Positions 1 through 64,000 of a stretch of DNA of 64,000 bases are shown piece after piece. Both the position numbers and the translations under genes were made by a program. Each line of letters starts with the position of its first letter. The first letter of the stretch is position 1. The stretch is from positions 434,001 to 498,000 of the forward strand of contig NZ_BLJE01000001.1 of NCBI RefSeq assembly GCF_009811795.1, in the 5' to 3' direction. The notes below the pieces were generated by a model, which was given only the letters and a program-made list of their open reading frames with translations, did no database searches and was not told the DNA's origin. This DNA comes from Litoreibacter roseus (GTDB taxonomy: Bacteria > Pseudomonadota > Alphaproteobacteria > Rhodobacterales > Rhodobacteraceae).

Positions 1-72
1 CGGTGCGCGTTGTCATCTGTGTCATGGGACAAGGCTGGCAGATCGCAGCGGCAGAGAAAAGGCCCCCAAAGC

Positions 73-103
73 AAAAAGGCCCACCACAAGGGCAGGCCTT
101 TCC
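73..103 (-). terminator. Intrinsic terminator of the purine operon
   Basis: Read on the minus strand, the arm AAAGGCC and its complement GGCCTTT (plus positions 95-101 and 75-81) form a hairpin followed by a run of T. It lies about 20 bases past the stop codon of the last gene of the minus-strand operon, which is where a Rho-independent terminator is expected. Confidence 0.7.
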
Positions 104-121
104 GCAAACCAGACGCGTGTC

Positions 122-1204
122 TTAGTTCGGGATGTCGCCGGTCAGACCTTCGACGTAGAAATTCATGCCAGCGAGCGTGCCGTCATCGGCCACTTCGCCG
201 TCCGCCAGCCAATCGCTGCCATCCTGCTTTTTCAGGGGGCCGGTGAACGGATGATACTCGCCCGCTGCCATGGCGTCCCGCAGGGCTTCGGCCTCGGCCT
301 TCACGTCGGCGGGAACCGCGTCCGTGATCTCGCCGATCTCAACCATGCCGGGCGCGATACCGTCCCACGTGTCTGTGCTTTCCCACGTGCCGTCCATCAC
401 CGCGCGAACGCGGTCGATGTAGTAAGGTGCCCAATTGTCGATGATTGAGGACACACGCGGGCTCGGCTTGAACTCGGCCATATCAGAGGCTTGACCGAAC
501 CCGATCACACCCTCGACCTTCTCGGCCGCCGCCAGCGGCGCGGTGGAATCGGTGTGTTGCAGGATTACGTCCGCACCCTGTTCGATCAGCGCTGTGGCCG
601 CATCCGCTTCCTTGGCAGGATCAAACCATGTGTAGGCCCAGACGATGTTGAATTCGACATCCGGGTTCACGCGCTTGGCGTGGATATAGGCCGCGTTGAT
701 GCCCCGGATCACTTCGGGGATCGGGAAGGACGCGATGTAGCCGATCTTGTTCGACTTCGTCATCTTGCCCGCGATGTGGCCTTGCACGGCGCGTCCTTCG
801 TAGAACCGGGCGGAATAGGTCGAGACGTTTTCGGCGCGCTTGTAGCCCGTCGCGTGCTCAAACTTCACTTCGGGGAATTTCTTCGCCACGTTGATCGTCG
901 GATCCATGTAGCCAAAGGATGTGGTGAAGATGATATCCGCACCGCCCAGGGCCATCTGCGTCATTACGCGTTCGGCATCGGCACCTTCGGGCACGCTTTC
1001 CTGAAAGACTGTTTCGACCTTGTCACCGAACTCCGCCTCGACGGCGAGACGGCCCTGATCGTGCTCATAGGTCCAGCCGCCATCGCCCACGGGGCCGACA
1101 TAGACAAAGCCGACTTTCGTGGGCTCATGGCCGTCGGCAAATACAGCGCCCGCACTCAGCACAAATGCGGCAGCGGCGCCTTTCAGAAGCGTTCTCTTGT
1201 TCAT
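122..1204 (-). CDS. BMP-family ABC transporter substrate-binding protein (purine/nucleoside uptake)
   Basis: 360-aa periplasmic binding protein of the Med/PnrA-like BMP family, the solute receptor of nucleoside-type ABC importers. An N-terminal signal peptide (MNKRTLLKGAAAAFVLSAGA) is followed by the family's opening strand KVGFVYVGPVGDGGWTYEHD. I start at the ATG at 1204 rather than ten codons upstream because GGGGAG precedes it at proper spacing and the signal peptide then begins cleanly. It is the last gene of the xdhABC-transporter operon, 30 bases after the second permease, so the ligand is probably a purine base or nucleoside such as xanthine or hypoxanthine; ligand identity is inference from context. 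Confidence 0.88.
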   Translation of the reverse strand: MNKRTLLKGAAAAFVLSAGAVFADGHEPTKVGFVYVGPVGDGGWTYEHDQGRLAVEAEFGDKVETVFQESVPEGADAERVMTQMALGGADIIFTTSFGYMDPTINVAKKFPEVKFEHATGYKRAENVSTYSARFYEGRAVQGHIAGKMTKSNKIGYIASFPIPEVIRGINAAYIHAKRVNPDVEFNIVWAYTWFDPAKEADAATALIEQGADVILQHTDSTAPLAAAEKVEGVIGFGQASDMAEFKPSPRVSSIIDNWAPYYIDRVRAVMDGTWESTDTWDGIAPGMVEIGEITDAVPADVKAEAEALRDAMAAGEYHPFTGPLKKQDGSDWLADGEVADDGTLAGMNFYVEGLTGDIPN

Positions 1205-1234
1205 TCTTGGTTTCTCCCCAGTGTTAGACATGCC

Positions 1235-2170
1235 TCACGTCGAGGCGTGGAAAATACGGCCCAGACAGGCGGGCGCAGCAGCGCGCACACGACCCTTTGA
1301 GGCTGACATGACCACAAGCACCGCGATGGTTATCAGATATGGGCTCATGGACAAGTACTCGACCGGGATCGCAAGCCCCGCCGCTTGCAGATTTAGCTGC
1401 AAAACTGTGACGCCGCCAAAAAGATAGGCACCCAGTAGCACCCGCGGGGCGCGCCAGCTGCCGAAAACGACAATGGCCAGTGCGATCCAGCCCGCACCCG
1501 CCGTCATGCCTTCGGTCCATTGAGGCACGCGGATCAGGCTCAGATACGCACCACCCAGCCCCGCGCAGGCCCCGCCGAACATGATGGCACAAAGCCGGAC
1601 GCGCACGACCTTGTAGCCAAGGGCATGGGCTGCATCATGGTTTTCACCAACCGCCCGCAGGATCAGACCGACCCGTGTGAACTTCAACACGGCCCAAACC
1701 GCAATCACCAGCGCAAGGGAGACATAGACCATGATGTCATGGTTGAAGAACATGCCCCCCACGACGGGCAGATCGCTAAGGACCGGAATGTCGAGCCGGG
1801 CTGTGGCAGGCGGGCGGATCCCCACATAGCTCTGGCCGACAAGGGCCGAGAACCCAAGCCCGAACAGCGTCAAGGCAAGCCCGGTGGCCACCTGATTGGA
1901 CAAAAGCGATTGGGTCAGGATTCCGAAGATCAGCGACAGGATTGCCCCGCCAACCGCTGCGGCGACAAACCCCAAGAAGGGCGAGCCGGTGTTGACGGCA
2001 ATGGCAAACCCGCAGATCGCGCCGGTGATCATCATCCCCTCGACGCCCAAATTCAGAACGCCCGATTTCTCAACCACCAACTCGCCCAACGCGGCGAGCA
2101 AAACAGGTGTAGAGGCCACCATGATCGAGGCCACCAAAAGGACCGGGTTGATCGAGGACAGATCCATCAT
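1235..2170 (-). CDS. ABC transporter permease, nucleoside-type (second permease)
   Basis: 311-aa very hydrophobic inner-membrane protein with about eight to nine predicted membrane segments and the family sequence LGVEGMMITGAI near residues 40-50, typical of the NupQ/YufQ-like permease in BMP importers. Its start codon overlaps the stop of the upstream permease by four bases (ATGA), indicating translational coupling. It should form the channel as a heterodimer with the 360-aa permease. Substrate is inferred to be a purine from the linked xanthine dehydrogenase genes. Confidence 0.88.
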   Translation of the reverse strand: MMDLSSINPVLLVASIMVASTPVLLAALGELVVEKSGVLNLGVEGMMITGAICGFAIAVNTGSPFLGFVAAAVGGAILSLIFGILTQSLLSNQVATGLALTLFGLGFSALVGQSYVGIRPPATARLDIPVLSDLPVVGGMFFNHDIMVYVSLALVIAVWAVLKFTRVGLILRAVGENHDAAHALGYKVVRVRLCAIMFGGACAGLGGAYLSLIRVPQWTEGMTAGAGWIALAIVVFGSWRAPRVLLGAYLFGGVTVLQLNLQAAGLAIPVEYLSMSPYLITIAVLVVMSASKGRVRAAAPACLGRIFHAST

Positions 2171-3249
2171 GCCACCTTTGCCCGGCCGAACCGGATGCGA
2201 AAATTCGACAGGGTGTCCATCGCCAGCAGGAAGAACAGAAGCATCCCCTGAAACGCATCAATGGACGCCGACGGCAATCCCAGATTGGTCTGCGCGGCCT
2301 CGCCGCCAATGTAGGTCAACGCAATCAGAAGCCCGGCCAGCAGGATCCCCACCGGATGAAGCCTGCCCAGAAACGCTACGATGATTGCCGTGAAGCCATA
2401 GCCCTGATTGAAGTCGATGCTGATCTGGCCCGCAGGACCGGTCAGTTCGAAAAGCCCCGCCAATCCTGCCAGCGCGCCCGAGATGCCAAGACAGAAGATC
2501 ACCAGCCGGTCCGGATTGACGCCCGAAAACCGCGCGGCGCGCGGGGCCTCGCCAGACACCTTGATCTGAAAGCCCAGCACATGGCGCGTCATCAGGATAT
2601 AGGCAAAGATCACCGCGATTGTGGCCGCCACAACACCCCAATGGGCGCCCGTGCCTGCGATCAACTCCGGGTTGGCGGTGGCCTCGTAGGCCGATAGGTT
2701 GCGCGATCCGGGAAAGCCATTGCCGTCGGGATTTCTGAGCAATCCCAAGGACATGGAGGCGAGGATCTGCTCTGCCACATAGACCAGCAACAGCGAGACG
2801 AGGATTTCGTTGGTGTTGAACTTCACCCGCAACAGCGCGGGGATCATCGCCCAGGCCCAACCGCCGATTGCGCCGAACAGAACCACCAGCGGGAAAATGT
2901 ACCAGCCTGTCATAGGATAGAAGGCCAACCCCACGCCGCCGCCCAGAATTGCGCCGATGATATATTGCCCTTCCGCTCCGATGTTCCAGATCCCGGCGCG
3001 AAAGCCAATGGACAGACCAATGGCGATCAGGACCAGCGGCGCGGCTTTCACCAGCAACTGCCCCCGGTAGTAAAAAGCGAACTCACCAAACAGCGGATCC
3101 CAGAAAATTGTGCGGATCGCCTCGACCGGGGGTTTGCCCAGAAGCGCGAACATCAGCCCGCCTGCGATCATGGTGGCGAAGACGGCAAGCGCGGGGGTCA
3201 GGGCGGCCCACAGGCGAGACGGCGCGGGCCTGCGCTCCAGCCGGATCAC
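2167..3249 (-). CDS. ABC transporter permease, nucleoside-type (first permease)
   Basis: 360-aa polytopic membrane protein with the motif NIGAEGQYIIGAI around residues 88-100, characteristic of the NupP/YufP-like permease of BMP-dependent nucleoside importers. The start is a GTG overlapping the ATPase stop (GTGA), and its own stop overlaps the next permease start, so all transporter genes are translationally coupled. Works with the 311-aa permease as the membrane heterodimer. Confidence 0.88.
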   Translation of the reverse strand: MIRLERRPAPSRLWAALTPALAVFATMIAGGLMFALLGKPPVEAIRTIFWDPLFGEFAFYYRGQLLVKAAPLVLIAIGLSIGFRAGIWNIGAEGQYIIGAILGGGVGLAFYPMTGWYIFPLVVLFGAIGGWAWAMIPALLRVKFNTNEILVSLLLVYVAEQILASMSLGLLRNPDGNGFPGSRNLSAYEATANPELIAGTGAHWGVVAATIAVIFAYILMTRHVLGFQIKVSGEAPRAARFSGVNPDRLVIFCLGISGALAGLAGLFELTGPAGQISIDFNQGYGFTAIIVAFLGRLHPVGILLAGLLIALTYIGGEAAQTNLGLPSASIDAFQGMLLFFLLAMDTLSNFRIRFGRAKVA

Positions 3250-4787
3250 GCGGTTGCCTCGTGCATGTCATGGGCACCGCCCAGCATCAGGCCGATCTGC
3301 TCAACGGTCAGCCCCGCAGCGGGAACCGGTGCGCTGAGACGCCCCTCGTTCAGGGCGCAGAAGCGGTCGCAAATCTCCATCAACTCATCCAGATCCTGAC
3401 TGATCACCACAACCGCCGCGCCCTTCGCAGCCAGATCCAGAAGCGCCTGACGGATCGCGGCGGCAGCACTGGCATCGACCCCCCATGTGGGCTGGTTGAC
3501 GACCAGAACATCCGGGCGCTGCATGATCTCACGCCCGATGACGAATTTCTGCAGATTGCCGCCCGAGAGAGACCGCGCCGCCACACGGGCCGAGGGCGTC
3601 CGTACATCGAACCGCGCGATGATCGCGTCCGCGAAACTGCCGGACTTCGTCCAGTTGATCAGGCCGCTCCGGGCCAGACCTTCCCGCGTACGCCCGGTCA
3701 GCAAGGCGTTCTCGATGAGGCTCATGGCAGGCGCTGCGGCGTGCCCCAGTCGTTCTTCGGGGGCCACCAGAAGACCCGCCGCCCGTCGCTGCGCGGGTCC
3801 AGCCGTGCTCAGATCGTCGTTGCGGATGAAAACACTGCCGCTTGGGCTAAGTTGCTCGCCCGACAGCGCGGCCGTCAGTTCGTCCTGGCCATTGCCCGCA
3901 ACACCCCCGATGCCCAGAACCTCGCCCTTGCGCACCTCCAGCGAGATGTCCTTCAGCGCCGTGCCGAACTCGGACGGCGCGGGCAGGGACAGCTCCCGGA
4001 TCGAGAGCGCAACCGGCCCTTCGTCATGCGCCTTGCGCTCAGGCACTTGCAGCACAGTGCCGACCATCATCTCGGCCATGGCGCGCGCGGTTTCCTCTTG
4101 CGGATTGCAGGTCGCAATTTTTTTGCCCAGACGCAGAACAGTGGCCGCGTCACACAGGCGCCGGATCTCTTCCAGCTTGTGCGAAATATAGAGGATCGAC
4201 GTCCCCTCGATCTTCAGTTTCTCCAGCGTTTTGAACAGGATATCGACCTCTTGCGGGGTCAGCACACTGGTGGGCTCGTCCATGATCAAGAGCTGGGGAT
4301 TTTGCAGGAGGCAGCGAATGATCTCCACCCGCTGACGTTCTCCGGCGGACAGATCGCCCACCACGCGAAACGGGTCCAGCGGCAAACCATACGCCTCCGA
4401 CACATCCCGGATACGCGCCGCCAGATCACGCATGCGGGGCGGGTGCTCCATCCCAAGCGCGATGTTTTCCGCGACGCTCAATGCCTCGAACAGCGAGAAG
4501 TGCTGGAAGACCATCGCCACACCTGCCGCCCGTGCGGCCCGTGGTTCGGCTGGCGCATAGGGCGCGCCCTTGAAGATCATGCGCCCCGCGTCGGGGGCCA
4601 CAAGCCCGTAGATCATCTTGACCAGTGTGGATTTGCCCGCGCCGTTTTCGCCCAGCAGTGCGTGAACCTCGCCCGGTTGAATGGCAAACGAAACATCATC
4701 ATTGGCGACGACACCGGGATAGGCCTTGGTCAGCCCCTCCAATGTCAAAAGCGCAGTTGAATGCGCGGTCGAATCTTCAGTCGTCAC
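3246..4787 (-). CDS. ABC transporter ATP-binding protein, tandem NBDs (nucleoside-type)
   Basis: 513-aa ATPase with two nucleotide-binding domains, as in sugar/nucleoside CUT2-like and BMP importers. Domain 1 has a full Walker A (GENGAGKST, residues 46-54), signature LSAGERQR and Walker B with MDEPTS. Domain 2 has the degenerate P-loop GVAGNGQDE and the signature LSGGNLQK, with Walker B ending NQPTWGVD; such a degenerate second site is normal in this family. GTG start overlaps the xdhC stop by four bases. It energises uptake of the presumed purine substrate. Confidence 0.9.
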   Translation of the reverse strand: MTTEDSTAHSTALLTLEGLTKAYPGVVANDDVSFAIQPGEVHALLGENGAGKSTLVKMIYGLVAPDAGRMIFKGAPYAPAEPRAARAAGVAMVFQHFSLFEALSVAENIALGMEHPPRMRDLAARIRDVSEAYGLPLDPFRVVGDLSAGERQRVEIIRCLLQNPQLLIMDEPTSVLTPQEVDILFKTLEKLKIEGTSILYISHKLEEIRRLCDAATVLRLGKKIATCNPQEETARAMAEMMVGTVLQVPERKAHDEGPVALSIRELSLPAPSEFGTALKDISLEVRKGEVLGIGGVAGNGQDELTAALSGEQLSPSGSVFIRNDDLSTAGPAQRRAAGLLVAPEERLGHAAAPAMSLIENALLTGRTREGLARSGLINWTKSGSFADAIIARFDVRTPSARVAARSLSGGNLQKFVIGREIMQRPDVLVVNQPTWGVDASAAAAIRQALLDLAAKGAAVVVISQDLDELMEICDRFCALNEGRLSAPVPAAGLTVEQIGLMLGGAHDMHEATA

Positions 4788-5734
4788 GATGCGATATCTG
4801 CCCCAGAGTTGGCTGCCCCGCCGCCCAAGCGGGATGTGCCTGCCATGTCCGAACAGGACAGTAGCCCCGCTGCCACGCCAACTGCAATGGCCTGCGGGTG
4901 TTTGCCAAGGCCGGGCTGCCCGATCGGGCAGGAAATCTGGTCGATCCGCGCGGTTTCATGGCCCAGATCGCGCAGGCGCGACCGGAACCGAGCCCATTTG
5001 GTGTCCGATCCAATCAGTCCCGCCGAGGCAAACCGTGTGTTCAGAATCCGATGGCAAAGCTCCAGATCCAGCGCGTGGGAATAGGTCAGCACCAAATGGT
5101 GCGCGTCAGCCGGGGCCAGCGCGACGGCCTCTGCCGGGTTTTCAGCGGGCATGACGCGAACGCCACCGGGCACCGTATCCGGGTAACGGTCCAGCCCGGT
5201 GTCGATCCACGTGATCTGAAAATCGGGCAGGGGGGCCAGAACATCGACCAGCGCGCGGCCCACATGACCCGCGCCATAGATCCACAATGGCGTCGCCACA
5301 GGCTGCGCCGCCTCAAACAGCCAACCTTCCGCGAACACCAGCGCACCGTCCCCGGTGCCATTGCGCGCGGCAGCCTCGGCCCGTTGGATCACGAGCGGCT
5401 TCGCGGTCTCACCCGCGATCCGGCGGCTGTAGCACCCGTTGATCTCCAGGGGCGCGTCGAACACTTCCGTCACAAGGCTGACCGCGCCGCCGCAACACTG
5501 ACCCAAGGTCGGGCCAAGAGGGATATGGCGCAGGGACGGGGCGTCGAACGCCTGCAATGCCGCCTCATGTTCCAACGCGCCGCCGCCGATGGTGCCTGAT
5601 TGTCCCCCCGGCCACACCAGCATGGATGCGCCTGCCTCCCGTGGGGTGGAGCCTTTGACGTCGGCTACAACAATCCGCGCGACCCGGCCATGGAGTGCCA
5701 CCGCATCTGCCAGTGCCTTGGTATCAAAGCTCAC
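4784..5734 (-). CDS. xdhC: Xanthine dehydrogenase accessory protein XdhC
   Basis: 316-aa XdhC/CoxI-family chaperone that binds molybdenum cofactor, promotes its sulfuration and inserts it into XdhB. Visible are the N-terminal GQCCGGAVSLV segment with its two adjacent cysteines and a Rossmann-type IYGAGHVGRALVDVL stretch in the C-terminal half. GTG start overlaps the xdhB stop (GTGA). Placement directly after xdhAB matches the classic xdhABC order of Rhodobacter. Cytoplasmic. Confidence 0.93.
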   Translation of the reverse strand: MSFDTKALADAVALHGRVARIVVADVKGSTPREAGASMLVWPGGQSGTIGGGALEHEAALQAFDAPSLRHIPLGPTLGQCCGGAVSLVTEVFDAPLEINGCYSRRIAGETAKPLVIQRAEAAARNGTGDGALVFAEGWLFEAAQPVATPLWIYGAGHVGRALVDVLAPLPDFQITWIDTGLDRYPDTVPGGVRVMPAENPAEAVALAPADAHHLVLTYSHALDLELCHRILNTRFASAGLIGSDTKWARFRSRLRDLGHETARIDQISCPIGQPGLGKHPQAIAVGVAAGLLSCSDMAGTSRLGGGAANSGADIAS

Positions 5735-8127
5735 CAGCGCACCCGATCCACTGCAGACAATATCTGTTCTGCCGTCGCGGGGGCCTGAAGGTTGGGATAG
5801 TCCGTTCCGCAGGACGCCACTGCGTCTGACAGGGCCAGAAATGCCGAAATCCCCAGCATCAATGGCGGCTCCCCCACGGCCTTGGAGCGGTAGATCGTCT
5901 CGGCGGCATTGGCCCCGTCCCAGAGCGAGACATTGAAGATCTCTGGCCGGTCACTGGCGCAGGGGATCTTGTAGGTTGCAGGCGCATGGGTTTTCAGCGC
6001 GCCCGTGTCATCCCAAATCAACTCCTCCATCGTCAGCCAGCCCGCGCCCTGGACATAGCCGCCCTCGATTTGACCAATGTCCAGATCGGGGTTCAGGGAC
6101 TTGCCGCAATCATGCAGGATATCCGTCCGCAGGATCCGGTTCTCGCCGGTCAACGTGTCGATCACCACCTCGGTCGCCGCAGCGCCGTAAGCGAAGTAGT
6201 AAAACGGGCGACCCTGTCCTTTGATCCTGTCCCACGTGACTTCTGGCGTCGCGTAAAACCCGGTGGCTGACAGGGACACGCGGCTCATATAGGCCAACTG
6301 CACCGCGTCCTTGAACGCAATCCGCTCGGCCCCGACCTCAACATGGCCATCCGTGAATATGACCTGATCGGATGCTGCCTGATAGCGTTCTGCGATACAT
6401 GCCGCGATCCGGTCCTTGATGGTATCGCAGGCGATCTTCACCGCCATCCCGTTCAAATCCGTGCCGGACGAGGCGGCCGTCGCCGAGGTGTTGGGCACCT
6501 TGCCCGTATCCGTCGCGGTGATCTTCACATGGTCTAGCGGCACGTCGAAAGCCGCCGCGGCCACTTGCGCAACCTTGGTGAACAACCCCTGACCCATCTC
6601 GGTGCCGCCATGGTTCAGATGGATCGAGCCGTCCTGATACACATGCACCAGCGCGCCCGCCTGATTGAGATGGGTGAGCGTGAACGAAATCCCGAACTTT
6701 ACGGGCGTCAGCGCAATGCCACGCTTGAGCACCGGGTTCGCCTCGTTCCAAGCCGCAACCGATGCCCGGCGCGCTCGGTAATCAGACGACGTTTCCAGGG
6801 CTGCAACCATGTCATGGAGGATAAAATCGGTCACCTCCATGCCGTAGGGCGTCGTCTGAGCGGTCGCAGGTACCGTGCTGACACCGCCACCTTTCGGGGC
6901 CGCACCCCGCGTTGCCAGATCATCCTGAGCGGGGGGCGCCTGAGCCGGTTGATGCCCGTCGCCAGACGCCGCGCTTGTCGCATCCGCCGGTGCGTAAAAA
7001 TTCGCCCGCCGCACCTCCAGCGGATCGCGACCCAGATGATGGGCGATATGATCCACCACACGCTCGATCCCCACCATGCCCTGCGGCCCGCCAAACCCCC
7101 GGAAGGCGGTATTGGACTGGGTGTTGGTCTTCAGCCGATGGGACGTGATCCGCGCGTGTTGCAGATGATAGGCGTTGTCCGCATGCAGCATGGCTCTATC
7201 CGCCACTGGCAAGGACAAATCCTGCGCCCAGCCGCACCGCACAAACTGCTCAAAGATGATGCCCGCAATTCGTCCCTCGCCGTCAAACCCCACGTCATAG
7301 GCAATGCGGAAGTCATGCCGCTTGCCGGTCACGATCATGTCGTCGTCCCGATCATAGCGCATCTTGCAAGCCCGCCCCAGCCGGGCCGCCACCACGGCAC
7401 AAGCCACACAGAGGGCATTGCCCTGACTTTCCTTGCCGCCGAACCCACCACCCATGCGGCGCACTTCGACCCGCACGCTGTTCATAGGCTGGCCCAACGC
7501 CTCAGCCACTTTGTGCTGGATTTCTGTCGGGTGCTGGCTGGACGCGTGGACCACCATATCACCGCCCTCTTGCGGGACGGCGAGGGCGACCTGGCCCTCC
7601 AGATAGAAGTGTTCCTGCCCGCCTATTTCGATCTGACCTGTGACGGTATGCGTCGCCTGCGCGATTGCCGCTTCCGCATCGCCCTTGATGTAAATGCGGG
7701 GTCCGTCCTCGAACCGGCTGTCCGCGGCCAAGGCGTCATCGATTGTCAGCAGCGGCGTCTCTGCGGCGTAGGTGATCTGCCCCAGCCGCGCCGCCTTGCG
7801 CGCCGCCAGATGGCTGGTCGCAACAACCAGAAAGACAGGCTGCCCCAGATAGCAAATCTCGCCCGCGCTCAGGAGCGGCTCGTCATGGGCCGAGGGCGAC
7901 ACATCGTTGTCATGGGGCAGATCATCCGCCTCAAGCACGGCAACCACACCCGGCGCGGCGCGCACAGCGTTCAGGTCAACGTCGGTCATGCGCCCTTTCG
8001 CGATGGTCGAAAGCCCGAACGCCAGATGCAGCGTCCCCGCCGGAACAGGGATGTCATCGGTATACCGCGCGGCCCCCGACACATGGAGCCTGGCCGCATC
8101 ATGGGGCGTCGCGCGATGCACGCTCAT
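5731..8127 (-). CDS. xdhB: Xanthine dehydrogenase, molybdopterin-binding subunit XdhB
   Basis: 798-aa large subunit that oxidises hypoxanthine to xanthine and xanthine to urate at a molybdenum centre. Motifs seen: GGGFGGKE (227-233 region) in the Mo-pterin domain, [10 protein letters not shown] (342-351) and [10 protein letters not shown] near the C-terminus, where the glutamate (about residue 753) corresponds to the catalytic base of the family. Odd: a segment rich in Ala/Pro/Gly (about residues 381-426, plus-strand 6850-6987) sits where orthologues I know run directly from the NFY motif to TPYGMEV. ATG start overlaps the xdhA stop. Confidence 0.95.
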
Positions 8128-9491
8128 GGGCGCACCTCCAAAACGTTGGATGGCACGCCCAGACTTTCCACATAGGCCCGCCGCAGCATGTTCTTCGCCG
8201 TCTTCATGCGATAATCGGCAGAGGCGCGCATGTCGCTGAGCGGCTGAAAGTCTTCATCAAATGCCGCCAGCGCGGCTTCGATATTGTCTTCGGTCCACGC
8301 CTTGCCGATGAGCGCTGCCTCCACCGCCAAGGCCCGCCTGGGCGTCCCGGCCATTCCACCAAACGCGATCCGCGCCTTGGCGACCGAGCCTCCGGCCACG
8401 GCGATATTGAAGCACCCGCAGACTGCGCTGATGTCCTGATCGTGCCGCTTGGACAGCTTATAGCATTTCAGGCGGTCCTTCTGGCGCGGAATGCTGACCG
8501 CCTCGACGAACTCACCGGGGCCGCGGTCCTGTTTGCCGTATGCGATGAAGAAATCTTCCAGCGGCATGTCCCGGCGTGCCTCGCCCTTGCGCAGATGCAG
8601 TATCGCGCCCAACGCGATCAGGGCAGGCGGGCTGTCTCCGATCGGCGAGCCGTTGGCGATATTGCCGCCGATGGTGGCCGCGTTGCGCACCTGAACCGAG
8701 CCATAGCGGCGCAGAAGTTCCGCAAACGAGGGGTGTACATCCCGCACCGCTTCCAGAACCTGCGTGATGGTGCAGGCCGCCCCGATACGCAGGGTGTCCC
8801 CCGTTACGTCGATCTGCTGTAAATCCGTACATCGGCTCAGAAAGGCCACCTCTGGCAGATCCCGCAGCTGCTTGGTGACCCAAAGCCCCACATCGGTCGC
8901 GCCCCCGATCAACGTGGCCTCGGGATGTGCAAGGTACCACTCGGCCAAAGCGTCAGCGCTGTCCGGCATGACATGCATCGTCTCGCCCGGATCGAACCCA
9001 TCAAGCGGTTCCGCCATCCATTCGGGCACGGGTTTGGCACTGGCCGCGTCAGCCGCACGAATGATCGGCGCATAGCCCGTGCAGCGACACAGGTTCCCCG
9101 CAAGCTGGTCGTCGTGATCCTTCGCGCCGTTCTTGTGCGCCGCCGCCATCGTCGTGACGAACCCCGGCGTGCAGAACCCGCATTGGGAGCCGTGATGCGC
9201 AACCATCGCCTCCTGTACCGGATGCAATGCGCCGTCCTGCCCGGAAACGCCCTCGACGGTGCGCACGGCAAGACCCTGAAGCTGGGGCAGGAACAGGATG
9301 CAGGCATTCATCGCCCGCGCGGCACCGTCCGCGCCGGTCACGATCACCGAACAGGCGCCGCAATCGCCTTCGTTGCAGCCTTCCTTTGTGCCGGTCAGGC
9401 CACGCTGCTCGCGTAGCCACTCCAGCAGCGTTTCCGTGGCGCCTGCCTCCACGCATTCAGGTTCCCCATTGAGAAGAAACCGCACCGTCAT
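8124..9491 (-). CDS. xdhA: Xanthine dehydrogenase, FeS/FAD subunit XdhA
   Basis: 455-aa small subunit. N-terminal plant-type [2Fe-2S] domain: C39, C44, C47 and C64. Second [2Fe-2S] domain: C104, C107 (CGFC) and C135, C137 (CRC). The rest is the FAD-binding domain with the [11 protein letters not shown] and [16 protein letters not shown] motifs and the CO-dehydrogenase flavoprotein C-terminal domain. It passes electrons from XdhB to NAD+. First gene of the operon with xdhB, xdhC and the purine-type importer. No dedicated regulator gene is adjacent. Confidence 0.95.
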
Positions 9492-9666
9492 GAGATCAAC
9501 CCGCCGCTTTACCCGAAATGTTCCATAGGTCCCGCGCGCCTTCGATGCGGCGTAGAAGTGCGCTGGTCGTGAGACATCACAAAAGCGTGCCGGGCGCTGT
9601 TTTGCAAGCGAAAGGCACCCAGTCGAAGCAGTGTCTGGTCAGTCTGTCGCAGGACCGCCTCCGGCG

Positions 9667-9722
9667 GGAGTATTTTGACCAGAAAGAAATCCCATCGCTC
9701 TTCTTTCTGGCAGAAATACTCC
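9667..9722. repeat. Long imperfect inverted repeat in the xdhA/GH5 gap
   Basis: Two 22-base arms (9667-9688 and 9701-9722) are complementary except for about three positions and enclose a 12-base loop. The left arm reads GGAGTATTTTGACCAGAAAG. It lies between two minus-strand genes in the 277-bp interval 9492-9768. From memory, similar GGAGTATTTT...GCCAGAAAGA palindromes recur between genes in Roseobacter-group genomes, so it is either a bidirectional terminator or a REP-like dispersed element. I see nothing else in this gap. Confidence 0.7.
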
Positions 9723-9768
9723 GGGGTTTGGGGCAGCGCCCCAAGAGCCTGCCGTTTGTCCGGCGCGG

Positions 9769-10701
9769 TCAGGGAAGTCCCAGCGCCTTCAGGATGTCCG
9801 GGCGCCACGTATCTGTTTCGGGATCATAGGCCCGGAAATTTGCGCCAAAGCCCCAGTGACACCAACCGATGCCTGCGGTGTCTGCGGCGTCCACGACAGC
9901 CCGGATCCAAGGGGCGCGATCAGCATCCGGGATCACGTTATGCACCCCGAATTCGCCCAGAAAGACGGGGTTTCCCAGATCCGGGATGGCGGTTATGTCC
10001 CTGGTGACCTCTGCAATTTCTTCCTGAGTAACGGGCGCGCGATAGGGCATGTCGCGGCCGACCCAGGTGGCGCGCTGATGGGTGAAATCAAACGGTCCGT
10101 AGTAGTGGAAGGTAAAGGCCACCGCGCCGTCCCTTGGCTTCAGCTTGCGCATTTCGGCGATAGTCCCCCAGCGGCCGCCGGACAGGATCACCCAGCGATC
10201 CGGATGGTCCGCGCGAATAATTGGCAGTACCCGGTCGTAGAGCGCGTCGGCCCTGGCCGTGGTCAACTGGTCGTTGGGCTCGTTGATCAGCTCGAACATC
10301 AGCGCGGGCGGCCAGCCTGCATAGTGCTGCGACAACTCCGCCCAGATCGCCACGAACGTATCGGCCTGGCCCTCGGGATCATCCATCAATTCTTCGAAAT
10401 GGTGCAGATCCAAAATGACCTGCAGTCCCTGATCCAGAGCGCGCTGGATAATTCCGTCCACACGTCTGAGAAGCGCCGGCGCAATGCCATCATCATAATA
10501 GGCCGAGAAGCGAACAGGCAGCCGGATCGTGTCGAACCCGGCATCCGCGATCGCGTCGATGTGGTTGTCCTCGATCACGTAGCGCCATGCACCCTCGTAG
10601 GGGGCGTCGAGCCCGTTGGACAGGTTCATGCAGCGCTCGATCGGAAGAGCCTGCGCGGGCAGGGCAAGCAAAGCGCAAAACATCGCGATCCATCGTTTCA
10701 T
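9769..10701 (-). CDS. Secreted glycoside hydrolase family 5 (cellulase-like)
   Basis: 310-aa protein with a signal peptide (MKRWIAMFCALLALPAQA) and a GH5 TIM-barrel catalytic domain. The general acid/base is E141 in FELINEPNDQ and the nucleophile is E250 in VFLGEFGVHN; HFEE near residues 101-104 and HYYGP near 199-203 also fit the family. It should cleave beta-1,4-linked glucan or a related polysaccharide in periplasm or medium. GGAGGG precedes the ATG. It is transcribed away from dnaE with only 37 bases between start codons. Substrate unknown; there is no polysaccharide-use cluster nearby. Confidence 0.88.
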   Translation of the reverse strand: MKRWIAMFCALLALPAQALPIERCMNLSNGLDAPYEGAWRYVIEDNHIDAIADAGFDTIRLPVRFSAYYDDGIAPALLRRVDGIIQRALDQGLQVILDLHHFEELMDDPEGQADTFVAIWAELSQHYAGWPPALMFELINEPNDQLTTARADALYDRVLPIIRADHPDRWVILSGGRWGTIAEMRKLKPRDGAVAFTFHYYGPFDFTHQRATWVGRDMPYRAPVTQEEIAEVTRDITAIPDLGNPVFLGEFGVHNVIPDADRAPWIRAVVDAADTAGIGWCHWGFGANFRAYDPETDTWRPDILKALGLP

Positions 10702-10738
10702 GGTTTTCCCTCCTGCGGTCCTTCGCTACGCTTCTGAT

Positions 10739-13700
10739 ATGGCTCAGACACCCCGATTCATCCACCTTCGCTTGCATACGGAATATTCACTTTTGGAAGG
10801 GGCGGTCCGCGTCAAGGCACTGCCCGGCATGTGCGTGGACACCAAAATGCCCGCCGTTGCGATTACCGACACCAACAACATGTTCGCGGCGCTGGAGTTC
10901 TCTGAATACGCCAGCGGGGCAGGGGTGCAGCCTATCATCGGCTGTCAGGTTGATCTGGCTTACGAGACCGCCGCGCCGGGCGAGAAGACGAAACCGCCCG
11001 CGCCCGTTGTTTTGTTGGCGCAAAACGAGGCGGGCTATGAGAACCTCATGCGGCTCAACTCCTGCGCCTATCTCGACAAGGGCGGGGATACGGTGCAAGT
11101 CACCATGGCCGAACTGGTCCAGTATTCCGACGGGTTGATCTGCCTGTCGGGCGGGCCGGACGGGCCGATCGGGCGGCTCTTGCGGGCGGGCCAAATGCAG
11201 AAGGCCGAGGCACTGCTGCGTCAGTTCGCAGACATCTATCCCAACAGGCTCTATGTGGAATTGCAGCGCCATCCCGGCGAGGACGGTTTGCCCGACGCAG
11301 AAAAACAGTCTGAACGCGGTCATATTGAACTGGCCTATGCGCTGGAATTGCCGCTGGTTGCCACCAACGATGTCTATTTCCCGAAAACGCAGATGTATGA
11401 GGCCCATGATGCGCTGATCTGCATCGCGGAAGGCGCATATGTCGATCAACAGGAAGAGCGCCGCCGTCTGACGCCCCAGCACTATTTCAAAAGCCCCGAA
11501 GAGATGGCGACCCTGTTCGCCGATCTGCCCGAGGCGCTGGAAAACACCGTCGAAATCGCCCGGCGCTGCGCCTTCAAGGCCTACAAGCGCGACCCGATCC
11601 TGCCGAAATTTGCCGATGACGAGGTGGAGGAACTGCGCCGTCAGGCCATCGCTGGCCTGAAGGACAGGCTCGCCGTCATTCCCCATGCGGCCCCCGTGGA
11701 AGAGTACGAGAAGCGGCTGGAGTTCGAGCTGGGCATTATCGAAGGCATGGGGTTCCCGGGGTACTTTCTGATCGTGGCCGACTTCATCAAGTGGGCCAAG
11801 GATCAAAACATTCCCGTCGGACCCGGTCGGGGATCCGGCGCGGGGTCTCTGGTGGCCTACGCGCTGACAATCACCGACCTCGACCCCCTGCGCTATTCGC
11901 TTCTGTTCGAGCGGTTCCTGAACCCCGAGCGGGTGTCCATGCCCGATTTCGACATTGATTTTTGCATGGACCGGCGGGAAGAGGTGATCCGCTACGTGCA
12001 AGAGAAATACGGGCGCGACAAGGTGGGCCAGATCATCACCTTCGGTGCGCTCTTGTCGAAGGCTGCCGTGCGTGACATCGGGCGCGTGCTGCAGATGCCT
12101 TACGGGCAGGTGGACCGCCTGTCCAAGATGATCCCGGTCGAGGGCGTCAAGCCGGTCAGCATCGAAAAGGCGCTCGCCGATGAGCCAAAGCTGCGGGAAG
12201 AGGCACGACAGGAAGAGGTCGTCGCGCGCCTTCTGGACTACGGCCAGCAGGTCGAGGGCTTGCTCAGAAACGCCTCGACCCACGCGGCGGGCGTCGTGAT
12301 CGGGGACAGGCCACTGGATCGGTTGGTGCCGCTTTACCAAGACCCGCGCTCGGACATGCCTGCCACCCAGTTCAACATGAAATGGGTGGAGCAGGCGGGC
12401 CTTGTGAAGTTCGACTTTCTCGGACTGAAGACCCTGACCGTTATTCAGAACGCGCTGGACCTTCTGAAACAGCGCGGCATCGAGATCGACATCGGGGCTA
12501 TCCCGCTGGATGACAAGAAATCCTACGATCTCTACGCCTCGGCCAAGACCGTTGCTGTGTTTCAGGTGGAAAGCTCGGGCATGATGGACGCGCTCCGGCG
12601 CATGAAGCCCACCTGTATTGAGGACATCGTGGCTCTTGTGGCGCTCTACCGCCCTGGTCCGATGGAAAACATCCCGACCTATTGCGAGGTCAAGAACGGC
12701 CAGAAGGAATTGGAGTCCATCCATCCCCTGATCGACCATATTCTGGCCGAAACCCAGGGCATCATCGTCTATCAGGAACAGGTGATGGAAATCGCGCAGG
12801 TCATGGCGGGCTATTCCCTTGGCGGGGCCGATCTTCTGCGCCGCGCCATGGGCAAGAAGATCAAGGAGGCGATGGACGCCGAGCGCCCGAAATTCGAAGC
12901 AGGCGCCAAGGCCAATGGCGTGGACGCCAAGAAAGCGCGGGAGGTGTTCGACCTTCTGGAGAAATTCGCCAACTACGGCTTCAACAAATCTCACGCGGCC
13001 GCCTATGCTGTCGTCAGCTATCAGACCGCATGGCTCAAAGCCAACCACCCGGTTGAATTCATGGCCGGTGTGATGAATTGCGATATCCACCTCACCGACA
13101 AGCTGGGCGTCTACAAGGAAGAGATCACCAAGACGCTCGGGATCGAGATCGTGCCGCCTTGCGTGAACCGGTCCGAGGCGACGTTCAGTGTCAGCGAGGG
13201 CAAAGTGGTCTACGCGCTGGGCGGTCTGAAGAACGTGGGCGTCGAGGCGATGCGCCTGATCACAGACGCACGCGGCGATCAGCCCTTCGCGACGCTGTTC
13301 GATCTGGCCCGCCGGGTGGACCTGAAGCGTGTGGGCAAGCGCCCGCTGGAGATGCTGGCCCGCGCAGGCGCTTTTGATCAGTTGGATCCCAACCGCAGGC
13401 GCGTCTTCGACAGTCTGGATGCGCTCAGCAACTACTCTGCCGCGATCCACGAACAGCGCAACTCCAATCAAGTGTCGCTTTTCGGCGAGGCGGGCGCTGA
13501 TCTGCCCGAACCGCGTCTCAGCCCGGTCGAGGATTGGCTGCCCAATGAGCGCCTCAGCGAAGAACACACCGCCGTGGGCTTCTACTTGTCCGGCCACCCG
13601 CTCGACGACTACATGATCGCCCTGAAGCGCAAGGGCGTGCTGACCTTGGCAGAGGTCGAGGAAAAGGTGCAGGGCGGTCCCTTCGTGGCGAAACTTGCAG

Positions 13701-14185
13701 GCTCCATCGCGGGGCGGCAGGATCGGAAATCCGCCCGCGGCAATCGGTTCGCCTTCGTGCAAGCCTCTGATCCGACAGGGCTTTACGAGGTCACAGTCTT
13801 TTCCGACACGCTAGAAGCATCGGGCGAGCACATGACCTCGGGCGCCAATGTGGTCCTGACCGTGGAGGCCACGCAGGAGGCCGAGCAATTGAAACTTCTG
13901 TGCCGCGGGGCCCAGCCAATCGATGGGGCGGTGACCGATATGGGGTCCATGGGCCTGCGCATTTTCGTGGACAGCGATGCGGCCATCCCGTCCATCGCTT
14001 CCGTCCTCGAACGCTCGGCCAGCGACAAGAGCATCCGCGCGCGTGGGCCGGTGTCCTTGTGTCTGATGGACCCAGAGTTGCCCGGCGAGGTCGAGGTCAA
14101 TCTGGGCACCAGCTTTGCCGTGAACCCGAAGGTCAAAGGCGCGCTGAAATCCTTGGGCGGCGTCGTTATGGTGGAAGAAGTCTAG
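10739..14185 (+). CDS. dnaE: DNA polymerase III subunit alpha (DnaE)
   Basis: 1148-aa replicative polymerase, normal length for DnaE1. The N-terminal PHP domain starts with FIHLRLHTEYSLLEGA; the polymerase palm has GPGRGSGAGSLVAY (361-374) and the catalytic MPDFDIDF (D403, D405); a helix-hairpin-helix region follows and the C-terminus has the OB-fold/tau-binding part. I use the ATG at 10739; an upstream in-frame start would add 41 residues that overlap the divergent GH5 gene and do not resemble DnaE. Any dedicated promoter must lie within the GH5 gene because the gap is 37 bases. Confidence 0.97.
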   Translation: MAQTPRFIHLRLHTEYSLLEGAVRVKALPGMCVDTKMPAVAITDTNNMFAALEFSEYASGAGVQPIIGCQVDLAYETAAPGEKTKPPAPVVLLAQNEAGYENLMRLNSCAYLDKGGDTVQVTMAELVQYSDGLICLSGGPDGPIGRLLRAGQMQKAEALLRQFADIYPNRLYVELQRHPGEDGLPDAEKQSERGHIELAYALELPLVATNDVYFPKTQMYEAHDALICIAEGAYVDQQEERRRLTPQHYFKSPEEMATLFADLPEALENTVEIARRCAFKAYKRDPILPKFADDEVEELRRQAIAGLKDRLAVIPHAAPVEEYEKRLEFELGIIEGMGFPGYFLIVADFIKWAKDQNIPVGPGRGSGAGSLVAYALTITDLDPLRYSLLFERFLNPERVSMPDFDIDFCMDRREEVIRYVQEKYGRDKVGQIITFGALLSKAAVRDIGRVLQMPYGQVDRLSKMIPVEGVKPVSIEKALADEPKLREEARQEEVVARLLDYGQQVEGLLRNASTHAAGVVIGDRPLDRLVPLYQDPRSDMPATQFNMKWVEQAGLVKFDFLGLKTLTVIQNALDLLKQRGIEIDIGAIPLDDKKSYDLYASAKTVAVFQVESSGMMDALRRMKPTCIEDIVALVALYRPGPMENIPTYCEVKNGQKELESIHPLIDHILAETQGIIVYQEQVMEIAQVMAGYSLGGADLLRRAMGKKIKEAMDAERPKFEAGAKANGVDAKKAREVFDLLEKFANYGFNKSHAAAYAVVSYQTAWLKANHPVEFMAGVMNCDIHLTDKLGVYKEEITKTLGIEIVPPCVNRSEATFSVSEGKVVYALGGLKNVGVEAMRLITDARGDQPFATLFDLARRVDLKRVGKRPLEMLARAGAFDQLDPNRRRVFDSLDALSNYSAAIHEQRNSNQVSLFGEAGADLPEPRLSPVEDWLPNERLSEEHTAVGFYLSGHPLDDYMIALKRKGVLTLAEVEEKVQGGPFVAKLAGSIAGRQDRKSARGNRFAFVQASDPTGLYEVTVFSDTLEASGEHMTSGANVVLTVEATQEAEQLKLLCRGAQPIDGAVTDMGSMGLRIFVDSDAAIPSIASVLERSASDKSIRARGPVSLCLMDPELPGEVEVNLGTSFAVNPKVKGALKSLGGVVMVEEV

Positions 14186-14227
14186 GGGACATCACCGCGC
14201 CACCCGCGGGCAGCGCGGCAAAATCAT

Positions 14228-15517
14228 TCAGGGCGTCAGCTTGTGGATCATTCCTTCATCCACCGCCGCGTAGAGGCTACCATCCGGCCCCAGAACCAGC
14301 GACCGGAACCGACCGGGCTCCATCGGCAGGGTCATCTCGGTGACGTCAACAACCGCCGTGCCCTCCTCGGACAACTCGATCACGTCAATCCGTTGGCCAA
14401 TCGGCGTGCCGCCGAACCCGATGCCCATAACGCCCACGACCATATGACCGTTCCAGTCCCCCCACTGATCGCCGGTCAGGAACTCCGCCGACGAGGTGCC
14501 TTGGGATAGTCCATTGTTGTTCCAGATCGGCGGCATGGCGTCGGGATAAGTGACAAAATCCGTCATCGGCATGAACGCTGCCCGTTCAAACGGGTTCATC
14601 CCTTCCAGCTGGTTGGGCATGTAGCCGCAGTATTCGTCCGGACAGTCCCCGCGCCCGGCCATGTTCGGGCGGGGATCCCACCCGCCATTGCCACCATTGG
14701 CCAGCACCGTGATCTCATCGGAATGCCACGGGCCGTGTTCTGCCACGATAGGCGTGCTTGTCTCGGGATGGAACGCGATGCCCTGCACATTGCGATGCCC
14801 GTAAGTGTAAGTGCGCGGGTCAAACCCCTCGGGTGGCGCATTGTCCGGCGCGGCGTTGCCATCGCCATCAATCCGCAGGATCTTGCTGCCCATGAGCGTC
14901 GGACTTTGCGGCACAGCACTGTTGTGGTTGTCGCCCGTCGTCACATAGAGAAACCCGTCGCCCGCATTGAACCGCAGACGCCCCCCATTATGCGCACCCG
15001 GCCCGCCGAAGGGGTGATCAGAGGACGCCACCTTGTAGGGGATGTCATCGACGATATCGGTTCGATCGGCGACGTTGGTCAGGTCCTCACTCACCGTCAT
15101 CCGCATCACGCGGTTGGTCTGCGGCTCGGACAGGTTGGAGGTGGAGTAGACATAGATCGTCCGGTTGTCGGCAAAGCCCGGATCGACAGCGACCCCATTC
15201 ATCCCGGCCTGTCCTTCGCAGAACAGGTCATCGGCGGTCGTCGCATAGCCGTCGCTGCCGCTCATCCCGAGCAGGGCGTTGACTTCACCCGAGGGTAGCA
15301 TCACCGACAGACCCTGGCATTTTTCCGTAAAGAACATGGTCCCGTCCGGCAGGAACGCCATATCCCACGGGTCCTGCAAATCAGACAGAACAACGGAATG
15401 GGTCAGGCTGGTCGTGTTCGGCCCGGTCTGCGCCATGGCCTGCGGCGCAAGCGCCAAAGCTGCGGCTGCAAGCGCGCCATACGAGAATGTGGATAAAACA
15501 CTTTGTTGGTTAATCAT
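14228..15517 (-). CDS. PQQ-dependent sugar dehydrogenase family (glucose/sorbosone dehydrogenase-like)
   Basis: 429-aa secreted protein with a signal peptide ending near AMAQT. It has the six-bladed beta-propeller features of soluble glucose/sorbosone dehydrogenases: DLQDPWDMAFLPDGTMFFTEK, a GPGAHNGGRLRFNAGDGFLYVTTGD block, GHRNVQGIAFHP and AEHGPWHSDEI. The family oxidises aldoses in the periplasm using PQQ, but many members have unknown substrate. GGAGG precedes the ATG. Single gene, convergent with dnaE with 42 bases between the ends. Confidence 0.85.
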   Translation of the reverse strand: MINQQSVLSTFSYGALAAAALALAPQAMAQTGPNTTSLTHSVVLSDLQDPWDMAFLPDGTMFFTEKCQGLSVMLPSGEVNALLGMSGSDGYATTADDLFCEGQAGMNGVAVDPGFADNRTIYVYSTSNLSEPQTNRVMRMTVSEDLTNVADRTDIVDDIPYKVASSDHPFGGPGAHNGGRLRFNAGDGFLYVTTGDNHNSAVPQSPTLMGSKILRIDGDGNAAPDNAPPEGFDPRTYTYGHRNVQGIAFHPETSTPIVAEHGPWHSDEITVLANGGNGGWDPRPNMAGRGDCPDEYCGYMPNQLEGMNPFERAAFMPMTDFVTYPDAMPPIWNNNGLSQGTSSAEFLTGDQWGDWNGHMVVGVMGIGFGGTPIGQRIDVIELSEEGTAVVDVTEMTLPMEPGRFRSLVLGPDGSLYAAVDEGMIHKLTP

Positions 15518-15864
15518 CGCAATACCTCCCTATGCACTTTCGGTGCTCTGGCCCAACGCCCGCACCGATCGTTGGCCTCGGATACATTTCACGAGTTCTC
15601 AGAGCGTAGACCTCCGGCCGGACCACATCAAACAAATTTAAAACAAGGTCAGGGACTTAGACGTTTCCCGGCAAAAGTGCGCTGGCAGATGGTGCCCGGC
15701 TCAGGGTGCCAGCACGACCTGTCGTAGCTCGCCGTCAGCGACATCGCGATGTAGATGCACCGCGCAGTATATGCGCTGTCCGCGGGTTGGGCTTCTTGCC
15801 TAGGATCCGTTCTACAGAGGCGGCGGTCACCTACACGAACGTAGTGTCACCCCGACCCCGGTTG
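15518..15864. other. Intergenic region, no convincing gene
   Basis: 347 bases holding the promoter side of the sugar dehydrogenase gene and the 3' side of the dioxygenase gene. I see no intact gene. A 32-codon minus-strand open stretch (15701-15799) without a start codon encodes RIYCAVHLHRDVADGELR, which reads like coding sequence and may be a gene remnant; I cannot assign it to a family. Confidence 0.4.
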
Positions 15865-16692
15865 CTAATTTCCACCAACATTACGCGGGCTGTTGTCGAG
15901 GGACACGTCGTCCCCCTTGGGCCGGGGGTGATGTGTCCAGCGCCCGGACGGATCGCTGCCCCGGCAGACGATTGCCTCGACGCCCACAGCCCAGTTTTCA
16001 TCCGTGACCTCGACCTCAGGCGGGCAGTAGCGCAACGTCAGCCCACAACGGCGCCGGTCAGAGCTGTTGGGCTGTGAGCCGTGCACCAGCATATCCGCGT
16101 GTAGCGAGACCTGCCCAGCGGTCAGCGCATTGACAAAAGGCGCGCCCATCGCGTCGGCGCCCGCCGTCTCATACTGCAGCACCGCATCCGCACCGGCGGT
16201 CTCGAATGTCAGATGACCCTTGTCATGGGTGCGCGGCAAAAAACGCATCGCCGCGTTTTCCGCATCCGCATCGTCAATCGCCAGCCAAACCGTGACCGTG
16301 CGCGCCGGTGTCAGCTTCCAGAACGACGCGTCCTGATGCCATGGAACGGCTTTGGGGTCGTGGGGCATCTTGCAGAAGAAATGCGATGCCCAGCATATGA
16401 TATCCGGGCCGATAAGATCTTCCACCAGATCAAGGATCCGGGGCTCCGTGCAGATGTCCCAAATCCCTTGGCAGCGGGCCTGATAACAGTTGATGGAATA
16501 GGCCCCCGTCTTGGGCACCTGCGCAAGCAGACCATCGAAATAGCTGCGGTTCTGCTTGGCTTCGTCAGCGGAATAGACCGGGAGCGGGCTGATAAACCCC
16601 TCGGCATTGTAATGCGCGATCTGCTCAGAGGTCAGCGTTTGCGGGCGCTTCGTCGGGACAGGGGCAAATTTCAGATCAAGATCGGGGGTCAT
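15865..16692 (-). CDS. Phytanoyl-CoA dioxygenase (PhyH) family protein
   Basis: 275-aa non-haem Fe(II)/2-oxoglutarate oxygenase. The metal-binding HQD (PWHQDASFW, about residues 143-151) and a distal histidine (LVHGSQPN) give the expected HxD...H triad, and an arginine (RRCGLTLRY) is placed to bind 2-oxoglutarate. I start at the ATG at 16692; the longer frame uses a TTG ten codons upstream. It is divergent from an AraC-type regulator about 80 bases away, which probably controls it. The substrate cannot be deduced; relatives hydroxylate lipids, ectoine and small natural products. Confidence 0.85.
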   Translation of the reverse strand: MTPDLDLKFAPVPTKRPQTLTSEQIAHYNAEGFISPLPVYSADEAKQNRSYFDGLLAQVPKTGAYSINCYQARCQGIWDICTEPRILDLVEDLIGPDIICWASHFFCKMPHDPKAVPWHQDASFWKLTPARTVTVWLAIDDADAENAAMRFLPRTHDKGHLTFETAGADAVLQYETAGADAMGAPFVNALTAGQVSLHADMLVHGSQPNSSDRRRCGLTLRYCPPEVEVTDENWAVGVEAIVCRGSDPSGRWTHHPRPKGDDVSLDNSPRNVGGN

Positions 16693-16773
16693 GGGGAAGG
16701 CTCTTTCTAGCGACGGCACCAATCACCCTAGAGGGTCCAAAATCTGTAAGCAGTGTTCCAGAACGCCTTTTTG

Positions 16774-17640
16774 ATGCACTATATTGATATGATGCCCAAC
16801 AGAACACTCAAGGCTTCGGATTATCTGCGGGGGCAAGAGGCCTTCCACCTTGCCCGCTGCCCCTTGAGCCAAGCGCGGCCCGCATTGACCCATGACCACG
16901 ACTTTTACGAGATCTTCTGGGTGGAGGCCGGATCAGCCGAGCACATGGTCAACGGACAGACCTCACGCCTTGCCTCCGGCACCGCCGTCTTCATTCGCCC
17001 GGCCGACACCCATGCGCTGTGGCGGCGGCGACACCCCGCGACCGTCCTGAACCTAATGTTTCGGGCCGAGACGCTTGATGCCCTGCGCCAGCGCTACCAT
17101 GGCCAATTCGCCGCGCCGTTTTTCTGGACCAAGACCGCGCAGCCCGAAACGCATCAGTTCGATCCCGCACAGCAGACGGATATGTTCCGTGATCTGGCCC
17201 GGCTCTTCGACGGCCCCCGCACGCTCGCCCGGCTGGATGGTTTTCTGCTGCGCTTGATGGCATCGGAAAGCGTCAAATCCGACGACACGCCAGATTTGCC
17301 GCCATGGCTGAGAACCGCGCTGACGCAAGTCGACAATCCCGCACATCTGCGCCGGGGCGCGCGGGGACTGTCTGACGCGGCGGGCCGCTCCCATGAACAT
17401 GTCTGCCGGGTCGTGAAGGACCGCTTGGGCAAGACCGCCTCCGAAGTGATGAACGAGCGGCGCATGGCCTTCGCCGCGCGGGCGTTGCTGACCACCGACT
17501 GCCCCATCGCCGAGATCGCAGAGCTGTGCGGCCTCGAGAATAAAAGCTATTTCTACCGCCTGTTTCGCGCGCAGCACGGCATGACACCCCGCGCCTACCG
17601 GACACGAAACACCCGCGATCCCGTCAATCCAACCCGGTAA
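16774..17640 (+). CDS. AraC-family transcriptional regulator
   Basis: 288-aa regulator with an N-terminal cupin sensor domain (HDHDFYEIFWVEAGSAEHMVNG) and a C-terminal double helix-turn-helix AraC domain ending CGLENKSYFYRLFRAQHGMTPRAYR. The ATG at 16774 is preferred over an upstream GTG at 16753; ATGs at 16789 and 16792 are also possible. Divergent from the PhyH-family gene, so it is likely its activator. A small inverted repeat ACCCT-AG-AGGGT (16725-16736) lies between them and could be an operator. Confidence 0.88.
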   Translation: MHYIDMMPNRTLKASDYLRGQEAFHLARCPLSQARPALTHDHDFYEIFWVEAGSAEHMVNGQTSRLASGTAVFIRPADTHALWRRRHPATVLNLMFRAETLDALRQRYHGQFAAPFFWTKTAQPETHQFDPAQQTDMFRDLARLFDGPRTLARLDGFLLRLMASESVKSDDTPDLPPWLRTALTQVDNPAHLRRGARGLSDAAGRSHEHVCRVVKDRLGKTASEVMNERRMAFAARALLTTDCPIAEIAELCGLENKSYFYRLFRAQHGMTPRAYRTRNTRDPVNPTR

Positions 17641-17718
17641 AGCGCGCGCCGTCTTTCCTCCGTCCGGCCTATAAGGGATACTGTTCAACGCCCCATGCAC
17701 CTTTGAAGGAGCAGGACC

Positions 17719-18324
17719 TTGGCGAAATGTCTGATGCTGGACGTGGATGGCGTGCTCATTGACGGCCGTCCGGAGGATGCCCAACGCTGGGACCATACGC
17801 TTTACACGGATCTGGGGGTGGCTCCCGAAGATCTGGGTCGTATTTTCTTTGCACGGGACTGGCCGGACATCATCATTGGCAAAGCGGATCTCAAGCCTGC
17901 CTTGGCAGACGCTCTGATCCGGCTTCAGGCATCCGTCACAGCGCAAGAACTGATCGATTACTGGTTTGCAAAGGACGCCCGGATCGTCGTTCCCGTTTTG
18001 TCAGACGTCAGAGCCGCCAGAGCCAGCGGTCTGCCCGTGTACCTTGCAACCAATCAGGAGCATCTGCGCGCCGACCACCTGATGACCGCGATGGGTCTGG
18101 GGGCCGAGGTGGACGGAATGATCTATTCGGCAGCAGCAGGATTTCGCAAACCTCAACCGGAGTTCTATTCCTATGCGCGCAAGGTCACCGGGGTGGAACC
18201 TCACGAGATGCTTCTTGTCGATGATACGCCGGCCAATGTCGAAGGGGCTCTGGCGGCCGGATGGGACGCGATCCTGTGGGACGAAAGCGCGCAGCTTTCC
18301 GAGATTTTGCAAAATCGCGCCTGA
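17719..18324 (+). CDS. HAD-superfamily hydrolase
   Basis: 201-aa haloacid-dehalogenase-like phosphatase. Motif I is MLDVDGVLIDG (two Asp, residues 8 and 10 region), motif II the threonine in YLATNQE, motif III the lysine in GFRKPQPEFY and motif IV LLVDDTPANV. The start is TTG with GGAGCAGG upstream at suitable spacing. It belongs to the small phosphatase/phosphonatase branch; substrate unknown. Single gene convergent with slyX. Confidence 0.85.
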   Translation: MAKCLMLDVDGVLIDGRPEDAQRWDHTLYTDLGVAPEDLGRIFFARDWPDIIIGKADLKPALADALIRLQASVTAQELIDYWFAKDARIVVPVLSDVRAARASGLPVYLATNQEHLRADHLMTAMGLGAEVDGMIYSAAAGFRKPQPEFYSYARKVTGVEPHEMLLVDDTPANVEGALAAGWDAILWDESAQLSEILQNRA

Positions 18325-18435
18325 TACGAGCGCCGTCAGCAGGCACGCTCGATGCCAGCCCGCTGATTCAAGCGGTGATTACGGCACGGTCGGTCCGACG
18401 CGGCGCGCCGCCCGGCCGTGATCGAAAAAGCCCCC

Positions 18436-18639
18436 TCACCAATGGGGTGGTTTCTGATCCGCAAGAACCGCCGCGCCGCCCGCGTCCAGTTCGCGCTCGG
18501 CCTCGCGTTCCATCACCATCTGCATGCGCCGGGCCAGCCGTGTGATCTCGCGCTCCTGACGGGCGACGATGTCGGACAAATCTTCGACTGTCCGGGTCAG
18601 ATGGGCGATGCGTTCCTCCATTTGGGTGAGGTCGGTCAT
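18436..18639 (-). CDS. slyX: SlyX family protein
   Basis: 67-aa coiled-coil protein starting MTDLTQMEERIAHLTRTVED with heptad-like hydrophobic spacing through residue 45 and ending QKPPHW, close to the KPPHY tail typical of SlyX. Function in the family is not established. I place the start at the ATG at 18639; the longer frame upstream is not SlyX-like. Divergent from hisS; the gap between them holds an 11-bp periodic repeat. Confidence 0.85.
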   Translation of the reverse strand: MTDLTQMEERIAHLTRTVEDLSDIVARQEREITRLARRMQMVMEREAERELDAGGAAVLADQKPPHW

Positions 18640-18658
18640 TGGTAAGGCTCCCGCTGGG

Positions 18659-18708
18659 TCGGACAAAGGTCCGATGAAAGTCCGATAGAATTCCGATGGA
18701 TATCCGAT
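18659..18708. repeat. 11-bp-phased direct repeat between slyX and hisS
   Basis: TCCGAT occurs at 18670, 18681, 18692 and 18703, exactly 11 bases apart, and a related TCGGAC sits one further period upstream at 18659. Repeats phased at one helical turn put all sites on one face of the DNA. The array lies 20 bases upstream of slyX and about 80 bases upstream of hisS, so it could be an operator for a multimeric or cooperatively binding protein. Confidence 0.75.
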
Positions 18709-18788
18709 CCCGCATGTTGCGGCTTGCTTGCCCCTGCGGGCGGGCTTCGGTAAACGCATCGCAGTTCATATATCAGGACCCATCCCCG

Positions 18789-20294
18789 ATGGCCAAAGTC
18801 AAGAAACAACCCCGCCCCAAGGCCGAAACTCCGAAAGGATTTCGCGATTATTTCGGGGCCGAGGTGGCGCAACGCAAGGCAATGCTGGATCAGATCGCAA
18901 CGGTCTATCATCGCTACGGGTTCGACGCGCTGGAAAGCTCCGCCGTCGAAACCGTGGAGGCGTTGGGGAAGTTTCTGCCTGACGTGGACCGCCCAAACGA
19001 GGGCGTGTTTGCGTGGCAGGAGGAAGACGACTGGCTGGCGCTCCGCTATGATCTGACGGCCCCGCTGGCGCGGGTCTACGCGCAGCACCGCAATGACCTT
19101 CCGACGCCTTACAGGCGCTATGCAATGGGGCCTGTCTGGCGCAATGAAAAGCCCGGTCCCGGCCGGTTTCGCCAGTTTTATCAATGTGATGCCGACACGG
19201 TAGGCGCGGCCAGTGTTGCTGCGGATGCCGAGATTTGCGCCATGTTGTCCGACACGTTAGAGGCCGTGGGCATCCCCCGCGGCGACTACATCGTCCGCGT
19301 CAACAATCGCAAGGTCCTGAACGGCGTGATGGAGGTGGCGGGCATTCTGGACCCCACCGATCCCGAGAAATTCAGCACCGAGCGCGGCATCGTTCTGCGC
19401 GCTATCGACAAGCTGGACCGCCTCGGCCCGGACGGCGTGCGGGCGCTTCTGGGCGAGGGCCGCAAGGACGACAGCGGCGACTTCACCAAGGGCGCAGGTC
19501 TTGCAAATGAACAGGTGGACGTCGTGATGAGCTTTATGGAGGCCAAGCGCGCCGACGGTGCGGCCACGGTCGCGCGTTTGAAGGAACTTGTCTCGAACTC
19601 GACCATCGGCCAGAGCGGTGTGCAAGAGCTTGAAACCATTGCAGAACTCATGGCGGCTCAAGGCTACGCGTCCGATCGGATCGAGATTGATCCGTCCGTC
19701 GTACGGGGGCTCGGCTATTATACCGGTCCGGTGTTCGAGGCGGAATTGACCTTCGAAATCGAAGACGAAAAAGGCCGCCCACGCCAGTTCGGCTCCGTCG
19801 CGGGCGGAGGGCGCTACGACGACTTGGTCAAACGCTTCACGGGTCAGGAGGTCCCCGCAACCGGTATCTCTATTGGTGTTGACCGCCTGCTGGCTGCACT
19901 CCACGCCAAAGGTCGGCTCGATAAAGCCGCCGTGGGTCCTGTGATTGTAACTGTAATGGACCGCGACCGGATGGGCGCTTACCAGTCGATCGTGGGTGAT
20001 CTCCGCAACGCGGGCATCCGCGCCGAGGTTTATCTGGGGAACCCTAAGAACTTCGGTAACCAATTGAAATACGCGGATAAACGCAATGCGCCGGTGGCGA
20101 TTATCCAAGGCTCGGACGAGGCGGAGCGCGGCGTCGTGCAGGTCAAGGATCTGGTTTTGGGCGCCAAGATCGCCGAAAGCGCCAGCCATGAGGAATGGAA
20201 AGCGCAGCCCGCCCAACGGGAGGTCGCACTGGCCGATCTGATCGCAGAACTGCGCAAAATGCTTGGCGACATGGACAGTGATGGTGCTGGGTAA
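18789..20294 (+). CDS. hisS: Histidine--tRNA ligase
   Basis: 501-aa class II aminoacyl-tRNA synthetase that charges tRNA-His. It has TPKGFRDYF near the N-terminus, motif 2 ([20 protein letters not shown]), the histidine-binding region [13 protein letters not shown] and motif 3 ([10 protein letters not shown]). The ATG at 18789 is chosen because the product then begins [20 protein letters not shown]; upstream codons do not look like HisRS. The [11 protein letters not shown] sequence differs from the GLDYYNRTVFE usual in other bacteria and matches the divergent alphaproteobacterial HisRS type. Overlaps hisZ by 14 bases. Confidence 0.96.
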
Positions 20295-21354
20295 ATCCTT
20301 GTCCCAGGATGGTGCGGTACGCAGCGCGGCGGAGGCGCTTTTTGCGACCTTTCAGGCCGCAGGTGCCATGCCCGTCGAGACAGCGATGTTGCAGCCCGCC
20401 GATACGCTGCTTGATCTCTACGGTGAAGACATCCGTGCCCGCGCATATGTCACCGACGACCCCGTTCTAGGCGAGCAGATGTTGCGGCCGGACTTTACCG
20501 TACCCGTGGTGCAGATGCATATGTCAGGCGGCGCGGACCCGGCCAGATATGCCTATATGGGCAAGGTGTTTCGCAAACAGGATGCAGGCTCCGGCCGTTT
20601 GAATGAGTATTTTCAGGTGGGCTACGAGGTCTTTGATCGCTCGGCGCCCGAGGCTCTGGATGCCGAGGTTTTCGTAACGTTTGCAGCAGCTTTGGAAGGA
20701 ATTGCACACACCGCTGTCGTTGGGGATATGGGATTGCTCACATCGGTCGTGGCGGGTCTCTCCACATCCGAACGCCGCAGGGCGGCTCTGATGCGCCACG
20801 TCTGGCGGCCCATTAGGTTCCGCCGTCTTTTGGATCGGTTTGGTGGTGCTGCGCCACCGCTGGAACGCAACACCCTCACAGACGACGCGCCCGAAATCGG
20901 CCTGCGCACGAAAGCCGATGTGACGGACAGGTTGGCCTTGCTTGCGGAAGAGGCGCGGGAAAGTCCGATCCCAGCGAATGAATTGTCCGCGATGGACGCC
21001 ATACTGTCTCTTGCTGCGCCGGCGCCCGACGCACTCGCCCGGCTCGAAACTCTGTCCGGCAACCTGCCATCCCTGAGGCCGGCAGTTGACCGGCTGGCGC
21101 GTCGCTTCGATGCCCTCCGTAAGCGGGGGATCGATACGGAAGCGCTGATGTTCGAAGGTTCTTATGGGCGCACGCATATGGAATATTATGACGGATTTGT
21201 CTTCGGCTTTTCCGCGGGCGATATCGGCCCCATTGCAACCGGCGGTCGCTATGATGCGCTGACCCGAGCACTGGGCTCAAACGGTGCTATTCCGGCCGTA
21301 GGCGGCGTTGTCCGGCCAGACCTCCTGTTACAAGCCCGGTCGGCGTCTTCATGA
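20281..21354 (+). CDS. hisZ: ATP phosphoribosyltransferase regulatory subunit HisZ
   Basis: 357-aa HisRS-like protein without tRNA-charging function. It retains class II synthetase fold motifs ([53 protein letters not shown]), but the HisRS-specific sequences are altered. It is the partner needed by short-form HisG to make the first enzyme of histidine synthesis and gives it feedback control by histidine. Start is uncertain between TTG 20263, GTG 20278 and ATG 20281; I use the ATG, which overlaps the hisS end by 14 bases. Its stop overlaps the hisG start (ATGA). Confidence 0.9.
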
Positions 21355-22064
21355 CCGTGAAGCTTGGAATCCCCTCCAAAGGTCGCCTGATGGAGCAGAC
21401 ACTCGCGTGGTTTGGTGATCGTGAAATTGGTCTGTCCCGCGCCGGTTCGGACCGCGAATATGCGGGCGCTGTCAGTGGCATCGACGGCGTTGAACTGATC
21501 TTGCTCAGCGCGGGTGAAGTGCCACGTGAATTGGCGGCCGGACGGTTGCATCTGGGCGTGACGGGTACAGACTTGGTGCGTGAAAAAATCCCTCTGTGGC
21601 GCACGCAGATCGAGACCGTGGCAGAACTTGGATTTGGGCATGCCGATCTGATCATTGCCGTTCCTAAGTTCTGGACCGATGTTGAGACGCTTGATGATCT
21701 GGACGCCGTTGCAGCCCGGTTCCGGGCGGATCACGGCCACCGACTGCGGATTGCCACCAAATATCACCGGCTGGTCCGCGAACATCTGCAATCTGCAGGT
21801 GTAGCAGATTATCTGATTGTCGACAGTCAGGGGGCGACGGAAGGCACGGTCAAGAACCTGACGGCCGAAGCCATCGCAGACATCACATCTACAGGCGCAA
21901 CGCTTGAGGCGAACCACCTCAAAGTGCTGGCCGACGGGCCGATCTTGGCGTCGCAAGCCACGCTGTTTGCCTCCCACGTGACGCCATGGTCAGAAGCGGA
22001 ACAGAAGACGCTGACCCGGATCGCAGATATGCTTGGCGCCAAGCTACCAGAGGCTTTCATATGA
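21351..22064 (+). CDS. hisG: ATP phosphoribosyltransferase catalytic subunit, short form
   Basis: 237-aa HisG of the short type (HisG-S), which lacks the C-terminal regulatory ACT-like domain and therefore needs HisZ, encoded just upstream. It condenses ATP and PRPP in the first step of histidine synthesis. Motifs: KLGIPSKGRLMEQT at the start and the PRPP loop region SQGATEGTVKNLT. Overlaps hisZ and panC by four bases each. Confidence 0.95.
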   Translation: MTVKLGIPSKGRLMEQTLAWFGDREIGLSRAGSDREYAGAVSGIDGVELILLSAGEVPRELAAGRLHLGVTGTDLVREKIPLWRTQIETVAELGFGHADLIIAVPKFWTDVETLDDLDAVAARFRADHGHRLRIATKYHRLVREHLQSAGVADYLIVDSQGATEGTVKNLTAEAIADITSTGATLEANHLKVLADGPILASQATLFASHVTPWSEAEQKTLTRIADMLGAKLPEAFI

Positions 22065-22903
22065 GCGCTGTTGTCCGGGATGTTAAAGATCTGCGCCAGC
22101 ATATCGTACCTTGGCAGAGGAAAGGCCAGATCGTGGGCCTTGTCCCGACAATGGGCGCACTGCATGCCGGGCACATGGCCTTGGTTCAAGCGGCCAAGGG
22201 CAAATGCGACCGAGTGGTAACAACGATCTTCGTGAACCCGACACAATTCGGTGCTGGCGAGGATTTGGATTCATATCCAGATACCTTTCAGGACGATCTC
22301 GCGCTTCTGTCAGAGGCGGCCGTCGACCTCGTCTTCGCGCCGACCCGTCAGATAGTGTACCCAGAAGGGTTCGCCACCCGGGTCGAGGTGGATGGTCTGA
22401 CCGACATGCTATGCGGTGCTACACGACCCGGACATTTTGATGGCGTGACCCAAGTTGTTGCAAAGCTCTTGAATATGGCGGGGACGGACCATGCGTTCTT
22501 CGGCGAGAAAGATTGGCAGCAGCTTGCCGTGATCCGGCGCATGGCAGCAGACCTGAACTTCTCGACGGAAATTCAGGGTGTGGGCATCGTCCGGGCGGAA
22601 GACGGCTTGGCGTTGTCATCCCGCAATGCCTACCTCACATCTGCAGAACGCGCGGTTGCGCCCGCCCTGAACGCGGCTTTGATGGAGGCGGCTCATGATA
22701 TCCGGTCGGGAATGTCAGCGGCCGGGGCATGTGCAAAGGCTTCAGAAGCGGTGTTGTCTGCCGGATTTGAGCGGGTCGATTACCTTGAGTGTCGCGATGC
22801 CGTCCGCCTCACATTGGCAGACCATCCTGATGCGCCCGCACGAGTGTTTGGTGCGGCATTTCTTGGCAGAGCGCGCCTGATTGACAACGTTTCCATCTTC
22901 TAG
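22061..22903 (+). CDS. panC: Pantothenate synthetase
   Basis: 280-aa PanC, which joins pantoate and beta-alanine using ATP. The nucleotide-binding VPTMGALHAGH (HIGH-like), FVNPTQFGAGEDLDSYP, FFGEKDWQQL and ALSSRNAYLT motifs are all present. Its ATG overlaps the hisG stop (ATGA), so it is translated as part of the hisS-hisZ-hisG chain; panB is not next to it. Length is normal. Confidence 0.96.
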   Translation: MSAVVRDVKDLRQHIVPWQRKGQIVGLVPTMGALHAGHMALVQAAKGKCDRVVTTIFVNPTQFGAGEDLDSYPDTFQDDLALLSEAAVDLVFAPTRQIVYPEGFATRVEVDGLTDMLCGATRPGHFDGVTQVVAKLLNMAGTDHAFFGEKDWQQLAVIRRMAADLNFSTEIQGVGIVRAEDGLALSSRNAYLTSAERAVAPALNAALMEAAHDIRSGMSAAGACAKASEAVLSAGFERVDYLECRDAVRLTLADHPDAPARVFGAAFLGRARLIDNVSIF

Positions 22904-23302
22904 TTTCAGCGCTTGTGAAGATGGCGTCGCGCAAATGGCGCATATGTCTGGCGTAGTGCCTTTGTTTTAACGCAATATTCGCCTCGCTTGCTGAAAAGTA
23001 AGTTTGATCGAGACGCGTTGAAAGCGCTTAAGAAATTCGCGCGGCATCTTCGGATGCATGCGGTCTGAACCGTTATGTTCTGCTGGTCCTACCCAATTAC
23101 CTAAACGACAATGATCGTAAATCGGCCTTTGTCGGTTCGTAACGCGCTTCAAATTTTTACGCCACGATCATGAAAGTTTTTCCGGTGATTAATTCAGATC
23201 GCGCGCTGCATCAAAAATCTGTCGGAAGCCACCGCGGACGCAAGTAGCGAGGTGAAGCAAAGTCTGGAGCATCTGATGGCACATGTGATCGACTGAGAAG
23301 AC
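22904..23302. other. Intergenic region with a possible gene remnant
   Basis: About 400 bases, visibly less GC-rich than the flanks. I find no complete gene. A plus-strand open stretch at 23189-23296 without a plausible start encodes NLSEATADASSEVKQSLEHL and ends MAHVID-stop, which looks like an amphipathic C-terminus of a lost gene. No riboswitch or RNA gene recognised. Confidence 0.4.
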
Positions 23303-23734
23303 CTACCGCACTCCGATTTCGGCAAGGGCTGCGCTGAGCTTTGGCGGAATAGCCTCATCACTGGCCCGGTGCGCGGGCAGGTCGCGGGAAGCATCTTCCG
23401 GTTTCAGATATCGCCACCCCTGAAAGGGTCGCTTGAGTTGATGCTCGGTCAGCACAATTTCAGGGTCAAGGATCAGCCCGCACCGCCGTATCCCATCTTT
23501 GCCAATGATCTCATCAAGGCGAAGAACCCGCTGGCGGCATTGAAGAACTCCCGACACAACCCAGTAAATACTCCCCCCATTCAGCAGGTCGGCTTCGCGC
23601 TTTGGCCACATCCGTGTCAGGTGATAATACTGCCCACCTTTCAGCTGTTTGGAGCGATGTTTTTGCCAATGGGCAATGTCGGCTACGCTCTCAGAACCGA
23701 CCGATAATTTGATCAAGTTGATGTGGTCAGCCAT
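23303..23734 (-). CDS. DUF1489 family protein
   Basis: 143-aa protein matching the alphaproteobacterial DUF1489 family from its start MADHINLIKLSVGSESVADI and the central HLTRMWPKREADLLNGGSIYWV and RCGLILDPEIVLT segments. No function is established for the family. I start at the ATG at 23734; five more residues are possible upstream. Divergent from nrdJ, with about 80 bases between them. Confidence 0.85.
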   Translation of the reverse strand: MADHINLIKLSVGSESVADIAHWQKHRSKQLKGGQYYHLTRMWPKREADLLNGGSIYWVVSGVLQCRQRVLRLDEIIGKDGIRRCGLILDPEIVLTEHQLKRPFQGWRYLKPEDASRDLPAHRASDEAIPPKLSAALAEIGVR

Positions 23735-23817
23735 AGACGAGTCCCCCAAGTCTAGCTATACAGTAAAGCCCGCGCGTCCGATTTCAACCTGATATACGAG
23801 CCGAAAGGTCCACTGCC

Positions 23818-26079
23818 ATGAGCCGTTTTGCCGCCCCTATCGCCGAGCAGATCTGGGATATGAAGTACCGCTTCAAAGCGGCGGACGGCACCCCGATAGA
23901 CGAAACTGTAGAGGATACGTGGCGACGGATCGCGAAGGCCTTGGCTGCCACCGAAGCAGAGCCGGACCACTGGGAGGACCGGTTCTACGCAGCGTTGGAG
24001 GACTTCAAGTACCTGCCAGCGGGTCGCATCACTGCAGGGGCAGGGACAGAGCGGTCCGTTACGCTGTTTAATTGCTTTGTGATGGGCACGATCCCGGACA
24101 GTATGGGCGGTATATTCGAGATGCTGAAGGAAGCCGCGCTGACCATGCAGCAGGGCGGCGGCATCGGCTATGATTTCTCCACGATTCGACCCAAAGGGGC
24201 TGGTGTGAAAGGTGTCGCGGCAGATGCGTCAGGGCCTCTGAGTTTCATGGATGTGTGGGACGCCATGTGTCGCACGATCATGTCCGCAGGCTCTCGCCGG
24301 GGGGCAATGATGGCAACCATGCGGTGTGATCACCCGGACATCGAAGAGTTCATCACAGCCAAGGAAGACCCGGCGCGGCTGCGCATGTTCAATGTGTCGG
24401 TCCTTGTGACGGATCCGTTCATGGACGCTGTGAAGGCGGACGATGACTGGGATCTGGTGTTTGACGGCGCTGTCTATCGTACTGTGAAAGCCCGGGCGCT
24501 ATGGGATCGCATCATGCAGAGCACCTATGATTTCGCGGAGCCTGGCGTGATTTTCATTGACCGGATCAACGCGGCCAACAACCTGAGCTACTGCGAAGAA
24601 ATCGCAGCAACAAATCCCTGCGGCGAGCAACCTTTGCCGCCCTATGGTGCGTGCCTTCTGGGATCGATCAACTTGGCGAAATTGGTAAATGCGCCTTTCG
24701 CGGAGGGCGCAGCCTTGGATGAGCCGGCCTTGGATGACTTAGTGGGCACGGCCATTCGGATGATGGACAATGTCGTCGATGCCTCCCGCTTTCCGCTTGA
24801 GGCACAAGCGCGCGAGGCACAGGCCAAGCGGCGTATCGGACTTGGCGTGACTGGGCTGGCCGACGCGCTGCTGATGGTTGGCGCGCGCTATGGATCAGAA
24901 GAGGCGGCGCGTCTGACCGACCGCTGGTTGCACGCAATCGCCCGCGCCGCATATCTAGCGTCGGTCGACCTGGCAAAGGAAAAGGGCGCCTTCCCCCTGT
25001 TCGAAGCAGAGGCTTACCTGTCGAGTGGCGCGATGCAGCACATGGATGAAGACGTCCGAGCCGAAATTCGCGAGCACGGTATCCGAAACGCGCTTTTGAC
25101 GTCGATCGCACCGACGGGCACCATCAGCCTTTACGCCGGGAATGTTTCCAGCGGGATCGAACCTGTGTTTGCTTACGCCTACACCCGCAAGGTGCTGCAG
25201 AAAGACGGCAGTCGGACCGAGGAAGAGGTCGTGGATTATGCCGTGCAGATGTGGCGGGATCTGAAGGGCGATGTCGATCTGCCGGACCACTTTGTGAACG
25301 CGCAGACCCTTGCGCCGCTTGACCATGTCCGGATGCAGGCGGCAGCTCAGAAATGGGTGGACTCCAGTATCTCGAAGACGATCAACTGCCCGGAAGACAT
25401 CAGCTTTGCTGACTTCAAGGACGTTTATATGGCGGCATGGGATCAGGGCTGCAAAGGCTGTACAACCTACAGGCCCAATGCGGTAACGGGAAGTGTCCTC
25501 AGCGTATCGGAAGCGTCCGAAGATGTGCCAGAGGCAGAAACCGGCGCTGACGTGATCTACATGTCAGAGCCGTTGGATCGGCCAGCGGAACTGGAAGGTC
25601 AGACCTACAAGGTGAAGTGGCCCGACAGCGAACACGCGCTCTACATTACGATCAACGATATCGTGCTGAACGGCCACCGGCGTCCGTTCGAAGTGTTCAT
25701 CAACTCGAAGAACATGGAGCACTTCGCGTGGACCGTTGCACTGACCCGCATGATCAGCGCGGTTTTCCGACGGGGTGGGGATGTATCCTTCGTCGTCGAG
25801 GAACTGAAGGCCGTGTTTGATCCCCGTGGTGGCGCATGGATGCAGGGCAAGTACATTCCATCTATTCTCGCAGCCATCGGCGGCGTGATTGAGCGGCATA
25901 TGATTGCCATCGGGTTCATTGATGGAGAAGGCCTCGGTCTGAAATCGGATCCACAGGCGCAGGTCGTGAACCTCTCCGGCGGTCGCGGCCCCGCATGCCC
26001 AAGCTGTGGCCAGTACGAAATGAGAATGGTTGAGGGATGCATGACCTGTGTATCTTGCGGTCACTCCAAGTGCGGCTAA
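23818..26079 (+). CDS. nrdJ: Adenosylcobalamin-dependent (class II) ribonucleotide reductase
   Basis: 753-aa class II reductase that makes deoxyribonucleotides with adenosylcobalamin and needs neither oxygen nor a separate radical subunit. Seen: LFNCFVMG (one of the redox cysteines), NPCGEQPLPPYGACLLGSIN with the thiyl-radical cysteine, and a C-terminal cysteine-rich tail with two CxxC pairs (CPSCGQ and CVSCGHSKC) that reduces the active site. The cobQ gene at 58-59.5 kb shows that the host makes or processes cobalamin. I see neither an NrdR box nor a B12 riboswitch in the short upstream gap. Confidence 0.95.
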   Translation: MSRFAAPIAEQIWDMKYRFKAADGTPIDETVEDTWRRIAKALAATEAEPDHWEDRFYAALEDFKYLPAGRITAGAGTERSVTLFNCFVMGTIPDSMGGIFEMLKEAALTMQQGGGIGYDFSTIRPKGAGVKGVAADASGPLSFMDVWDAMCRTIMSAGSRRGAMMATMRCDHPDIEEFITAKEDPARLRMFNVSVLVTDPFMDAVKADDDWDLVFDGAVYRTVKARALWDRIMQSTYDFAEPGVIFIDRINAANNLSYCEEIAATNPCGEQPLPPYGACLLGSINLAKLVNAPFAEGAALDEPALDDLVGTAIRMMDNVVDASRFPLEAQAREAQAKRRIGLGVTGLADALLMVGARYGSEEAARLTDRWLHAIARAAYLASVDLAKEKGAFPLFEAEAYLSSGAMQHMDEDVRAEIREHGIRNALLTSIAPTGTISLYAGNVSSGIEPVFAYAYTRKVLQKDGSRTEEEVVDYAVQMWRDLKGDVDLPDHFVNAQTLAPLDHVRMQAAAQKWVDSSISKTINCPEDISFADFKDVYMAAWDQGCKGCTTYRPNAVTGSVLSVSEASEDVPEAETGADVIYMSEPLDRPAELEGQTYKVKWPDSEHALYITINDIVLNGHRRPFEVFINSKNMEHFAWTVALTRMISAVFRRGGDVSFVVEELKAVFDPRGGAWMQGKYIPSILAAIGGVIERHMIAIGFIDGEGLGLKSDPQAQVVNLSGGRGPACPSCGQYEMRMVEGCMTCVSCGHSKCG

Positions 26080-26312
26080 AGCCTGCTTAGCAGTGTAGTA
26101 ATGCGACGGACTATGCGCAGGCATTCTAATCTAGGGATGAGCTGGAAAGGCGGTAACTGCGTTAGCCTTAAGTGGCGTTACTTTTCAGAACGGTGTTATC
26201 GTCGCCGAACGGGCATCTGACGTCTTCGCCGTTACTGGCGGACGTTGTGCTGCGCCGACCTATCCCCAACCCGTAAATAACCAATACGTCGGTCCGATGA
26301 CGTAAGGAGTAT
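26080..26312. other. Intergenic region upstream of the Rieske-fusion genes
   Basis: The 382-bp gap between nrdJ and the next enzyme gene holds no conventional gene. Its 3' part contains the small ORF listed next. I compared it with glycine, SAM and cobalamin riboswitches by eye and saw no match. Confidence 0.4.
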
Positions 26313-26390
26313 ATGGGAATGAGCTTCGGATTATCGTTCTCAGCCCTTCCTGTCGTCGGCGCCAGTCATGGCGACCGGAGGTGCTGCTAA
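26313..26390 (+). CDS. Possible 25-aa leader peptide ending in Cys-Cys
   Basis: A short ORF with an excellent ribosome-binding site (TAAGGAGT, 6 bases before ATG) encodes MGMSFGLSFSALPVVGASHG followed by DRRCC-stop. It ends 71 bases before the start of the Rieske/glutamate-synthase-like gene. The terminal RRCC is the sort of sequence seen in regulatory leader peptides that respond to cysteine or metal supply, and the downstream enzymes each carry Fe-S cysteines. Function is inference; chance occurrence cannot be excluded. Confidence 0.4.
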   Translation: MGMSFGLSFSALPVVGASHGDRRCC

Positions 26391-26461
26391 ATCCACGCAG
26401 ATGACAACCAAACCGCTTATAACCTACAAGGGATCACCGTGGTAACGAGAAAGTAGGCAGC

Positions 26462-28072
26462 ATGAACAAGACAGAAATTATTCAGTCGGACGTTCTCGAA
26501 GATCGCAAACCGGCCTATGCGTTGGTGGGCGAAGTAGATCTGGTGGTCGTCAAATTCGATGACGATGTCTCTGTCTTTTATGGTCGATGTCTGCATCGGG
26601 GCGCACTGATGTCGGACGGTCATGTCAGCGGCGATAACCTGATTTGCGGCCTGCATGATTGGGATTACCGGCTCGACAGCGGCGTGTCCGAGTACAACAA
26701 CTCCGAGGTGTTGCCGAAATTCGAAAGCTGGATCGAAAATGGCGCTGTCGTGGTCAATGCCGACGAGATCAACGCATGGGCGCAAGACAACCCACAACCC
26801 TTCAATCGGGATGCTTACCTCGGTCTTTATGCCGATACGTCACACGGTACCGAGGAAGAACCCTACAATGGGCTTATCCAAGGATACGCCAAGGACGGTT
26901 TGTCGAAAACCGGTCATCACGGGGTAGTTGCTTCCATGGGGGTACCGCGCGGCGAGTTACCAGATTGGGACGATATCCAGATCCTGACAGCGCAGCTTGC
27001 AACGCCACCGCTGCTGGATGACGAACCCGTGGGGACCGAAGTTGTGATCGGTCCGAATGCGCAAAAGCCTCTTACGCTCAAGATCCCGCTCTTTGTGTCG
27101 GATATGAGCTTTGGGGCGTTGAGTGAACCAGCAAAGATTGCGCTGGCTCAAGGGGCCGAGATGGCAGGCACAGGCATTTGCTCTGGCGAGGGTGGGATGC
27201 TGCCGGAAGAGCAAGACGCCAACAGCCGCTATTTTTACGAACTTGCGTCCGCGAGGTTTGGGTTTTCGTGGGACAAGTTGGACAGGGTTCAGGCATTCCA
27301 TTTCAAAGGCGGCCAAGGCGCTAAGACCGGGACGGGTGGGCATCTGCCGGGCAACAAGGTCAATGACAAGATCGCGGACGTGCGCGGGTTGGAGCCAGGG
27401 ACAGGCGCGGTTTCGCCATCAAGGTTTCCTGAGTGGACCAAGCCTGCTCAGATTCGCGATTTTGCCGATGAGGTTCGTGATCGGACAGGTGGCATTCCGA
27501 TCGGGTACAAACTTTCTGCTCAGCATATCGAAAAGGACATCGACGCCGCGTTGGCTGTTGGTGTGGACTATATCATTCTGGACGGACGGGGCGGCGGAAC
27601 AGGGGCAGCGCCGATCATTTTCCGTGACAACATCTCGGTGCCGACGATCCCCGCATTGGCACGGGCAAGGGCGCATCTTGACCAACTTGGACGGCGTGAC
27701 GTCACCCTAATCATCACAGGCGGGCTGCGCAAACCAGCGGATTTTGTCAAAGCCCTTGCGTTAGGTGCGGATGCAATCGCGCTGTCGAACTCCGCGATGC
27801 AGGCAATTGGCTGCATTGCTATGCGGGCTTGCCATACCAACAATTGTCCGGTTGGTATCGCGACGCAGAAGCCGGGATTGATCCGTCGACTCCAAGTTGA
27901 AAAATCTGCCGCGCAACTTGCTAATTTCTTTGGCGCAAGCGTGGAATTGATGCAGGTGATGGCGCGCGCCTGCGGCCATGACCATCTGTCGAAATTCACT
28001 CAAGATGATCTGACGACCTGGAAGAAAGAGATCGCTGCACTTTCCGGTGTAGCCTTTGGCGGCGTTGCCTGA
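26462..28072 (+). CDS. Rieske [2Fe-2S] domain fused to glutamate-synthase-like FMN/3Fe-4S domain
   Basis: 536-aa two-domain redox enzyme. Residues 1-105 are a Rieske domain with ligands C43-x-H45 and C62-x2-H65 (CLHRG, CGLHDW). Residues about 150-520 match the FMN-binding synthase domain of GltB: FVSDMSFGALS, SGEGGMLPEE, KGGQGAKTGTGGHLPG, and a C451-x5-C457-x4-C462 set equal to the 3Fe-4S ligands of glutamate synthase. There is no glutaminase domain, so the ammonia or amine source differs. Followed after 11 bases by a second Rieske fusion, with which it must be co-expressed. Substrate unknown; it could be an amino-acid or N-alkylglutamate dehydrogenase/synthase. Confidence 0.85.
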   Translation: MNKTEIIQSDVLEDRKPAYALVGEVDLVVVKFDDDVSVFYGRCLHRGALMSDGHVSGDNLICGLHDWDYRLDSGVSEYNNSEVLPKFESWIENGAVVVNADEINAWAQDNPQPFNRDAYLGLYADTSHGTEEEPYNGLIQGYAKDGLSKTGHHGVVASMGVPRGELPDWDDIQILTAQLATPPLLDDEPVGTEVVIGPNAQKPLTLKIPLFVSDMSFGALSEPAKIALAQGAEMAGTGICSGEGGMLPEEQDANSRYFYELASARFGFSWDKLDRVQAFHFKGGQGAKTGTGGHLPGNKVNDKIADVRGLEPGTGAVSPSRFPEWTKPAQIRDFADEVRDRTGGIPIGYKLSAQHIEKDIDAALAVGVDYIILDGRGGGTGAAPIIFRDNISVPTIPALARARAHLDQLGRRDVTLIITGGLRKPADFVKALALGADAIALSNSAMQAIGCIAMRACHTNNCPVGIATQKPGLIRRLQVEKSAAQLANFFGASVELMQVMARACGHDHLSKFTQDDLTTWKKEIAALSGVAFGGVA

Positions 28073-28083
28073 AGGAGAGTGCC

Positions 28084-30057
28084 ATGAATGAAGAGAGTCT
28101 AAACTGGATTTCCGTGGGCCACGTTGAAGATCTGCCTGATGGGCGGGTGAAAACCGTGACCGCACGGACAACGTCGATTTGTTTGTCTCATTTTGACGGA
28201 CAATGGGCCGCGATGAACAACCATTGCCCTCATCAGCGTGGGCCGCTTGGGGAGGGCAGCATCGAAAAGGGTGTGGACGGCAAGTGTTGGATCCGCTGCC
28301 CGTGGCATGGCTGGGACTTCGACCCGTTGACCGGCAAACCTCCGGGCGGGCATGAGGATTCCGGACAGACGATCTATCCGCTGGAGATCCGCGAAGGTGA
28401 GATCTTCGTGGGTCTCGAACCTGAGCCTCCGCATGAACGTACGGTCACGGATGCCATGGTTGAGACGCTCACGAATTGGGGCGTGCAGAGCGTATTTGGC
28501 ATGGTTGGCCATTCCAACCTTGGCCTGTCTGACGCGATCCGGTTGGCCGTGGCGGACCAGCGTATGAAATACTACGGCATTCGACATGAGGGTGCAGCAG
28601 CTTTTGCGGCCTCGGCCTACGGCAAATTGACCGGACGGCCGGCTGCCTGTCTAACCATTGCAGGCCCGGGTGCGACGAACCTGCTTACGGGGATGTGGGA
28701 TGCCAAAGTGGACCGCGCACCTATCCTGGCGCTTACCGGGCAGGTCCAAACGCAAGTGATGGGGCCGGGTGCGTTTCAGGATATCGATCTGAAGTCAGCA
28801 TTTCAGGCGGTGTCTGCATTCTCGCAACCCGTTCTTCCAAGTTCCGACCACGTCGAACTGGCCTCTCTTGCCTGTAAAACCGCGCTGGTCGAACAAAACG
28901 TCGCGCATCTGATCTTTCCGGATGATGTACAGACGCTGCCGTCCGATCAGGAGGCCGGTAGGCCGGACGGGCGTGTGACCCAGGCTGCTGTCCGACCGGC
29001 CCAAAGCGATCTGGATGCAGCAGCTAAAATGATCTCGGCCGCCAAGCGCCCCTTGATTATTGTCGGGCACGGGGCGTTCGATGTGCGTGAGGACGTCGCT
29101 GATCTGGCCAAACGTCTGGGTGCCCCTGTCGTGACGACGTTCAAGGCAAAAGGATTGGTGCCAGACGATCATCCCAACGCGGGCGGCGTTTTGGGGCGGT
29201 CAGGTACGCCGGTCGCCAGCTGGTTTATGAACGAAACCGATTTGATAATCGCGCTTGGTGCAAGCTTCTCAAACCACACTGGCATCGAAAAAGGGAAAGA
29301 AATTATTCAGGTCGATTATGACCGGATGCAGTTGGGCAGATTTCATCCCGTCGCCCTGCCAGTCTGGGGGGAGGTGGGAGCGTTTTGTAAAGGGCTCGAC
29401 CCATCGCGCCATCCGGACGCTGATGATCAGATCAGCGAGTTGGCCGAACGCTGGCAAATCTGGCGCGCCGAAAAGCAGGCGCGCTTGGCCGAGGATCACG
29501 GCAAAGGCATCCATTCCTTCGCGATCTTCGACGTACTCGGCAAAGTTGTACCGGATGACACAATCTTTGCGGTCGATGTTGGCAACAACACCTATTCCTT
29601 CGGCCGCTATTTGGAAACCAAGGGGACGCAGCGGGTTCTGATGTCGGGTTATCTGGGCTCCATCGGTTTTGGCTTTCCTGCGGGCATTGGGGCATGGGCC
29701 GCCACACAGGACATCGAAAAGCTACGCGGTCGCAAGGTAGTATCGATCTCTGGTGATGGCGGGTTCGGTCAGTACCCGATGGATTTCACGACAGCCGTTA
29801 AGTACGGGATGGATGTCACCCATATCCTGCTGCACAACGGGGAGCTTGGCAAAATCTCGAAAGAGCAGCGCTCCGGCGAATGGCCCGTTTGGGAAACAGA
29901 TCTGCACAACCCCTCCTTTGCCGCTTTTGCCCGGCTTTGTGGCGGGCACGGGGTCAAGGTGACGGACGTCAGCGACATGGAGGCTGCCATTGTGGAGGCT
30001 TTGGCTGTCGATGGTCCTGCACTTGTGGAGATGATGACCGACGCCGATTTGGTTTAA
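28084..30057 (+). CDS. Rieske [2Fe-2S] domain fused to a thiamine-diphosphate enzyme
   Basis: 657-aa fusion. Residues 5-112 are a Rieske domain (C48-x-H50, C72-x2-H75 in RCPWHGWDF). Residues about 118-655 are a full acetolactate-synthase/pyruvate-oxidase-type ThDP enzyme: catalytic glutamate E169 in HEGAAAFAASAYGKLTG, central domain, and the ThDP-binding GDGG (557-560) to N585. No FAD-specific signature is obvious to me. AAGGAG precedes the ATG. A Rieske cluster on a 2-oxoacid decarboxylase would allow electrons from the ThDP intermediate to leave through an Fe-S chain, perhaps to the FMN/3Fe-4S partner encoded upstream; this is inference. Confidence 0.85.
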   Translation: MNEESLNWISVGHVEDLPDGRVKTVTARTTSICLSHFDGQWAAMNNHCPHQRGPLGEGSIEKGVDGKCWIRCPWHGWDFDPLTGKPPGGHEDSGQTIYPLEIREGEIFVGLEPEPPHERTVTDAMVETLTNWGVQSVFGMVGHSNLGLSDAIRLAVADQRMKYYGIRHEGAAAFAASAYGKLTGRPAACLTIAGPGATNLLTGMWDAKVDRAPILALTGQVQTQVMGPGAFQDIDLKSAFQAVSAFSQPVLPSSDHVELASLACKTALVEQNVAHLIFPDDVQTLPSDQEAGRPDGRVTQAAVRPAQSDLDAAAKMISAAKRPLIIVGHGAFDVREDVADLAKRLGAPVVTTFKAKGLVPDDHPNAGGVLGRSGTPVASWFMNETDLIIALGASFSNHTGIEKGKEIIQVDYDRMQLGRFHPVALPVWGEVGAFCKGLDPSRHPDADDQISELAERWQIWRAEKQARLAEDHGKGIHSFAIFDVLGKVVPDDTIFAVDVGNNTYSFGRYLETKGTQRVLMSGYLGSIGFGFPAGIGAWAATQDIEKLRGRKVVSISGDGGFGQYPMDFTTAVKYGMDVTHILLHNGELGKISKEQRSGEWPVWETDLHNPSFAAFARLCGGHGVKVTDVSDMEAAIVEALAVDGPALVEMMTDADLV

Positions 30058-30089
30058 AAGCGTGCTTATCGTGAAGTTGCCATTGCCTG

Positions 30090-31841
30090 CTACGTAGCCG
30101 GGTTGGGCAAGACCTCAGCGATGTCAACACGCGCCACCGTTGACGTGTCTGAAAGGGTTGGTAAGTGCTGCCCTGTTGGCATCAGCCACCCCTTGTAGTG
30201 GGCGAGCAGACCGACGAGGGGGAGCGTCAGGCGCACGTCAAAGCAGAACCGTCCTTCGGTGTCTTGGTACTCCACTGTGTTCGAGCGTGGCGCAAGCACA
30301 CGGGGCAATCGCAGTCTGCCGAGACAAAAGCCGCTGACCGGCATCTTGACCGTGCCACTCCCTGCGCTGACAGGAACGTCGAATGTGAACAGTGCAAATT
30401 TTTCGGTGAAAACGCCATCTCGCGCGCGTGTCAAAGCAGACGTTAGAATCGTACCATCAAAATTCCTTGTCCAACGCTCGCGGGGTAGGCCGTCTTCTTC
30501 AATGCTTCGATCTACTTGAACCGTCACCGGGATATTGACCCCTGTTGCTGGAAAACCAAAAAAGCGCGACAAAAGCTTCGGTAAAACCCATTTCCCGCCT
30601 TCGATTTGTGCTGTTCCAGACCAAACGGGATCGCCGGTTTGTCCATGAAAGTCGCGCAGAGCATCGGGCAAGTCCTGAAAGGTTTCCGTGCCAAGTTGAG
30701 TTTCGAAGATGCTGACACTTTCTTGGCAGATCTTCGCTTCGGTTTTGATGCTGTAGTGGACCATCTGTTCAAGAATATCTGATAGCGATAGGGCCTGATC
30801 CGCGAGCCTTGCGCCTACAGGTGCCGCGCCGCCAAGCAGCTTCCGAAGCGCCGCAGCGGCTGGCAAGATCGGGATGTACGGCCCGTGATCATTCTTCGCC
30901 AGCAATGACCACCTGGCTTGGGTAAAGGTCCCTTTAGGGTCAAGGCCGCGTATCTCCACCAGCATCGCCCCCTTGTCAGAGGTTGAAAGTCGGGTCAGCA
31001 TTCTTGCCTTTAAAAGCAAAGGGATCAAGGCCTGCGGATCGGGGAACAGACCCCGTTCGCGGAGAGTTGCCATCGCCTCCAAACCCCATTGTTCTATGTT
31101 GGATTCGAGACCTGCGGAGAATGCGACGCGACCTCTCACGTTGTATTTCGGGCCAAGATATTCCGCGTCAAATGTCTCGACCGGCGCGACCCGGCGACGT
31201 CCCAGATTTGGAATGTCGACCGACTGACCCTTTGTCCAACCAGTTATTTGGTCGAGATGTCCGGCGCGCCAAACGGGGACCGCTTTGCCCGCATAACTCA
31301 GAATGGCCTCGATCACGGCACGTCCCACTTCGCTCTTCCCGCCGGGAGTGATGCAGATGTCGATTGTGTCCACGCGTTGCCAGTTCTTGGTCAGGTGTGC
31401 GACCACGCAGGACGACAAAGTCGGTGTTGAACTGGCCCCGGTCAACGCAGTGACGCTATGCTGGCACGCGACTTCATTCAGACTGTCCGCGAAACCGGCG
31501 AGGTAGTCTCTGGCGTCCGCCAGATCGATCAGATGCGCGCCTGCTTTGATGACAGCCCGAGCGGTCTCGTAACTCGCGGCTTGAAAGGGGCCTGAGCAGT
31601 CGACAACAGCGAACGGCTTGATCTCTTCCAACCGCGCTTGCAGAGAATTTCCCCGATCAAGATCGACGCCTTTCACGATCTTGCTTCCTGACCCTGTTAG
31701 CTCTTTCGCAAAACGACGCGCCTTTTGTGTGTTACGAGACGAGACGAACAGCTCGATCTCATCCCAGCCAGCGAGATGGCGCGCTAGACGTGCGCCAAAC
31801 ACGCCTGTCCCACCGATGAGAAGAACACGCCGAACCATCAC
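30090..31841 (-). CDS. Saccharopine dehydrogenase-like NADP-binding protein with C-terminal DUF4166
   Basis: 583-aa fusion. The N-terminus is a Rossmann fold of the saccharopine-reductase/trans-acting enoyl reductase type (VLLIGGTGVFGARLARHLAG; VVDCSGPFQAASYETARAVI; LTGASSTPTLSS). The C-terminal 200 residues resemble the DUF4166 protein encoded two genes upstream (GFPATGVNIPVTVQVDRS, WTRNFDG). Last gene of a three-gene operon with four-base overlaps, behind a GbsR-controlled promoter. Substrate unknown. Confidence 0.8.
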   Translation of the reverse strand: MMVRRVLLIGGTGVFGARLARHLAGWDEIELFVSSRNTQKARRFAKELTGSGSKIVKGVDLDRGNSLQARLEEIKPFAVVDCSGPFQAASYETARAVIKAGAHLIDLADARDYLAGFADSLNEVACQHSVTALTGASSTPTLSSCVVAHLTKNWQRVDTIDICITPGGKSEVGRAVIEAILSYAGKAVPVWRAGHLDQITGWTKGQSVDIPNLGRRRVAPVETFDAEYLGPKYNVRGRVAFSAGLESNIEQWGLEAMATLRERGLFPDPQALIPLLLKARMLTRLSTSDKGAMLVEIRGLDPKGTFTQARWSLLAKNDHGPYIPILPAAAALRKLLGGAAPVGARLADQALSLSDILEQMVHYSIKTEAKICQESVSIFETQLGTETFQDLPDALRDFHGQTGDPVWSGTAQIEGGKWVLPKLLSRFFGFPATGVNIPVTVQVDRSIEEDGLPRERWTRNFDGTILTSALTRARDGVFTEKFALFTFDVPVSAGSGTVKMPVSGFCLGRLRLPRVLAPRSNTVEYQDTEGRFCFDVRLTLPLVGLLAHYKGWLMPTGQHLPTLSDTSTVARVDIAEVLPNPAT

Positions 31842-32248
31842 AAGCCGAACCTACGGCGCGTGTCAGCACTTGGCGCGATGCAAGTCTCTTTTTTTCCAAA
31901 GAGGCGATACCGGTTCCGGGCAATTATTCCATATCCGAAGTCGCGCAGCGGCTTCGGTATGATTTTGAGCAGGGGCACCACTCTGGCGGGCCCTTTCAAG
32001 TGTCTGGATAGTGCTATGACCCCGTCTGACTTCTGCAAGGCGCGACCGTTTTCAATGAACAAGAAAGTGCCCGGGTCATCCGGGTCAATGCCGTGCTGCA
32101 TCGCCAGAGCTCGACCCTCCGGCGATTGGATTGAAACAAACCGGATACTGTCTGTTTTCTCGTTCTTCAGGGTGTAGTGCACGCCTCCATCACATAAGAC
32201 ACATTGGCTGTCGAAGACCCAGATGGCGTAGTCCTTGCGCGGTGTCAT
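31838..32248 (-). CDS. DCC-family thiol-disulfide oxidoreductase-like protein (DUF393)
   Basis: 136-aa protein with the DxxCxxC motif of the family (VFDSQCVLCDGGVHYTL, near residues 11-27), predicted to be a thioredoxin-like redox protein. Later residues (RFVSIQSPEGRAL, SDGVIALSRHL) also fit DUF393. It overlaps both neighbours by four bases, which makes translational coupling with the DUF4166 gene and the reductase-like gene likely. Physiological partner unknown. Confidence 0.85.
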   Translation of the reverse strand: MTPRKDYAIWVFDSQCVLCDGGVHYTLKNEKTDSIRFVSIQSPEGRALAMQHGIDPDDPGTFLFIENGRALQKSDGVIALSRHLKGPARVVPLLKIIPKPLRDFGYGIIARNRYRLFGKKETCIAPSADTRRRFGL

Positions 32249-32904
32249 ATCTTGGCATCCTCAAAGATGGCGTCCTGGCTCAACACTTCACCAAATAGTC
32301 GGGTCTTGAGCCGTAGCGAGAACTTGAACCGGCCTTGTCCGAGATCGTGATGGCCAATCGCCAAGGCACCCGGACTGATCACTCGGGGAAGGCGAATCCG
32401 GCGGCCCAAGACGGATAGAAAATAATGATCACTCCGGAACCACAGAACACCTGAGGCAACGTTGACTTTCAGGGCCATGCCAATGCCGTATCCGATGTAT
32501 TCTTCAAGCCCGGTCGGGCCTGCAAACCGTTTCGAACTGTGTACCATTTGGGGAAAGCCGGATCGTCGCCCGTACTGCCGAATCCAGAATTGCCCGTTGC
32601 CTGCTATATCTTCGGTGACAATCACAACGGCCGGTTGAGCGATACAACTCAGATCATAGGGCAGGGGCGCGCCGACGAGACGGGCTGCATGCGCCAGAAA
32701 CCGACCAAACCAGGTCATACGCATTTCGGTCACGACCCCTTGGTAAGCGACACTATCACCGCCGCGTACTTTTTTACCAAATCGCTGGCGGATCGCTGGC
32801 GGCAGTTGGAGCCATCTGTCTTTTCCCAAGAGGGCGCTGAAGCGAGTGTCTTGCTGCTGAAGGTCTGGGTGGGGAAGCTGGTTCATTTGCATGTCTGTCA
32901 CCAT
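32245..32904 (-). CDS. DUF4166 domain protein
   Basis: 219-aa protein, all DUF4166: FSALLGKDRWLQLPPAIRQRF, YDLSCIAQPAVVIVTED, and WIRQYGRR. First gene of the operon DUF4166-DUF393-reductase. ATGs at 32904, 32892 and 32886 are all possible starts. A palindromic operator (32921-32940) lies just upstream, so expression is probably repressed by the adjacent GbsR-type regulator. No function is known for the family. Confidence 0.78.
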   Translation of the reverse strand: MVTDMQMNQLPHPDLQQQDTRFSALLGKDRWLQLPPAIRQRFGKKVRGGDSVAYQGVVTEMRMTWFGRFLAHAARLVGAPLPYDLSCIAQPAVVIVTEDIAGNGQFWIRQYGRRSGFPQMVHSSKRFAGPTGLEEYIGYGIGMALKVNVASGVLWFRSDHYFLSVLGRRIRLPRVISPGALAIGHHDLGQGRFKFSLRLKTRLFGEVLSQDAIFEDAKI

Positions 32905-32920
32905 GTCGGATGTATCTGAT

Positions 32921-32940
32921 ATTTCTGTATGAACAGAAAT
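32921..32940. promoter_or_regulatory. GbsR-type operator upstream of the DUF4166 operon
   Basis: ATTTCTGTATGAACAGAAAT is a palindrome with 8-base arms ATTTCTGT/ACAGAAAT around a 4-base centre. The same arms occur at 33515-33534 at the start of the regulator gene. It lies 17 bases upstream of the first possible DUF4166 start codon, a position suited to blocking transcription. Confidence 0.8.
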
Positions 32941-32964
32941 TTGGGGTTAAAAAAATGCTGGAAC

Positions 32965-33525
32965 TTACTCCGACTTTTTTCCCGTCAGGGACAGCAGTGA
33001 AATCACCTTATTTCCCATCTTCATAAGCATGTTCAGTTTGGATTTCGGCACACCCAGCATTTGCGCGTACCAACTATCAACGGTTTCCAGAAACTCCTGC
33101 ATGTCTTTCATGCGTTTCAAGACGACTGGGTTCAAATTGCCTTCGTCTTCCGCGGAATTCACACAATCTGCCAACAACCGCATGGCTGGATCGATCTCGC
33201 GCTCTTTTCGGCCTTGCGCGATTCTCATCGCCATTTCCCAGACGTCGGTTTCTGCTTCAAAATGTTCCCGACGGTCGCCAAGAACCGGAACACGGCGGAT
33301 CAACCTCCAACTCACCAACTCCTTCAAAGAGTTCGACACGTTGGATCTTGCGATCCCAAGCTCTTCGGAAATCTGTTCGGCATTGAGTGGCGCGGTGCTG
33401 AGGAACAAGAGCGCTTGGATCTGCGCCACGGAACGGTTGACCCCCCATTGTCCGCCCATGTCGCCCCAATACAGGATAAATTGAGACTTCGCGGCAGGTA
33501 CTGATATGTCTTCTATTTCTGTCAT
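32965..33525 (-). CDS. GbsR/MarR-family transcriptional regulator
   Basis: 186-aa winged-helix regulator. The helix-turn-helix is in ALLFLSTAPLNAEQISEELG and ARSNVSNSLKELVSWRLIRR, followed by GDRREHFEAETDVWEM, which is typical of GbsR-like repressors. It sits 40 bases upstream of the DUF4166 operon in the same direction. The ATG at 33525 lies in the centre of a perfect palindrome; a start 21 codons upstream (33588, MTCSQAKK) is also open and would remove that clash. Autoregulation is likely. Confidence 0.85.
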   Translation of the reverse strand: MTEIEDISVPAAKSQFILYWGDMGGQWGVNRSVAQIQALLFLSTAPLNAEQISEELGIARSNVSNSLKELVSWRLIRRVPVLGDRREHFEAETDVWEMAMRIAQGRKEREIDPAMRLLADCVNSAEDEGNLNPVVLKRMKDMQEFLETVDSWYAQMLGVPKSKLNMLMKMGNKVISLLSLTGKKSE

Positions 33526-33534
33526 GACAGAAAT
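33515..33534. promoter_or_regulatory. GbsR-type operator at the regulator's own start
   Basis: ATTTCTGTCATGACAGAAAT is a perfect 20-base palindrome sharing both arms with the site at 32921-32940. An overlapping weaker repeat continues to 33540 (GACAGAAATATCTGTC). It covers the regulator's start codon, consistent with autorepression. Confidence 0.82.
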
Positions 33535-33658
33535 ATCTGTCAATTCCGTTGGAGAGTCAACTAATTTCTTGGCTTGAGAACAGGTCAAGCCCGGTTCATC
33601 TCGTAACGGGATTTAACTAAGCTACCCTAACACGTGACGCGGAGCTAAATAACAGCCG

Positions 33659-35320
33659 ATGAATATCCTTTTCATAATGTATGATCAGCTACGCTTCGAT
33701 TATCTCAGCTGCGCCGGGCATCCGCATCTGCAAACGCCAAATTTTGATCGGGTGGCCGCTAAAGGCGTGCGGTTTACTAACGCGTTCGTACAGTCGCCCA
33801 TCTGCGGTGCGTCCCGCATGAGCACCTATACGGGGCGCTATACCTCATCTCACGGGGCTCAATGGAACGGGTTCCCTCTGCGGGTTGGGGAGATGACGCT
33901 TGGCGATCACCTGCGCGAGATTGGAGTGGGCTGCTGGCTCGTCGGCAAGACCCACATGCGGGTGGATGCGAAGGGAATGGAGCGTCTTGGCCTGAGCCAA
34001 GATACCGTTATTGGCGCTCGTCAGGCGGAATGTGGTTTTGATATCTGGGTTCGGGATGACGGTCTATGGGGGCAGGGGCCGGACGGCTTTTACGATCAGA
34101 ACCGCAGCCCGTATAACGAATATCTCAAGTCGAAAGGATATGACGGGGAGAACCCTTGGGCAGATTACGCCAACGCTGGAGTTGAGGATGGCAACATCGC
34201 GAGCGGTTGGATGTTCGAGAACGCCGACAAGCCAGCCAATATTGCGGAGGAAGACAGCGAAACGCCTTGGCTGACCTCCGAAGCCATCAGATTTATTGAC
34301 CAGGCGGATGGTCCGTGGCTGGCGCATGTCAGTTATATCAAACCCCATTGGCCCTATATCGTGCCCGCGCCCTACCATGATCTGTACGGCCCTGAGCATA
34401 TCGCACCCACAATACGCCACGATGTTGAGCGGACCGATCCGCATCCAGTCTATGGCGCGTTTATGGACAGCAAAGTCGCGTCCGCATTTCAGCAAGGTGC
34501 CGTGCGAGACAAAGTTGTTCCGGCCTATATGGGCTTGATCAAGCAATGCGATGATCAGCTTGGCCGTCTTCTCGATCATCTGGAGGATACCGGACGTGCA
34601 GAGGACACAATGATCGTGCTGACTTCGGACCACGGGGACTATCTGGGGGACCACTGGCTGGGCGAAAAGGATCTGTTCCACATGCCGTCAGTAAAAGTGC
34701 CGTTGATCATTTATGACCCACGACCCACAGCCGACAACACCCGCGGCACAACCTGCGATGCTTTGGTTGAGGCGATAGATCTGGCGCCAACCTTTATCGA
34801 CGCCCAAGGGGGTAAGGTCCCGGACCATATTCTCGAAGGTCGGTCTCTGCTGCCTTGGCTACATGGCGGTCTGCCACAATGGCGTGAGGTTGCGATAAGC
34901 GAATACGATTACTCGGGCACATCCGTTTGTGAGAAACTTGGTCTATCTCCGCGGGACGCCCGGTTGTTTATGGTCTTTGACGGTCGCTTCAAGATGATCC
35001 ACGCTGAGGGTGGATTTCGTCCCATGCTCTTTGACCTGGAAACCGATCCGGAGGAATTCTTCGATCTCGGAAAAGGTGCGGCGCATCAGGCCGACATTGA
35101 CCGGCTTTATGGCCATCTGGGGAAATGGGGGCGACGGATGTCGCAGCGTGTCACCAAATCAGATGCTGAGATCATCGCAAGTCGGGGCGGATCAGCCCGA
35201 AAGGGGATATTGCCCTTTATGGTGGACGGATCGGAAGTCCCGGAAGAGTTGACGCAGACCTACCGCGGACCTGTTCGCCAAAACCACACAACTTCGGAAA
35301 GTGAAGGGGAGGAGCGGTAA
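33659..35320 (+). CDS. Sulfatase / alkaline-phosphatase-superfamily hydrolase
   Basis: 553-aa cytoplasmic-type hydrolase without a signal peptide. Metal ligands appear in MYDQLRFDYLS and in LTSDHGDYLGDH with the downstream lysine (GEKDLFHMP), and the active-site nucleophile region is PICGASRMSTYTGRY, with C49 as the residue to become formylglycine. The core CGASR has Ala where the canonical CxPxR has Pro. It resembles choline-sulfatase or phosphonate-monoester-hydrolase relatives. Divergent from the GbsR gene with about 130 bases between; no shared operator seen next to its start. Substrate unknown. Confidence 0.82.
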   Translation: MNILFIMYDQLRFDYLSCAGHPHLQTPNFDRVAAKGVRFTNAFVQSPICGASRMSTYTGRYTSSHGAQWNGFPLRVGEMTLGDHLREIGVGCWLVGKTHMRVDAKGMERLGLSQDTVIGARQAECGFDIWVRDDGLWGQGPDGFYDQNRSPYNEYLKSKGYDGENPWADYANAGVEDGNIASGWMFENADKPANIAEEDSETPWLTSEAIRFIDQADGPWLAHVSYIKPHWPYIVPAPYHDLYGPEHIAPTIRHDVERTDPHPVYGAFMDSKVASAFQQGAVRDKVVPAYMGLIKQCDDQLGRLLDHLEDTGRAEDTMIVLTSDHGDYLGDHWLGEKDLFHMPSVKVPLIIYDPRPTADNTRGTTCDALVEAIDLAPTFIDAQGGKVPDHILEGRSLLPWLHGGLPQWREVAISEYDYSGTSVCEKLGLSPRDARLFMVFDGRFKMIHAEGGFRPMLFDLETDPEEFFDLGKGAAHQADIDRLYGHLGKWGRRMSQRVTKSDAEIIASRGGSARKGILPFMVDGSEVPEELTQTYRGPVRQNHTTSESEGEER

Positions 35321-35361
35321 TCTTCACATGAAACAACTCGGCAGTCTGTATGCAGATGCAC

Positions 35362-36000
35362 TTAGACCTCCGATGAATGGATAACTCCATACTGGGCATA
35401 ACATCGGTGCAAATCCTGATGTTCGCTTCGACCGGGGTAGCTTGTTGCCAAGACCTGCCGGAGATCATCCCGTGGTTTGACGTGAAACCGCGCCAGAAAC
35501 CGGCGCAAGGGGGTTACAAAGATCCGCGGCAGATTTGCCTGTGTGCCGAAATCCACCACATGAACTGAGCCGCCCGGCGCTAAATGCCTAACACTTTGGG
35601 CGAGCGCTGACTTCCAATCCGGGATCATTGATAGGCTGTAGGACAAGATGATCCGATCGAACTTTTCATGTCCAAAAAGTGCTCGTGCCTGAAAAGTGCA
35701 TGCGTCCGCGCGGGCCAGTCGGGCCTTCGTCCCAACCTCAGCGCGGGCTGTTGTCAGCATCTCTTCCGAGATGTCGAGCCCGTAGAGATGACAGCCCGGA
35801 TATCTTGCGCTGATATAGGCCAGGTTCCGTCCAGTGCCGCAAGCCACCTCAAGAACATGGCTGTCCTCTGCGGGGGCAAGATCAGATATCAGATGATCTC
35901 GGCCAAGGAGAAAGGCTTTTCGGGTGACGTCATAAATCAACCGCTGATGCCGATAGGTCGCGTCCATCAGATCTGCATGGTCCGCCGACACATTTGTCAT
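35362..36000 (-). CDS. btaB: BtaB-like SAM-dependent N-methyltransferase (betaine lipid)
   Basis: 212-aa class I methyltransferase: motif I HVLEVACGTGRNLAYIS, motif II DISEEMLTTAR, with the BtaB-like opening MDATYRHQRLIYDVTRKAFLLGRDHLI. BtaB trimethylates diacylglyceryl-homoserine to the betaine lipid DGTS. Its ATG overlaps by three bases the stop of a broken btaA-like reading frame immediately upstream, the normal btaA-btaB coupling. With btaA decayed here, the enzyme would need a btaA elsewhere or may be orphaned. Confidence 0.7.
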   Translation of the reverse strand: MTNVSADHADLMDATYRHQRLIYDVTRKAFLLGRDHLISDLAPAEDSHVLEVACGTGRNLAYISARYPGCHLYGLDISEEMLTTARAEVGTKARLARADACTFQARALFGHEKFDRIILSYSLSMIPDWKSALAQSVRHLAPGGSVHVVDFGTQANLPRIFVTPLRRFLARFHVKPRDDLRQVLATSYPGRSEHQDLHRCYAQYGVIHSSEV

Positions 36001-36190
36001 AGGGTGAACCGATGCAGATAAAACCCGCCATAGATCGCGGATCCATCTGCCTCAAACCTGTTGCGGGAGATGACGATATGGTGGCGCCATTGACTCAAGA
36101 TGTCCTCCGATACTCGCCTGGGCAAGATATCACCCACTCCGCCAGTCCGAAAGATCACACCTAGCCGGGCGCAGCGACACGTGTAATATT
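35997..36190 (-). pseudogene. btaA: Remnant of btaA (DUF3419), C-terminal end only
   Basis: Minus-strand frames here encode NITRVAAPG, then after a frameshift near 36161-36165 VIFRTGGVGDILPRRVSEDI and, at the end, DGSAIYGGFYLHRFTL-stop. These correspond, from memory of the family, to the C-terminal APGARVIFRTA...LLPGRV...DRSAIYGGFHLY of BtaA, the enzyme that makes the homoserine lipid precursor for BtaB. The rest of a roughly 400-residue gene is missing upstream and the frame is broken, so it is a pseudogene. Confidence 0.72.
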
Positions 36191-36568
36191 TGCCAGATCG
36201 GGTTCAATTGCGCGTTCCAGCAAACCCTCTCGCGATAGCGGAAGGTTCTGGAGTGCTGCGACGCCAAACTGGTCCCCGACGCTTGGCGAGTAGATCATAG
36301 AAGTCCCCAAATCATAAATCCGTATCGACGGATTATTTCGCCGATTTACTCTTTGGTTTCGATGTTGCGGCTCAGGACAGTTTACGCTTGCCGTCCAGAA
36401 CCGCATCCCAATCAATGAGCCGCAGAACGGCATCCGGCGCTCCGATAATAACCGCACAGTTTTCGATTTCATGATAACTGAACTGGTTGCTTTGACCCGC
36501 CACCGTCGCTTCAAACGTCGTGATCGAGACGTTAAACCTCTGGGTATCCGCTGTGACGAGGTTGGGCG
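36191..36568. other. Region upstream of the btaA remnant, uncertain content
   Basis: No clear gene. A minus-strand frame (36372-36578) could encode 68 residues containing FEATVAGQSNQFSYHEIENC but overlaps head-to-head with the methyltransferase start by 10 bases. A second frame to 36161 contains SMIYSPSVGDQFGVAALQNL. Both read somewhat like protein; they may be fragments left by the decay of the btaA locus. Confidence 0.35.
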
Positions 36569-37300
36569 ATGACGGCAAGAGACCCTGACGAGAATGGCTG
36601 GGCCAGTTCAGCTACAACATGGATCACCCGTATGAGTGGGGGCGGTGATTTCTCACGCATGCACGTACTGGACCGGCCGATGATCGTCCGCTTGAAGGCG
36701 ATGCAAGCCGCCAAAGCCCTTGATGTGGGATGCGGCGAAGGTCGCTTTTGCCGTGTGATGGCCGACATGGGCTTCTGCGTGACCGGACTTGATCCGATCG
36801 CGCGTATGCTGGACATCGCGCGCGCCCGAGACGGCGAAAGTACATACGTCAAAGGTTTTGCGGAAAGTCTGCCGTTCGATACCGAAAGCTTCGATTTGAT
36901 CGTCTCCTACCTGACTCTCATTGATATCGACGATGCAGAAAGCGCAATCTCAGAGATGGCTCGTGTGCTGGCTCCGGGTGGTCGCATTCTGGTGGCCAAC
37001 CTCTCTGGTTTTGCGACGTCCAGCGCTGTTGTCGGGAAACGGTACTGCAGCGACACAGGGGAAGAACTTCGCCCCCTCGGGCGATATCTGGAGGACAAAA
37101 AGGAGTGGTTCGAATGGGACGGTCTGCGGGTTCAGAACTGGCATCGCCCTCTGTCGCGGTACATGCACTGGTTCCTTGCGAACAACCTGGCCCTTACTCA
37201 TTTTGACGAACCAAGGACCACCGGGGGGCCAGCAGACCGTTTGAAATCCTACGAGCGAATGCCGTATTTAATGATAATGGAATGGCAAAAGCCGTTCTAG
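36569..37300 (+). CDS. Class I SAM-dependent methyltransferase
   Basis: 243-aa methyltransferase with motif I ALDVGCGEGRFCRVM, motif II GLDPIARMLDIA and motif III VLAPGGRILVANL, in the UbiE/Methyltransf_11 group. The N-terminal NGWASSATTWITRMSGGGDF stretch matches small alphaproteobacterial methyltransferases of unknown substrate, which supports the first ATG rather than the one at 36632. Single gene. Confidence 0.82.
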   Translation: MTARDPDENGWASSATTWITRMSGGGDFSRMHVLDRPMIVRLKAMQAAKALDVGCGEGRFCRVMADMGFCVTGLDPIARMLDIARARDGESTYVKGFAESLPFDTESFDLIVSYLTLIDIDDAESAISEMARVLAPGGRILVANLSGFATSSAVVGKRYCSDTGEELRPLGRYLEDKKEWFEWDGLRVQNWHRPLSRYMHWFLANNLALTHFDEPRTTGGPADRLKSYERMPYLMIMEWQKPF

Positions 37301-37335
37301 TCGGGATACCCTGATCTGCATCTGCTCCTTGCCGA

Positions 37336-38229
37336 TCAGAGCGTCCCACCAAACTCTTCAAACGCGCGGATCATGCACTCTACGAACAAGTCTGTCGTCG
37401 GCAAACTGACGGCGCCGGCGGGCGTTAGAACACCGTATTTCATGGAGAACTCAGGTGTTATCTTTCGAACCGTCGCTGGCCGACTGATCGAAAAAGCGGT
37501 GAAAGGATCGGTGATCGTGTACCCCAGCCCCTGAGACGCAAGGTTCGCTGCAACAAGTGATGAAGATGTGCTGAGAACAGGCCTCGGTGTCTTTCCTGCT
37601 TCGGAAAAAATGGCGTTTATCTGTTGCTGAAGAAGCGTGTCCGGCGTGAGCGAGATTAGCGGTTCATTGATTAGGTCGTCGACCGAAATCGCATCATTTT
37701 GGCGCAGCGGATGATCTGGACCAAGTACGGCAACCGCAGATTTTGAGCCCAAGGGCCGGATGTCCAGTTGCATCTGTTCAACCGGAAGCGGGCCAAAGCC
37801 AACGTCAAAGTGATGCCCGGTCAACCAGCGCTCCATCTCTCGCCGATGATGGGTTTCGATAACGACGCCGACGTCTGGCATATGCTCTCGAAATTCCTTC
37901 GTTGCGATTGGCAGAATGCTGTTGGCAAGCCGTGTCAAAGCAACCACCCGCACTTTTCGACCCGCACCCTGCCTGATGTCCTCTGCGATGCCCGAAAGCT
38001 GTTCCAACCCCGCAAGAATGCGCTCGACGTCCCGGTAGAAGAGTCGCGCCTCTTCGGTCGGGCGCAGGGTGCGCCGGTCCCGTTGGAACAACTGAAAGCC
38101 AACCTCCTTTTCCAAATTGGAGATCAAACGTGAGACGGCGGGCTGGCTGAGGTTCAGGTCAAGCGCCGCGCCCGCAAGGGATCCGCGGCGAACAATAAGG
38201 CAAAATGCGTGGAGCGCCTTTGGGATCAT
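37336..38229 (-). CDS. LysR-family transcriptional regulator
   Basis: 297-aa LTTR: N-terminal winged helix (FCLIVRRGSLAGAALDLNLSQPAVSRLISNLEKEVGFQLFQRDRR) and a substrate-binding C-terminal domain with GHHFDVGFGPLPVEQM. Convergent with the methyltransferase gene and about 75 bases downstream of the DUF1513 gene on the same strand. No divergent target gene is present, so its regulon is unclear. Confidence 0.88.
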   Translation of the reverse strand: MIPKALHAFCLIVRRGSLAGAALDLNLSQPAVSRLISNLEKEVGFQLFQRDRRTLRPTEEARLFYRDVERILAGLEQLSGIAEDIRQGAGRKVRVVALTRLANSILPIATKEFREHMPDVGVVIETHHRREMERWLTGHHFDVGFGPLPVEQMQLDIRPLGSKSAVAVLGPDHPLRQNDAISVDDLINEPLISLTPDTLLQQQINAIFSEAGKTPRPVLSTSSSLVAANLASQGLGYTITDPFTAFSISRPATVRKITPEFSMKYGVLTPAGAVSLPTTDLFVECMIRAFEEFGGTL

Positions 38230-38305
38230 GATCTATTCAGCTTTATGCAAGTTGAGGCGTCAGTCTTGCATAGAGCGGTGTGTTAAGCAAACCGCGGGGA
38301 CTTGT

Positions 38306-39379
38306 TCAAACCGCAATCAGATGGTTGTCAAAGGCTAGATCGTGGGTTCGAAGCGGCGATAAGCCTGTTTCAGTCAACCGGTGCAATCCCCCCAGTCCGT
38401 CCGTCGCAAGGCCGCCACCGGGCGCAGTGGCAATACCGCTGATATCTGGTCTGCGGGCCTGCCCCTCGAAGCCCTCTACGGGATCAAAAATCTGAAGAAA
38501 GCCGCCCCGTGGAGACGTGATGACTATTTTTTGTGGGTCTTTCAGTACGGCCACGCTGCCCGCGTACCCGCTCATGGATCTGCGATGTAGTTCGGGGGCC
38601 GTCAATTGGGTGAGGCCCTTGCCGGGTTCATACACAGCGACCAAAGAGGGTGCCACGAAGGCGTCGCCCTGCCACTGAAAGGCGCAGGCGATCAGTCCGT
38701 TTTCACCAGCCGACAGATGGCGGAGTGAGTTCTGATGAAGGTCCTCTGGAAGCGCAACCTGATCCCGGATTTCACCGGCGGTGTTCATCACAGTAAGATT
38801 GGGCTTCATGGTGTCGAGGTTCAGTTTTTCCCGCCCGCTGTCGGGGTGGGTCCGAATGCCACCGTTCGCCACTGCAAGCAAACCCGTGCTCGGACAACGC
38901 AGAATGTCATGGGGGCCTATCCCGCCCGCAGAGAACTCACCAATTCTACGGTAACCCTTCGTGCTCTGCCAAATCCCGATAAGACCTTCACCCGTTTCAA
39001 AACGGTTTTCGGTCGTGAAAAGCAGCTCGCCGTCTGCGGAAAAGGCACCATGGCCATAGAAGTGATAACCTGCAGGCGCGGTGAGATTGCATAGATTTTT
39101 TCCCGTAACGCAGTTTATGACGATTGCGTAAGTGCCGGGTCTGCGGGCAAATGCAACGGCCTCGGGTTTCTTTGGGTGCGCCGCAGCCGCATGACCGCGA
39201 CTTGGAAGCGGGATACGAAAGGCCAGTCCGCCGTCCATGTCCAGGCCGTACAATGCAAACGTACCGTCCAACTCTTGGGCGGCTGTCAAATAGCACGCAT
39301 TACCGGCGTCGGCCCATGTCAGACTGGGCGTCGCTCCTGCGGCAAGCAAACCGCCCAGAAAGCGTCTGCGCGTGGTCAT
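38306..39379 (-). CDS. DUF1513 family protein, Tat-exported
   Basis: 357-aa periplasmic protein with a twin-arginine signal (MTTRRRFLGGLLAAGATPSL) and a beta-propeller-like body: GHAAAAHPKKPEAVAFARRPG, GHGAFSADGELLFTTEN and GGIGPHDI. DUF1513 genes usually accompany imelysin and di-haem peroxidase-like genes of iron uptake; those are absent here. The ATG at 39379 overlaps the stop of a short upstream frame, suggesting a lost operon partner. Confidence 0.82.
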   Translation of the reverse strand: MTTRRRFLGGLLAAGATPSLTWADAGNACYLTAAQELDGTFALYGLDMDGGLAFRIPLPSRGHAAAAHPKKPEAVAFARRPGTYAIVINCVTGKNLCNLTAPAGYHFYGHGAFSADGELLFTTENRFETGEGLIGIWQSTKGYRRIGEFSAGGIGPHDILRCPSTGLLAVANGGIRTHPDSGREKLNLDTMKPNLTVMNTAGEIRDQVALPEDLHQNSLRHLSAGENGLIACAFQWQGDAFVAPSLVAVYEPGKGLTQLTAPELHRRSMSGYAGSVAVLKDPQKIVITSPRGGFLQIFDPVEGFEGQARRPDISGIATAPGGGLATDGLGGLHRLTETGLSPLRTHDLAFDNHLIAV

Positions 39380-39462
39380 GTGCGGGTTCCGCGCGTTAAG
39401 AAACCGGTGCCCCACATCGGTTCAATGGTCGCGGCGGACCAACGTTTCAAAATTGCCTTCAT
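39376..39462 (-). pseudogene. Short upstream frame coupled to the DUF1513 gene
   Basis: A 28-codon frame starting at an ATG at 39462 encodes MKAILKRWSAATIEPMWGTG and eight more residues, and its TGA overlaps the DUF1513 ATG. It is too short to identify. It could be a remnant of the upstream gene of a former iron-uptake operon or a small coupled leader. Confidence 0.3.
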
Positions 39463-39636
39463 CGTATCGCTACTTTCACCCTCTTCATTTCTTATAACTC
39501 TGCTCAGGAATATGCCAAGTGCGATTCACCTTGCCTTCCGTGACGGAGAATCCATCACACCCAGCATCCGACCGAGGGAAAGACGGCTGGTGTCCCGCAA
39601 GACAATGGCGCTAAGTGGTTAGATCGCGATTAGGTT

Positions 39637-40113
39637 GTGGACACAAAAACGATGACGGAACCTTCCTCGAAAACCTCCCGGCCTTTGATGGTTATCGGTT
39701 GGCACGAATGTATCAGCTTGCCTGATCTCGGGCTGCGGGACTTCGCAGTAAAGGTCGATACCGGCGCACGGACGACTGCGCTGCACGCAGCGAATATCGA
39801 GACATTTCGCAAAGATGGGCAGGACTGGGTGCGGTTTGACCCGCCAAGAATTGGCGACCACCAACCGGCTACATACGAAGGACCGGTGTTCGCGATACGG
39901 GACATTACCAACACCAGCGGAGTGCCCGAACCGCGCATTGTTATTCAGACACCGCTGGTCATTGCGGGGCGGAAATGGAAGATTGACGTTTCGTTGGCGG
40001 ATCGCGGCTCGATGCGGTTCCCGCTCATTCTCGGTCGTCGTGCACTGCGGGGGCACAATATCGCAGTCCATCCGGGCCGGTCGTACCTCGTCAGCACAAA
40101 ACCGAATTATTAA
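39637..40113 (+). CDS. RimB-like retropepsin-type ATP-dependent zinc protease family protein
   Basis: 158-aa protein of the family called ATP-dependent zinc protease/RimB, with the aspartic-protease-like motif VKVDTGARTTALHA (residues 39-52) and the ending RFPLILGRRALRGHNIAVHP. In Pseudomonas RimB cooperates with RimA and RimK in ribosomal protein S6 glutamation control. GTG 39637 and ATG 39652 are both possible starts. It is the first of three tightly linked genes with rimK 12 bases downstream. Confidence 0.82.
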   Translation: MDTKTMTEPSSKTSRPLMVIGWHECISLPDLGLRDFAVKVDTGARTTALHAANIETFRKDGQDWVRFDPPRIGDHQPATYEGPVFAIRDITNTSGVPEPRIVIQTPLVIAGRKWKIDVSLADRGSMRFPLILGRRALRGHNIAVHPGRSYLVSTKPNY

Positions 40114-40125
40114 AGGATAAAGCTC

Positions 40126-41031
40126 ATGAAAATCGCCATGCTTGCCCGAAATGCAGAGCTTTATTCTCACGTCCGTCTTAAGGAGGCCGCCGAGGCCCGC
40201 GGTCATACGCTGGATATTATCAACACCTTGCGCTGCTACATGAATATCGCGTCGCGCCGTCCAGAGGTTTACTACAACGGTGAAAAATTAGTGGGCTACG
40301 ACGCTGTTATTCCGCGGATCGGTGCGTCTATCACCTTTTACGGGCTGGCCGTCTTGCGCCAGTTCGAGATGATGGGGGTCTACCCGCTGAATGAAAGTGT
40401 TGCGATCGGCCGGTCGCGGGACAAGCTGCGCTCGATGCAACTCTTGGCCCGTGACGGCATAGGCCTTCCAGTTACAACCTTCGCGCATGATGCCAAACAG
40501 GCAGAGGAGGTCGTGAAACTGGCTGGTGGCGCGCCGACGGTCATCAAATTGCTCGAAGGAACGCAGGGGATCGGTGTGGTTCTAGCGGATACCGAGCGGT
40601 CCGCGAAATCCGTAATTGAAGCATTCCGAGGCGCGAACGTGAACATACTGGTGCAGGAATTCATCAAGGAAGCGGGCGGTACGGACATTCGTGCCATCGT
40701 CGTCGGCGGTAAGGTGATTGCCGCGATGAAGCGGACCGGGGCGGAGGGAGAATTCAGATCCAACCTGCACCGCGGCGGATCTGCGCAACTTATAAAGATT
40801 TCGTCCGAAGAACGCGCAACTGCGGTGCGCGCCGCGAAATCCATGGGGCTGGCGGTATGTGGTGTCGATATGCTGCGCGCAAATCATGGACCCGTGGTGA
40901 TGGAAGTGAACTCCTCCCCCGGCCTCGAAGGGGTGGAAAAGGCGACCGGCCTCGATATTGCGGGCAAGATCATCGAATACATCGAGAAACATGCGAAGCC
41001 TAACGCGACCAAAACCAAAGGTAAGGGATGA
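40126..41031 (+). CDS. rimK: RimK family alpha-L-glutamate ligase
   Basis: 301-aa ATP-grasp ligase, standard RimK length. N-terminal [22 protein letters not shown], central [23 protein letters not shown]-grasp [22 protein letters not shown] and [18 protein letters not shown] near the C-terminus. RimK adds glutamates to the C-terminus of ribosomal protein S6. Its stop overlaps the next start by four bases. Confidence 0.92.
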
Positions 41032-42071
41032 CCAAGCGATCAGGATTTGAGATCGCTGGCGAAGTCATAGCGTCGGGCACCCGCAAGACGGTTCAACTGC
41101 CTGTCAGCACGCTTTCGGATCACACGCCTGTTGCCGTGTCAGCACATGTTATTCATGGACGGCGAGAAGGTCCGACGGTTTTTATCAGCGCAGGCATTCA
41201 CGGTGACGAGGTGATCGGCGTTGAGATCGTGCGCCGGTTGCTTCGGGCCAAGAACATCAATGCTTTGCGCGGAACCCTGATTGTGGTGCCCATAGTGAAC
41301 ACCTTCGGGTTCTTGAACCATTCGCGGTACCTGCCGGATCGCCGAGATCTCAATCGTAGCTTTCCTGGCTCCCCCAACGGATCATTGGCGTCACGCCTCG
41401 CGCATATTTTCCTGAATGAGGTCGTCGCGCGCTGTTCTTTCGGGATTGATCTGCACTCCGCAGCGATCCATCGGACAAATTTGCCGCAGATCAGGGTTTC
41501 CGCCAACAATAAGGAAACCATGCGGCTGGCGCGGACATTCGGTGCGCCGGTTATTCTGACGAGCGCACTTCGCGACGGTAGCCTTCGGCAGGAGGCTAAG
41601 ACTATCGGCGTCGACGTGCTGCTCTATGAAGCGGGCGAGGGGATGCGCTTTGATGAGATGTCAGTGCGGGCCGGTTTCGCCGGTATTCTGCGCGTATTGA
41701 AAGAACTGGGTATGTTGCCGCCGAAAGGGATTGCAAAGGCAAGTGCGCTGTCCGTTGTTTGCTCAAGCAGCCATTGGGTGCGTGCGCCACTTGGTGGCCT
41801 GCTGAGAGTGTTTAAGAGTGAGGGCGATGTGGTCGAGGAGGGCGTGGTCTTGGCGGCCATCTCGGATCCCTTCGGGGAGGACGAGACAGAAGTGGTTGCG
41901 CGCAGCGGCGGCATCATCGTCGGACGTGCCGTTATGCCCGTCGTCCATGAAGGGGACGCCCTGTTTCACATCGCGGCCGTTAAATCAGCGGACCTTGCCG
42001 AGGCGACGGTTGATGATTTGGTGAACCAGCTAGAAGAAGATCCGCTCTTTGATGAAGATGAAATCATCTAA
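41028..42071 (+). CDS. Succinylglutamate desuccinylase/aspartoacylase (AstE/AspA) family protein
   Basis: 347-aa zinc carboxypeptidase-like hydrolase. Zinc ligands are seen in [13 protein letters not shown] (H and E) and [13 protein letters not shown] (H), with a C-terminal beta-barrel domain ([28 protein letters not shown]). Not a true AstE since no arginine-succinyltransferase genes are nearby. ATGA overlap with rimK implies a role in the same pathway, possibly removal of a glutamyl or acyl group; this is inference. Confidence 0.86.
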
Positions 42072-42119
42072 CTGAACTCCATTTTTACTGGCTTTATAGC
42101 CGTCAGACCAGCAAGCGGC

Positions 42120-42806
42120 CTATCCGCCGGCCGCCGACAGACGCCGCTGATCCTGAGGTGTTTGTCGAAGACTTGCCATTAAATGCTGGAACTTCTCGCC
42201 TTGGATTGCCACGTGGTTGCGCAACACGTGCGCTGCCGTTTCTGCATCGCCGTCTGCCAATGCGTTGACGATCAGCTTATGCTCGGCCATCGACTGCGGC
42301 ATGCGGCCTCTTAGCCTGAGTTGGCTTCGCCGGAACGGCTCAAGCCGCCGTTGTAATCTGAGCGCCTCGCCCTCGAGAAAAGCATTTCCGGATTGCGTAT
42401 AGATAATCTGGTGAAATAGTTCATTTTCAAGGTAATAAGTCGCTGCATCACCTGCTTTTGTCGCGGCCTCGCATGCTGCGTTTGCGCGCCGTAGGTCCTG
42501 CAGTGCGATGTCTGAAATCCTCGTGGCCGCAAGACGACCAGCGAATGCTTCCATCTCCGCCATGACCTCAAACATCTCAATCAGTTCAATCGGACCTGGC
42601 TGACGAACAAACACACCGCGCCGCGGGATCTGTTCAACGAGACCCGAGAGTGACAGCTTCTGAAAGGCTTCTCTGACCGGGGTCCGCGACACTTCGAATT
42701 TCTCGGCCAACTTGATCTCGTCCAGCCGCTCGCCATTGGTGAAATCGCCTTGAAGTATCATCCCTTCAAGCTCGGTTGCGATCAAATCTGCCCGGCGACC
42801 ATTCAT
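42120..42806 (-). CDS. matR: GntR-family regulator with FCD domain (malonate operon, MatR-like)
   Basis: 228-aa regulator: N-terminal winged helix (RLDEIKLAEKFEVSRTPVREAFQKLSLSGLVEQIPRRGVFV) and an all-helical FCD ligand domain. Divergent from the malonate TRAP operon, as in rhizobial matR-matPQMAB loci. A TTGTATACAA palindrome of the type bound by FCD regulators lies in the intergenic region. Probably a repressor released by malonate; ligand is inferred. Confidence 0.82.
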   Translation of the reverse strand: MNGRRADLIATELEGMILQGDFTNGERLDEIKLAEKFEVSRTPVREAFQKLSLSGLVEQIPRRGVFVRQPGPIELIEMFEVMAEMEAFAGRLAATRISDIALQDLRRANAACEAATKAGDAATYYLENELFHQIIYTQSGNAFLEGEALRLQRRLEPFRRSQLRLRGRMPQSMAEHKLIVNALADGDAETAAHVLRNHVAIQGEKFQHLMASLRQTPQDQRRLSAAGG

Positions 42807-42852
42807 TCATATTGGATAGATCCTCCACGCCAAGGATGCAATAATTATCATA

Positions 42853-42862
42853 TTGTATACAA
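42853..42862. promoter_or_regulatory. Candidate MatR operator
   Basis: Perfect palindrome TTGTATACAA in the matR-matP intergenic region, matching the GT-AC core of FCD-type GntR operators. A -35-like TTGACA follows at 42868-42873 toward matP. A 9-base direct repeat AGGATGCAA brackets it at 42833-42841 and 42875-42883. Confidence 0.6.
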
Positions 42863-42955
42863 AAAAATTGACATAGGATGCAAAACCTCCATTGTCTTCC
42901 TTTATCCGGATATCTGCTCTGCGTGATTCCGGACCGATCAAGTAGGGAGGATCGA

Positions 42956-43939
42956 ATGAAAAGAATAATGATGACGGCAGTAGCCGCGCTTGGCGTGTGC
43001 GCCGCAACGACATCCAGTGCCACTGAGCTGCGTTTGTCTCACCAGTGGTCGAACCAAGACATTCGGCATCAGGTTGCACAGATGGTAGCAGACGAGGTTG
43101 CCGCTGCCGATGTTGATCTAGACATTAAGATTTTCGGATCAAAGTCGCTCTTTAAGCCTCGCGAGCAGTACAAGCCGCTCAGCCGGGGACAGCTTGATAT
43201 GACGGTCCTACCGCTCAGCTACGCTGGGGGCCAACAGCCTGCCTTCAATCTCACACTTATGCCGGGGCTGGTGAAAAACCATGATCATGCAGCGCGCCTA
43301 AGCGACAGCCCTTTTATGGAAGCACTCGAAGAGAAAATGGCCGACGACGACGTCATGGTTCTGGTCCACGGTTATCTTGCTGGCGGTTTTGCAGGTAAAG
43401 AAAAATGCATCACAAGCCCCGCTGATGTTGAAGGGCAGCAGACACGTGCTGCTGGCAAGGCATTTGAACAGATGTTGGCAGGTGCCGGGGCATCCATCAC
43501 CTCGATGGCCTCTTCGGAAATCTACAATGCGATGCAAACGGGCGTTTTGACGGCAGCCAACACATCTTCGTCGTCCTTTGTGTCCTATCGTATCTACGAG
43601 CAAGTGGCTTGCTATACGCCTGCAGCCGATGTCGCATTGTGGTTTATGTATCAACCACTTCTCATGAACAAATCCACCTTCGAAGGTCTTTCGGAGGAGC
43701 AGCAGACGGCACTTATGTCGGCAGCTGAAAAGGCAGAAGCATTCTATCTTGAAGAAGCCAAGAAGCAGGATGCGGCCTCGGTCGACGTATTCCGGAACGC
43801 GGGCGTCGAAATTGCCGAAATGTCGACAGATGATTTCGAAGCATGGCGCGAGATTGCGAAAGAGACGTCTTACAAAGCCTTCGTCGACGAAGTGCCGGAT
43901 GGCCAGGAATTGCTCGATATGGCGCTGGCTGTCGAGTGA
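42956..43939 (+). CDS. matP: TRAP transporter solute-binding protein (malonate), DctP family
   Basis: 327-aa periplasmic binding protein with a signal peptide (MKRIMMTAVAALGVCAATTS) and DctP-type body: RLSHQWSNQDIRHQ, IFGSKSLFKPREQYKPLSRG and the acid-binding-site region SEIYNAMQTGVLTAANTSSS. GGAGG precedes the ATG; the longer upstream frame is not signal-peptide-like. With matQ, matM, matA and matB downstream, the likely ligand is malonate. A hairpin terminator after it may keep its expression above the membrane subunits. Confidence 0.87.
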   Translation: MKRIMMTAVAALGVCAATTSSATELRLSHQWSNQDIRHQVAQMVADEVAAADVDLDIKIFGSKSLFKPREQYKPLSRGQLDMTVLPLSYAGGQQPAFNLTLMPGLVKNHDHAARLSDSPFMEALEEKMADDDVMVLVHGYLAGGFAGKEKCITSPADVEGQQTRAAGKAFEQMLAGAGASITSMASSEIYNAMQTGVLTAANTSSSSFVSYRIYEQVACYTPAADVALWFMYQPLLMNKSTFEGLSEEQQTALMSAAEKAEAFYLEEAKKQDAASVDVFRNAGVEIAEMSTDDFEAWREIAKETSYKAFVDEVPDGQELLDMALAVE

Positions 43940-43942
43940 GCG

Positions 43943-43979
43943 GAAAGGGGCAGGGCTGCATGGCCCCGCCCCTTTTTTC
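43943..43979 (+). terminator. Hairpin terminator/attenuator between matP and matQ
   Basis: Starting four bases past the matP stop, AAAGGGGC and GCCCCTTT flank a GGG/CCC inner stem and are followed by TTTTTT. This is a strong intrinsic terminator shape inside the operon, suited to partial read-through so that the binding protein is made in excess over the permeases. Confidence 0.75.
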
Positions 43980-44007
43980 TGGCTGAAGTTGGAACAAGGG
44001 GTCGGCT

Positions 44008-44556
44008 ATGGCTGTCCAATCCACGACGTCTGTTGCACGGACCGGAGATAATGCATTTCTAAAAGCCGTCGCCGCGTTGTCCACCGTCGCTGGTTGGATT
44101 TCGGCGGGGATGATTGTGGTGGCCGTTGGGATCACCTGTCAGATGATCTTTGTCCGCTTCGTCCTGAATGCCTCTACGATCTGGCAAACCGAAGCGGTCG
44201 TCTATCTCGTGATCGCCGCGACCTTGCTTGGGCTGCCTTACGTGCAGCGGCTTCGTGGGCATGTGAATGTCGATCTCGTACCCCTTTGGTTACCGAAGGG
44301 TGCGCGTAAGGGGCTGGCCATCATCACACTTTCAGTGTCCATCGCGATAATCGCGGTAATGCTCTGGTACGGCTACGAGTATTGGCATTTCGCGTGGGAT
44401 AGGGGCTGGCGATCGGACACTGTTTGGGGGGTGCGGTTATGGATACCGTATCTGGCCTTACCCGTGGGGTTCGGTTTGTTTCTGCTACAACTGATTGCCG
44501 ATCTGGTCGCTGTTCTTCTGAACATTGAGGCCCCCTTCGGACTGGAGGACGACTGA
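44008..44556 (+). CDS. matQ: TRAP transporter small permease (DctQ family)
   Basis: 182-aa membrane protein with four predicted transmembrane helices (for example AGWISAGMIVVAVGITCQMI and the helix near IITLSVSIAIIAVMLWYGYE), the usual size for DctQ subunits. Its TGA overlaps the matM ATG by one base. Pairs with MatM as the malonate TRAP membrane complex. Confidence 0.88.
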   Translation: MAVQSTTSVARTGDNAFLKAVAALSTVAGWISAGMIVVAVGITCQMIFVRFVLNASTIWQTEAVVYLVIAATLLGLPYVQRLRGHVNVDLVPLWLPKGARKGLAIITLSVSIAIIAVMLWYGYEYWHFAWDRGWRSDTVWGVRLWIPYLALPVGFGLFLLQLIADLVAVLLNIEAPFGLEDD

Positions 44557-45872
44557 TGGATCCGCTTCTGCTCGGCGCATTGGTAGCCGTTTTCACAATC
44601 TTTGTTCTCTTCTCGGGCGTATCGGTTGCAGTTGGTCTCCTTATCGTTTCCGCGGGGTTCCTCATTGTTTTCGACGGCATGCGGTCATTGGAACTGATGC
44701 CCGAAATTCTGTTTGGAAAGCTGGATAACTTCGCGCTGCTCTCCATCCCCATGTTCATTATTATGGGGGCGTCCATTGCATCAACACGAGCGGGGGCCGA
44801 CCTTTATGAGGCATTGGAGCGCTGGCTGACGCGGGTTCCGGGCGGGTTGGTTATCTCCAATCTTGGCGCATGTGCTTTGTTTGCAGCGATGTCGGGCTCA
44901 AGCCCGGCGACCTGTGCGGCCATCGGCAAGATGGGCATCCCTGAGATGCGCAAGCGTGGATATCCAGATGGCGTCGCAGCAGGTTCTATCGCTGCTGGTG
45001 GTACCTTGGGCATTCTGATCCCACCCTCCGTCACGATGATCGTCTACGGGATCGCGACGGAGACTTCTATTGGTCGTCTGTTTCTTGCTGGTGTCTTCCC
45101 TGGGTTGCTGCTGGTCGCGTTGTTTATGGCGTGGTCGCTCTATTCCACTTGGCGCACGGGCGACGCGAACGTTCTATCCAGTACGACCTATACATGGCGT
45201 CAACGGTTCGAGGTTTTGCCTCGCGTTTTACCGTTCATCGCGATCATCCTTGGTGTGCTTTATGCCATGTATGGCGGTATCGCGACACCATCAGAAACCG
45301 CGGCGGTGGGCGCTTTGCTGTGCTTAGTGATTGCAATTGTGATCTACAAACTCTGGAACCCCAAGGATTTGTGGGTCGTGCTGCGCGACAGTACGAAAGA
45401 GTCGGTGATGATCCTTTTCATCATCGCGGCCGCAGGCGTGTTTTCCTACATGCTGTCGAGCCTTTTTATCACGCAATCGATTGCTGAATGGATCGGCACT
45501 CTTGAAGTCAACCGCTGGGTCCTCATGGGCGTCATCAATCTGTTCTTGCTGGTCGCCGGGTTCTTTCTGCCGCCGGTTGCGGTAATACTAATGGCCGCCC
45601 CTATTTTGTTGCCGATCATCACGACAGCGGGGTTCGATCCGATTTGGTTTGCCGTTATCCTGACAATCAATATGGAGATTGGTCTGATCAGTCCGCCCGT
45701 TGGATTGAACCTCTATGTGATCAACGGCATCGCGCCTGACATTTCGCTAAAGACCATCCTGATGGGCTCACTTCCATTCGTCGCGTGTATGGTCATCGCG
45801 ATCATCCTCCTATGCCTATTCCCCGGCATCGCGACATGGTTGCCAAACGCCGTCATGGGAACATCGGTATGA
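44556..45872 (+). CDS. matM: TRAP transporter large permease (DctM family)
   Basis: 438-aa polytopic protein with typical DctM sequences: ALLSIPMFIIMGASIASTRA, AAMSGSSPATCAAIGKMGIPEM, AAGGTLGILIPPSVTMIVYG and ISPPVGLNLYVINGIAPD. Sodium-driven transport is the family rule. Stop overlaps the matA start by four bases. Confidence 0.93.
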   Translation: MDPLLLGALVAVFTIFVLFSGVSVAVGLLIVSAGFLIVFDGMRSLELMPEILFGKLDNFALLSIPMFIIMGASIASTRAGADLYEALERWLTRVPGGLVISNLGACALFAAMSGSSPATCAAIGKMGIPEMRKRGYPDGVAAGSIAAGGTLGILIPPSVTMIVYGIATETSIGRLFLAGVFPGLLLVALFMAWSLYSTWRTGDANVLSSTTYTWRQRFEVLPRVLPFIAIILGVLYAMYGGIATPSETAAVGALLCLVIAIVIYKLWNPKDLWVVLRDSTKESVMILFIIAAAGVFSYMLSSLFITQSIAEWIGTLEVNRWVLMGVINLFLLVAGFFLPPVAVILMAAPILLPIITTAGFDPIWFAVILTINMEIGLISPPVGLNLYVINGIAPDISLKTILMGSLPFVACMVIAIILLCLFPGIATWLPNAVMGTSV

Positions 45873-47116
45873 ATGTGCTTGGCGACCTGCTGTCGACCTT
45901 GTTCGAGCGCCGCGCGCGCGAGACGGCCCGTGGTCGCGCGCCGGATGCAAGTTTCGCCGAGATGGCCGAGGAACTCTTGAGCACCCGTGGCGAGGTCACC
46001 GGCATGGTTCTGGCAGAGGATATACTGACCCGATATGAGACCCTATCACTGGATGAGAAACTCCAGTTTTTCAGATATCTGGTGCACGATATGGACATCT
46101 CCGCCGATGCCGTGCGCGACACATTGAATGCGTATCAGGGCGCGCAGTCCAAAGCGACCTATCGCGCCTTTATGCAAGCTGCCGAACCCCGGCGGCAAGA
46201 GTTGGTGAGACGTCTCAATCAACTGCCCGGCGCAACGGCCCGCTTGGTAAGAATGCGCGCCGATCTTCTGGGGTTTTTGCCAGACAATGCGGAACTGGCA
46301 GCGCTTGATCTCGACTTTCGCCATCTCTTTGCGTCGTGGTTTAATCGGGGCTTTCTTGTCTTGCGCGCCATCACGTGGGCAAGCGCGGCTGACGTTCTGG
46401 AAAAGATCATTGCCTACGAGGCGGTGCATGCGATCGACAGTTGGGATGATTTGCGCCGCCGCTTGAAACCAGCGGATCGCAGATGTTTTGCCTTCTTCCA
46501 TCCTGCGATGCCAGGGGAGCCGCTCATATTTGTTGAGGTTGCTCTAACGAAGGGGGTGCCTGGTTCAATCGCGGATGTCTTGTCGGCGGACCGTGCGAGC
46601 ATCGAGGCGCATGAAGCAGATACTGCAGTGTTTTACTCCATTTCCAACTGTCAGGCGGGCTTGGCCGGGGTGTCTTTCGGAAACTCGCTTATCAAACAGG
46701 TTGCGGGCGATCTGGCGGCAGATCTGCCGGGACTTGGGACATTTGTGACCCTGTCACCAATCCCCGGTCTCTTGAAATGGATGGCGTCTGAAAGCTTGGA
46801 GGCGTCATCTGAAGATCATGAGCGGGTTCGAAAGCTCGCGGCGTATTACCTCTTAAATGCAAAGCGTGATGACGGCCTTCCCGTTGATCCCGTTGCACGT
46901 TTTCACCTCGGTAACGGCGCTTTGGTACATGCGGTGCATGCGGGCGCGGATCCATCGGAGAAAGGGCGGGCACAGTCTTTGGGCGCTATGGTGAATTACG
47001 CGTACGACCTTGCCAATGTCTCGAAAAATCACGAGAGATTTGCGGTCGACCATGAAGTTGTTGCAGCCCCAACGGTGCGGCAGTTGTCGCAGATGGGCAG
47101 CAAGGAAGCAGCATAG
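45869..47116 (+). CDS. matA: Malonyl-CoA decarboxylase
   Basis: 415-aa enzyme converting malonyl-CoA to acetyl-CoA and CO2. Characteristic segments are FRYLVHDMDISADAV, WDDLRRRLKPADRRCFAFFH, PLIFVEVALTKGVPGSIADV and FYSISNCQAGLAGVSFGNSLIKQV, the last forming the active-site region. ATG at 45869 overlaps the matM stop; the upstream extension lies in matM and is not coding. Acts after MatB in malonate use. Confidence 0.93.
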   Translation: MNVLGDLLSTLFERRARETARGRAPDASFAEMAEELLSTRGEVTGMVLAEDILTRYETLSLDEKLQFFRYLVHDMDISADAVRDTLNAYQGAQSKATYRAFMQAAEPRRQELVRRLNQLPGATARLVRMRADLLGFLPDNAELAALDLDFRHLFASWFNRGFLVLRAITWASAADVLEKIIAYEAVHAIDSWDDLRRRLKPADRRCFAFFHPAMPGEPLIFVEVALTKGVPGSIADVLSADRASIEAHEADTAVFYSISNCQAGLAGVSFGNSLIKQVAGDLAADLPGLGTFVTLSPIPGLLKWMASESLEASSEDHERVRKLAAYYLLNAKRDDGLPVDPVARFHLGNGALVHAVHAGADPSEKGRAQSLGAMVNYAYDLANVSKNHERFAVDHEVVAAPTVRQLSQMGSKEAA

Positions 47117-47126
47117 GGGCAGGGCG

Positions 47127-48638
47127 GTGAGCAATCCACTTTTTGACACTCTTTTCGCGAAACATGCGGGGTCCGACCGGATATTCCTGATCCGGCCGGG
47201 GCTGGATGACCTCACCTATGCCGCGTTCCTCGAGATGTGTGCACGGTTTGCGAATGTCATTGCCGAAGCTGGTTTGACCGAAGGCGACCGTTTGGCCATT
47301 CAGGTGGCAAAGTCTGCGGAAGCGCTCGCGGTGTACGGCGCATGTGTACAATCAGGTGTAATTTTCTTGCCCCTCAACACGGCCTATACGGCCAGCGAAG
47401 TTGCGTATTTCGTCAAAGATAGCGGCGCGAAATTGGTTTTGTGCGACCCTGCTGCAGCTGACGATCTCAAGCCCGTCGCAGACACGAATGGTGCGGCACT
47501 TATGACTCTCGATGCTGAAGGCAGAGGAAGTTTTGCAGACGCCGCTGATACGCAACCGGTGAATTTCGTGACAGCAGAGCGCAAACTCGATGACTTGGCC
47601 GCATTTCTCTATACATCCGGGACAACCGGGCGCTCGAAAGGAGCCATGCTAACGCAAGGAAATCTTCTTTCGAACACGGAAACGCTGCACGAGATCTGGC
47701 GGTTTTCATCAGATGATATCTTGCTTCATGCGTTGCCAATTTTCCACACGCACGGGCTTTTTGTTGCGACAAACCTGATCCTGAATTCGGCCGCACGCAT
47801 GGTGTTCTTTCCGAAATTTGATGCAGATTTGATGCTGGATCACATGCCCGACGCGACCGTTATGATGGGCGTGCCGACGTTCTATACCCGACTTCTAGGC
47901 TCTGAGCGGCTGACGCAGGATCAGGCACGATCAATGCGCCTCTTTATTTCGGGAAGCGCTCCGCTTCTCAGCGAGACCCACAGGCAATTCAAGTCCCGTA
48001 CCGGTCACGCGATTTTGGAACGCTACGGAATGACGGAAACGAACATGAACACCTCGAATCCCTACGCGGGGGAGCGGCGTCCAGGCACAGTTGGCTTCCC
48101 CTTGCCAGGAGTCGAACTGAAAGTCACCGATCCGCTAACGGGCCAAGACTTGCCTGGGGGTCAGGTGGGACAGATCGAGGTGCGGGGGCCCAATGTATTC
48201 AAGGGCTATTGGAATATGCCTGAGAAGACCAAAGAAGAACTGCGGTCCGACGGATTTTTCATCACTGGCGATCTCGGGCAGATTGATGAAGACGGTTATG
48301 TCCATATTGTTGGGCGCAACAAGGATCTTATTATTTCAGGCGGGTACAATATTTACCCCAAGGAAGTTGAGGTTGTTCTCGATGCCCAGGACGGCATAGC
48401 CGAGAGCGCTGTCATCGGTGTGCCCCACGCAGATTTTGGCGAGGCTGTGATCGGTGTCGTCGTCCCGTCCGGAGAAGACGATCCCGACATTGATGCAATT
48501 ACATCGGCAATCGCTGGTAATCTGGCACGATTCAAACAGCCAAAGCAGTTGATCGTCGTGGATGCGTTGCCCCGCAACACGATGGGCAAGGTCCAGAAGA
48601 ATGTTTTGCGCGACAAGTATCGCGAAGCGTTCTCTTAG
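47127..48638 (+). CDS. matB: Malonyl-CoA synthetase
   Basis: 503-aa adenylate-forming enzyme that activates malonate with CoA and ATP. AMP-binding core LYTSGTTGRSKGAMLTQGN, ERYGMTETNMNTSNPY, TGDLGQIDEDGYVHIVGR and the C-terminal lysine region RNTMGKVQKN are seen. The start is a GTG at 47127 (SNPLFDTLFAKHAGSD) 10 bases after the matA stop; longer frames overlap matA. Completes the MatPQMAB pathway from malonate to acetyl-CoA. Confidence 0.93.
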   Translation: MSNPLFDTLFAKHAGSDRIFLIRPGLDDLTYAAFLEMCARFANVIAEAGLTEGDRLAIQVAKSAEALAVYGACVQSGVIFLPLNTAYTASEVAYFVKDSGAKLVLCDPAAADDLKPVADTNGAALMTLDAEGRGSFADAADTQPVNFVTAERKLDDLAAFLYTSGTTGRSKGAMLTQGNLLSNTETLHEIWRFSSDDILLHALPIFHTHGLFVATNLILNSAARMVFFPKFDADLMLDHMPDATVMMGVPTFYTRLLGSERLTQDQARSMRLFISGSAPLLSETHRQFKSRTGHAILERYGMTETNMNTSNPYAGERRPGTVGFPLPGVELKVTDPLTGQDLPGGQVGQIEVRGPNVFKGYWNMPEKTKEELRSDGFFITGDLGQIDEDGYVHIVGRNKDLIISGGYNIYPKEVEVVLDAQDGIAESAVIGVPHADFGEAVIGVVVPSGEDDPDIDAITSAIAGNLARFKQPKQLIVVDALPRNTMGKVQKNVLRDKYREAFS

Positions 48639-48955
48639 GGATTTCTCTTTTTTCCACGCCAATCCAAGCTCTTGTTATTGAGGTCAACCAGATCTTCTGA
48701 TCCGACCAGCACCGCTTGTCCCAGCTTTATGGCCCGTACCAGTGTGGCGTCGGATGCCCATTTGTAAGCGGGGCGACCCTCAATATGGTCGTACCAAACT
48801 CCGTCGCACGCATTGTCCAAGAGAACCCTCTGAAAACAGTGGTCGAACTTTATGGGCCAGTCCCGCCCGCCCGCAACTTCCGGTAGGGTGATTTTTGTCA
48901 ACTCCAGCCAGCGCATTTCGATGTCAGCCCGGTCCGTAGAGGTGTGGATAGTCAT
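48635..48955 (-). CDS. Conserved hypothetical protein (Rhodobacterales type)
   Basis: 106-aa protein starting MTIHTSTDRADIEMRWLELT with the central CFQRVLLDNACDGVWYDHIEG and the tail DLVDLNNKSLDWRGKKRN. I recall close relatives in Roseobacter genomes that are often labelled GCN5-related acetyltransferase, but I see no acetyl-CoA binding motif, so I keep it as hypothetical. It overlaps the matB end by four bases tail to tail. Confidence 0.7.
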   Translation of the reverse strand: MTIHTSTDRADIEMRWLELTKITLPEVAGGRDWPIKFDHCFQRVLLDNACDGVWYDHIEGRPAYKWASDATLVRAIKLGQAVLVGSEDLVDLNNKSLDWRGKKRNP

Positions 48956-49118
48956 TGGCATTCACTGAAAATGGATCTGTTCTGGAGATACTCAAGCGGT
49001 CTCGGACATCTTGTTTGGAATGGTGTCGCCTCAGGGTCGGAGTGGCTTAAGAAAGAGCAGGACAAAAACAGAAGTATAGACGGCGATGTGCCGCATTTCT
49101 TAAATTCCATTAAACTAC

Positions 49119-49172
49119 TGAAAAGTAATGGAGGCGAGTACCGGAATCGAACCGGTGTACACGGATTTGCAA
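49119..49172. repeat. Island attachment site, distal copy (tRNA-Cys 3' fragment)
   Basis: 54 bases identical to 54824-54877, covering the 3' part of the tRNA-Cys gene from the anticodon loop to past the CCA. After GGATTTGCAA the sequence departs from the tRNA, so this copy is not a functional tRNA. It marks the far end of the integrated island. Confidence 0.92.
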
Positions 49173-49658
49173 GACTTAGCATCTATCTGAATTTATTGAT
49201 AAAAATGTTTAGATAACGAGTGAAAATCGGCGGAACAGATCGTGAATGTTTAGACGTTATTTTTGCCGATTTAGAAGTTTTTTTGGGCCTCAAAAAGTCA
49301 ATTGAGGTAAGGCTAATATTGCATCTAAATATTAACGATTTCACTTGGAAACCCACCTAAAAATAGCCCGATGATGTGATAGGATGGTTACAATTTACTT
49401 CCTTCCAAACGGTCGTGATCTCAGCGCCGAAATGATTCGAATAGCGTTGGCACTTGATTGGTCGAAATTTTCTGGTGGTAGGTATTCCAATTTGAAGCTG
49501 AACGACGCGAGAAAGAAACACTGAAAAGCTGCTGCAAGACAGAAGGGGCATACGACTGTTTTTCACAGATGAAAGCTCTCGGCCCAATCCGGACCTTTTG
49601 TTAAATGACCAACGCCGTGCTGAAGTTTCACCAAAGCGGACGTCATCCTATGATATAT
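49173..49658. other. Island left-end non-coding region
   Basis: About 490 AT-rich bases between the distal attachment site and the RT stop codon. No gene is convincing. It contains TGTTTAGAC at 49247-49255, a sequence also present twice beside the other end of the island (54766 and 54778), so it may include recombinase arm sites. Confidence 0.45.
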
Positions 49659-51425
49659 CTACGTCGCAGTGCCATCAGCGATGTCACACAATGTCTGAAG
49701 CAATGGATAGAATTCGCTGCAATCGACTTTACCTCGATTGGCGCGGATAACCTTACTCGCGAACTCGCCTTTTCCATATTCACTTGGCTGTAGCTTTTCG
49801 CCCTTTTTTTGTCTTAGCTTCGGTTTCCTTCCATCAAGCTCATACTTTAACCATTCGTCAGGAAAAAGCATCTCGATGTAAACATCCTCAACCAAACCTG
49901 CGGGCTTCGGGATCGGAACAACATAAAGATTACTTGAAACCTTGTAGTAGGTCTTTGAGCCATCAACCTTGGCTAAAGAGTTGGTCTCACGTTTTATAAA
50001 AGTCCACATACCTTCGCTTTGTTTGTCATTGTCAACGATAACAATCACAGGCTTCTGCCCCTCAACGGCGTGAAATTTTTTTGTTCTCTCAATGTGAAGT
50101 TTGCAAAACTTAACTAAGTTTCCTCCACCTCCGCTTACATCAAGGAAGCGGTCCGCAGATTTTGAGTGCTTTACAAAATCAACGCCCCAGTGGTCTCCAT
50201 TTGCCTTTTTCCCTTTTGTTGGAAATCTTGAGATATCTACAAGGTTCGTGGCCACCCGTGCGTTACTTTTGTGCCAGAGTATAGCCTCCTTTAGATACGT
50301 GTAGTCGGTTTTTCCTTCGCTAATGATCAATGGCTTCGGCGAAATATGGATACGATGGTAGTGAAAGTAGTCACCGGAAAGCCGCAAATAATGTGGTGCT
50401 GGATTTGAACTAGTGTAGTTTCGAAGAGGTTGGATGGTGTTAGACCGATCTTTGATATCGCAAATGTGCCTTAGTTTCCCCCAAACCTGGTCGGAAGAAA
50501 GCGCATCATATTTAATGTTTAGTTTGTTGCTGGCGTGAGCTTCGCCTTTAGTCATCATCGCGTAAGCACAGTATCTTGCACCCTTGTAGTAGTGCTTCTT
50601 GATATTAACCCCTTCATTGACTGTAAGGTTGGTTACAGACTGCCAATGAGTGCGACCCTGCATGCGGGTTTTAGAAGTGTTGACTTTGAAACCACAACGA
50701 GTGATCTCGCGCTCTAAGCTGGGCCCAACGATCCATTTCTCAGGGATAGGAAATGGAAAGGCTATCTTACTTGGAAACTGGCGCAGATTTGTAGAGAAAG
50801 AAATATCATCAACGTATCTCGAGTAGGTGCACCTGTGCTCTTTGGCCAACTTCTGAAGTGCGACATCTAGAGGTTGTGCCAGAAACTCTGAGATTATTGG
50901 TGAAGATGGCGCCCCTTGAGGTAACGAGTTTTGAAAGCAGGCCAACTGCGAAATTGCGGTCGCTGCCTTCTCTCCAAGCTCAAACTTATTGTGTTTTAAG
51001 AAGAATCCCCTGACCCGGCCAAAATTGAAACTCGGAAAGAAATCTTCGAGATCAGCATTAAAGACAAACCGTCGAGAAGTGTGTCGACATGCATTGGTGT
51101 AGATCGACAGATCACGTTTCTTTTGAAACCCATGAGACAAAACTCTCATCGGATTCTTTGGAGTGCCAAAAATATCAAGGTAGCATTGATACAGTAGCCT
51201 GCTCAGACGAGATTGCATGAACTTTAAGTCTGGATTGGGAGCTAGAATTTTCCTGTCTGCACCGTTCTTTTTCTTAATTTCAAAAGCCTGGTATTTGTTC
51301 ACATCGGCGGTCTTATAAATCGACTTTGACAAAAATTTGGGTTCGACACCAAGTAGATGAGCAACGTCTGAAAGGTCTGAACATCGCCGCAATTCGGCAA
51401 GACCATGATGGTAAATTTTTTTCAT
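49659..51425 (-). CDS. Retron reverse transcriptase with C-terminal TOPRIM domain (Ec67-like)
   Basis: 588-aa protein. Residues 1-300 are a retron-type RT: the retron-specific NAxxH (NACRH, 111-115), motif A NADLEDFFPS with D124, LPQGAPSSP (168-176), the catalytic YVDD (204-207; most retrons have YADD) and VTNLTVN (264-270) where retrons have the VTG motif. Residues about 365-480 are a TOPRIM nuclease domain: LIISEGKTD with E370 and VIVDNDKQ with D465 and D467. This RT-TOPRIM layout is that of retron Ec67 and its relatives, which act in phage defence. ATG lies 8 bases after the predicted msr-msd RNA; no Shine-Dalgarno is obvious. Confidence 0.92.
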   Translation of the reverse strand: MKKIYHHGLAELRRCSDLSDVAHLLGVEPKFLSKSIYKTADVNKYQAFEIKKKNGADRKILAPNPDLKFMQSRLSRLLYQCYLDIFGTPKNPMRVLSHGFQKKRDLSIYTNACRHTSRRFVFNADLEDFFPSFNFGRVRGFFLKHNKFELGEKAATAISQLACFQNSLPQGAPSSPIISEFLAQPLDVALQKLAKEHRCTYSRYVDDISFSTNLRQFPSKIAFPFPIPEKWIVGPSLEREITRCGFKVNTSKTRMQGRTHWQSVTNLTVNEGVNIKKHYYKGARYCAYAMMTKGEAHASNKLNIKYDALSSDQVWGKLRHICDIKDRSNTIQPLRNYTSSNPAPHYLRLSGDYFHYHRIHISPKPLIISEGKTDYTYLKEAILWHKSNARVATNLVDISRFPTKGKKANGDHWGVDFVKHSKSADRFLDVSGGGGNLVKFCKLHIERTKKFHAVEGQKPVIVIVDNDKQSEGMWTFIKRETNSLAKVDGSKTYYKVSSNLYVVPIPKPAGLVEDVYIEMLFPDEWLKYELDGRKPKLRQKKGEKLQPSEYGKGEFASKVIRANRGKVDCSEFYPLLQTLCDIADGTAT

Positions 51426-51432
51426 GTGAAGT

Positions 51433-51557
51433 GATCCGCAAGCACTCTTTCGTCTACACGGTAATTAACCGGAATGTAAGGATACATAAGGGGAAAGCCC
51501 ACTGACCTTCTGTATAGCCATCACAATACATGATGGAAGGATCTGCTTGCGGATCTT
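51433..51557 (-). ncRNA. Retron msr-msd non-coding RNA
   Basis: Immediately upstream of the RT. The 12-base a1/a2 inverted repeat GATCCGCAAGCA (51544-51555, complement at 51433-51444) closes an interval of about 100 nt holding three hairpins on the minus strand: CCATCA/TGATGG (stem 51518-51523 with 51531-51536), ATACAGAAGG/CCTTATGTAT (51506-51515 with 51482-51491, one mismatch), and an AT-looped CGGT/ACCG stem extended by TACA/TGTA (51455-51478). This order and the closing repeat are those of a retron RNA. The branching G and msd end cannot be fixed from sequence alone. Confidence 0.82.
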
Positions 51558-51562
51558 TCGCT

Positions 51563-51590
51563 ATGATAACTGTTTCTATGCGCAACTCAA
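51563..51590 (-). promoter_or_regulatory. Promoter of the retron RNA/RT
   Basis: On the minus strand a -35 TTGAGT (51585-51590) and a -10 TATCAT (51563-51568) are separated by 16 bases. The expected transcription start falls at about 51556, at the beginning of the a1 repeat, which supports the RNA boundaries. Confidence 0.65.
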
Positions 51591-51614
51591 CAGGTGAGAT
51601 TGGGCAAGACATGA

Positions 51615-52601
51615 CTAGAATGGTATTTCATCGCCATACGCCTCAGCGGAGGGCGGGTCGGGAAGCGCCCCTGTTGGCAGTGGCAGATTTGTCGCTGTGA
51701 ATAGATTGAGTAAGTCCTCTCTATCCATGAACATGAGCTGGCTTCGCTTTGTAGCGTCCAGTCTTTGACCCAACCAGTTCTTGGCTTGCTTGGTGATTTC
51801 CCCACCCGCTACGATGAATGCATGATCAACTAGAGCTTTCTTGCTAGTCTCAGGGTCGAAAATCTCGTGCCCCAACATCATCAAAGACTGTTGATGTATT
51901 TCTGAGATGTTTCTGTTACTGCCCTTGCTCATGCCTGCCGCATCCAGCTTTCCCTTCTTCGCTTGAATCCCGAAGTAGAGAACATGTCGCGTTGGCAACA
52001 CGTAGCGCATCCATAAGTCTTTTCCGTATTCTAGGGCTTTATCTTTGTGGCCGGCTGCTTGAATTCGGTGAAACCCCAGCTGCCTGAACAGCGGCAGTAG
52101 TACCTCTTCGATCAGCTCGTCTTCCGAACACTTACTAAGGTAAGCATTTAGGGCTTTACGTCGCTCTATTTGTTTGGGTGTAAACGGATAATGAGGATTG
52201 GCCGCTTGTGAAATTGTTTTTGTTCCAATGTGTCTGACATAGAAGTGCCCGTCTTCACCGTAGTAGCCCTCATACCCCTCTCTAGAGAGCGGTTTATTCA
52301 AGTATCCGAGTGCAAGCGCGCGTTCGGGGTCATCATCTTCTGCATCGGATTTGTGCATTAGAACTCGTAAAACATGTACAAATCTTTCGGGCAGAACGTT
52401 TGGACCTGGCGTCGGTTCAGCCAAGAGCTGAGCCATTACGTCTGACGTCCATGCCCAGCGGGTTGAACCGTCATGAACGTAGTCCATGTCGCACTCCTCG
52501 AAGAACCGCGTGATATAGCTGCTTGATCTATACGGAAAATGTGGTGCATCCCCTATCACGGCTTCAGCCAGATTTCTAAGGTTGCGGTCTTTGAATTTCA
52601 T
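51615..52601 (-). CDS. Restriction-endonuclease-like protein with AbiJ-like N-terminus
   Basis: 328-aa protein of unknown function. The N-terminal RSSSYITRFFEECDMDYVHD and GSTRWAWTSDVMAQLL resemble the AbiJ N-terminal domain of abortive-infection proteins. The central LEYGKDLWMRYVL (E191, D195) and YFGIQAKKGK (213-218) fit a PD-(D/E)xK-type nuclease with Gln-x-Lys replacing Glu-x-Lys. I start at the ATG at 52601 with AAAGAAAG before it; 29 more codons are open upstream. It lies between the integrase and the retron RNA, so it is either a second defence protein or a retron accessory. Assignments are by eye and tentative. Confidence 0.65.
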   Translation of the reverse strand: MKFKDRNLRNLAEAVIGDAPHFPYRSSSYITRFFEECDMDYVHDGSTRWAWTSDVMAQLLAEPTPGPNVLPERFVHVLRVLMHKSDAEDDDPERALALGYLNKPLSREGYEGYYGEDGHFYVRHIGTKTISQAANPHYPFTPKQIERRKALNAYLSKCSEDELIEEVLLPLFRQLGFHRIQAAGHKDKALEYGKDLWMRYVLPTRHVLYFGIQAKKGKLDAAGMSKGSNRNISEIHQQSLMMLGHEIFDPETSKKALVDHAFIVAGGEITKQAKNWLGQRLDATKRSQLMFMDREDLLNLFTATNLPLPTGALPDPPSAEAYGDEIPF

Positions 52602-52811
52602 TTTTGCTTTCTTTAATGAAGTGAATTGGCAAAAAGGGAAGTAGCGAAGCACAATGTCTGCTTTAGCTCGAGACGATAACCAAATCATATTCGCCGCGAA
52701 AGCCCGTTCGCCATCGATGTGCCTAGTGTTTGACGCATGAAGCGAATGATAGGGCCAAACTCTGCGGCAGGTGTGACTGCGTAACAGATCATGGGACCAT
52801 TTGTCTTTGCC

Positions 52812-53819
52812 CTATCCTCGGCTTTGATCTGTGCGCATCTGTTGCGCCCTCTGGGCTCTGATGCGCTGGCGCACTTTTTTCGTGTAGTGCTGGACCATGG
52901 CCGGACTCTGTCCAGTGACTGAGGCTATAAGGTCGTCGCCACAACCCGCCTCAAGAAGCTCACAGGCCGCGTTGTAGCGCCAACTGTGGATGTCATACTC
53001 CAACGCGCCGATACGCTCTCTGACTTTCCTGACGGCCGCTGAGGCGCCCCTGTAGGACCAACGGTTCGATCCGTATTCGTTTGTCAGGATGAAAACAGAA
53101 TTGCGGCTGGCGGCGTCTAGGGCGGTCTGTAGCTCAGGTAGAATAGGAACCCAAAGTTCCTTTGACGTTTTGCTTTGTCGTACCCAGACCGCGCCGTCTT
53201 CGATGTTTGACCAGCGCATGTTGAGAACGTCCCCGATCCTTTGTCCGGTGCAGACGCACAGTTCCATCACGAGCCGTTCGCGCGTGCCGAGATCACACGT
53301 TGCCCGGTAAGCCTCGATCAATTCGCGCGGCCACGGATCACGCTCGCGCTTTTGCGTTTTCAACTCTGGCACGCCGCGTGCAGGGTTGTTGTCGCGCCAG
53401 CCAAGATCGACGCAGTGTTCCATAAGAATTCGCAGAACGCGGAGCGAGTAATTTGCGAAATAGGCTTTGCCAGCATTTGCATCCCGCATCCGTATAACGT
53501 CTTTGCGCTGCATCTTGGCAGGGTTTGCTTCGCCCATAATCCGGCGGAAGAAATCCAGATGTTTGTCGTAGTCGAGGCCCGTACGGGGCTTCAAGTTTTT
53601 GTAGCGTGGTGACTTCCGGTAGTCGTCTATCAGGGCGTTGAAATTGCGTGAGACCACACGTCTGGGCTTGTCCTTCTGAGTGAGAATGCCTGCGTATTCG
53701 CTCCAGAACTCAGGTGTCCCGAATTCGCTTTGGAATTTTTGTGAAGGCCAGCCTCGGCGCTGGAAGTAAATTCCATTGCGCTGGCGATAGACGTGTTTGG
53801 GAAGCTCACGCTTTGCCAT
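52812..53819 (-). CDS. int: Tyrosine recombinase / phage-type integrase
   Basis: 335-aa integrase. The N-terminal SAM-like core-binding domain spans about residues 55-150, and the catalytic domain has R194 (TGQRIGDVLNMRW), the lysine near 218 (QSKTSKELWVP), H278-x2-R281 (IHSWRYNAACELLEAG) and Y312 (VTGQSPAMVQHYTKK). It should recombine the 54-bp tRNA-Cys sites. The gene points away from the intact tRNA, about 1 kb from it. Confidence 0.93.
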   Translation of the reverse strand: MAKRELPKHVYRQRNGIYFQRRGWPSQKFQSEFGTPEFWSEYAGILTQKDKPRRVVSRNFNALIDDYRKSPRYKNLKPRTGLDYDKHLDFFRRIMGEANPAKMQRKDVIRMRDANAGKAYFANYSLRVLRILMEHCVDLGWRDNNPARGVPELKTQKRERDPWPRELIEAYRATCDLGTRERLVMELCVCTGQRIGDVLNMRWSNIEDGAVWVRQSKTSKELWVPILPELQTALDAASRNSVFILTNEYGSNRWSYRGASAAVRKVRERIGALEYDIHSWRYNAACELLEAGCGDDLIASVTGQSPAMVQHYTKKVRQRIRAQRAQQMRTDQSRG

Positions 53820-54823
53820 GACACATATCTATCCCGTCAAATTCGTCGCCATCGCACGAACCCGCAAGTTCGATTTCGATCCTTCGGCCTTCAACAACCA
53901 CTCGGGAAACAGATTTTCCCGCGCTTTCAAGCGTGTTCAACAAGCGGAGTGCCCTCTGTTCTATCGTTGTTGCCGACATTGCCGTCGATACCCTTCATAT
54001 CTGCGAGCGATATGAGTACCATATATAGTGTTTGTACTTGGTATCAACAACTACATGTTGTGTTTTGAAGGTTTTCTGTTGGTCTTTGCGGCGTTGATGG
54101 CCGATTAAGGTTTGATTTAGCGACAGAAGGTCGGTGTAAGCATATAATATCAATAGCTTAGCCTGTATCGATGGGGCAGCCAAGCAATGTTTAGGTTGAA
54201 ATTGGAAACGCATTGATTCCGCGGTCGGCACTTTCTGAGCCGGGTTTGCGCATCACTGGCGATGAATGAAGTTCATTACTTCATGCAAACCATCCGACTT
54301 TATGTTTCGAAGCGTTTCCGAACATCTGGGTAATGATGGTTGGAGAGCCCTATGAGTGGGCGAAGTCATGGGGAGCCTGATCTATGGTGCACTTAATCGG
54401 TTTGGTGTCACTAACTGCATATCCCAACAAGATAGTGAGGGGAGGAATGTCACGCCACCCACCCCCTCCGATCCTTGCGTCTCCGGGGGCGGGGGCTAGT
54501 GTTGTTCACCGCCGGAAGCTGGAGGCTTCCTTGCGAATGGCGCCATCGGAAAACAATGAAATTTAGGTTCCTGTGCGTTGCGATGCCTTCGATTTTCGTG
54601 ACCGTTGCACAGATGCCAACCGTTTGGGCATCTGTAGGATAACCCGCCGCTTCATCTCTGGGGAGCTGATTTCAAATCTGTCGCGAAATCGGCCTCTGAC
54701 ACTCGTCAGGGGGGGTGTTTTTTCAGGGTTTGTGGTGTCAAAAACAGAACAGAACAAAAACAGAATGTTTAGACATTTGTTTAGACGGCGACGCGTTGCT
54801 TCGCCTAAAATCAGCTAAGTCAT
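53820..54823. other. Island right-end non-coding region
   Basis: About 1 kb between the integrase start and the tRNA-Cys site. I find no convincing gene. Visible are a perfect 9-bp stem ACAGATGCC/GGCATCTGT with a 9-base loop (54609-54635) and two TGTTTAGAC repeats 12 bases apart (54766, 54778). The last 80 bases resemble the sequence left of the distal attachment site. It likely contains the integrase promoter and attachment arms. Confidence 0.5.
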
Positions 54824-54877
54824 TGAAAAGTAATGGAGGCGAGTACCGGAATCGAACCGGTGTACACGGATTTGCAA
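54824..54877. repeat. Island attachment site, tRNA-proximal copy
   Basis: 54 bases identical to 49119-49172, forming the 3' half of the intact tRNA-Cys plus 10 bases beyond its CCA end. The repeat ends at the anticodon loop, a common crossover point for tyrosine integrases. Confidence 0.92.
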
Positions 54878-54907
54878 TCCGCTGCGTCACCACTCCGCCA
54901 ACTCGCC
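54834..54907 (-). tRNA. tRNA-Cys (GCA)
   Basis: 74 nt including encoded CCA. Acceptor stem GGCGAGT pairs with ACTCGCC, discriminator U precedes CCA as in tRNA-Cys, the T-arm is GGTTCGATTCC and the anticodon loop is TTGCAAA with GCA. It is the target of the adjacent island, whose attachment sequence rebuilds the 3' half. Confidence 0.95.
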
Positions 54908-55038
54908 GAAGCCTCCGCGGATGTCTCTTAGACTATGGCATTTATGCGCACAAGCCAAAGTCGTTCGAGTTGTCCGTTGTCGTGCAGAAGTTTCTGTGCC
55001 AAAACGATTTGGATGGAAACTAGACTAAAGAGTTTAGT

Positions 55039-55692
55039 ATGATGGATTTCGCGGCCAGCCGCACAATGATGGTCGACACTCAGGTCCGACCGTCCGATGT
55101 TACCAAGTTCCCGATCATCGACGCAATGCTCACCGTACGCCGGGAGGCTTTTGTGCCGAATGCAAAGCGCGCTGTGGCTTACGCTGGTGAGGATGTCGAC
55201 CTAGGGCGCGGGCGTTTTTTGCTAGAGCCCCGCACGCTGGCGAAGATGCTGGATGCATTGGATATTCAGCAGGATGACTTGGTGCTCGATCTTGGATGCG
55301 GGCTTGGGTATTCAAGCGCTGTGCTGGCCCGTCTTGCTCAGGCTGTCGTAGCCGTGGAAGAAGACGAAACGCTTTTGTCCGAAGCTGAGACAGCCCTTTC
55401 TGAACAAGGTGCGGACAATGTAGCGGTGATGGCTGGCACGCTGGCCGAAGGTGCGGCCCAGCACGGCCCTTATGATGTCATTACAATTCAGGGAGGTGTC
55501 GAGCAGGTGCCTGATGCTCTGATTGACCAACTCAAAGACGGCGGCCGGATTGGCGCACTTTTCGTGGATGGCGCGCTTGGCGAATGCCGTATCGGATATA
55601 AAGTCGATGGGTGGGTCACATGGCGGATGGCATTTAATGCCGGTGCCCCGATCTTGGCCGGTTTCGAGAAGAAACCCAGCTTTTCGTTGTAG
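55039..55692 (+). CDS. Protein-L-isoaspartate O-methyltransferase family protein
   Basis: 217-aa PCMT-family methyltransferase: [20 protein letters not shown] at the N-terminus, [35 protein letters not shown] and motif [20 protein letters not shown]. The family repairs isoaspartyl residues, though this alphaproteobacterial subgroup, encoded next to tolC, is not proven to do so. 26 bases separate it from tolC, so the two are likely co-transcribed. Confidence 0.85.
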
Positions 55693-55717
55693 AGATATTT
55701 GAGCAGAGGCGCGACGC

Positions 55718-57097
55718 ATGATCACGAAACGAACCATATACGGCGCTCGGGCCGCCTTTGCGTCGGCGTTGTGCATTGCGGCACTTGCAGCGCCAGTGTC
55801 AGCAGAAAGCATTCGCTCTGCGCTGGCGGCTGCATACGAAAACTCCAATCTTCTTGAGCAAAACCGCGCTTTGCTTCGGTCTGAGGATGAAAACGTAGCG
55901 GTTGCGCTGTCCGCCCTGCGCCCTCAAATCAACGGCACGTCGACGATTACTCAGAGCGATCAGGCGTCTAACCTGCCGGGCGGGGATCTTACCTCGACAA
56001 TCAGCATCGGACTTGATCTGCTGATTTTTGATGCGGGATCCACACGTCTGGGCGTTGAAGCGGCAAAGGAAACAGTTCTGGCGGTCCGCGCGCAGCTTGT
56101 CGCGCTAGAGCAGCAGGTTTTATTCGATGCGGTGCAGGCCTATCTGAATGTGCTTCGCGATCAACGCGTCGTTGACTTGCGGCAGAATAATGTGCGGCTG
56201 ATCACACAAGAGTTGCGAGCCGCGCAAGATCGGTTCGAAGTGGGCGAAGTGACCCGCACGGATGTGTCGCAAGCTGAGGCGCGCTTGGCGGAGTCCCGAG
56301 GCGAATTGGCGGCTGCGCAGGGTGACCTGGAAATCTCCCGTGAGCTTTATCGTGTGACGGTCGGACGTCGGCCCGGCGTTCTGGAGCCAGGTCGTTTCAT
56401 CTACCCGTTGCCGAACAGCGAGAGCAGCGCAATCGCGGTCGGGCAGCGTGAAAACCCCAATATCGATCAGGCGCAGCGTGAAATCCGTGCCAATGAATTG
56501 AACGCCGCACGGGCCGAGGCCAACATTCGTCCTCGTATCACGCTGCAGGCGCAAGCGGGTCACAGCGAGCGGATAGACAACAATAGCAGTATCGGGCTGA
56601 CAATGAATGTTCCGATCTATCAGGGCGGCCAACTTCGCGCTTTGGTACGCCGCGCCAATGCTGTGGTGCATGCATCCCGGGCGAACCTGAACCAACAGGT
56701 TCTTTTGGTACAACAGGGCATTTCGGACGCTTGGACAAATCTTGTCGTATCGCGGGCTCAAGTGGTTTCGAGCCAACAACAAATCCGGGCCGCCGAGGTC
56801 GCCTTTGAGGGCGTCCGCGAGGAAGCGACACTCGGCGCACGGACGACTTTGGATGTTTTGGATGCGGAACAAGACCTTCAGGACGCGCGGACAAATCTGG
56901 TTGTCGCTGAAACGACGGTCTTTATTGCGGGGTACCAGTTGCTAGCATCAATGGGCGTTCTGACCGTTGACGATCTGGACCTGGCGGTAGAGCGGTATGA
57001 CCCGTCTGAGTATTACAATGCGGTGAAAAACGCGCCGGTTCCGGTCTCGCCGCAAGGACGGAACCTGAACCGTATCTTGAAGCGCTACGACAATTAA
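55718..57097 (+). CDS. tolC: TolC family outer membrane channel protein
   Basis: 459-aa outer membrane efflux protein with a signal peptide (ending APVSAES) and the twofold repeat of TolC: LAAAYENSNLLEQNRALLRS and later LNAARAEANIRPRITLQAQA, with DVLDAEQDLQDARTNLVVAE near residue 400. It forms the exit duct for type I secretion or RND-type efflux. No inner-membrane partner is nearby. Confidence 0.92.
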   Translation: MITKRTIYGARAAFASALCIAALAAPVSAESIRSALAAAYENSNLLEQNRALLRSEDENVAVALSALRPQINGTSTITQSDQASNLPGGDLTSTISIGLDLLIFDAGSTRLGVEAAKETVLAVRAQLVALEQQVLFDAVQAYLNVLRDQRVVDLRQNNVRLITQELRAAQDRFEVGEVTRTDVSQAEARLAESRGELAAAQGDLEISRELYRVTVGRRPGVLEPGRFIYPLPNSESSAIAVGQRENPNIDQAQREIRANELNAARAEANIRPRITLQAQAGHSERIDNNSSIGLTMNVPIYQGGQLRALVRRANAVVHASRANLNQQVLLVQQGISDAWTNLVVSRAQVVSSQQQIRAAEVAFEGVREEATLGARTTLDVLDAEQDLQDARTNLVVAETTVFIAGYQLLASMGVLTVDDLDLAVERYDPSEYYNAVKNAPVPVSPQGRNLNRILKRYDN

Positions 57098-57172
57098 CCC
57101 TCATCAGCAACGATATGTTGTGTGTTGAATAAGGTTTGTCTATTCTTTCGCTAAAAGAGTAGAGGTATGGGT

Positions 57173-58066
57173 ATGGCCAATCCGGTGCACAGTGTTGAAG
57201 TTGAAGACGTCATGTCTTCCATTCGTCGCCTTGTGGCGAATACCGGTCCGGCACGGGCGGCCAAAGCTGCCGAGGCGCAGCAGGGCGCAAAGTCCGAGGC
57301 TCTCGTTCTCATTCCAGAGTTTCGCGTTGATGAACCCATTGCGAAGTCGACATCCGAAACCGACGGCAAGATTTCTGCAACCGCGCCGACCCTGTCTAAC
57401 TTGCGCATGGCCTTGGACGGCGAGAAGATCAACACGCCTGCCGATATCAAGCTCCCGGATACGACACCTGAACCTGCAAAGCCGCAGGACGAGGGGATCA
57501 GACCGCCCAAGAAAACCGACTACTACGGTCGTACCAAGAGCCGCAGCCTCAGACGTGGCATACAAACACCGAAAAAATCGTCCCTCGTGGCTCAAGCGGC
57601 TGGCTTCGCCGAGGCGAAGGCGACAGAGTTTGAGCCAGAGCCTGCAGAAATGAACGCGCTGAGTGCGAAAGACGATCCGATGACGCGTTATTTGGCACGC
57701 TTTGCCAAGGAAGGCGCAGAACCGCCTAAGCTCGACCATACCGTTGCCCAAGTTGAAGGTATCCTGAACGCGGAGGCCGACGATATGATTGAGCAAATGC
57801 AAGTTACTGAACCAACTGCGATGCCCGCAAACGATATGTGGAGCGATGCAGATATCACGGACCGCGTGCGCGCGGCAGTGGTCGATACGCAGGCGCTGTC
57901 CGACGTGGAAGCACCTTCCATAGACGAAGAAATGCTGCGCGATATGGTGGCTGAGATCGTTCGGGAAGAGCTGAGTGGCGTTCTGGGCGAACGGATCACC
58001 CGCAATGTGCGCAAGCTTGTGCGCCGTGAAATTCACCGCGCTATCATGACCCACGAGTTCGAGTAG
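57173..58066 (+). CDS. DUF2497 / PopZ-like polar organizing protein
   Basis: 297-aa acidic protein with three parts: an N-terminal VEVEDVMSSIRRLVA helix, a long low-complexity Pro/Ala/Glu-rich middle, and a C-terminal helical domain MLRDMVAEIVREELSGVLGE followed by RITRNVRKLVRREIHRAI. This is the PopZ arrangement: N-terminal partner-binding helix, disordered spacer, C-terminal oligomerisation domain. PopZ organises cell poles in Caulobacter. ATGs at 57167 and 57173 are both usable. Confidence 0.8.
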   Translation: MANPVHSVEVEDVMSSIRRLVANTGPARAAKAAEAQQGAKSEALVLIPEFRVDEPIAKSTSETDGKISATAPTLSNLRMALDGEKINTPADIKLPDTTPEPAKPQDEGIRPPKKTDYYGRTKSRSLRRGIQTPKKSSLVAQAAGFAEAKATEFEPEPAEMNALSAKDDPMTRYLARFAKEGAEPPKLDHTVAQVEGILNAEADDMIEQMQVTEPTAMPANDMWSDADITDRVRAAVVDTQALSDVEAPSIDEEMLRDMVAEIVREELSGVLGERITRNVRKLVRREIHRAIMTHEFE

Positions 58067-58067
58067 A

Positions 58068-59525
58068 TCAGAGGTCGACCTTTTCGGTGAGACCCAACAG
58101 TCTTTCGATATTCAGATGCGCCGCGAGATGATCGGCGAGGTGATCTAATGTGCGCTCCACACTGTCCTCATAGGATGGCACATCAGATCCGCCACCGAGC
58201 TGCGATAGGTAGTCTGCTCTGAACGCATCTTGTGCAAAGATGCCGTGGACATAGCATCCCCTGATCCGACCATTGACGGACGCAGCACCAGCGCCGCGAC
58301 CTTCAATCTCAAGCCACGCGCGGCCGCAGTCGGGCCCCGTCGTTTCGCCGAGGTGGATCTCGTAACCGCTGACAGGCAGGTCCTTTGTCAGTGCCTTGCC
58401 AGTGACGCGGTGAAGTGTCTTGTCGTGAGACATTTCCGTTGTCACGTCTAACAGGCCAAGCCCGGGAACAGCACCTTTTACACCTTCGATGCCGTCTGGA
58501 TCGCTGACGATCCGGCCAAGCATCTGATACCCGCCACACAGTCCCAGAACATGCCCGCCGCGGCGTACATGTGCAAAGAGGTCGGTGTCCCATCCTTCTG
58601 CGCGAAACGCGGCCAAGTCGCCGATTGTCGATTTGGAGCCTGGAAGGATGACTAGCGCGGCATCACCGGGCAGGGCGCGCCCCGGCTCGATAATCTCGAC
58701 GGTAACGCCCGGTTCGGCAGACAATGGATCCAAGTCGTCAAAGTTCGAAATACGCGGCAGACGCGGGACCGCGATTTTCAGAGGGCCGCCCTTGGACGAG
58801 GTGATGTCCATCACATCCTCTGCCGGGAGGCGCCACGCATCGGGAAACCATGGCAACACGCCGAGCGCAGTCCATCCGGTATGGTCAGAAATTGCGGTCA
58901 TGCCGTCGTCAAAGAGCGAAACATCCCCGCGAAACTTGTTGATAAGAAATCCCTTGATCCGATCACGATCTGACGGTGGCAAAATTGCGGATGTCCCCAC
59001 CATCTGAGCGATCACGCCACCACGATCGATATCGCCAACCAAAACGACTGGCACACCCGCCGCTTCGGCAAAGCCCATATTCGCAATGTCGCCCGCCCTG
59101 AGGTTGATCTCAGCGGGGCTTCCCGCGCCTTCTAGAACGATAATCTCTGCTTCCCCCGCCAACCGGTGGAAGCTCTCGACTGCTGGCACCAGCAACTGTG
59201 GTTTGGCCTTAGCATAGTCCCGGGCCTTCAGCGTCGCGACACGTTTGCCCTGTACGATAACCTGTGCCCCTATATCTGTCTCGGGCTTCAGAAGGATCGG
59301 GTTCATATCCGTGTGGGCCGCAACGCCACAGGCCCGTGCCTGCAAAGCCTGCGCGCGTCCAATCTCACCACCATCCACGGTTACCGCAGCATTGTTGGAC
59401 ATATTCTGAGGTTTGAATGGTCTGACGCTCATGCCACGTCGGGTCAGCAGGCGACAGAGCCCAGCGACAATCATTGATTTGCCGACATTGGAACCGGCGC
59501 CTTGAATCATGATTGCTCTGGTCAT
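58068..59525 (-). CDS. cobQ: Cobyric acid synthase
   Basis: 485-aa glutamine-dependent amidase that amidates side chains b, d, e and g of adenosylcobyrinic acid diamide in cobalamin synthesis. N-terminal dethiobiotin-synthetase-like domain [20 protein letters not shown] (P-loop), then a class I glutaminase domain with the cysteine in [12 protein letters not shown] and a C-terminal histidine in GCYVHGIF. Other cob genes are not in the window. Convergent with the PopZ-like gene, one base between ends. Confidence 0.95.
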
Positions 59526-59582
59526 TTAAACCATCCTCCCGCAGGCTGACCTGAGACGAATTTGAAGGGAAGTAAAGCGCCA

Positions 59583-60158
59583 ATGAACACCCCCGCGCAT
59601 CTGATATTTGGTGCCGCGGCTTTTGCCCGCCCGAATGACTGGAAGATCAACTGTGCGGCAATCCTGGGCGCCTTTGCTCCGGACGCATCCCTTTATGCGA
59701 TGGCGGGTTGGCATCTGCGGGTCTTGGGTACGCCGCCCGAGGTGGTCTTTCGGGAGCTTTACTATTCCGATGCGTGGCAATCTGTATTTGCCGTAGACAA
59801 CTCTTTCTTTGTCTGGGGCGCGCTTCTTGCATTGGCACTCTATTTCAGACGGTCAGCAGGTATCGCGTTCGCGGGGGCCGGGCTGCTTCATCTCGCGCTG
59901 GATTTCCCGCTTCATCATGATGATGGCCGGATGCACTTTTGGCCCGTGAGCACTTGGGTTTTTGAAAGTCCGGTCAGCTATTGGGACCGCGCACATTACG
60001 GCGACATCATTGGACCCATCGAAATTGCCGTGAGCTTGCTTCTGTTAGGATTGCTTTGGCGCCGCTTCCGCTCGGCGATTGCACGCGGGCTCCTTCTTCT
60101 GGCTGCTTGTTTTCAGATCGCACCCGTCTTTTTCTGGTTGTTGGTGTTCGACGGCTAA
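59583..60158 (+). CDS. Membrane protein, DUF457/YdjM-like, cobQ-adjacent
   Basis: 191-aa protein with about four membrane segments and conserved-looking polar residues: MNTPAHLIFGAAAF (His5), FAPDASLYAMAG (Asp) and HLALDFPLHHDDGRMHFWP. These resemble the metal-ligand positions of LexA-binding/YbcI-type membrane hydrolases. Divergent from cobQ by 57 bases. GAAGGGA lies before the ATG at 59583. Function unknown. Confidence 0.7.
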   Translation: MNTPAHLIFGAAAFARPNDWKINCAAILGAFAPDASLYAMAGWHLRVLGTPPEVVFRELYYSDAWQSVFAVDNSFFVWGALLALALYFRRSAGIAFAGAGLLHLALDFPLHHDDGRMHFWPVSTWVFESPVSYWDRAHYGDIIGPIEIAVSLLLLGLLWRRFRSAIARGLLLLAACFQIAPVFFWLLVFDG

Positions 60159-60224
60159 GCGTCGAAATGCCGTGCGGCCTTGGCGGCGCTTGACCATTGC
60201 CGGTGCATCCGGCAGCGTCCGACC

Positions 60225-60965
60225 ATGTTTCCAATTCGCGATCACAACCCCTCCGAAAAGACGCCCTGGGTCACATATGCGTTGATCCTGGTGAACGTCG
60301 TCGTGTTCATCAGTTATTGGCCACTCTTCGATGATCCGCGTGAAATCAACATGTTCTTCGATCAATGGGCCATGCGGCCCGTCGAGGTGAGCAATGGCGA
60401 AGAGTACTACACGCTGGTGACGTCTATGTTTCTGCATGGCGGCATCATGCATTTGCTTGGCAACATGCTCTTTCTCTGGATTTTCGGAGACAATCTCGAA
60501 GAGCAGTTGGGCCATGTGACTTTTCTGGGCTTTTATCTGCTGAGCGGGCTCGGCGCAGATGTCTTCCAGCTTCTGTCCGATCCGGGCTCGGTCGTGCCGA
60601 CGGTGGGCGCATCGGGTGCCATCGCCGGGGTGATGGGGGGATACCTTTTGCTATATCCCAAGGCCAAGGTCGATATCCTGCTGATCATCGTGATTGTCTT
60701 CAAGATCATCCCTGTGCCCGCATGGCTGATGCTGGGGCTTTGGTTTCTTCTGCAAGTTGTGCAAGGCGTCGTCGTCGATGGGAGTGGGGGCGGCGTTGCT
60801 CACTGGGCCCATGCAGGCGGGTTCATCGTTGGACTTCTTCTTATGATCCCCGTCTGGTTGAGACTTGGCGGGCCGATGTACTGGCAGCAGACGGACGGAC
60901 ATCCACCACATCCAGAGGCGCAATACACCTCATCAAACTTGCCCAAGGTGACGCGTCGAAGATGA
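60225..60965 (+). CDS. Rhomboid family intramembrane serine protease
   Basis: 246-aa protein with six membrane segments. The catalytic serine is S130 in PTVGASGAIAGVMGGY and the histidine is H196 in VAHWAHAGGFIVGL; HGGIMHLLGNMLFLWIFGDNLE is the conserved TM2 region with the oxyanion-hole asparagine. ATG at 60225 is chosen because MFPIRDHNPS is the usual alphaproteobacterial start. Stop overlaps the next gene by four bases. Confidence 0.9.
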   Translation: MFPIRDHNPSEKTPWVTYALILVNVVVFISYWPLFDDPREINMFFDQWAMRPVEVSNGEEYYTLVTSMFLHGGIMHLLGNMLFLWIFGDNLEEQLGHVTFLGFYLLSGLGADVFQLLSDPGSVVPTVGASGAIAGVMGGYLLLYPKAKVDILLIIVIVFKIIPVPAWLMLGLWFLLQVVQGVVVDGSGGGVAHWAHAGGFIVGLLLMIPVWLRLGGPMYWQQTDGHPPHPEAQYTSSNLPKVTRRR

Positions 60966-61348
60966 GCGGTTCTGGTGCAGGTACGCGGCAGACAGCCAGC
61001 TGTCACTGTGGTGCGGTTGAGATTACCTTCACCATGAAAGACGATTGGTCAGACGCGCGCCGGTGCGATTGCAGCCTGTGTCGCCGCGTAAAGCCCGCCG
61101 CCCTGTCGTCAGACGTGGATGCGCTTGAGGTAATACGTGGGCAGGATACGCTGAAGCTTTACCAATTTGGCACGAAGACGGCGCGGCATTATTTCTGCGG
61201 CATCTGCGGGACCCACACACATCATCAGCGTCGGTCAAACCCGTCGGAGATGGGTGTCAATGTCGGCTGTATAGTGGGTGCTGACCCCCGGTCGGCCGGG
61301 GACGCGCTTTGGGTCGATGGCGTGCGCCATCCAAACGACCCGAAGTGA
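60962..61348 (+). CDS. GFA (CENP-V) family zinc protein
   Basis: 128-aa protein with the zinc-binding cysteines of the glutathione-dependent formaldehyde-activating family: CHCGAV, RCDCSLCRR and YFCGICGTHTHH. ATG overlaps the rhomboid stop (ATGA). Real formaldehyde-glutathione activity is proven for few members, so substrate is unknown. A much longer open frame upstream runs inside the rhomboid gene and is spurious. Confidence 0.85.
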   Translation: MSGSGAGTRQTASCHCGAVEITFTMKDDWSDARRCDCSLCRRVKPAALSSDVDALEVIRGQDTLKLYQFGTKTARHYFCGICGTHTHHQRRSNPSEMGVNVGCIVGADPRSAGDALWVDGVRHPNDPK

Positions 61349-61912
61349 TCACGCGCGCTCGGCGTATTCCATCGTCTCAGTGTTCACGATGATGTCTTCA
61401 TCTTGGCCGACGAACGGGGGAACCATGACCTTCACGCCATTATCGAGAACCGCAGGCTTAAAGCTGTTGGCGGCCGTCTGGCCTTTCACCACAGGCTCGG
61501 TCTCAACCACTTTGCAGGTGACCTTCTGAGGCAACGTCGCGTTAAGCGCCTCGCTCTCATAATACTCAATCACCGCGATCATGCCATCCTGCAAGAATGG
61601 CCGCCGGTCACCGAGAATGTCAGCCGGAAGTTCGATCTGCTCATAGTTTTCCGTATCCATGAACGTCAGCATTCCGTCAGATTCATACAGAAATTGTTGG
61701 TCTTTCTGTTCAAGACGGACGCGTTCGACCTTATCTGCTGAGCGAAAGCGTTCGTTCAGCTTGGAACCATTGCGCAGGTTCTTGAGTTCTACTTGCGCAA
61801 ATGCACCACCTTTGCCGGGTTTTACATGATCTACCTTCACAGCGGCCCAAAGTCCGCCGTTATGCTCCAAAACATTGCCTGGTTTGATCTCATTACCGTT
61901 GATTTTCGGCAT
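61349..61912 (-). CDS. efp: Translation elongation factor P
   Basis: 187-aa EF-P, which relieves ribosome stalling at polyproline. [20 protein letters not shown] at the start, loop [20 protein letters not shown] with the lysine normally modified, and OB-fold repeats to the end. The ATG at 61912 has AAGGAA upstream and gives the family length; the extension upstream is not EF-P. Its end abuts the GFA gene end. Confidence 0.96.
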
Positions 61913-62127
61913 TGTGGCATTTCCTTGACGAAAGGTTGAATGAAAGGTGCCGCATCCTATATATGGCACTCGTCGCCGCATCAAGACGACTAAATGCGGT
62001 AAACAAAAGGCGAAAGCTATGCAAATGGTGCATGGGTGGCATTCCGATAATGCAATGACGAATCGGAAGTTATGTGTCAGACAGGACGCCATGCCGAATA
62101 CACAAGAGCAAAAACAAAGGATACGAA

Positions 62128-62442
62128 ATGGCTGCTGATTTCGTTGATGGCAACGCATTCAACTTTGAACAGGGTCAACGCGCGCGAAAGCTTTTCGCCG
62201 CAGTTGTTTTGGCCGCGCTGGACGATGCTATTGCTGACGACAAGAAGTATGGAAATGGTCCTGAACAGATCGCACGATGGGCACGCTCTCGTGACGGCCG
62301 TGAGGTGCTGAGCTGTGCGGGAATCGATCCGAACGAGCGTGTCGTATCTGGCCTGATGGCGTTTGTGGGGAACGGTGTCCGCACGTCGGTTGCGCTGTCT
62401 CGCGAAGAAAGCGAACGTCGGAGCCAAGCCGAAGCCGCTTAA
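62128..62442 (+). CDS. Small conserved Rhodobacterales protein (DUF6280-like)
   Basis: 104-aa protein: [40 protein letters not shown] and [20 protein letters not shown] are the conserved segments I recall from Rhodobacteraceae. No function is known. ATG at 62128 has AAAGGA before it. A strong terminator follows. Confidence 0.82.
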
Positions 62443-62461
62443 GTCAACTTATAGACCAAAG

Positions 62462-62489
62462 AAAAGCGCGTCCGCCCGGGCGCGTTTTT
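62462..62489 (+). terminator. Intrinsic terminator after the DUF6280-like gene
   Basis: AAAAGCGCG pairs with CGCGTTTTT across a GC-rich 10-base loop region and is followed by CTTTTT. It lies 20 bases past the stop codon and could also serve transcripts from the minus strand. Confidence 0.85.
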
Positions 62490-62526
62490 CTTTTTGAGCG
62501 TGTAGTTTTCAAAGGTAAGCGATTGG

Positions 62527-62612
62527 TGGTACCCGCGGCCGGACTTGAACCGGCACGGCCTTTCGGCCCAGGGATTTTAAGTCCCATGTGTCTACCATTC
62601 CACCACGCGGGC
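62527..62612 (-). tRNA. tRNA-Leu (TAA)
   Basis: 86 nt with encoded CCA. Acceptor GCCCGCG/CGCGGGT, discriminator A, a long variable arm (CTGGGCCGAAAGGCCGTG region), T-arm GGTTCAAGTCC and anticodon loop CTTAAAA with TAA. The long variable arm marks it as class II, as expected for Leu. Confidence 0.95.
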
Positions 62613-62653
62613 GCTGACGGTCAGCATATCGCGGCGAAAAGATGGGCGAAAGG

Positions 62654-63211
62654 TCAGAGATCGGTTTCACGGATGTCTGGCGCGGTTTTTTCCAACGGTT
62701 GTAATCGATGGCGTTCGGGCAACCACGGGTTCCGTATCAACGCTTCGCGCAGCGCGATCTGCCCTTCCTCCTTCCGGCCCAGTTGCAGCAGCGCAAGCGC
62801 GCGTCCAGACAAAGCACCAATATGATCGGGCGTTAGTTCCAGAGCGCGTTCGAGATCTGTCAAAGAGGCCGGATAATCCTGCCGAATAAAATGGACAAAT
62901 GCGCGCTGATTATAGCCCTCGGCGTAATGGGGGCAGTAATCGATCAGTGTGTCGAAGTCTTCCATTGCGCCTGCGAAATTATAGGATGCGCGCCGCTCCA
63001 TCCCGCGGCGCAGGATTTCCTGAGCGGTTTCGTTTGGCGCGGTGGTCCAGATCTCCCACATCTCATTGCTCAGATTGCGGGCCGTGTCCTCATCTGGCGC
63101 GGACGCCACCAGCTCCATCAACTCTATATGGCGCGCGCTGCGGTCTGGCAGTGGCGGACACTCGGCGAGAGCTGGCAAAGCCACCAGCACGAGAAATACT
63201 ACTCTCATCAT
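62654..63211 (-). CDS. Secreted tetratricopeptide-repeat protein
   Basis: 185-aa protein with a signal peptide (MMRVVFLVLVALPALAECPP) and three TPR-like helical repeats: NFAGAMEDFDTLIDYCPHYAEGY, DYPASLTDLERALELTPDHIGA and LQLGRKEEGQIALREALIRNP. Likely a periplasmic scaffold; partner unknown. Minus strand between tRNA-Leu and metG, 47 bases downstream of metG. Confidence 0.85.
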   Translation of the reverse strand: MMRVVFLVLVALPALAECPPLPDRSARHIELMELVASAPDEDTARNLSNEMWEIWTTAPNETAQEILRRGMERRASYNFAGAMEDFDTLIDYCPHYAEGYNQRAFVHFIRQDYPASLTDLERALELTPDHIGALSGRALALLQLGRKEEGQIALREALIRNPWLPERHRLQPLEKTAPDIRETDL

Positions 63212-63258
63212 ACAAGTGATCCTGACGGCACGGACCGTCAGGTCAAGTCACAAGCCGG

Positions 63259-64000
63259 TCAATCGCGGACCCCGGAAAAGCGCGCCTGCCATGTTTCGCG
63301 ATCCTCGTCACTGATTTTCGCAAACAGCACATCGGGCACGGCGAACTCATGTCCTGCGGGCAAGGCCTCCAAAGCGGCTGCAACGTCGGTTGGCCATTCC
63401 ATGTCCAGTGTATTTATGGCTGACAACATTTTTGCAGATGCGGTCGGGATGAAGGGCGCGGACAGGACGGCGTAGAAGCGGATCAGGTTCAGCGACAACC
63501 GGATTTGCGCGGCGGCGGTGTCTGGATCTTCCTTGAAGACCGCCCAAGGTGCGGCGGCCTGCAAGTATTCATTCCCCGCCACCCAGATTGCCCGTAGCGC
63601 CGTCGATGCCTTACGCACCTCCATACGGTCCATGCAGTCTTGGTAGGTCTTCAGTCCTTGGGTCAATGTGTCGATCAGCGCAGTTTCGGCCGGGCCATAA
63701 GTGCCGCCCTCGGGCACGACCTCCCCGAACTTGGAACGGCAGAATTTCGTGACGCGGCTGACAAAGTTGCCGAGGACATCGGCCAGATCTTTGTTCACCG
63801 AGGTTTGAAAGTTCTCCCACGTGAACTCGCTGTCAGAATTCTCAGGCGCGTGGCTCAGCAGCCACCAGCGCCAATAGTCCGCTGGCAGGATGTCCAACGC
63901 CTGATCCATAAAGATACCGCGCCCTTGAGAGGTCGAGAACTGCCCGCCATCGTAGTTCAGATAGTTGAACGACTTGATGTAATCCACCAGCTTCCAGGGT
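63259..64000 (-). CDS. metG: Methionine--tRNA ligase, C-terminal part (5' end outside window)
   Basis: The last 247 or so residues of MetG. The signature [12 protein letters not shown] corresponds to the KMSKS loop (FSTS variant known in MetG1-type enzymes), followed by [21 protein letters not shown] and the anticodon-binding helical domain with [18 protein letters not shown]. The frame stays open to the window edge ([11 protein letters not shown]), so the gene is truncated only by the window. Confidence 0.93.

Follow-up and report, generated by a model that had tools for sequence, protein, structure and literature searches.

The stretch of DNA analysed here (64 kb at its full length, hereafter the window) carries on its minus strand, with high probability, a complete type I-C retron with an Eco2-like mechanism, which is the cargo of an interchangeable defence element located in a tRNA-Cys gene. 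Type I-C retrons are an established family, already named in NCBIfam and PADLOC, and the tRNA-Cys carrier is of greater interest than the retron, which is itself ordinary in kind. The features discussed below are reported in Table 1.

Table 1. Position and basis of the features of the retron, of the neighbouring genes and of the tRNA-Cys element (window coordinates).
Feature	Position	Strand	Basis
Retron ncRNA (msr-msd), a1 to a2, 123 nt	51433-51555	-	Fold, covariation, held-out covariance model
a1 arm, 12 nt	51544-51555	-	Repeat, covariation
a2 arm, 12 nt	51433-51444	-	Repeat, covariation
Predicted branching guanosine (= Eco2 rG15)	51543	-	Alignment; the branch itself is presumed
msr RNA stem-loop	51518-51536	-	Covariation
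Predicted reverse-transcribed msd template, ~63 nt	51446-51508	-	Presumed ends, placed by analogy with Ec67
Promoter-like TTGAGT-16-TATCAT	51563-51590	-	Well placed, chance level
RT-Toprim fusion protein, 588 aa, ATG start	49659-51425	-	ORF list, profile matches, alignments
RT part, ~residues 1-365	50331-51425	-	Border by alignment to Ec67
Toprim part, ~residues 366-588	49659-50330	-	Border by alignment to Ec67
orf357, putative PD-(D/E)xK-type nuclease	51615-52601	-	Listed ORF 51615-52688, 357 aa
Tyrosine integrase of the tRNA-Cys element, 335 aa	52812-53819	-	Profile matches
57-aa ORF, 14-nt overlap with integrase start	53806-53979	-	Conserved in element family
att repeat, far end: 54-nt copy of tRNA-Cys 3' part + flank	49119-49172	.	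Exact repeat
att repeat, tRNA end: 54 nt, within/beside intact tRNA-Cys	54824-54877	.	Exact repeat
tRNA-Cys(gca), attachment gene	54834-54907	-	tRNA call
Element arm beside tRNA	54734-54823	.	Matches only in integrase-bearing loci
Element arm at far end	49173-49260	.	Common to related elements

The RT-Toprim protein and the retron RNA

The fusion of an RT to a TOPRIM nuclease, which the original prediction had read from the ORF, was upheld by the profiles: the 588-aa protein scored 600.8 bits with NF038237, the NCBIfam model of the Ec67 retron RT/endonuclease family (cut-off 450), and 567.4 bits with the PADLOC model RT-Toprim_I-C. Moreover, the solved Ec67 aligned with residues 10-583 (E 1.6e-88), the Toprim part included. 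A different origin of the RT, as a group II intron maturase, a DGR or a DRT, could be read into its weak matches to the group II maturase model (32.1 bits), Drt2 (24.6 bits) and Drt3a (24.3 bits), but these are far under the respective cut-offs of 300, 390 and 200, and a covarying retron RNA lies directly upstream of the RT. This origin, to which we give a negligible probability, is refuted by the profile scores, by the RNA covariation and by the match of the held-out covariance model described below; none of the computable conditions that would have overturned the original prediction held. On its sequence, and by profile scores rather than by a tree of all RT classes, the RT of the window is assigned to the retron lineage, in the Ec67 fusion family of type I-C.

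The motifs NAxxH (N111, A112, H115), YVDD (aspartates D206 and D207) and VTN (residues 264-266) are all present in the ORF, as predicted. To compare them among relatives we aligned 19 proteins, that of the window among them, from the 22 loci described below without L039, L043, L044 and L050, whose frames are broken or cut, and with the addition of L159; both the protein and the RNA sets were drawn from part of the listed I-C records. The RT aspartates and the His of NAxxH were invariant, as were E370, G371, D374, D465, D467, E518 and K552 of the Toprim part (19/19 proteins). YVDD, which had been considered unusual, is indeed rare but not unique, being found in the window and in L052 from Shewanella (2/19). 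The departure from VTG is also real, with N in the third position in the window alone (1/19), but VTG was present in just 47% of 102 retron RTs surveyed (PMC4244168), hence VTN does not exclude membership of type I-C. Position 516 is occupied by Tyr in place of Ser513, a metal-site residue of Eco2 which is among those whose change to Ala abolished defence, as described in PMC12405507; this correspondence of residues was made by eye from the Ec67 alignment, and the column is variable among relatives.

Upstream of the RT, a1 and a2 form the perfect 12-bp repeat that had been predicted, and the RNA between them held as well, but with its end at 51555 and 7 bases from a2 to the ATG, instead of at 51557 with 8. 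The segment 51426-51570 folds with -45.7 kcal/mol (z -3.78), and none of 200 shuffles was as good. The upstream regions were read at 22 loci, including the window, and the 20 with recognisable a1/a2 arms were aligned, excluding L044, where a2 is lost to the chosen start codon, and the divergent L045. Three features were invariant in all 20 aligned RNAs: A-G-A where a1 ends and just beyond, GAGT as the opening of a2, and the equivalent of the branch G. Over the two helices tested, in 19 distinct RNAs, two-sided changes occurred in 18 of 20 pairs: the a1/a2 stem covaries among homologues, with such changes in 11/12 pairs and 99.1% of cells paired, and the msr stem-loop has them in 7/8 tested pairs, its outermost pair being broken in 11 of the 19 distinct RNAs. 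Paired cells amounted to 95.5% over both helices, against at most 42.7% when the partners were slid by 1-3 columns, and 0/500 shuffles came up to the real alignment in paired cells, in two-sided pairs or in covariation score; further pair types were not above the shuffles (458/500 as high). RNAalifold, run unaided, found 20 pairs, 17 of which with compensatory change. Among the three internal hairpins originally proposed, the first, corresponding to the msr stem-loop, is supported across relatives, but the others are single-sequence predictions. The ends of the msd template are predicted, by analogy with the Ec67 msDNA.

A covariance model was built from 17 RNAs, with the window, its nearest relative (L047) and a near-duplicate (L037) excluded. 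In the 64-kb window this held-out model had the segment 51433-51555 as sole match up to E 10 (50.4 bits, E 1e-10). When it was run on 13 loci, strong matches were observed in L159, L044 and L047 and a weak one in L045 (E 1.4e-4), with no match in the other 9, among them some that hold other RT types or miss the 5' end, and L046, which is more distantly related. The L047 RNA scored 57.7 bits with a covariance model excluding L047. Rfam at gathering thresholds reported two tRNAs only, and no retron RNA, in the window. From these comparisons we regard the ncRNA as a genuine retron RNA, the structure of which is conserved; it adds a well-supported RNA structure for an RT-Toprim type with many alphaproteobacterial members.

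The promoter that had been proposed upstream of the RNA is present, 7 nt before a1 and with 9/12 matches to the consensus, but sites of this kind are not above chance in the region (3 observed, mean of 3.6 in shuffles), and the outcome was mixed when the sequence before a1 was examined for promoters in 20 RNAs, that of the window among them. Because of its chance-level frequency, the promoter was dropped as evidence for the retron.

The tRNA-Cys element and its genes

The two att copies are 5,705 bp apart and enclose the integrase, orf357 and the retron, all on the minus strand. The segment has the features of an integrative element of tRNA genes, namely a tyrosine integrase and att repeats from the 3' end of the tRNA, and, as far as sequence can tell, this 5.7-kb element in tRNA-Cys has the retron as its cargo. 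A match to the 57-aa ORF precedes the integrase in 14 of the 15 loci examined, including the window, the sole miss being L108, which is cut at the contig end; in L136 the overlap with the integrase is 23 nt, and the peptide is identical in L161 and L140, which are probably one and the same element. By analogy, the 57-aa ORF is a possible excision factor. We also observed that its position resembles that of the int-overlapping gene needed for PICMI excision. The element carrying the retron was absent from the original prediction.

The tRNA-Cys gene is an integration hotspot in the genus: a second, partial copy of it was found at about 5.7 to 53 kb in 7/21 genus genomes. A clean empty site was sought in the genus and none was found. 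In G016, the stretch at this tRNA-Cys spans 53 kb, and a scan of 8 ORFs in it showed genes for relaxase, type IV secretion and BREX. In G174 (L140:6600-6658) a truncated tRNA-Cys copy lies between integrase and phage terminase genes, and the arrangement suggests a tandem insertion at this site. In the window, the segment 49058-49118, just outside the far att, is a partial repeat of the tRNA-side arm, perhaps the scar of an earlier tandem element.

It might be argued that the island is a genomic island scar, inert and no longer mobile, as the three long ORFs scanned with profiles are the integrase, orf357 and RT-Toprim, with no transfer or phage structural gene, and the repeat outside the far att suggests a past rearrangement. 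Nevertheless, no damage is seen in the integrase, the 57-aa ORF, the two att copies or the two arms, and the same parts are common to elements of other genera with different cargo; we consider an inert remnant unlikely and keep to a mobile carrier in what follows.

The product of orf357, for which a start at M30 fits most of the homologues read, had no match in Pfam, PADLOC, NCBIfam, PHROGs and PDB sequences. Its AlphaFold2 model (pLDDT 70, pTM 0.47) had the modification-dependent endonuclease AspBHI as best PDB fold match, at an E of 1.2e-4 and a TM of only 0.27, followed by FokI and MspJI; AspBHI alone was under E 0.001. D224 and the QxK residues Q242xK244 are invariant in 12/12 homologues, and MspJI uses a D...QxK-type motif. 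The product of orf357 is a candidate type IV-like restriction endonuclease with a PD-(D/E)xK nuclease fold; a restriction-like nuclease is likely, though putative, and may add a second layer of defence to the island.

Homologues of orf357 are common on plasmids (46 records, 36 at 60-80% identity) and in viral contigs (15 loci), and VapBC-type genes were just upstream in 4/4 enterobacterial plasmid copies opened. At three loci the gene immediately precedes an I-C retron: the window; G018, where the two lie within another integrase island; and L159. In the latter, a viral contig, the orf357 homologue is followed by retron RNA and RT-Toprim (L159:5070-7997) among apparently Mu-like phage genes, a label that comes from a reading of the ORFs with no profile search behind it. 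When 22 orf357 loci were scanned (15 viral and 7 plasmid, some cut at contig ends), an I-C-type RT was nearby only in L159, and in a tree of 20 proteins the retron-adjacent label has to change three times, possibly by one gain and two losses. On these grounds, a role of orf357 as fixed partner of the retron was rejected.

Related elements and their cargo

Integrase matches with E <=1e-40 were present in 5/21 genus genomes, three of which, our own included, at 79% identity at least; with E <=1e-60, they were present in 37/295 genomes of the family, 13 at 65% or above and 24 at ~38-52%. We viewed over longer stretches 13 distinct loci with an integrase at about 65% identity or above (the window, G018, G007, G159, G200, G369, G358, G051, G047, G174/L161, G327, L162 and L163), leaving G237, G230, G245 and G033 at their original length. 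The two att ends could be located in 8 of the 13, the contig ending first in G369, G358, G047 and G174. The element of G327 is decayed (~2.0 kb, with a truncated integrase), and the seven undecayed ones, window included, range from 5.24 to 5.88 kb: about 5.71 in the window, 5.83 in G018, 5.86 in G007, 5.76 in G159, 5.88 in G051, where the integrase is in two pieces, 5.30 in G200 and 5.24 in L162. Compared pairwise, six of them (without L162) agree in the integrase, in portions of the sequence upstream of this gene and at the two ends, and their middles otherwise show few short matches only; the integrase is inverted in the window and in G018 with respect to the other four. Matches to the tRNA-side arm were confined to genomes or contigs carrying an integrase of this kind, with none at 17 tRNA-Cys loci from genus genomes that lack a close integrase, some of these loci being truncated by the contig end.

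In the undecayed elements PADLOC recognised, besides the RT-Toprim of the window (567 bits), AriAB (PARIS, 650), a GmrSD-type protein (Orf5 model 551.9, HEC-06 293.8), a type IIG RM (1575), Dsr1 (1217) and HerA with SIR2 (560 and 187, respectively); in G200 the element holds a staphylococcal-nuclease-like gene, and PADLOC gave no strong defence match. A recognised defence gene is therefore present in 6 of 7 undecayed elements, that of the window among them, a proportion that describes these seven alone. Since relatives with its kind of integrase and ends are loaded with genes for other anti-phage systems, the tRNA-Cys element would be a small interchangeable carrier of defence. In the titles and abstract openings retrieved from the open-licence literature no description of tRNA-Cys elements of this kind in Rhodobacterales was found; the integration hot spots of Sinorhizobium meliloti, from 3.24 to 88.98 kb, are a related subject (PMC11476347).

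Islands combining integrase and defence without transfer genes are known in Pseudomonas (PMC12595487), and small satellites in Vibrio (PMC10803314). The Pseudomonas tmRNA islands I23, I44 and I55 resemble our elements in having direct repeats and a tyrosine integrase at an RNA gene, in their defence cargo and in lacking recognised transfer genes, but are described with the smallest just under 20 kb, the largest over 70 kb, an alpA and a shared region of ~18 kb (PMC12595487), whereas the family of the window is 5.2-5.9 kb long, in tRNA-Cys and in Alphaproteobacteria. The PICMIs of Vibrionaceae, reported to protect against phages and to average 6.7 kb (PMC10803314), are alike in the small size, the integrase and, in many, a small gene overlapping int; they are defined there by int, alpA and prim and located at fis, whereas the window element is at tRNA-Cys, and int, orf357 and RT-Toprim make up all of its long ORFs. 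The antiviral hotspots of P4 and P2 similarly offer, within a mobile element, a slot for interchangeable anti-phage systems, PARIS included (PMC9122126); however, by the profiles run, the three long ORFs of the window element are not P4 or P2 genes. Integrative mobilizable elements have a relaxase or an oriT of their own; as for a relaxase, no long ORF is left for one in the window element.

These likenesses bear on the way in which the element may move, as a phage satellite of the sort represented by PICMIs or by the tmRNA islands of Pseudomonas, or in cis with an ICE that shares its tRNA. The similar size of the seven undecayed elements, the small ORF overlapping int, as in 21/35 PICMI subfamilies (PMC10803314), and the relaxase, type IV secretion and BREX genes of the G016 stretch speak for such a movement; by contrast, there is no further primase-sized ORF, no packaging site was identified and a helper is only postulated. 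We hold it possible, with the balance leaning against it. Slightly more doubtful, and offered tentatively, is the wider proposal of an undescribed family of 5.2-5.9 kb tRNA-Cys satellites of Alphaproteobacteria, helped by a phage or an ICE and carrying one swappable anti-phage system each; if it were true, the similar size would reflect packaging, e.g., as multimers, and the retron would be one cartridge. Coming back to the interchangeable tRNA-Cys defence element, should these elements of 5-6 kb be mobile, they would rank as very small carriers of anti-phage systems and form a natural series, with a single backbone combined with a retron, PARIS, GmrSD-like, type IIG RM, Dsr1 or SIR2-HerA.

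Proposed working and occurrence of the retron

The retron of the window shares with Retron-Eco2 (Ec67) the domain order, the catalytic residues, a1/a2, the context of the branch G, a single msr stem-loop and the RT directly downstream of the RNA, and differs in YVDD, VTN, the Tyr at the Ser513 position and the tRNA-Cys mini-element as carrier. Ec67 itself resides in a P2-like prophage. By this likeness, a1 and a2 would fold the ncRNA, and the RT would reverse transcribe it from the branch G into a branched msDNA of ~63 nt with the 2',5' link of such molecules, a length that is itself predicted. As in Retron-Eco2, the msDNA-RNA would keep the RNase of the fused Toprim switched off, and degradation of the msDNA by a phage nuclease would free it; the Toprim would then cut RNA, and phage growth would stop. 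For Retron-Eco2, PMC12405507 describes an msDNA-bound trimer with an occluded Toprim having RNase activity, denB escape mutants, and the degradation of msDNA by a DenB-type phage nuclease, upon which the Toprim is released, RNA is cleaved and the expression of late phage genes is lost; the release step is also a model in that paper. As the window protein has only ~33% identity with the E. coli Ec67-type protein (L051), the trigger and the RNA substrate may differ. The own tyrosine integrase of the element would place its 5.7 kb, with the retron and the putative nuclease gene, in tRNA-Cys.

The nearest relative with a full-length frame is L047, from plasmid pPR12A202 of Rhizobium indicum, with 60% protein identity; it has an RNA of the window type, but is plasmid-borne, has TTG for VTG and YADD, and shows no orf357 match in its 11.7-kb stretch. 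Genomes with a strong match to the PADLOC model (E <=1e-90; some of the matches fall short of a full-length RT-Toprim) numbered 10/394 in the host family and 7/385 in the host class, our own genome being included in both counts. The RT query found no relative in the viral contig set, and one locus in the genome contig set, a broken copy from Thalassorhabdomicrobium marinisediminis (Rhodobacterales). This relative (L003:126-1042) is truncated and frameshifted, with 88.9% DNA identity over 838 aligned columns. Relatives such as this one also indicate an alphaproteobacterial host.

The decay of such a close copy demonstrates that the retron lineage does decay, and, together with N266, found in the window alone among 19 proteins, it could indicate a retron which still makes msDNA but whose defence has been lost through the VTN change or the divergence of the Toprim. 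On the other hand, the other catalytic residues checked are intact, the ORF is open and the a1/a2 pairing of the RNA is still perfect, and we judge this loss improbable; a retron active in defence remains our reading, and the natural VTN variant makes the role of VTG testable.

Among the Roseobacter-group retrons on record there is that of Sulfitobacter faviae, with an NDT effector (PMC10221251). In G027 (L058:2682-13792) we observed another I-C retron near a SIR2-HerA pair, an integrase and tRNA-Cys. Finally, a second, distant retron-like RT (G000:C2:1165319-1166113, L002) is present in the same genome as the window.
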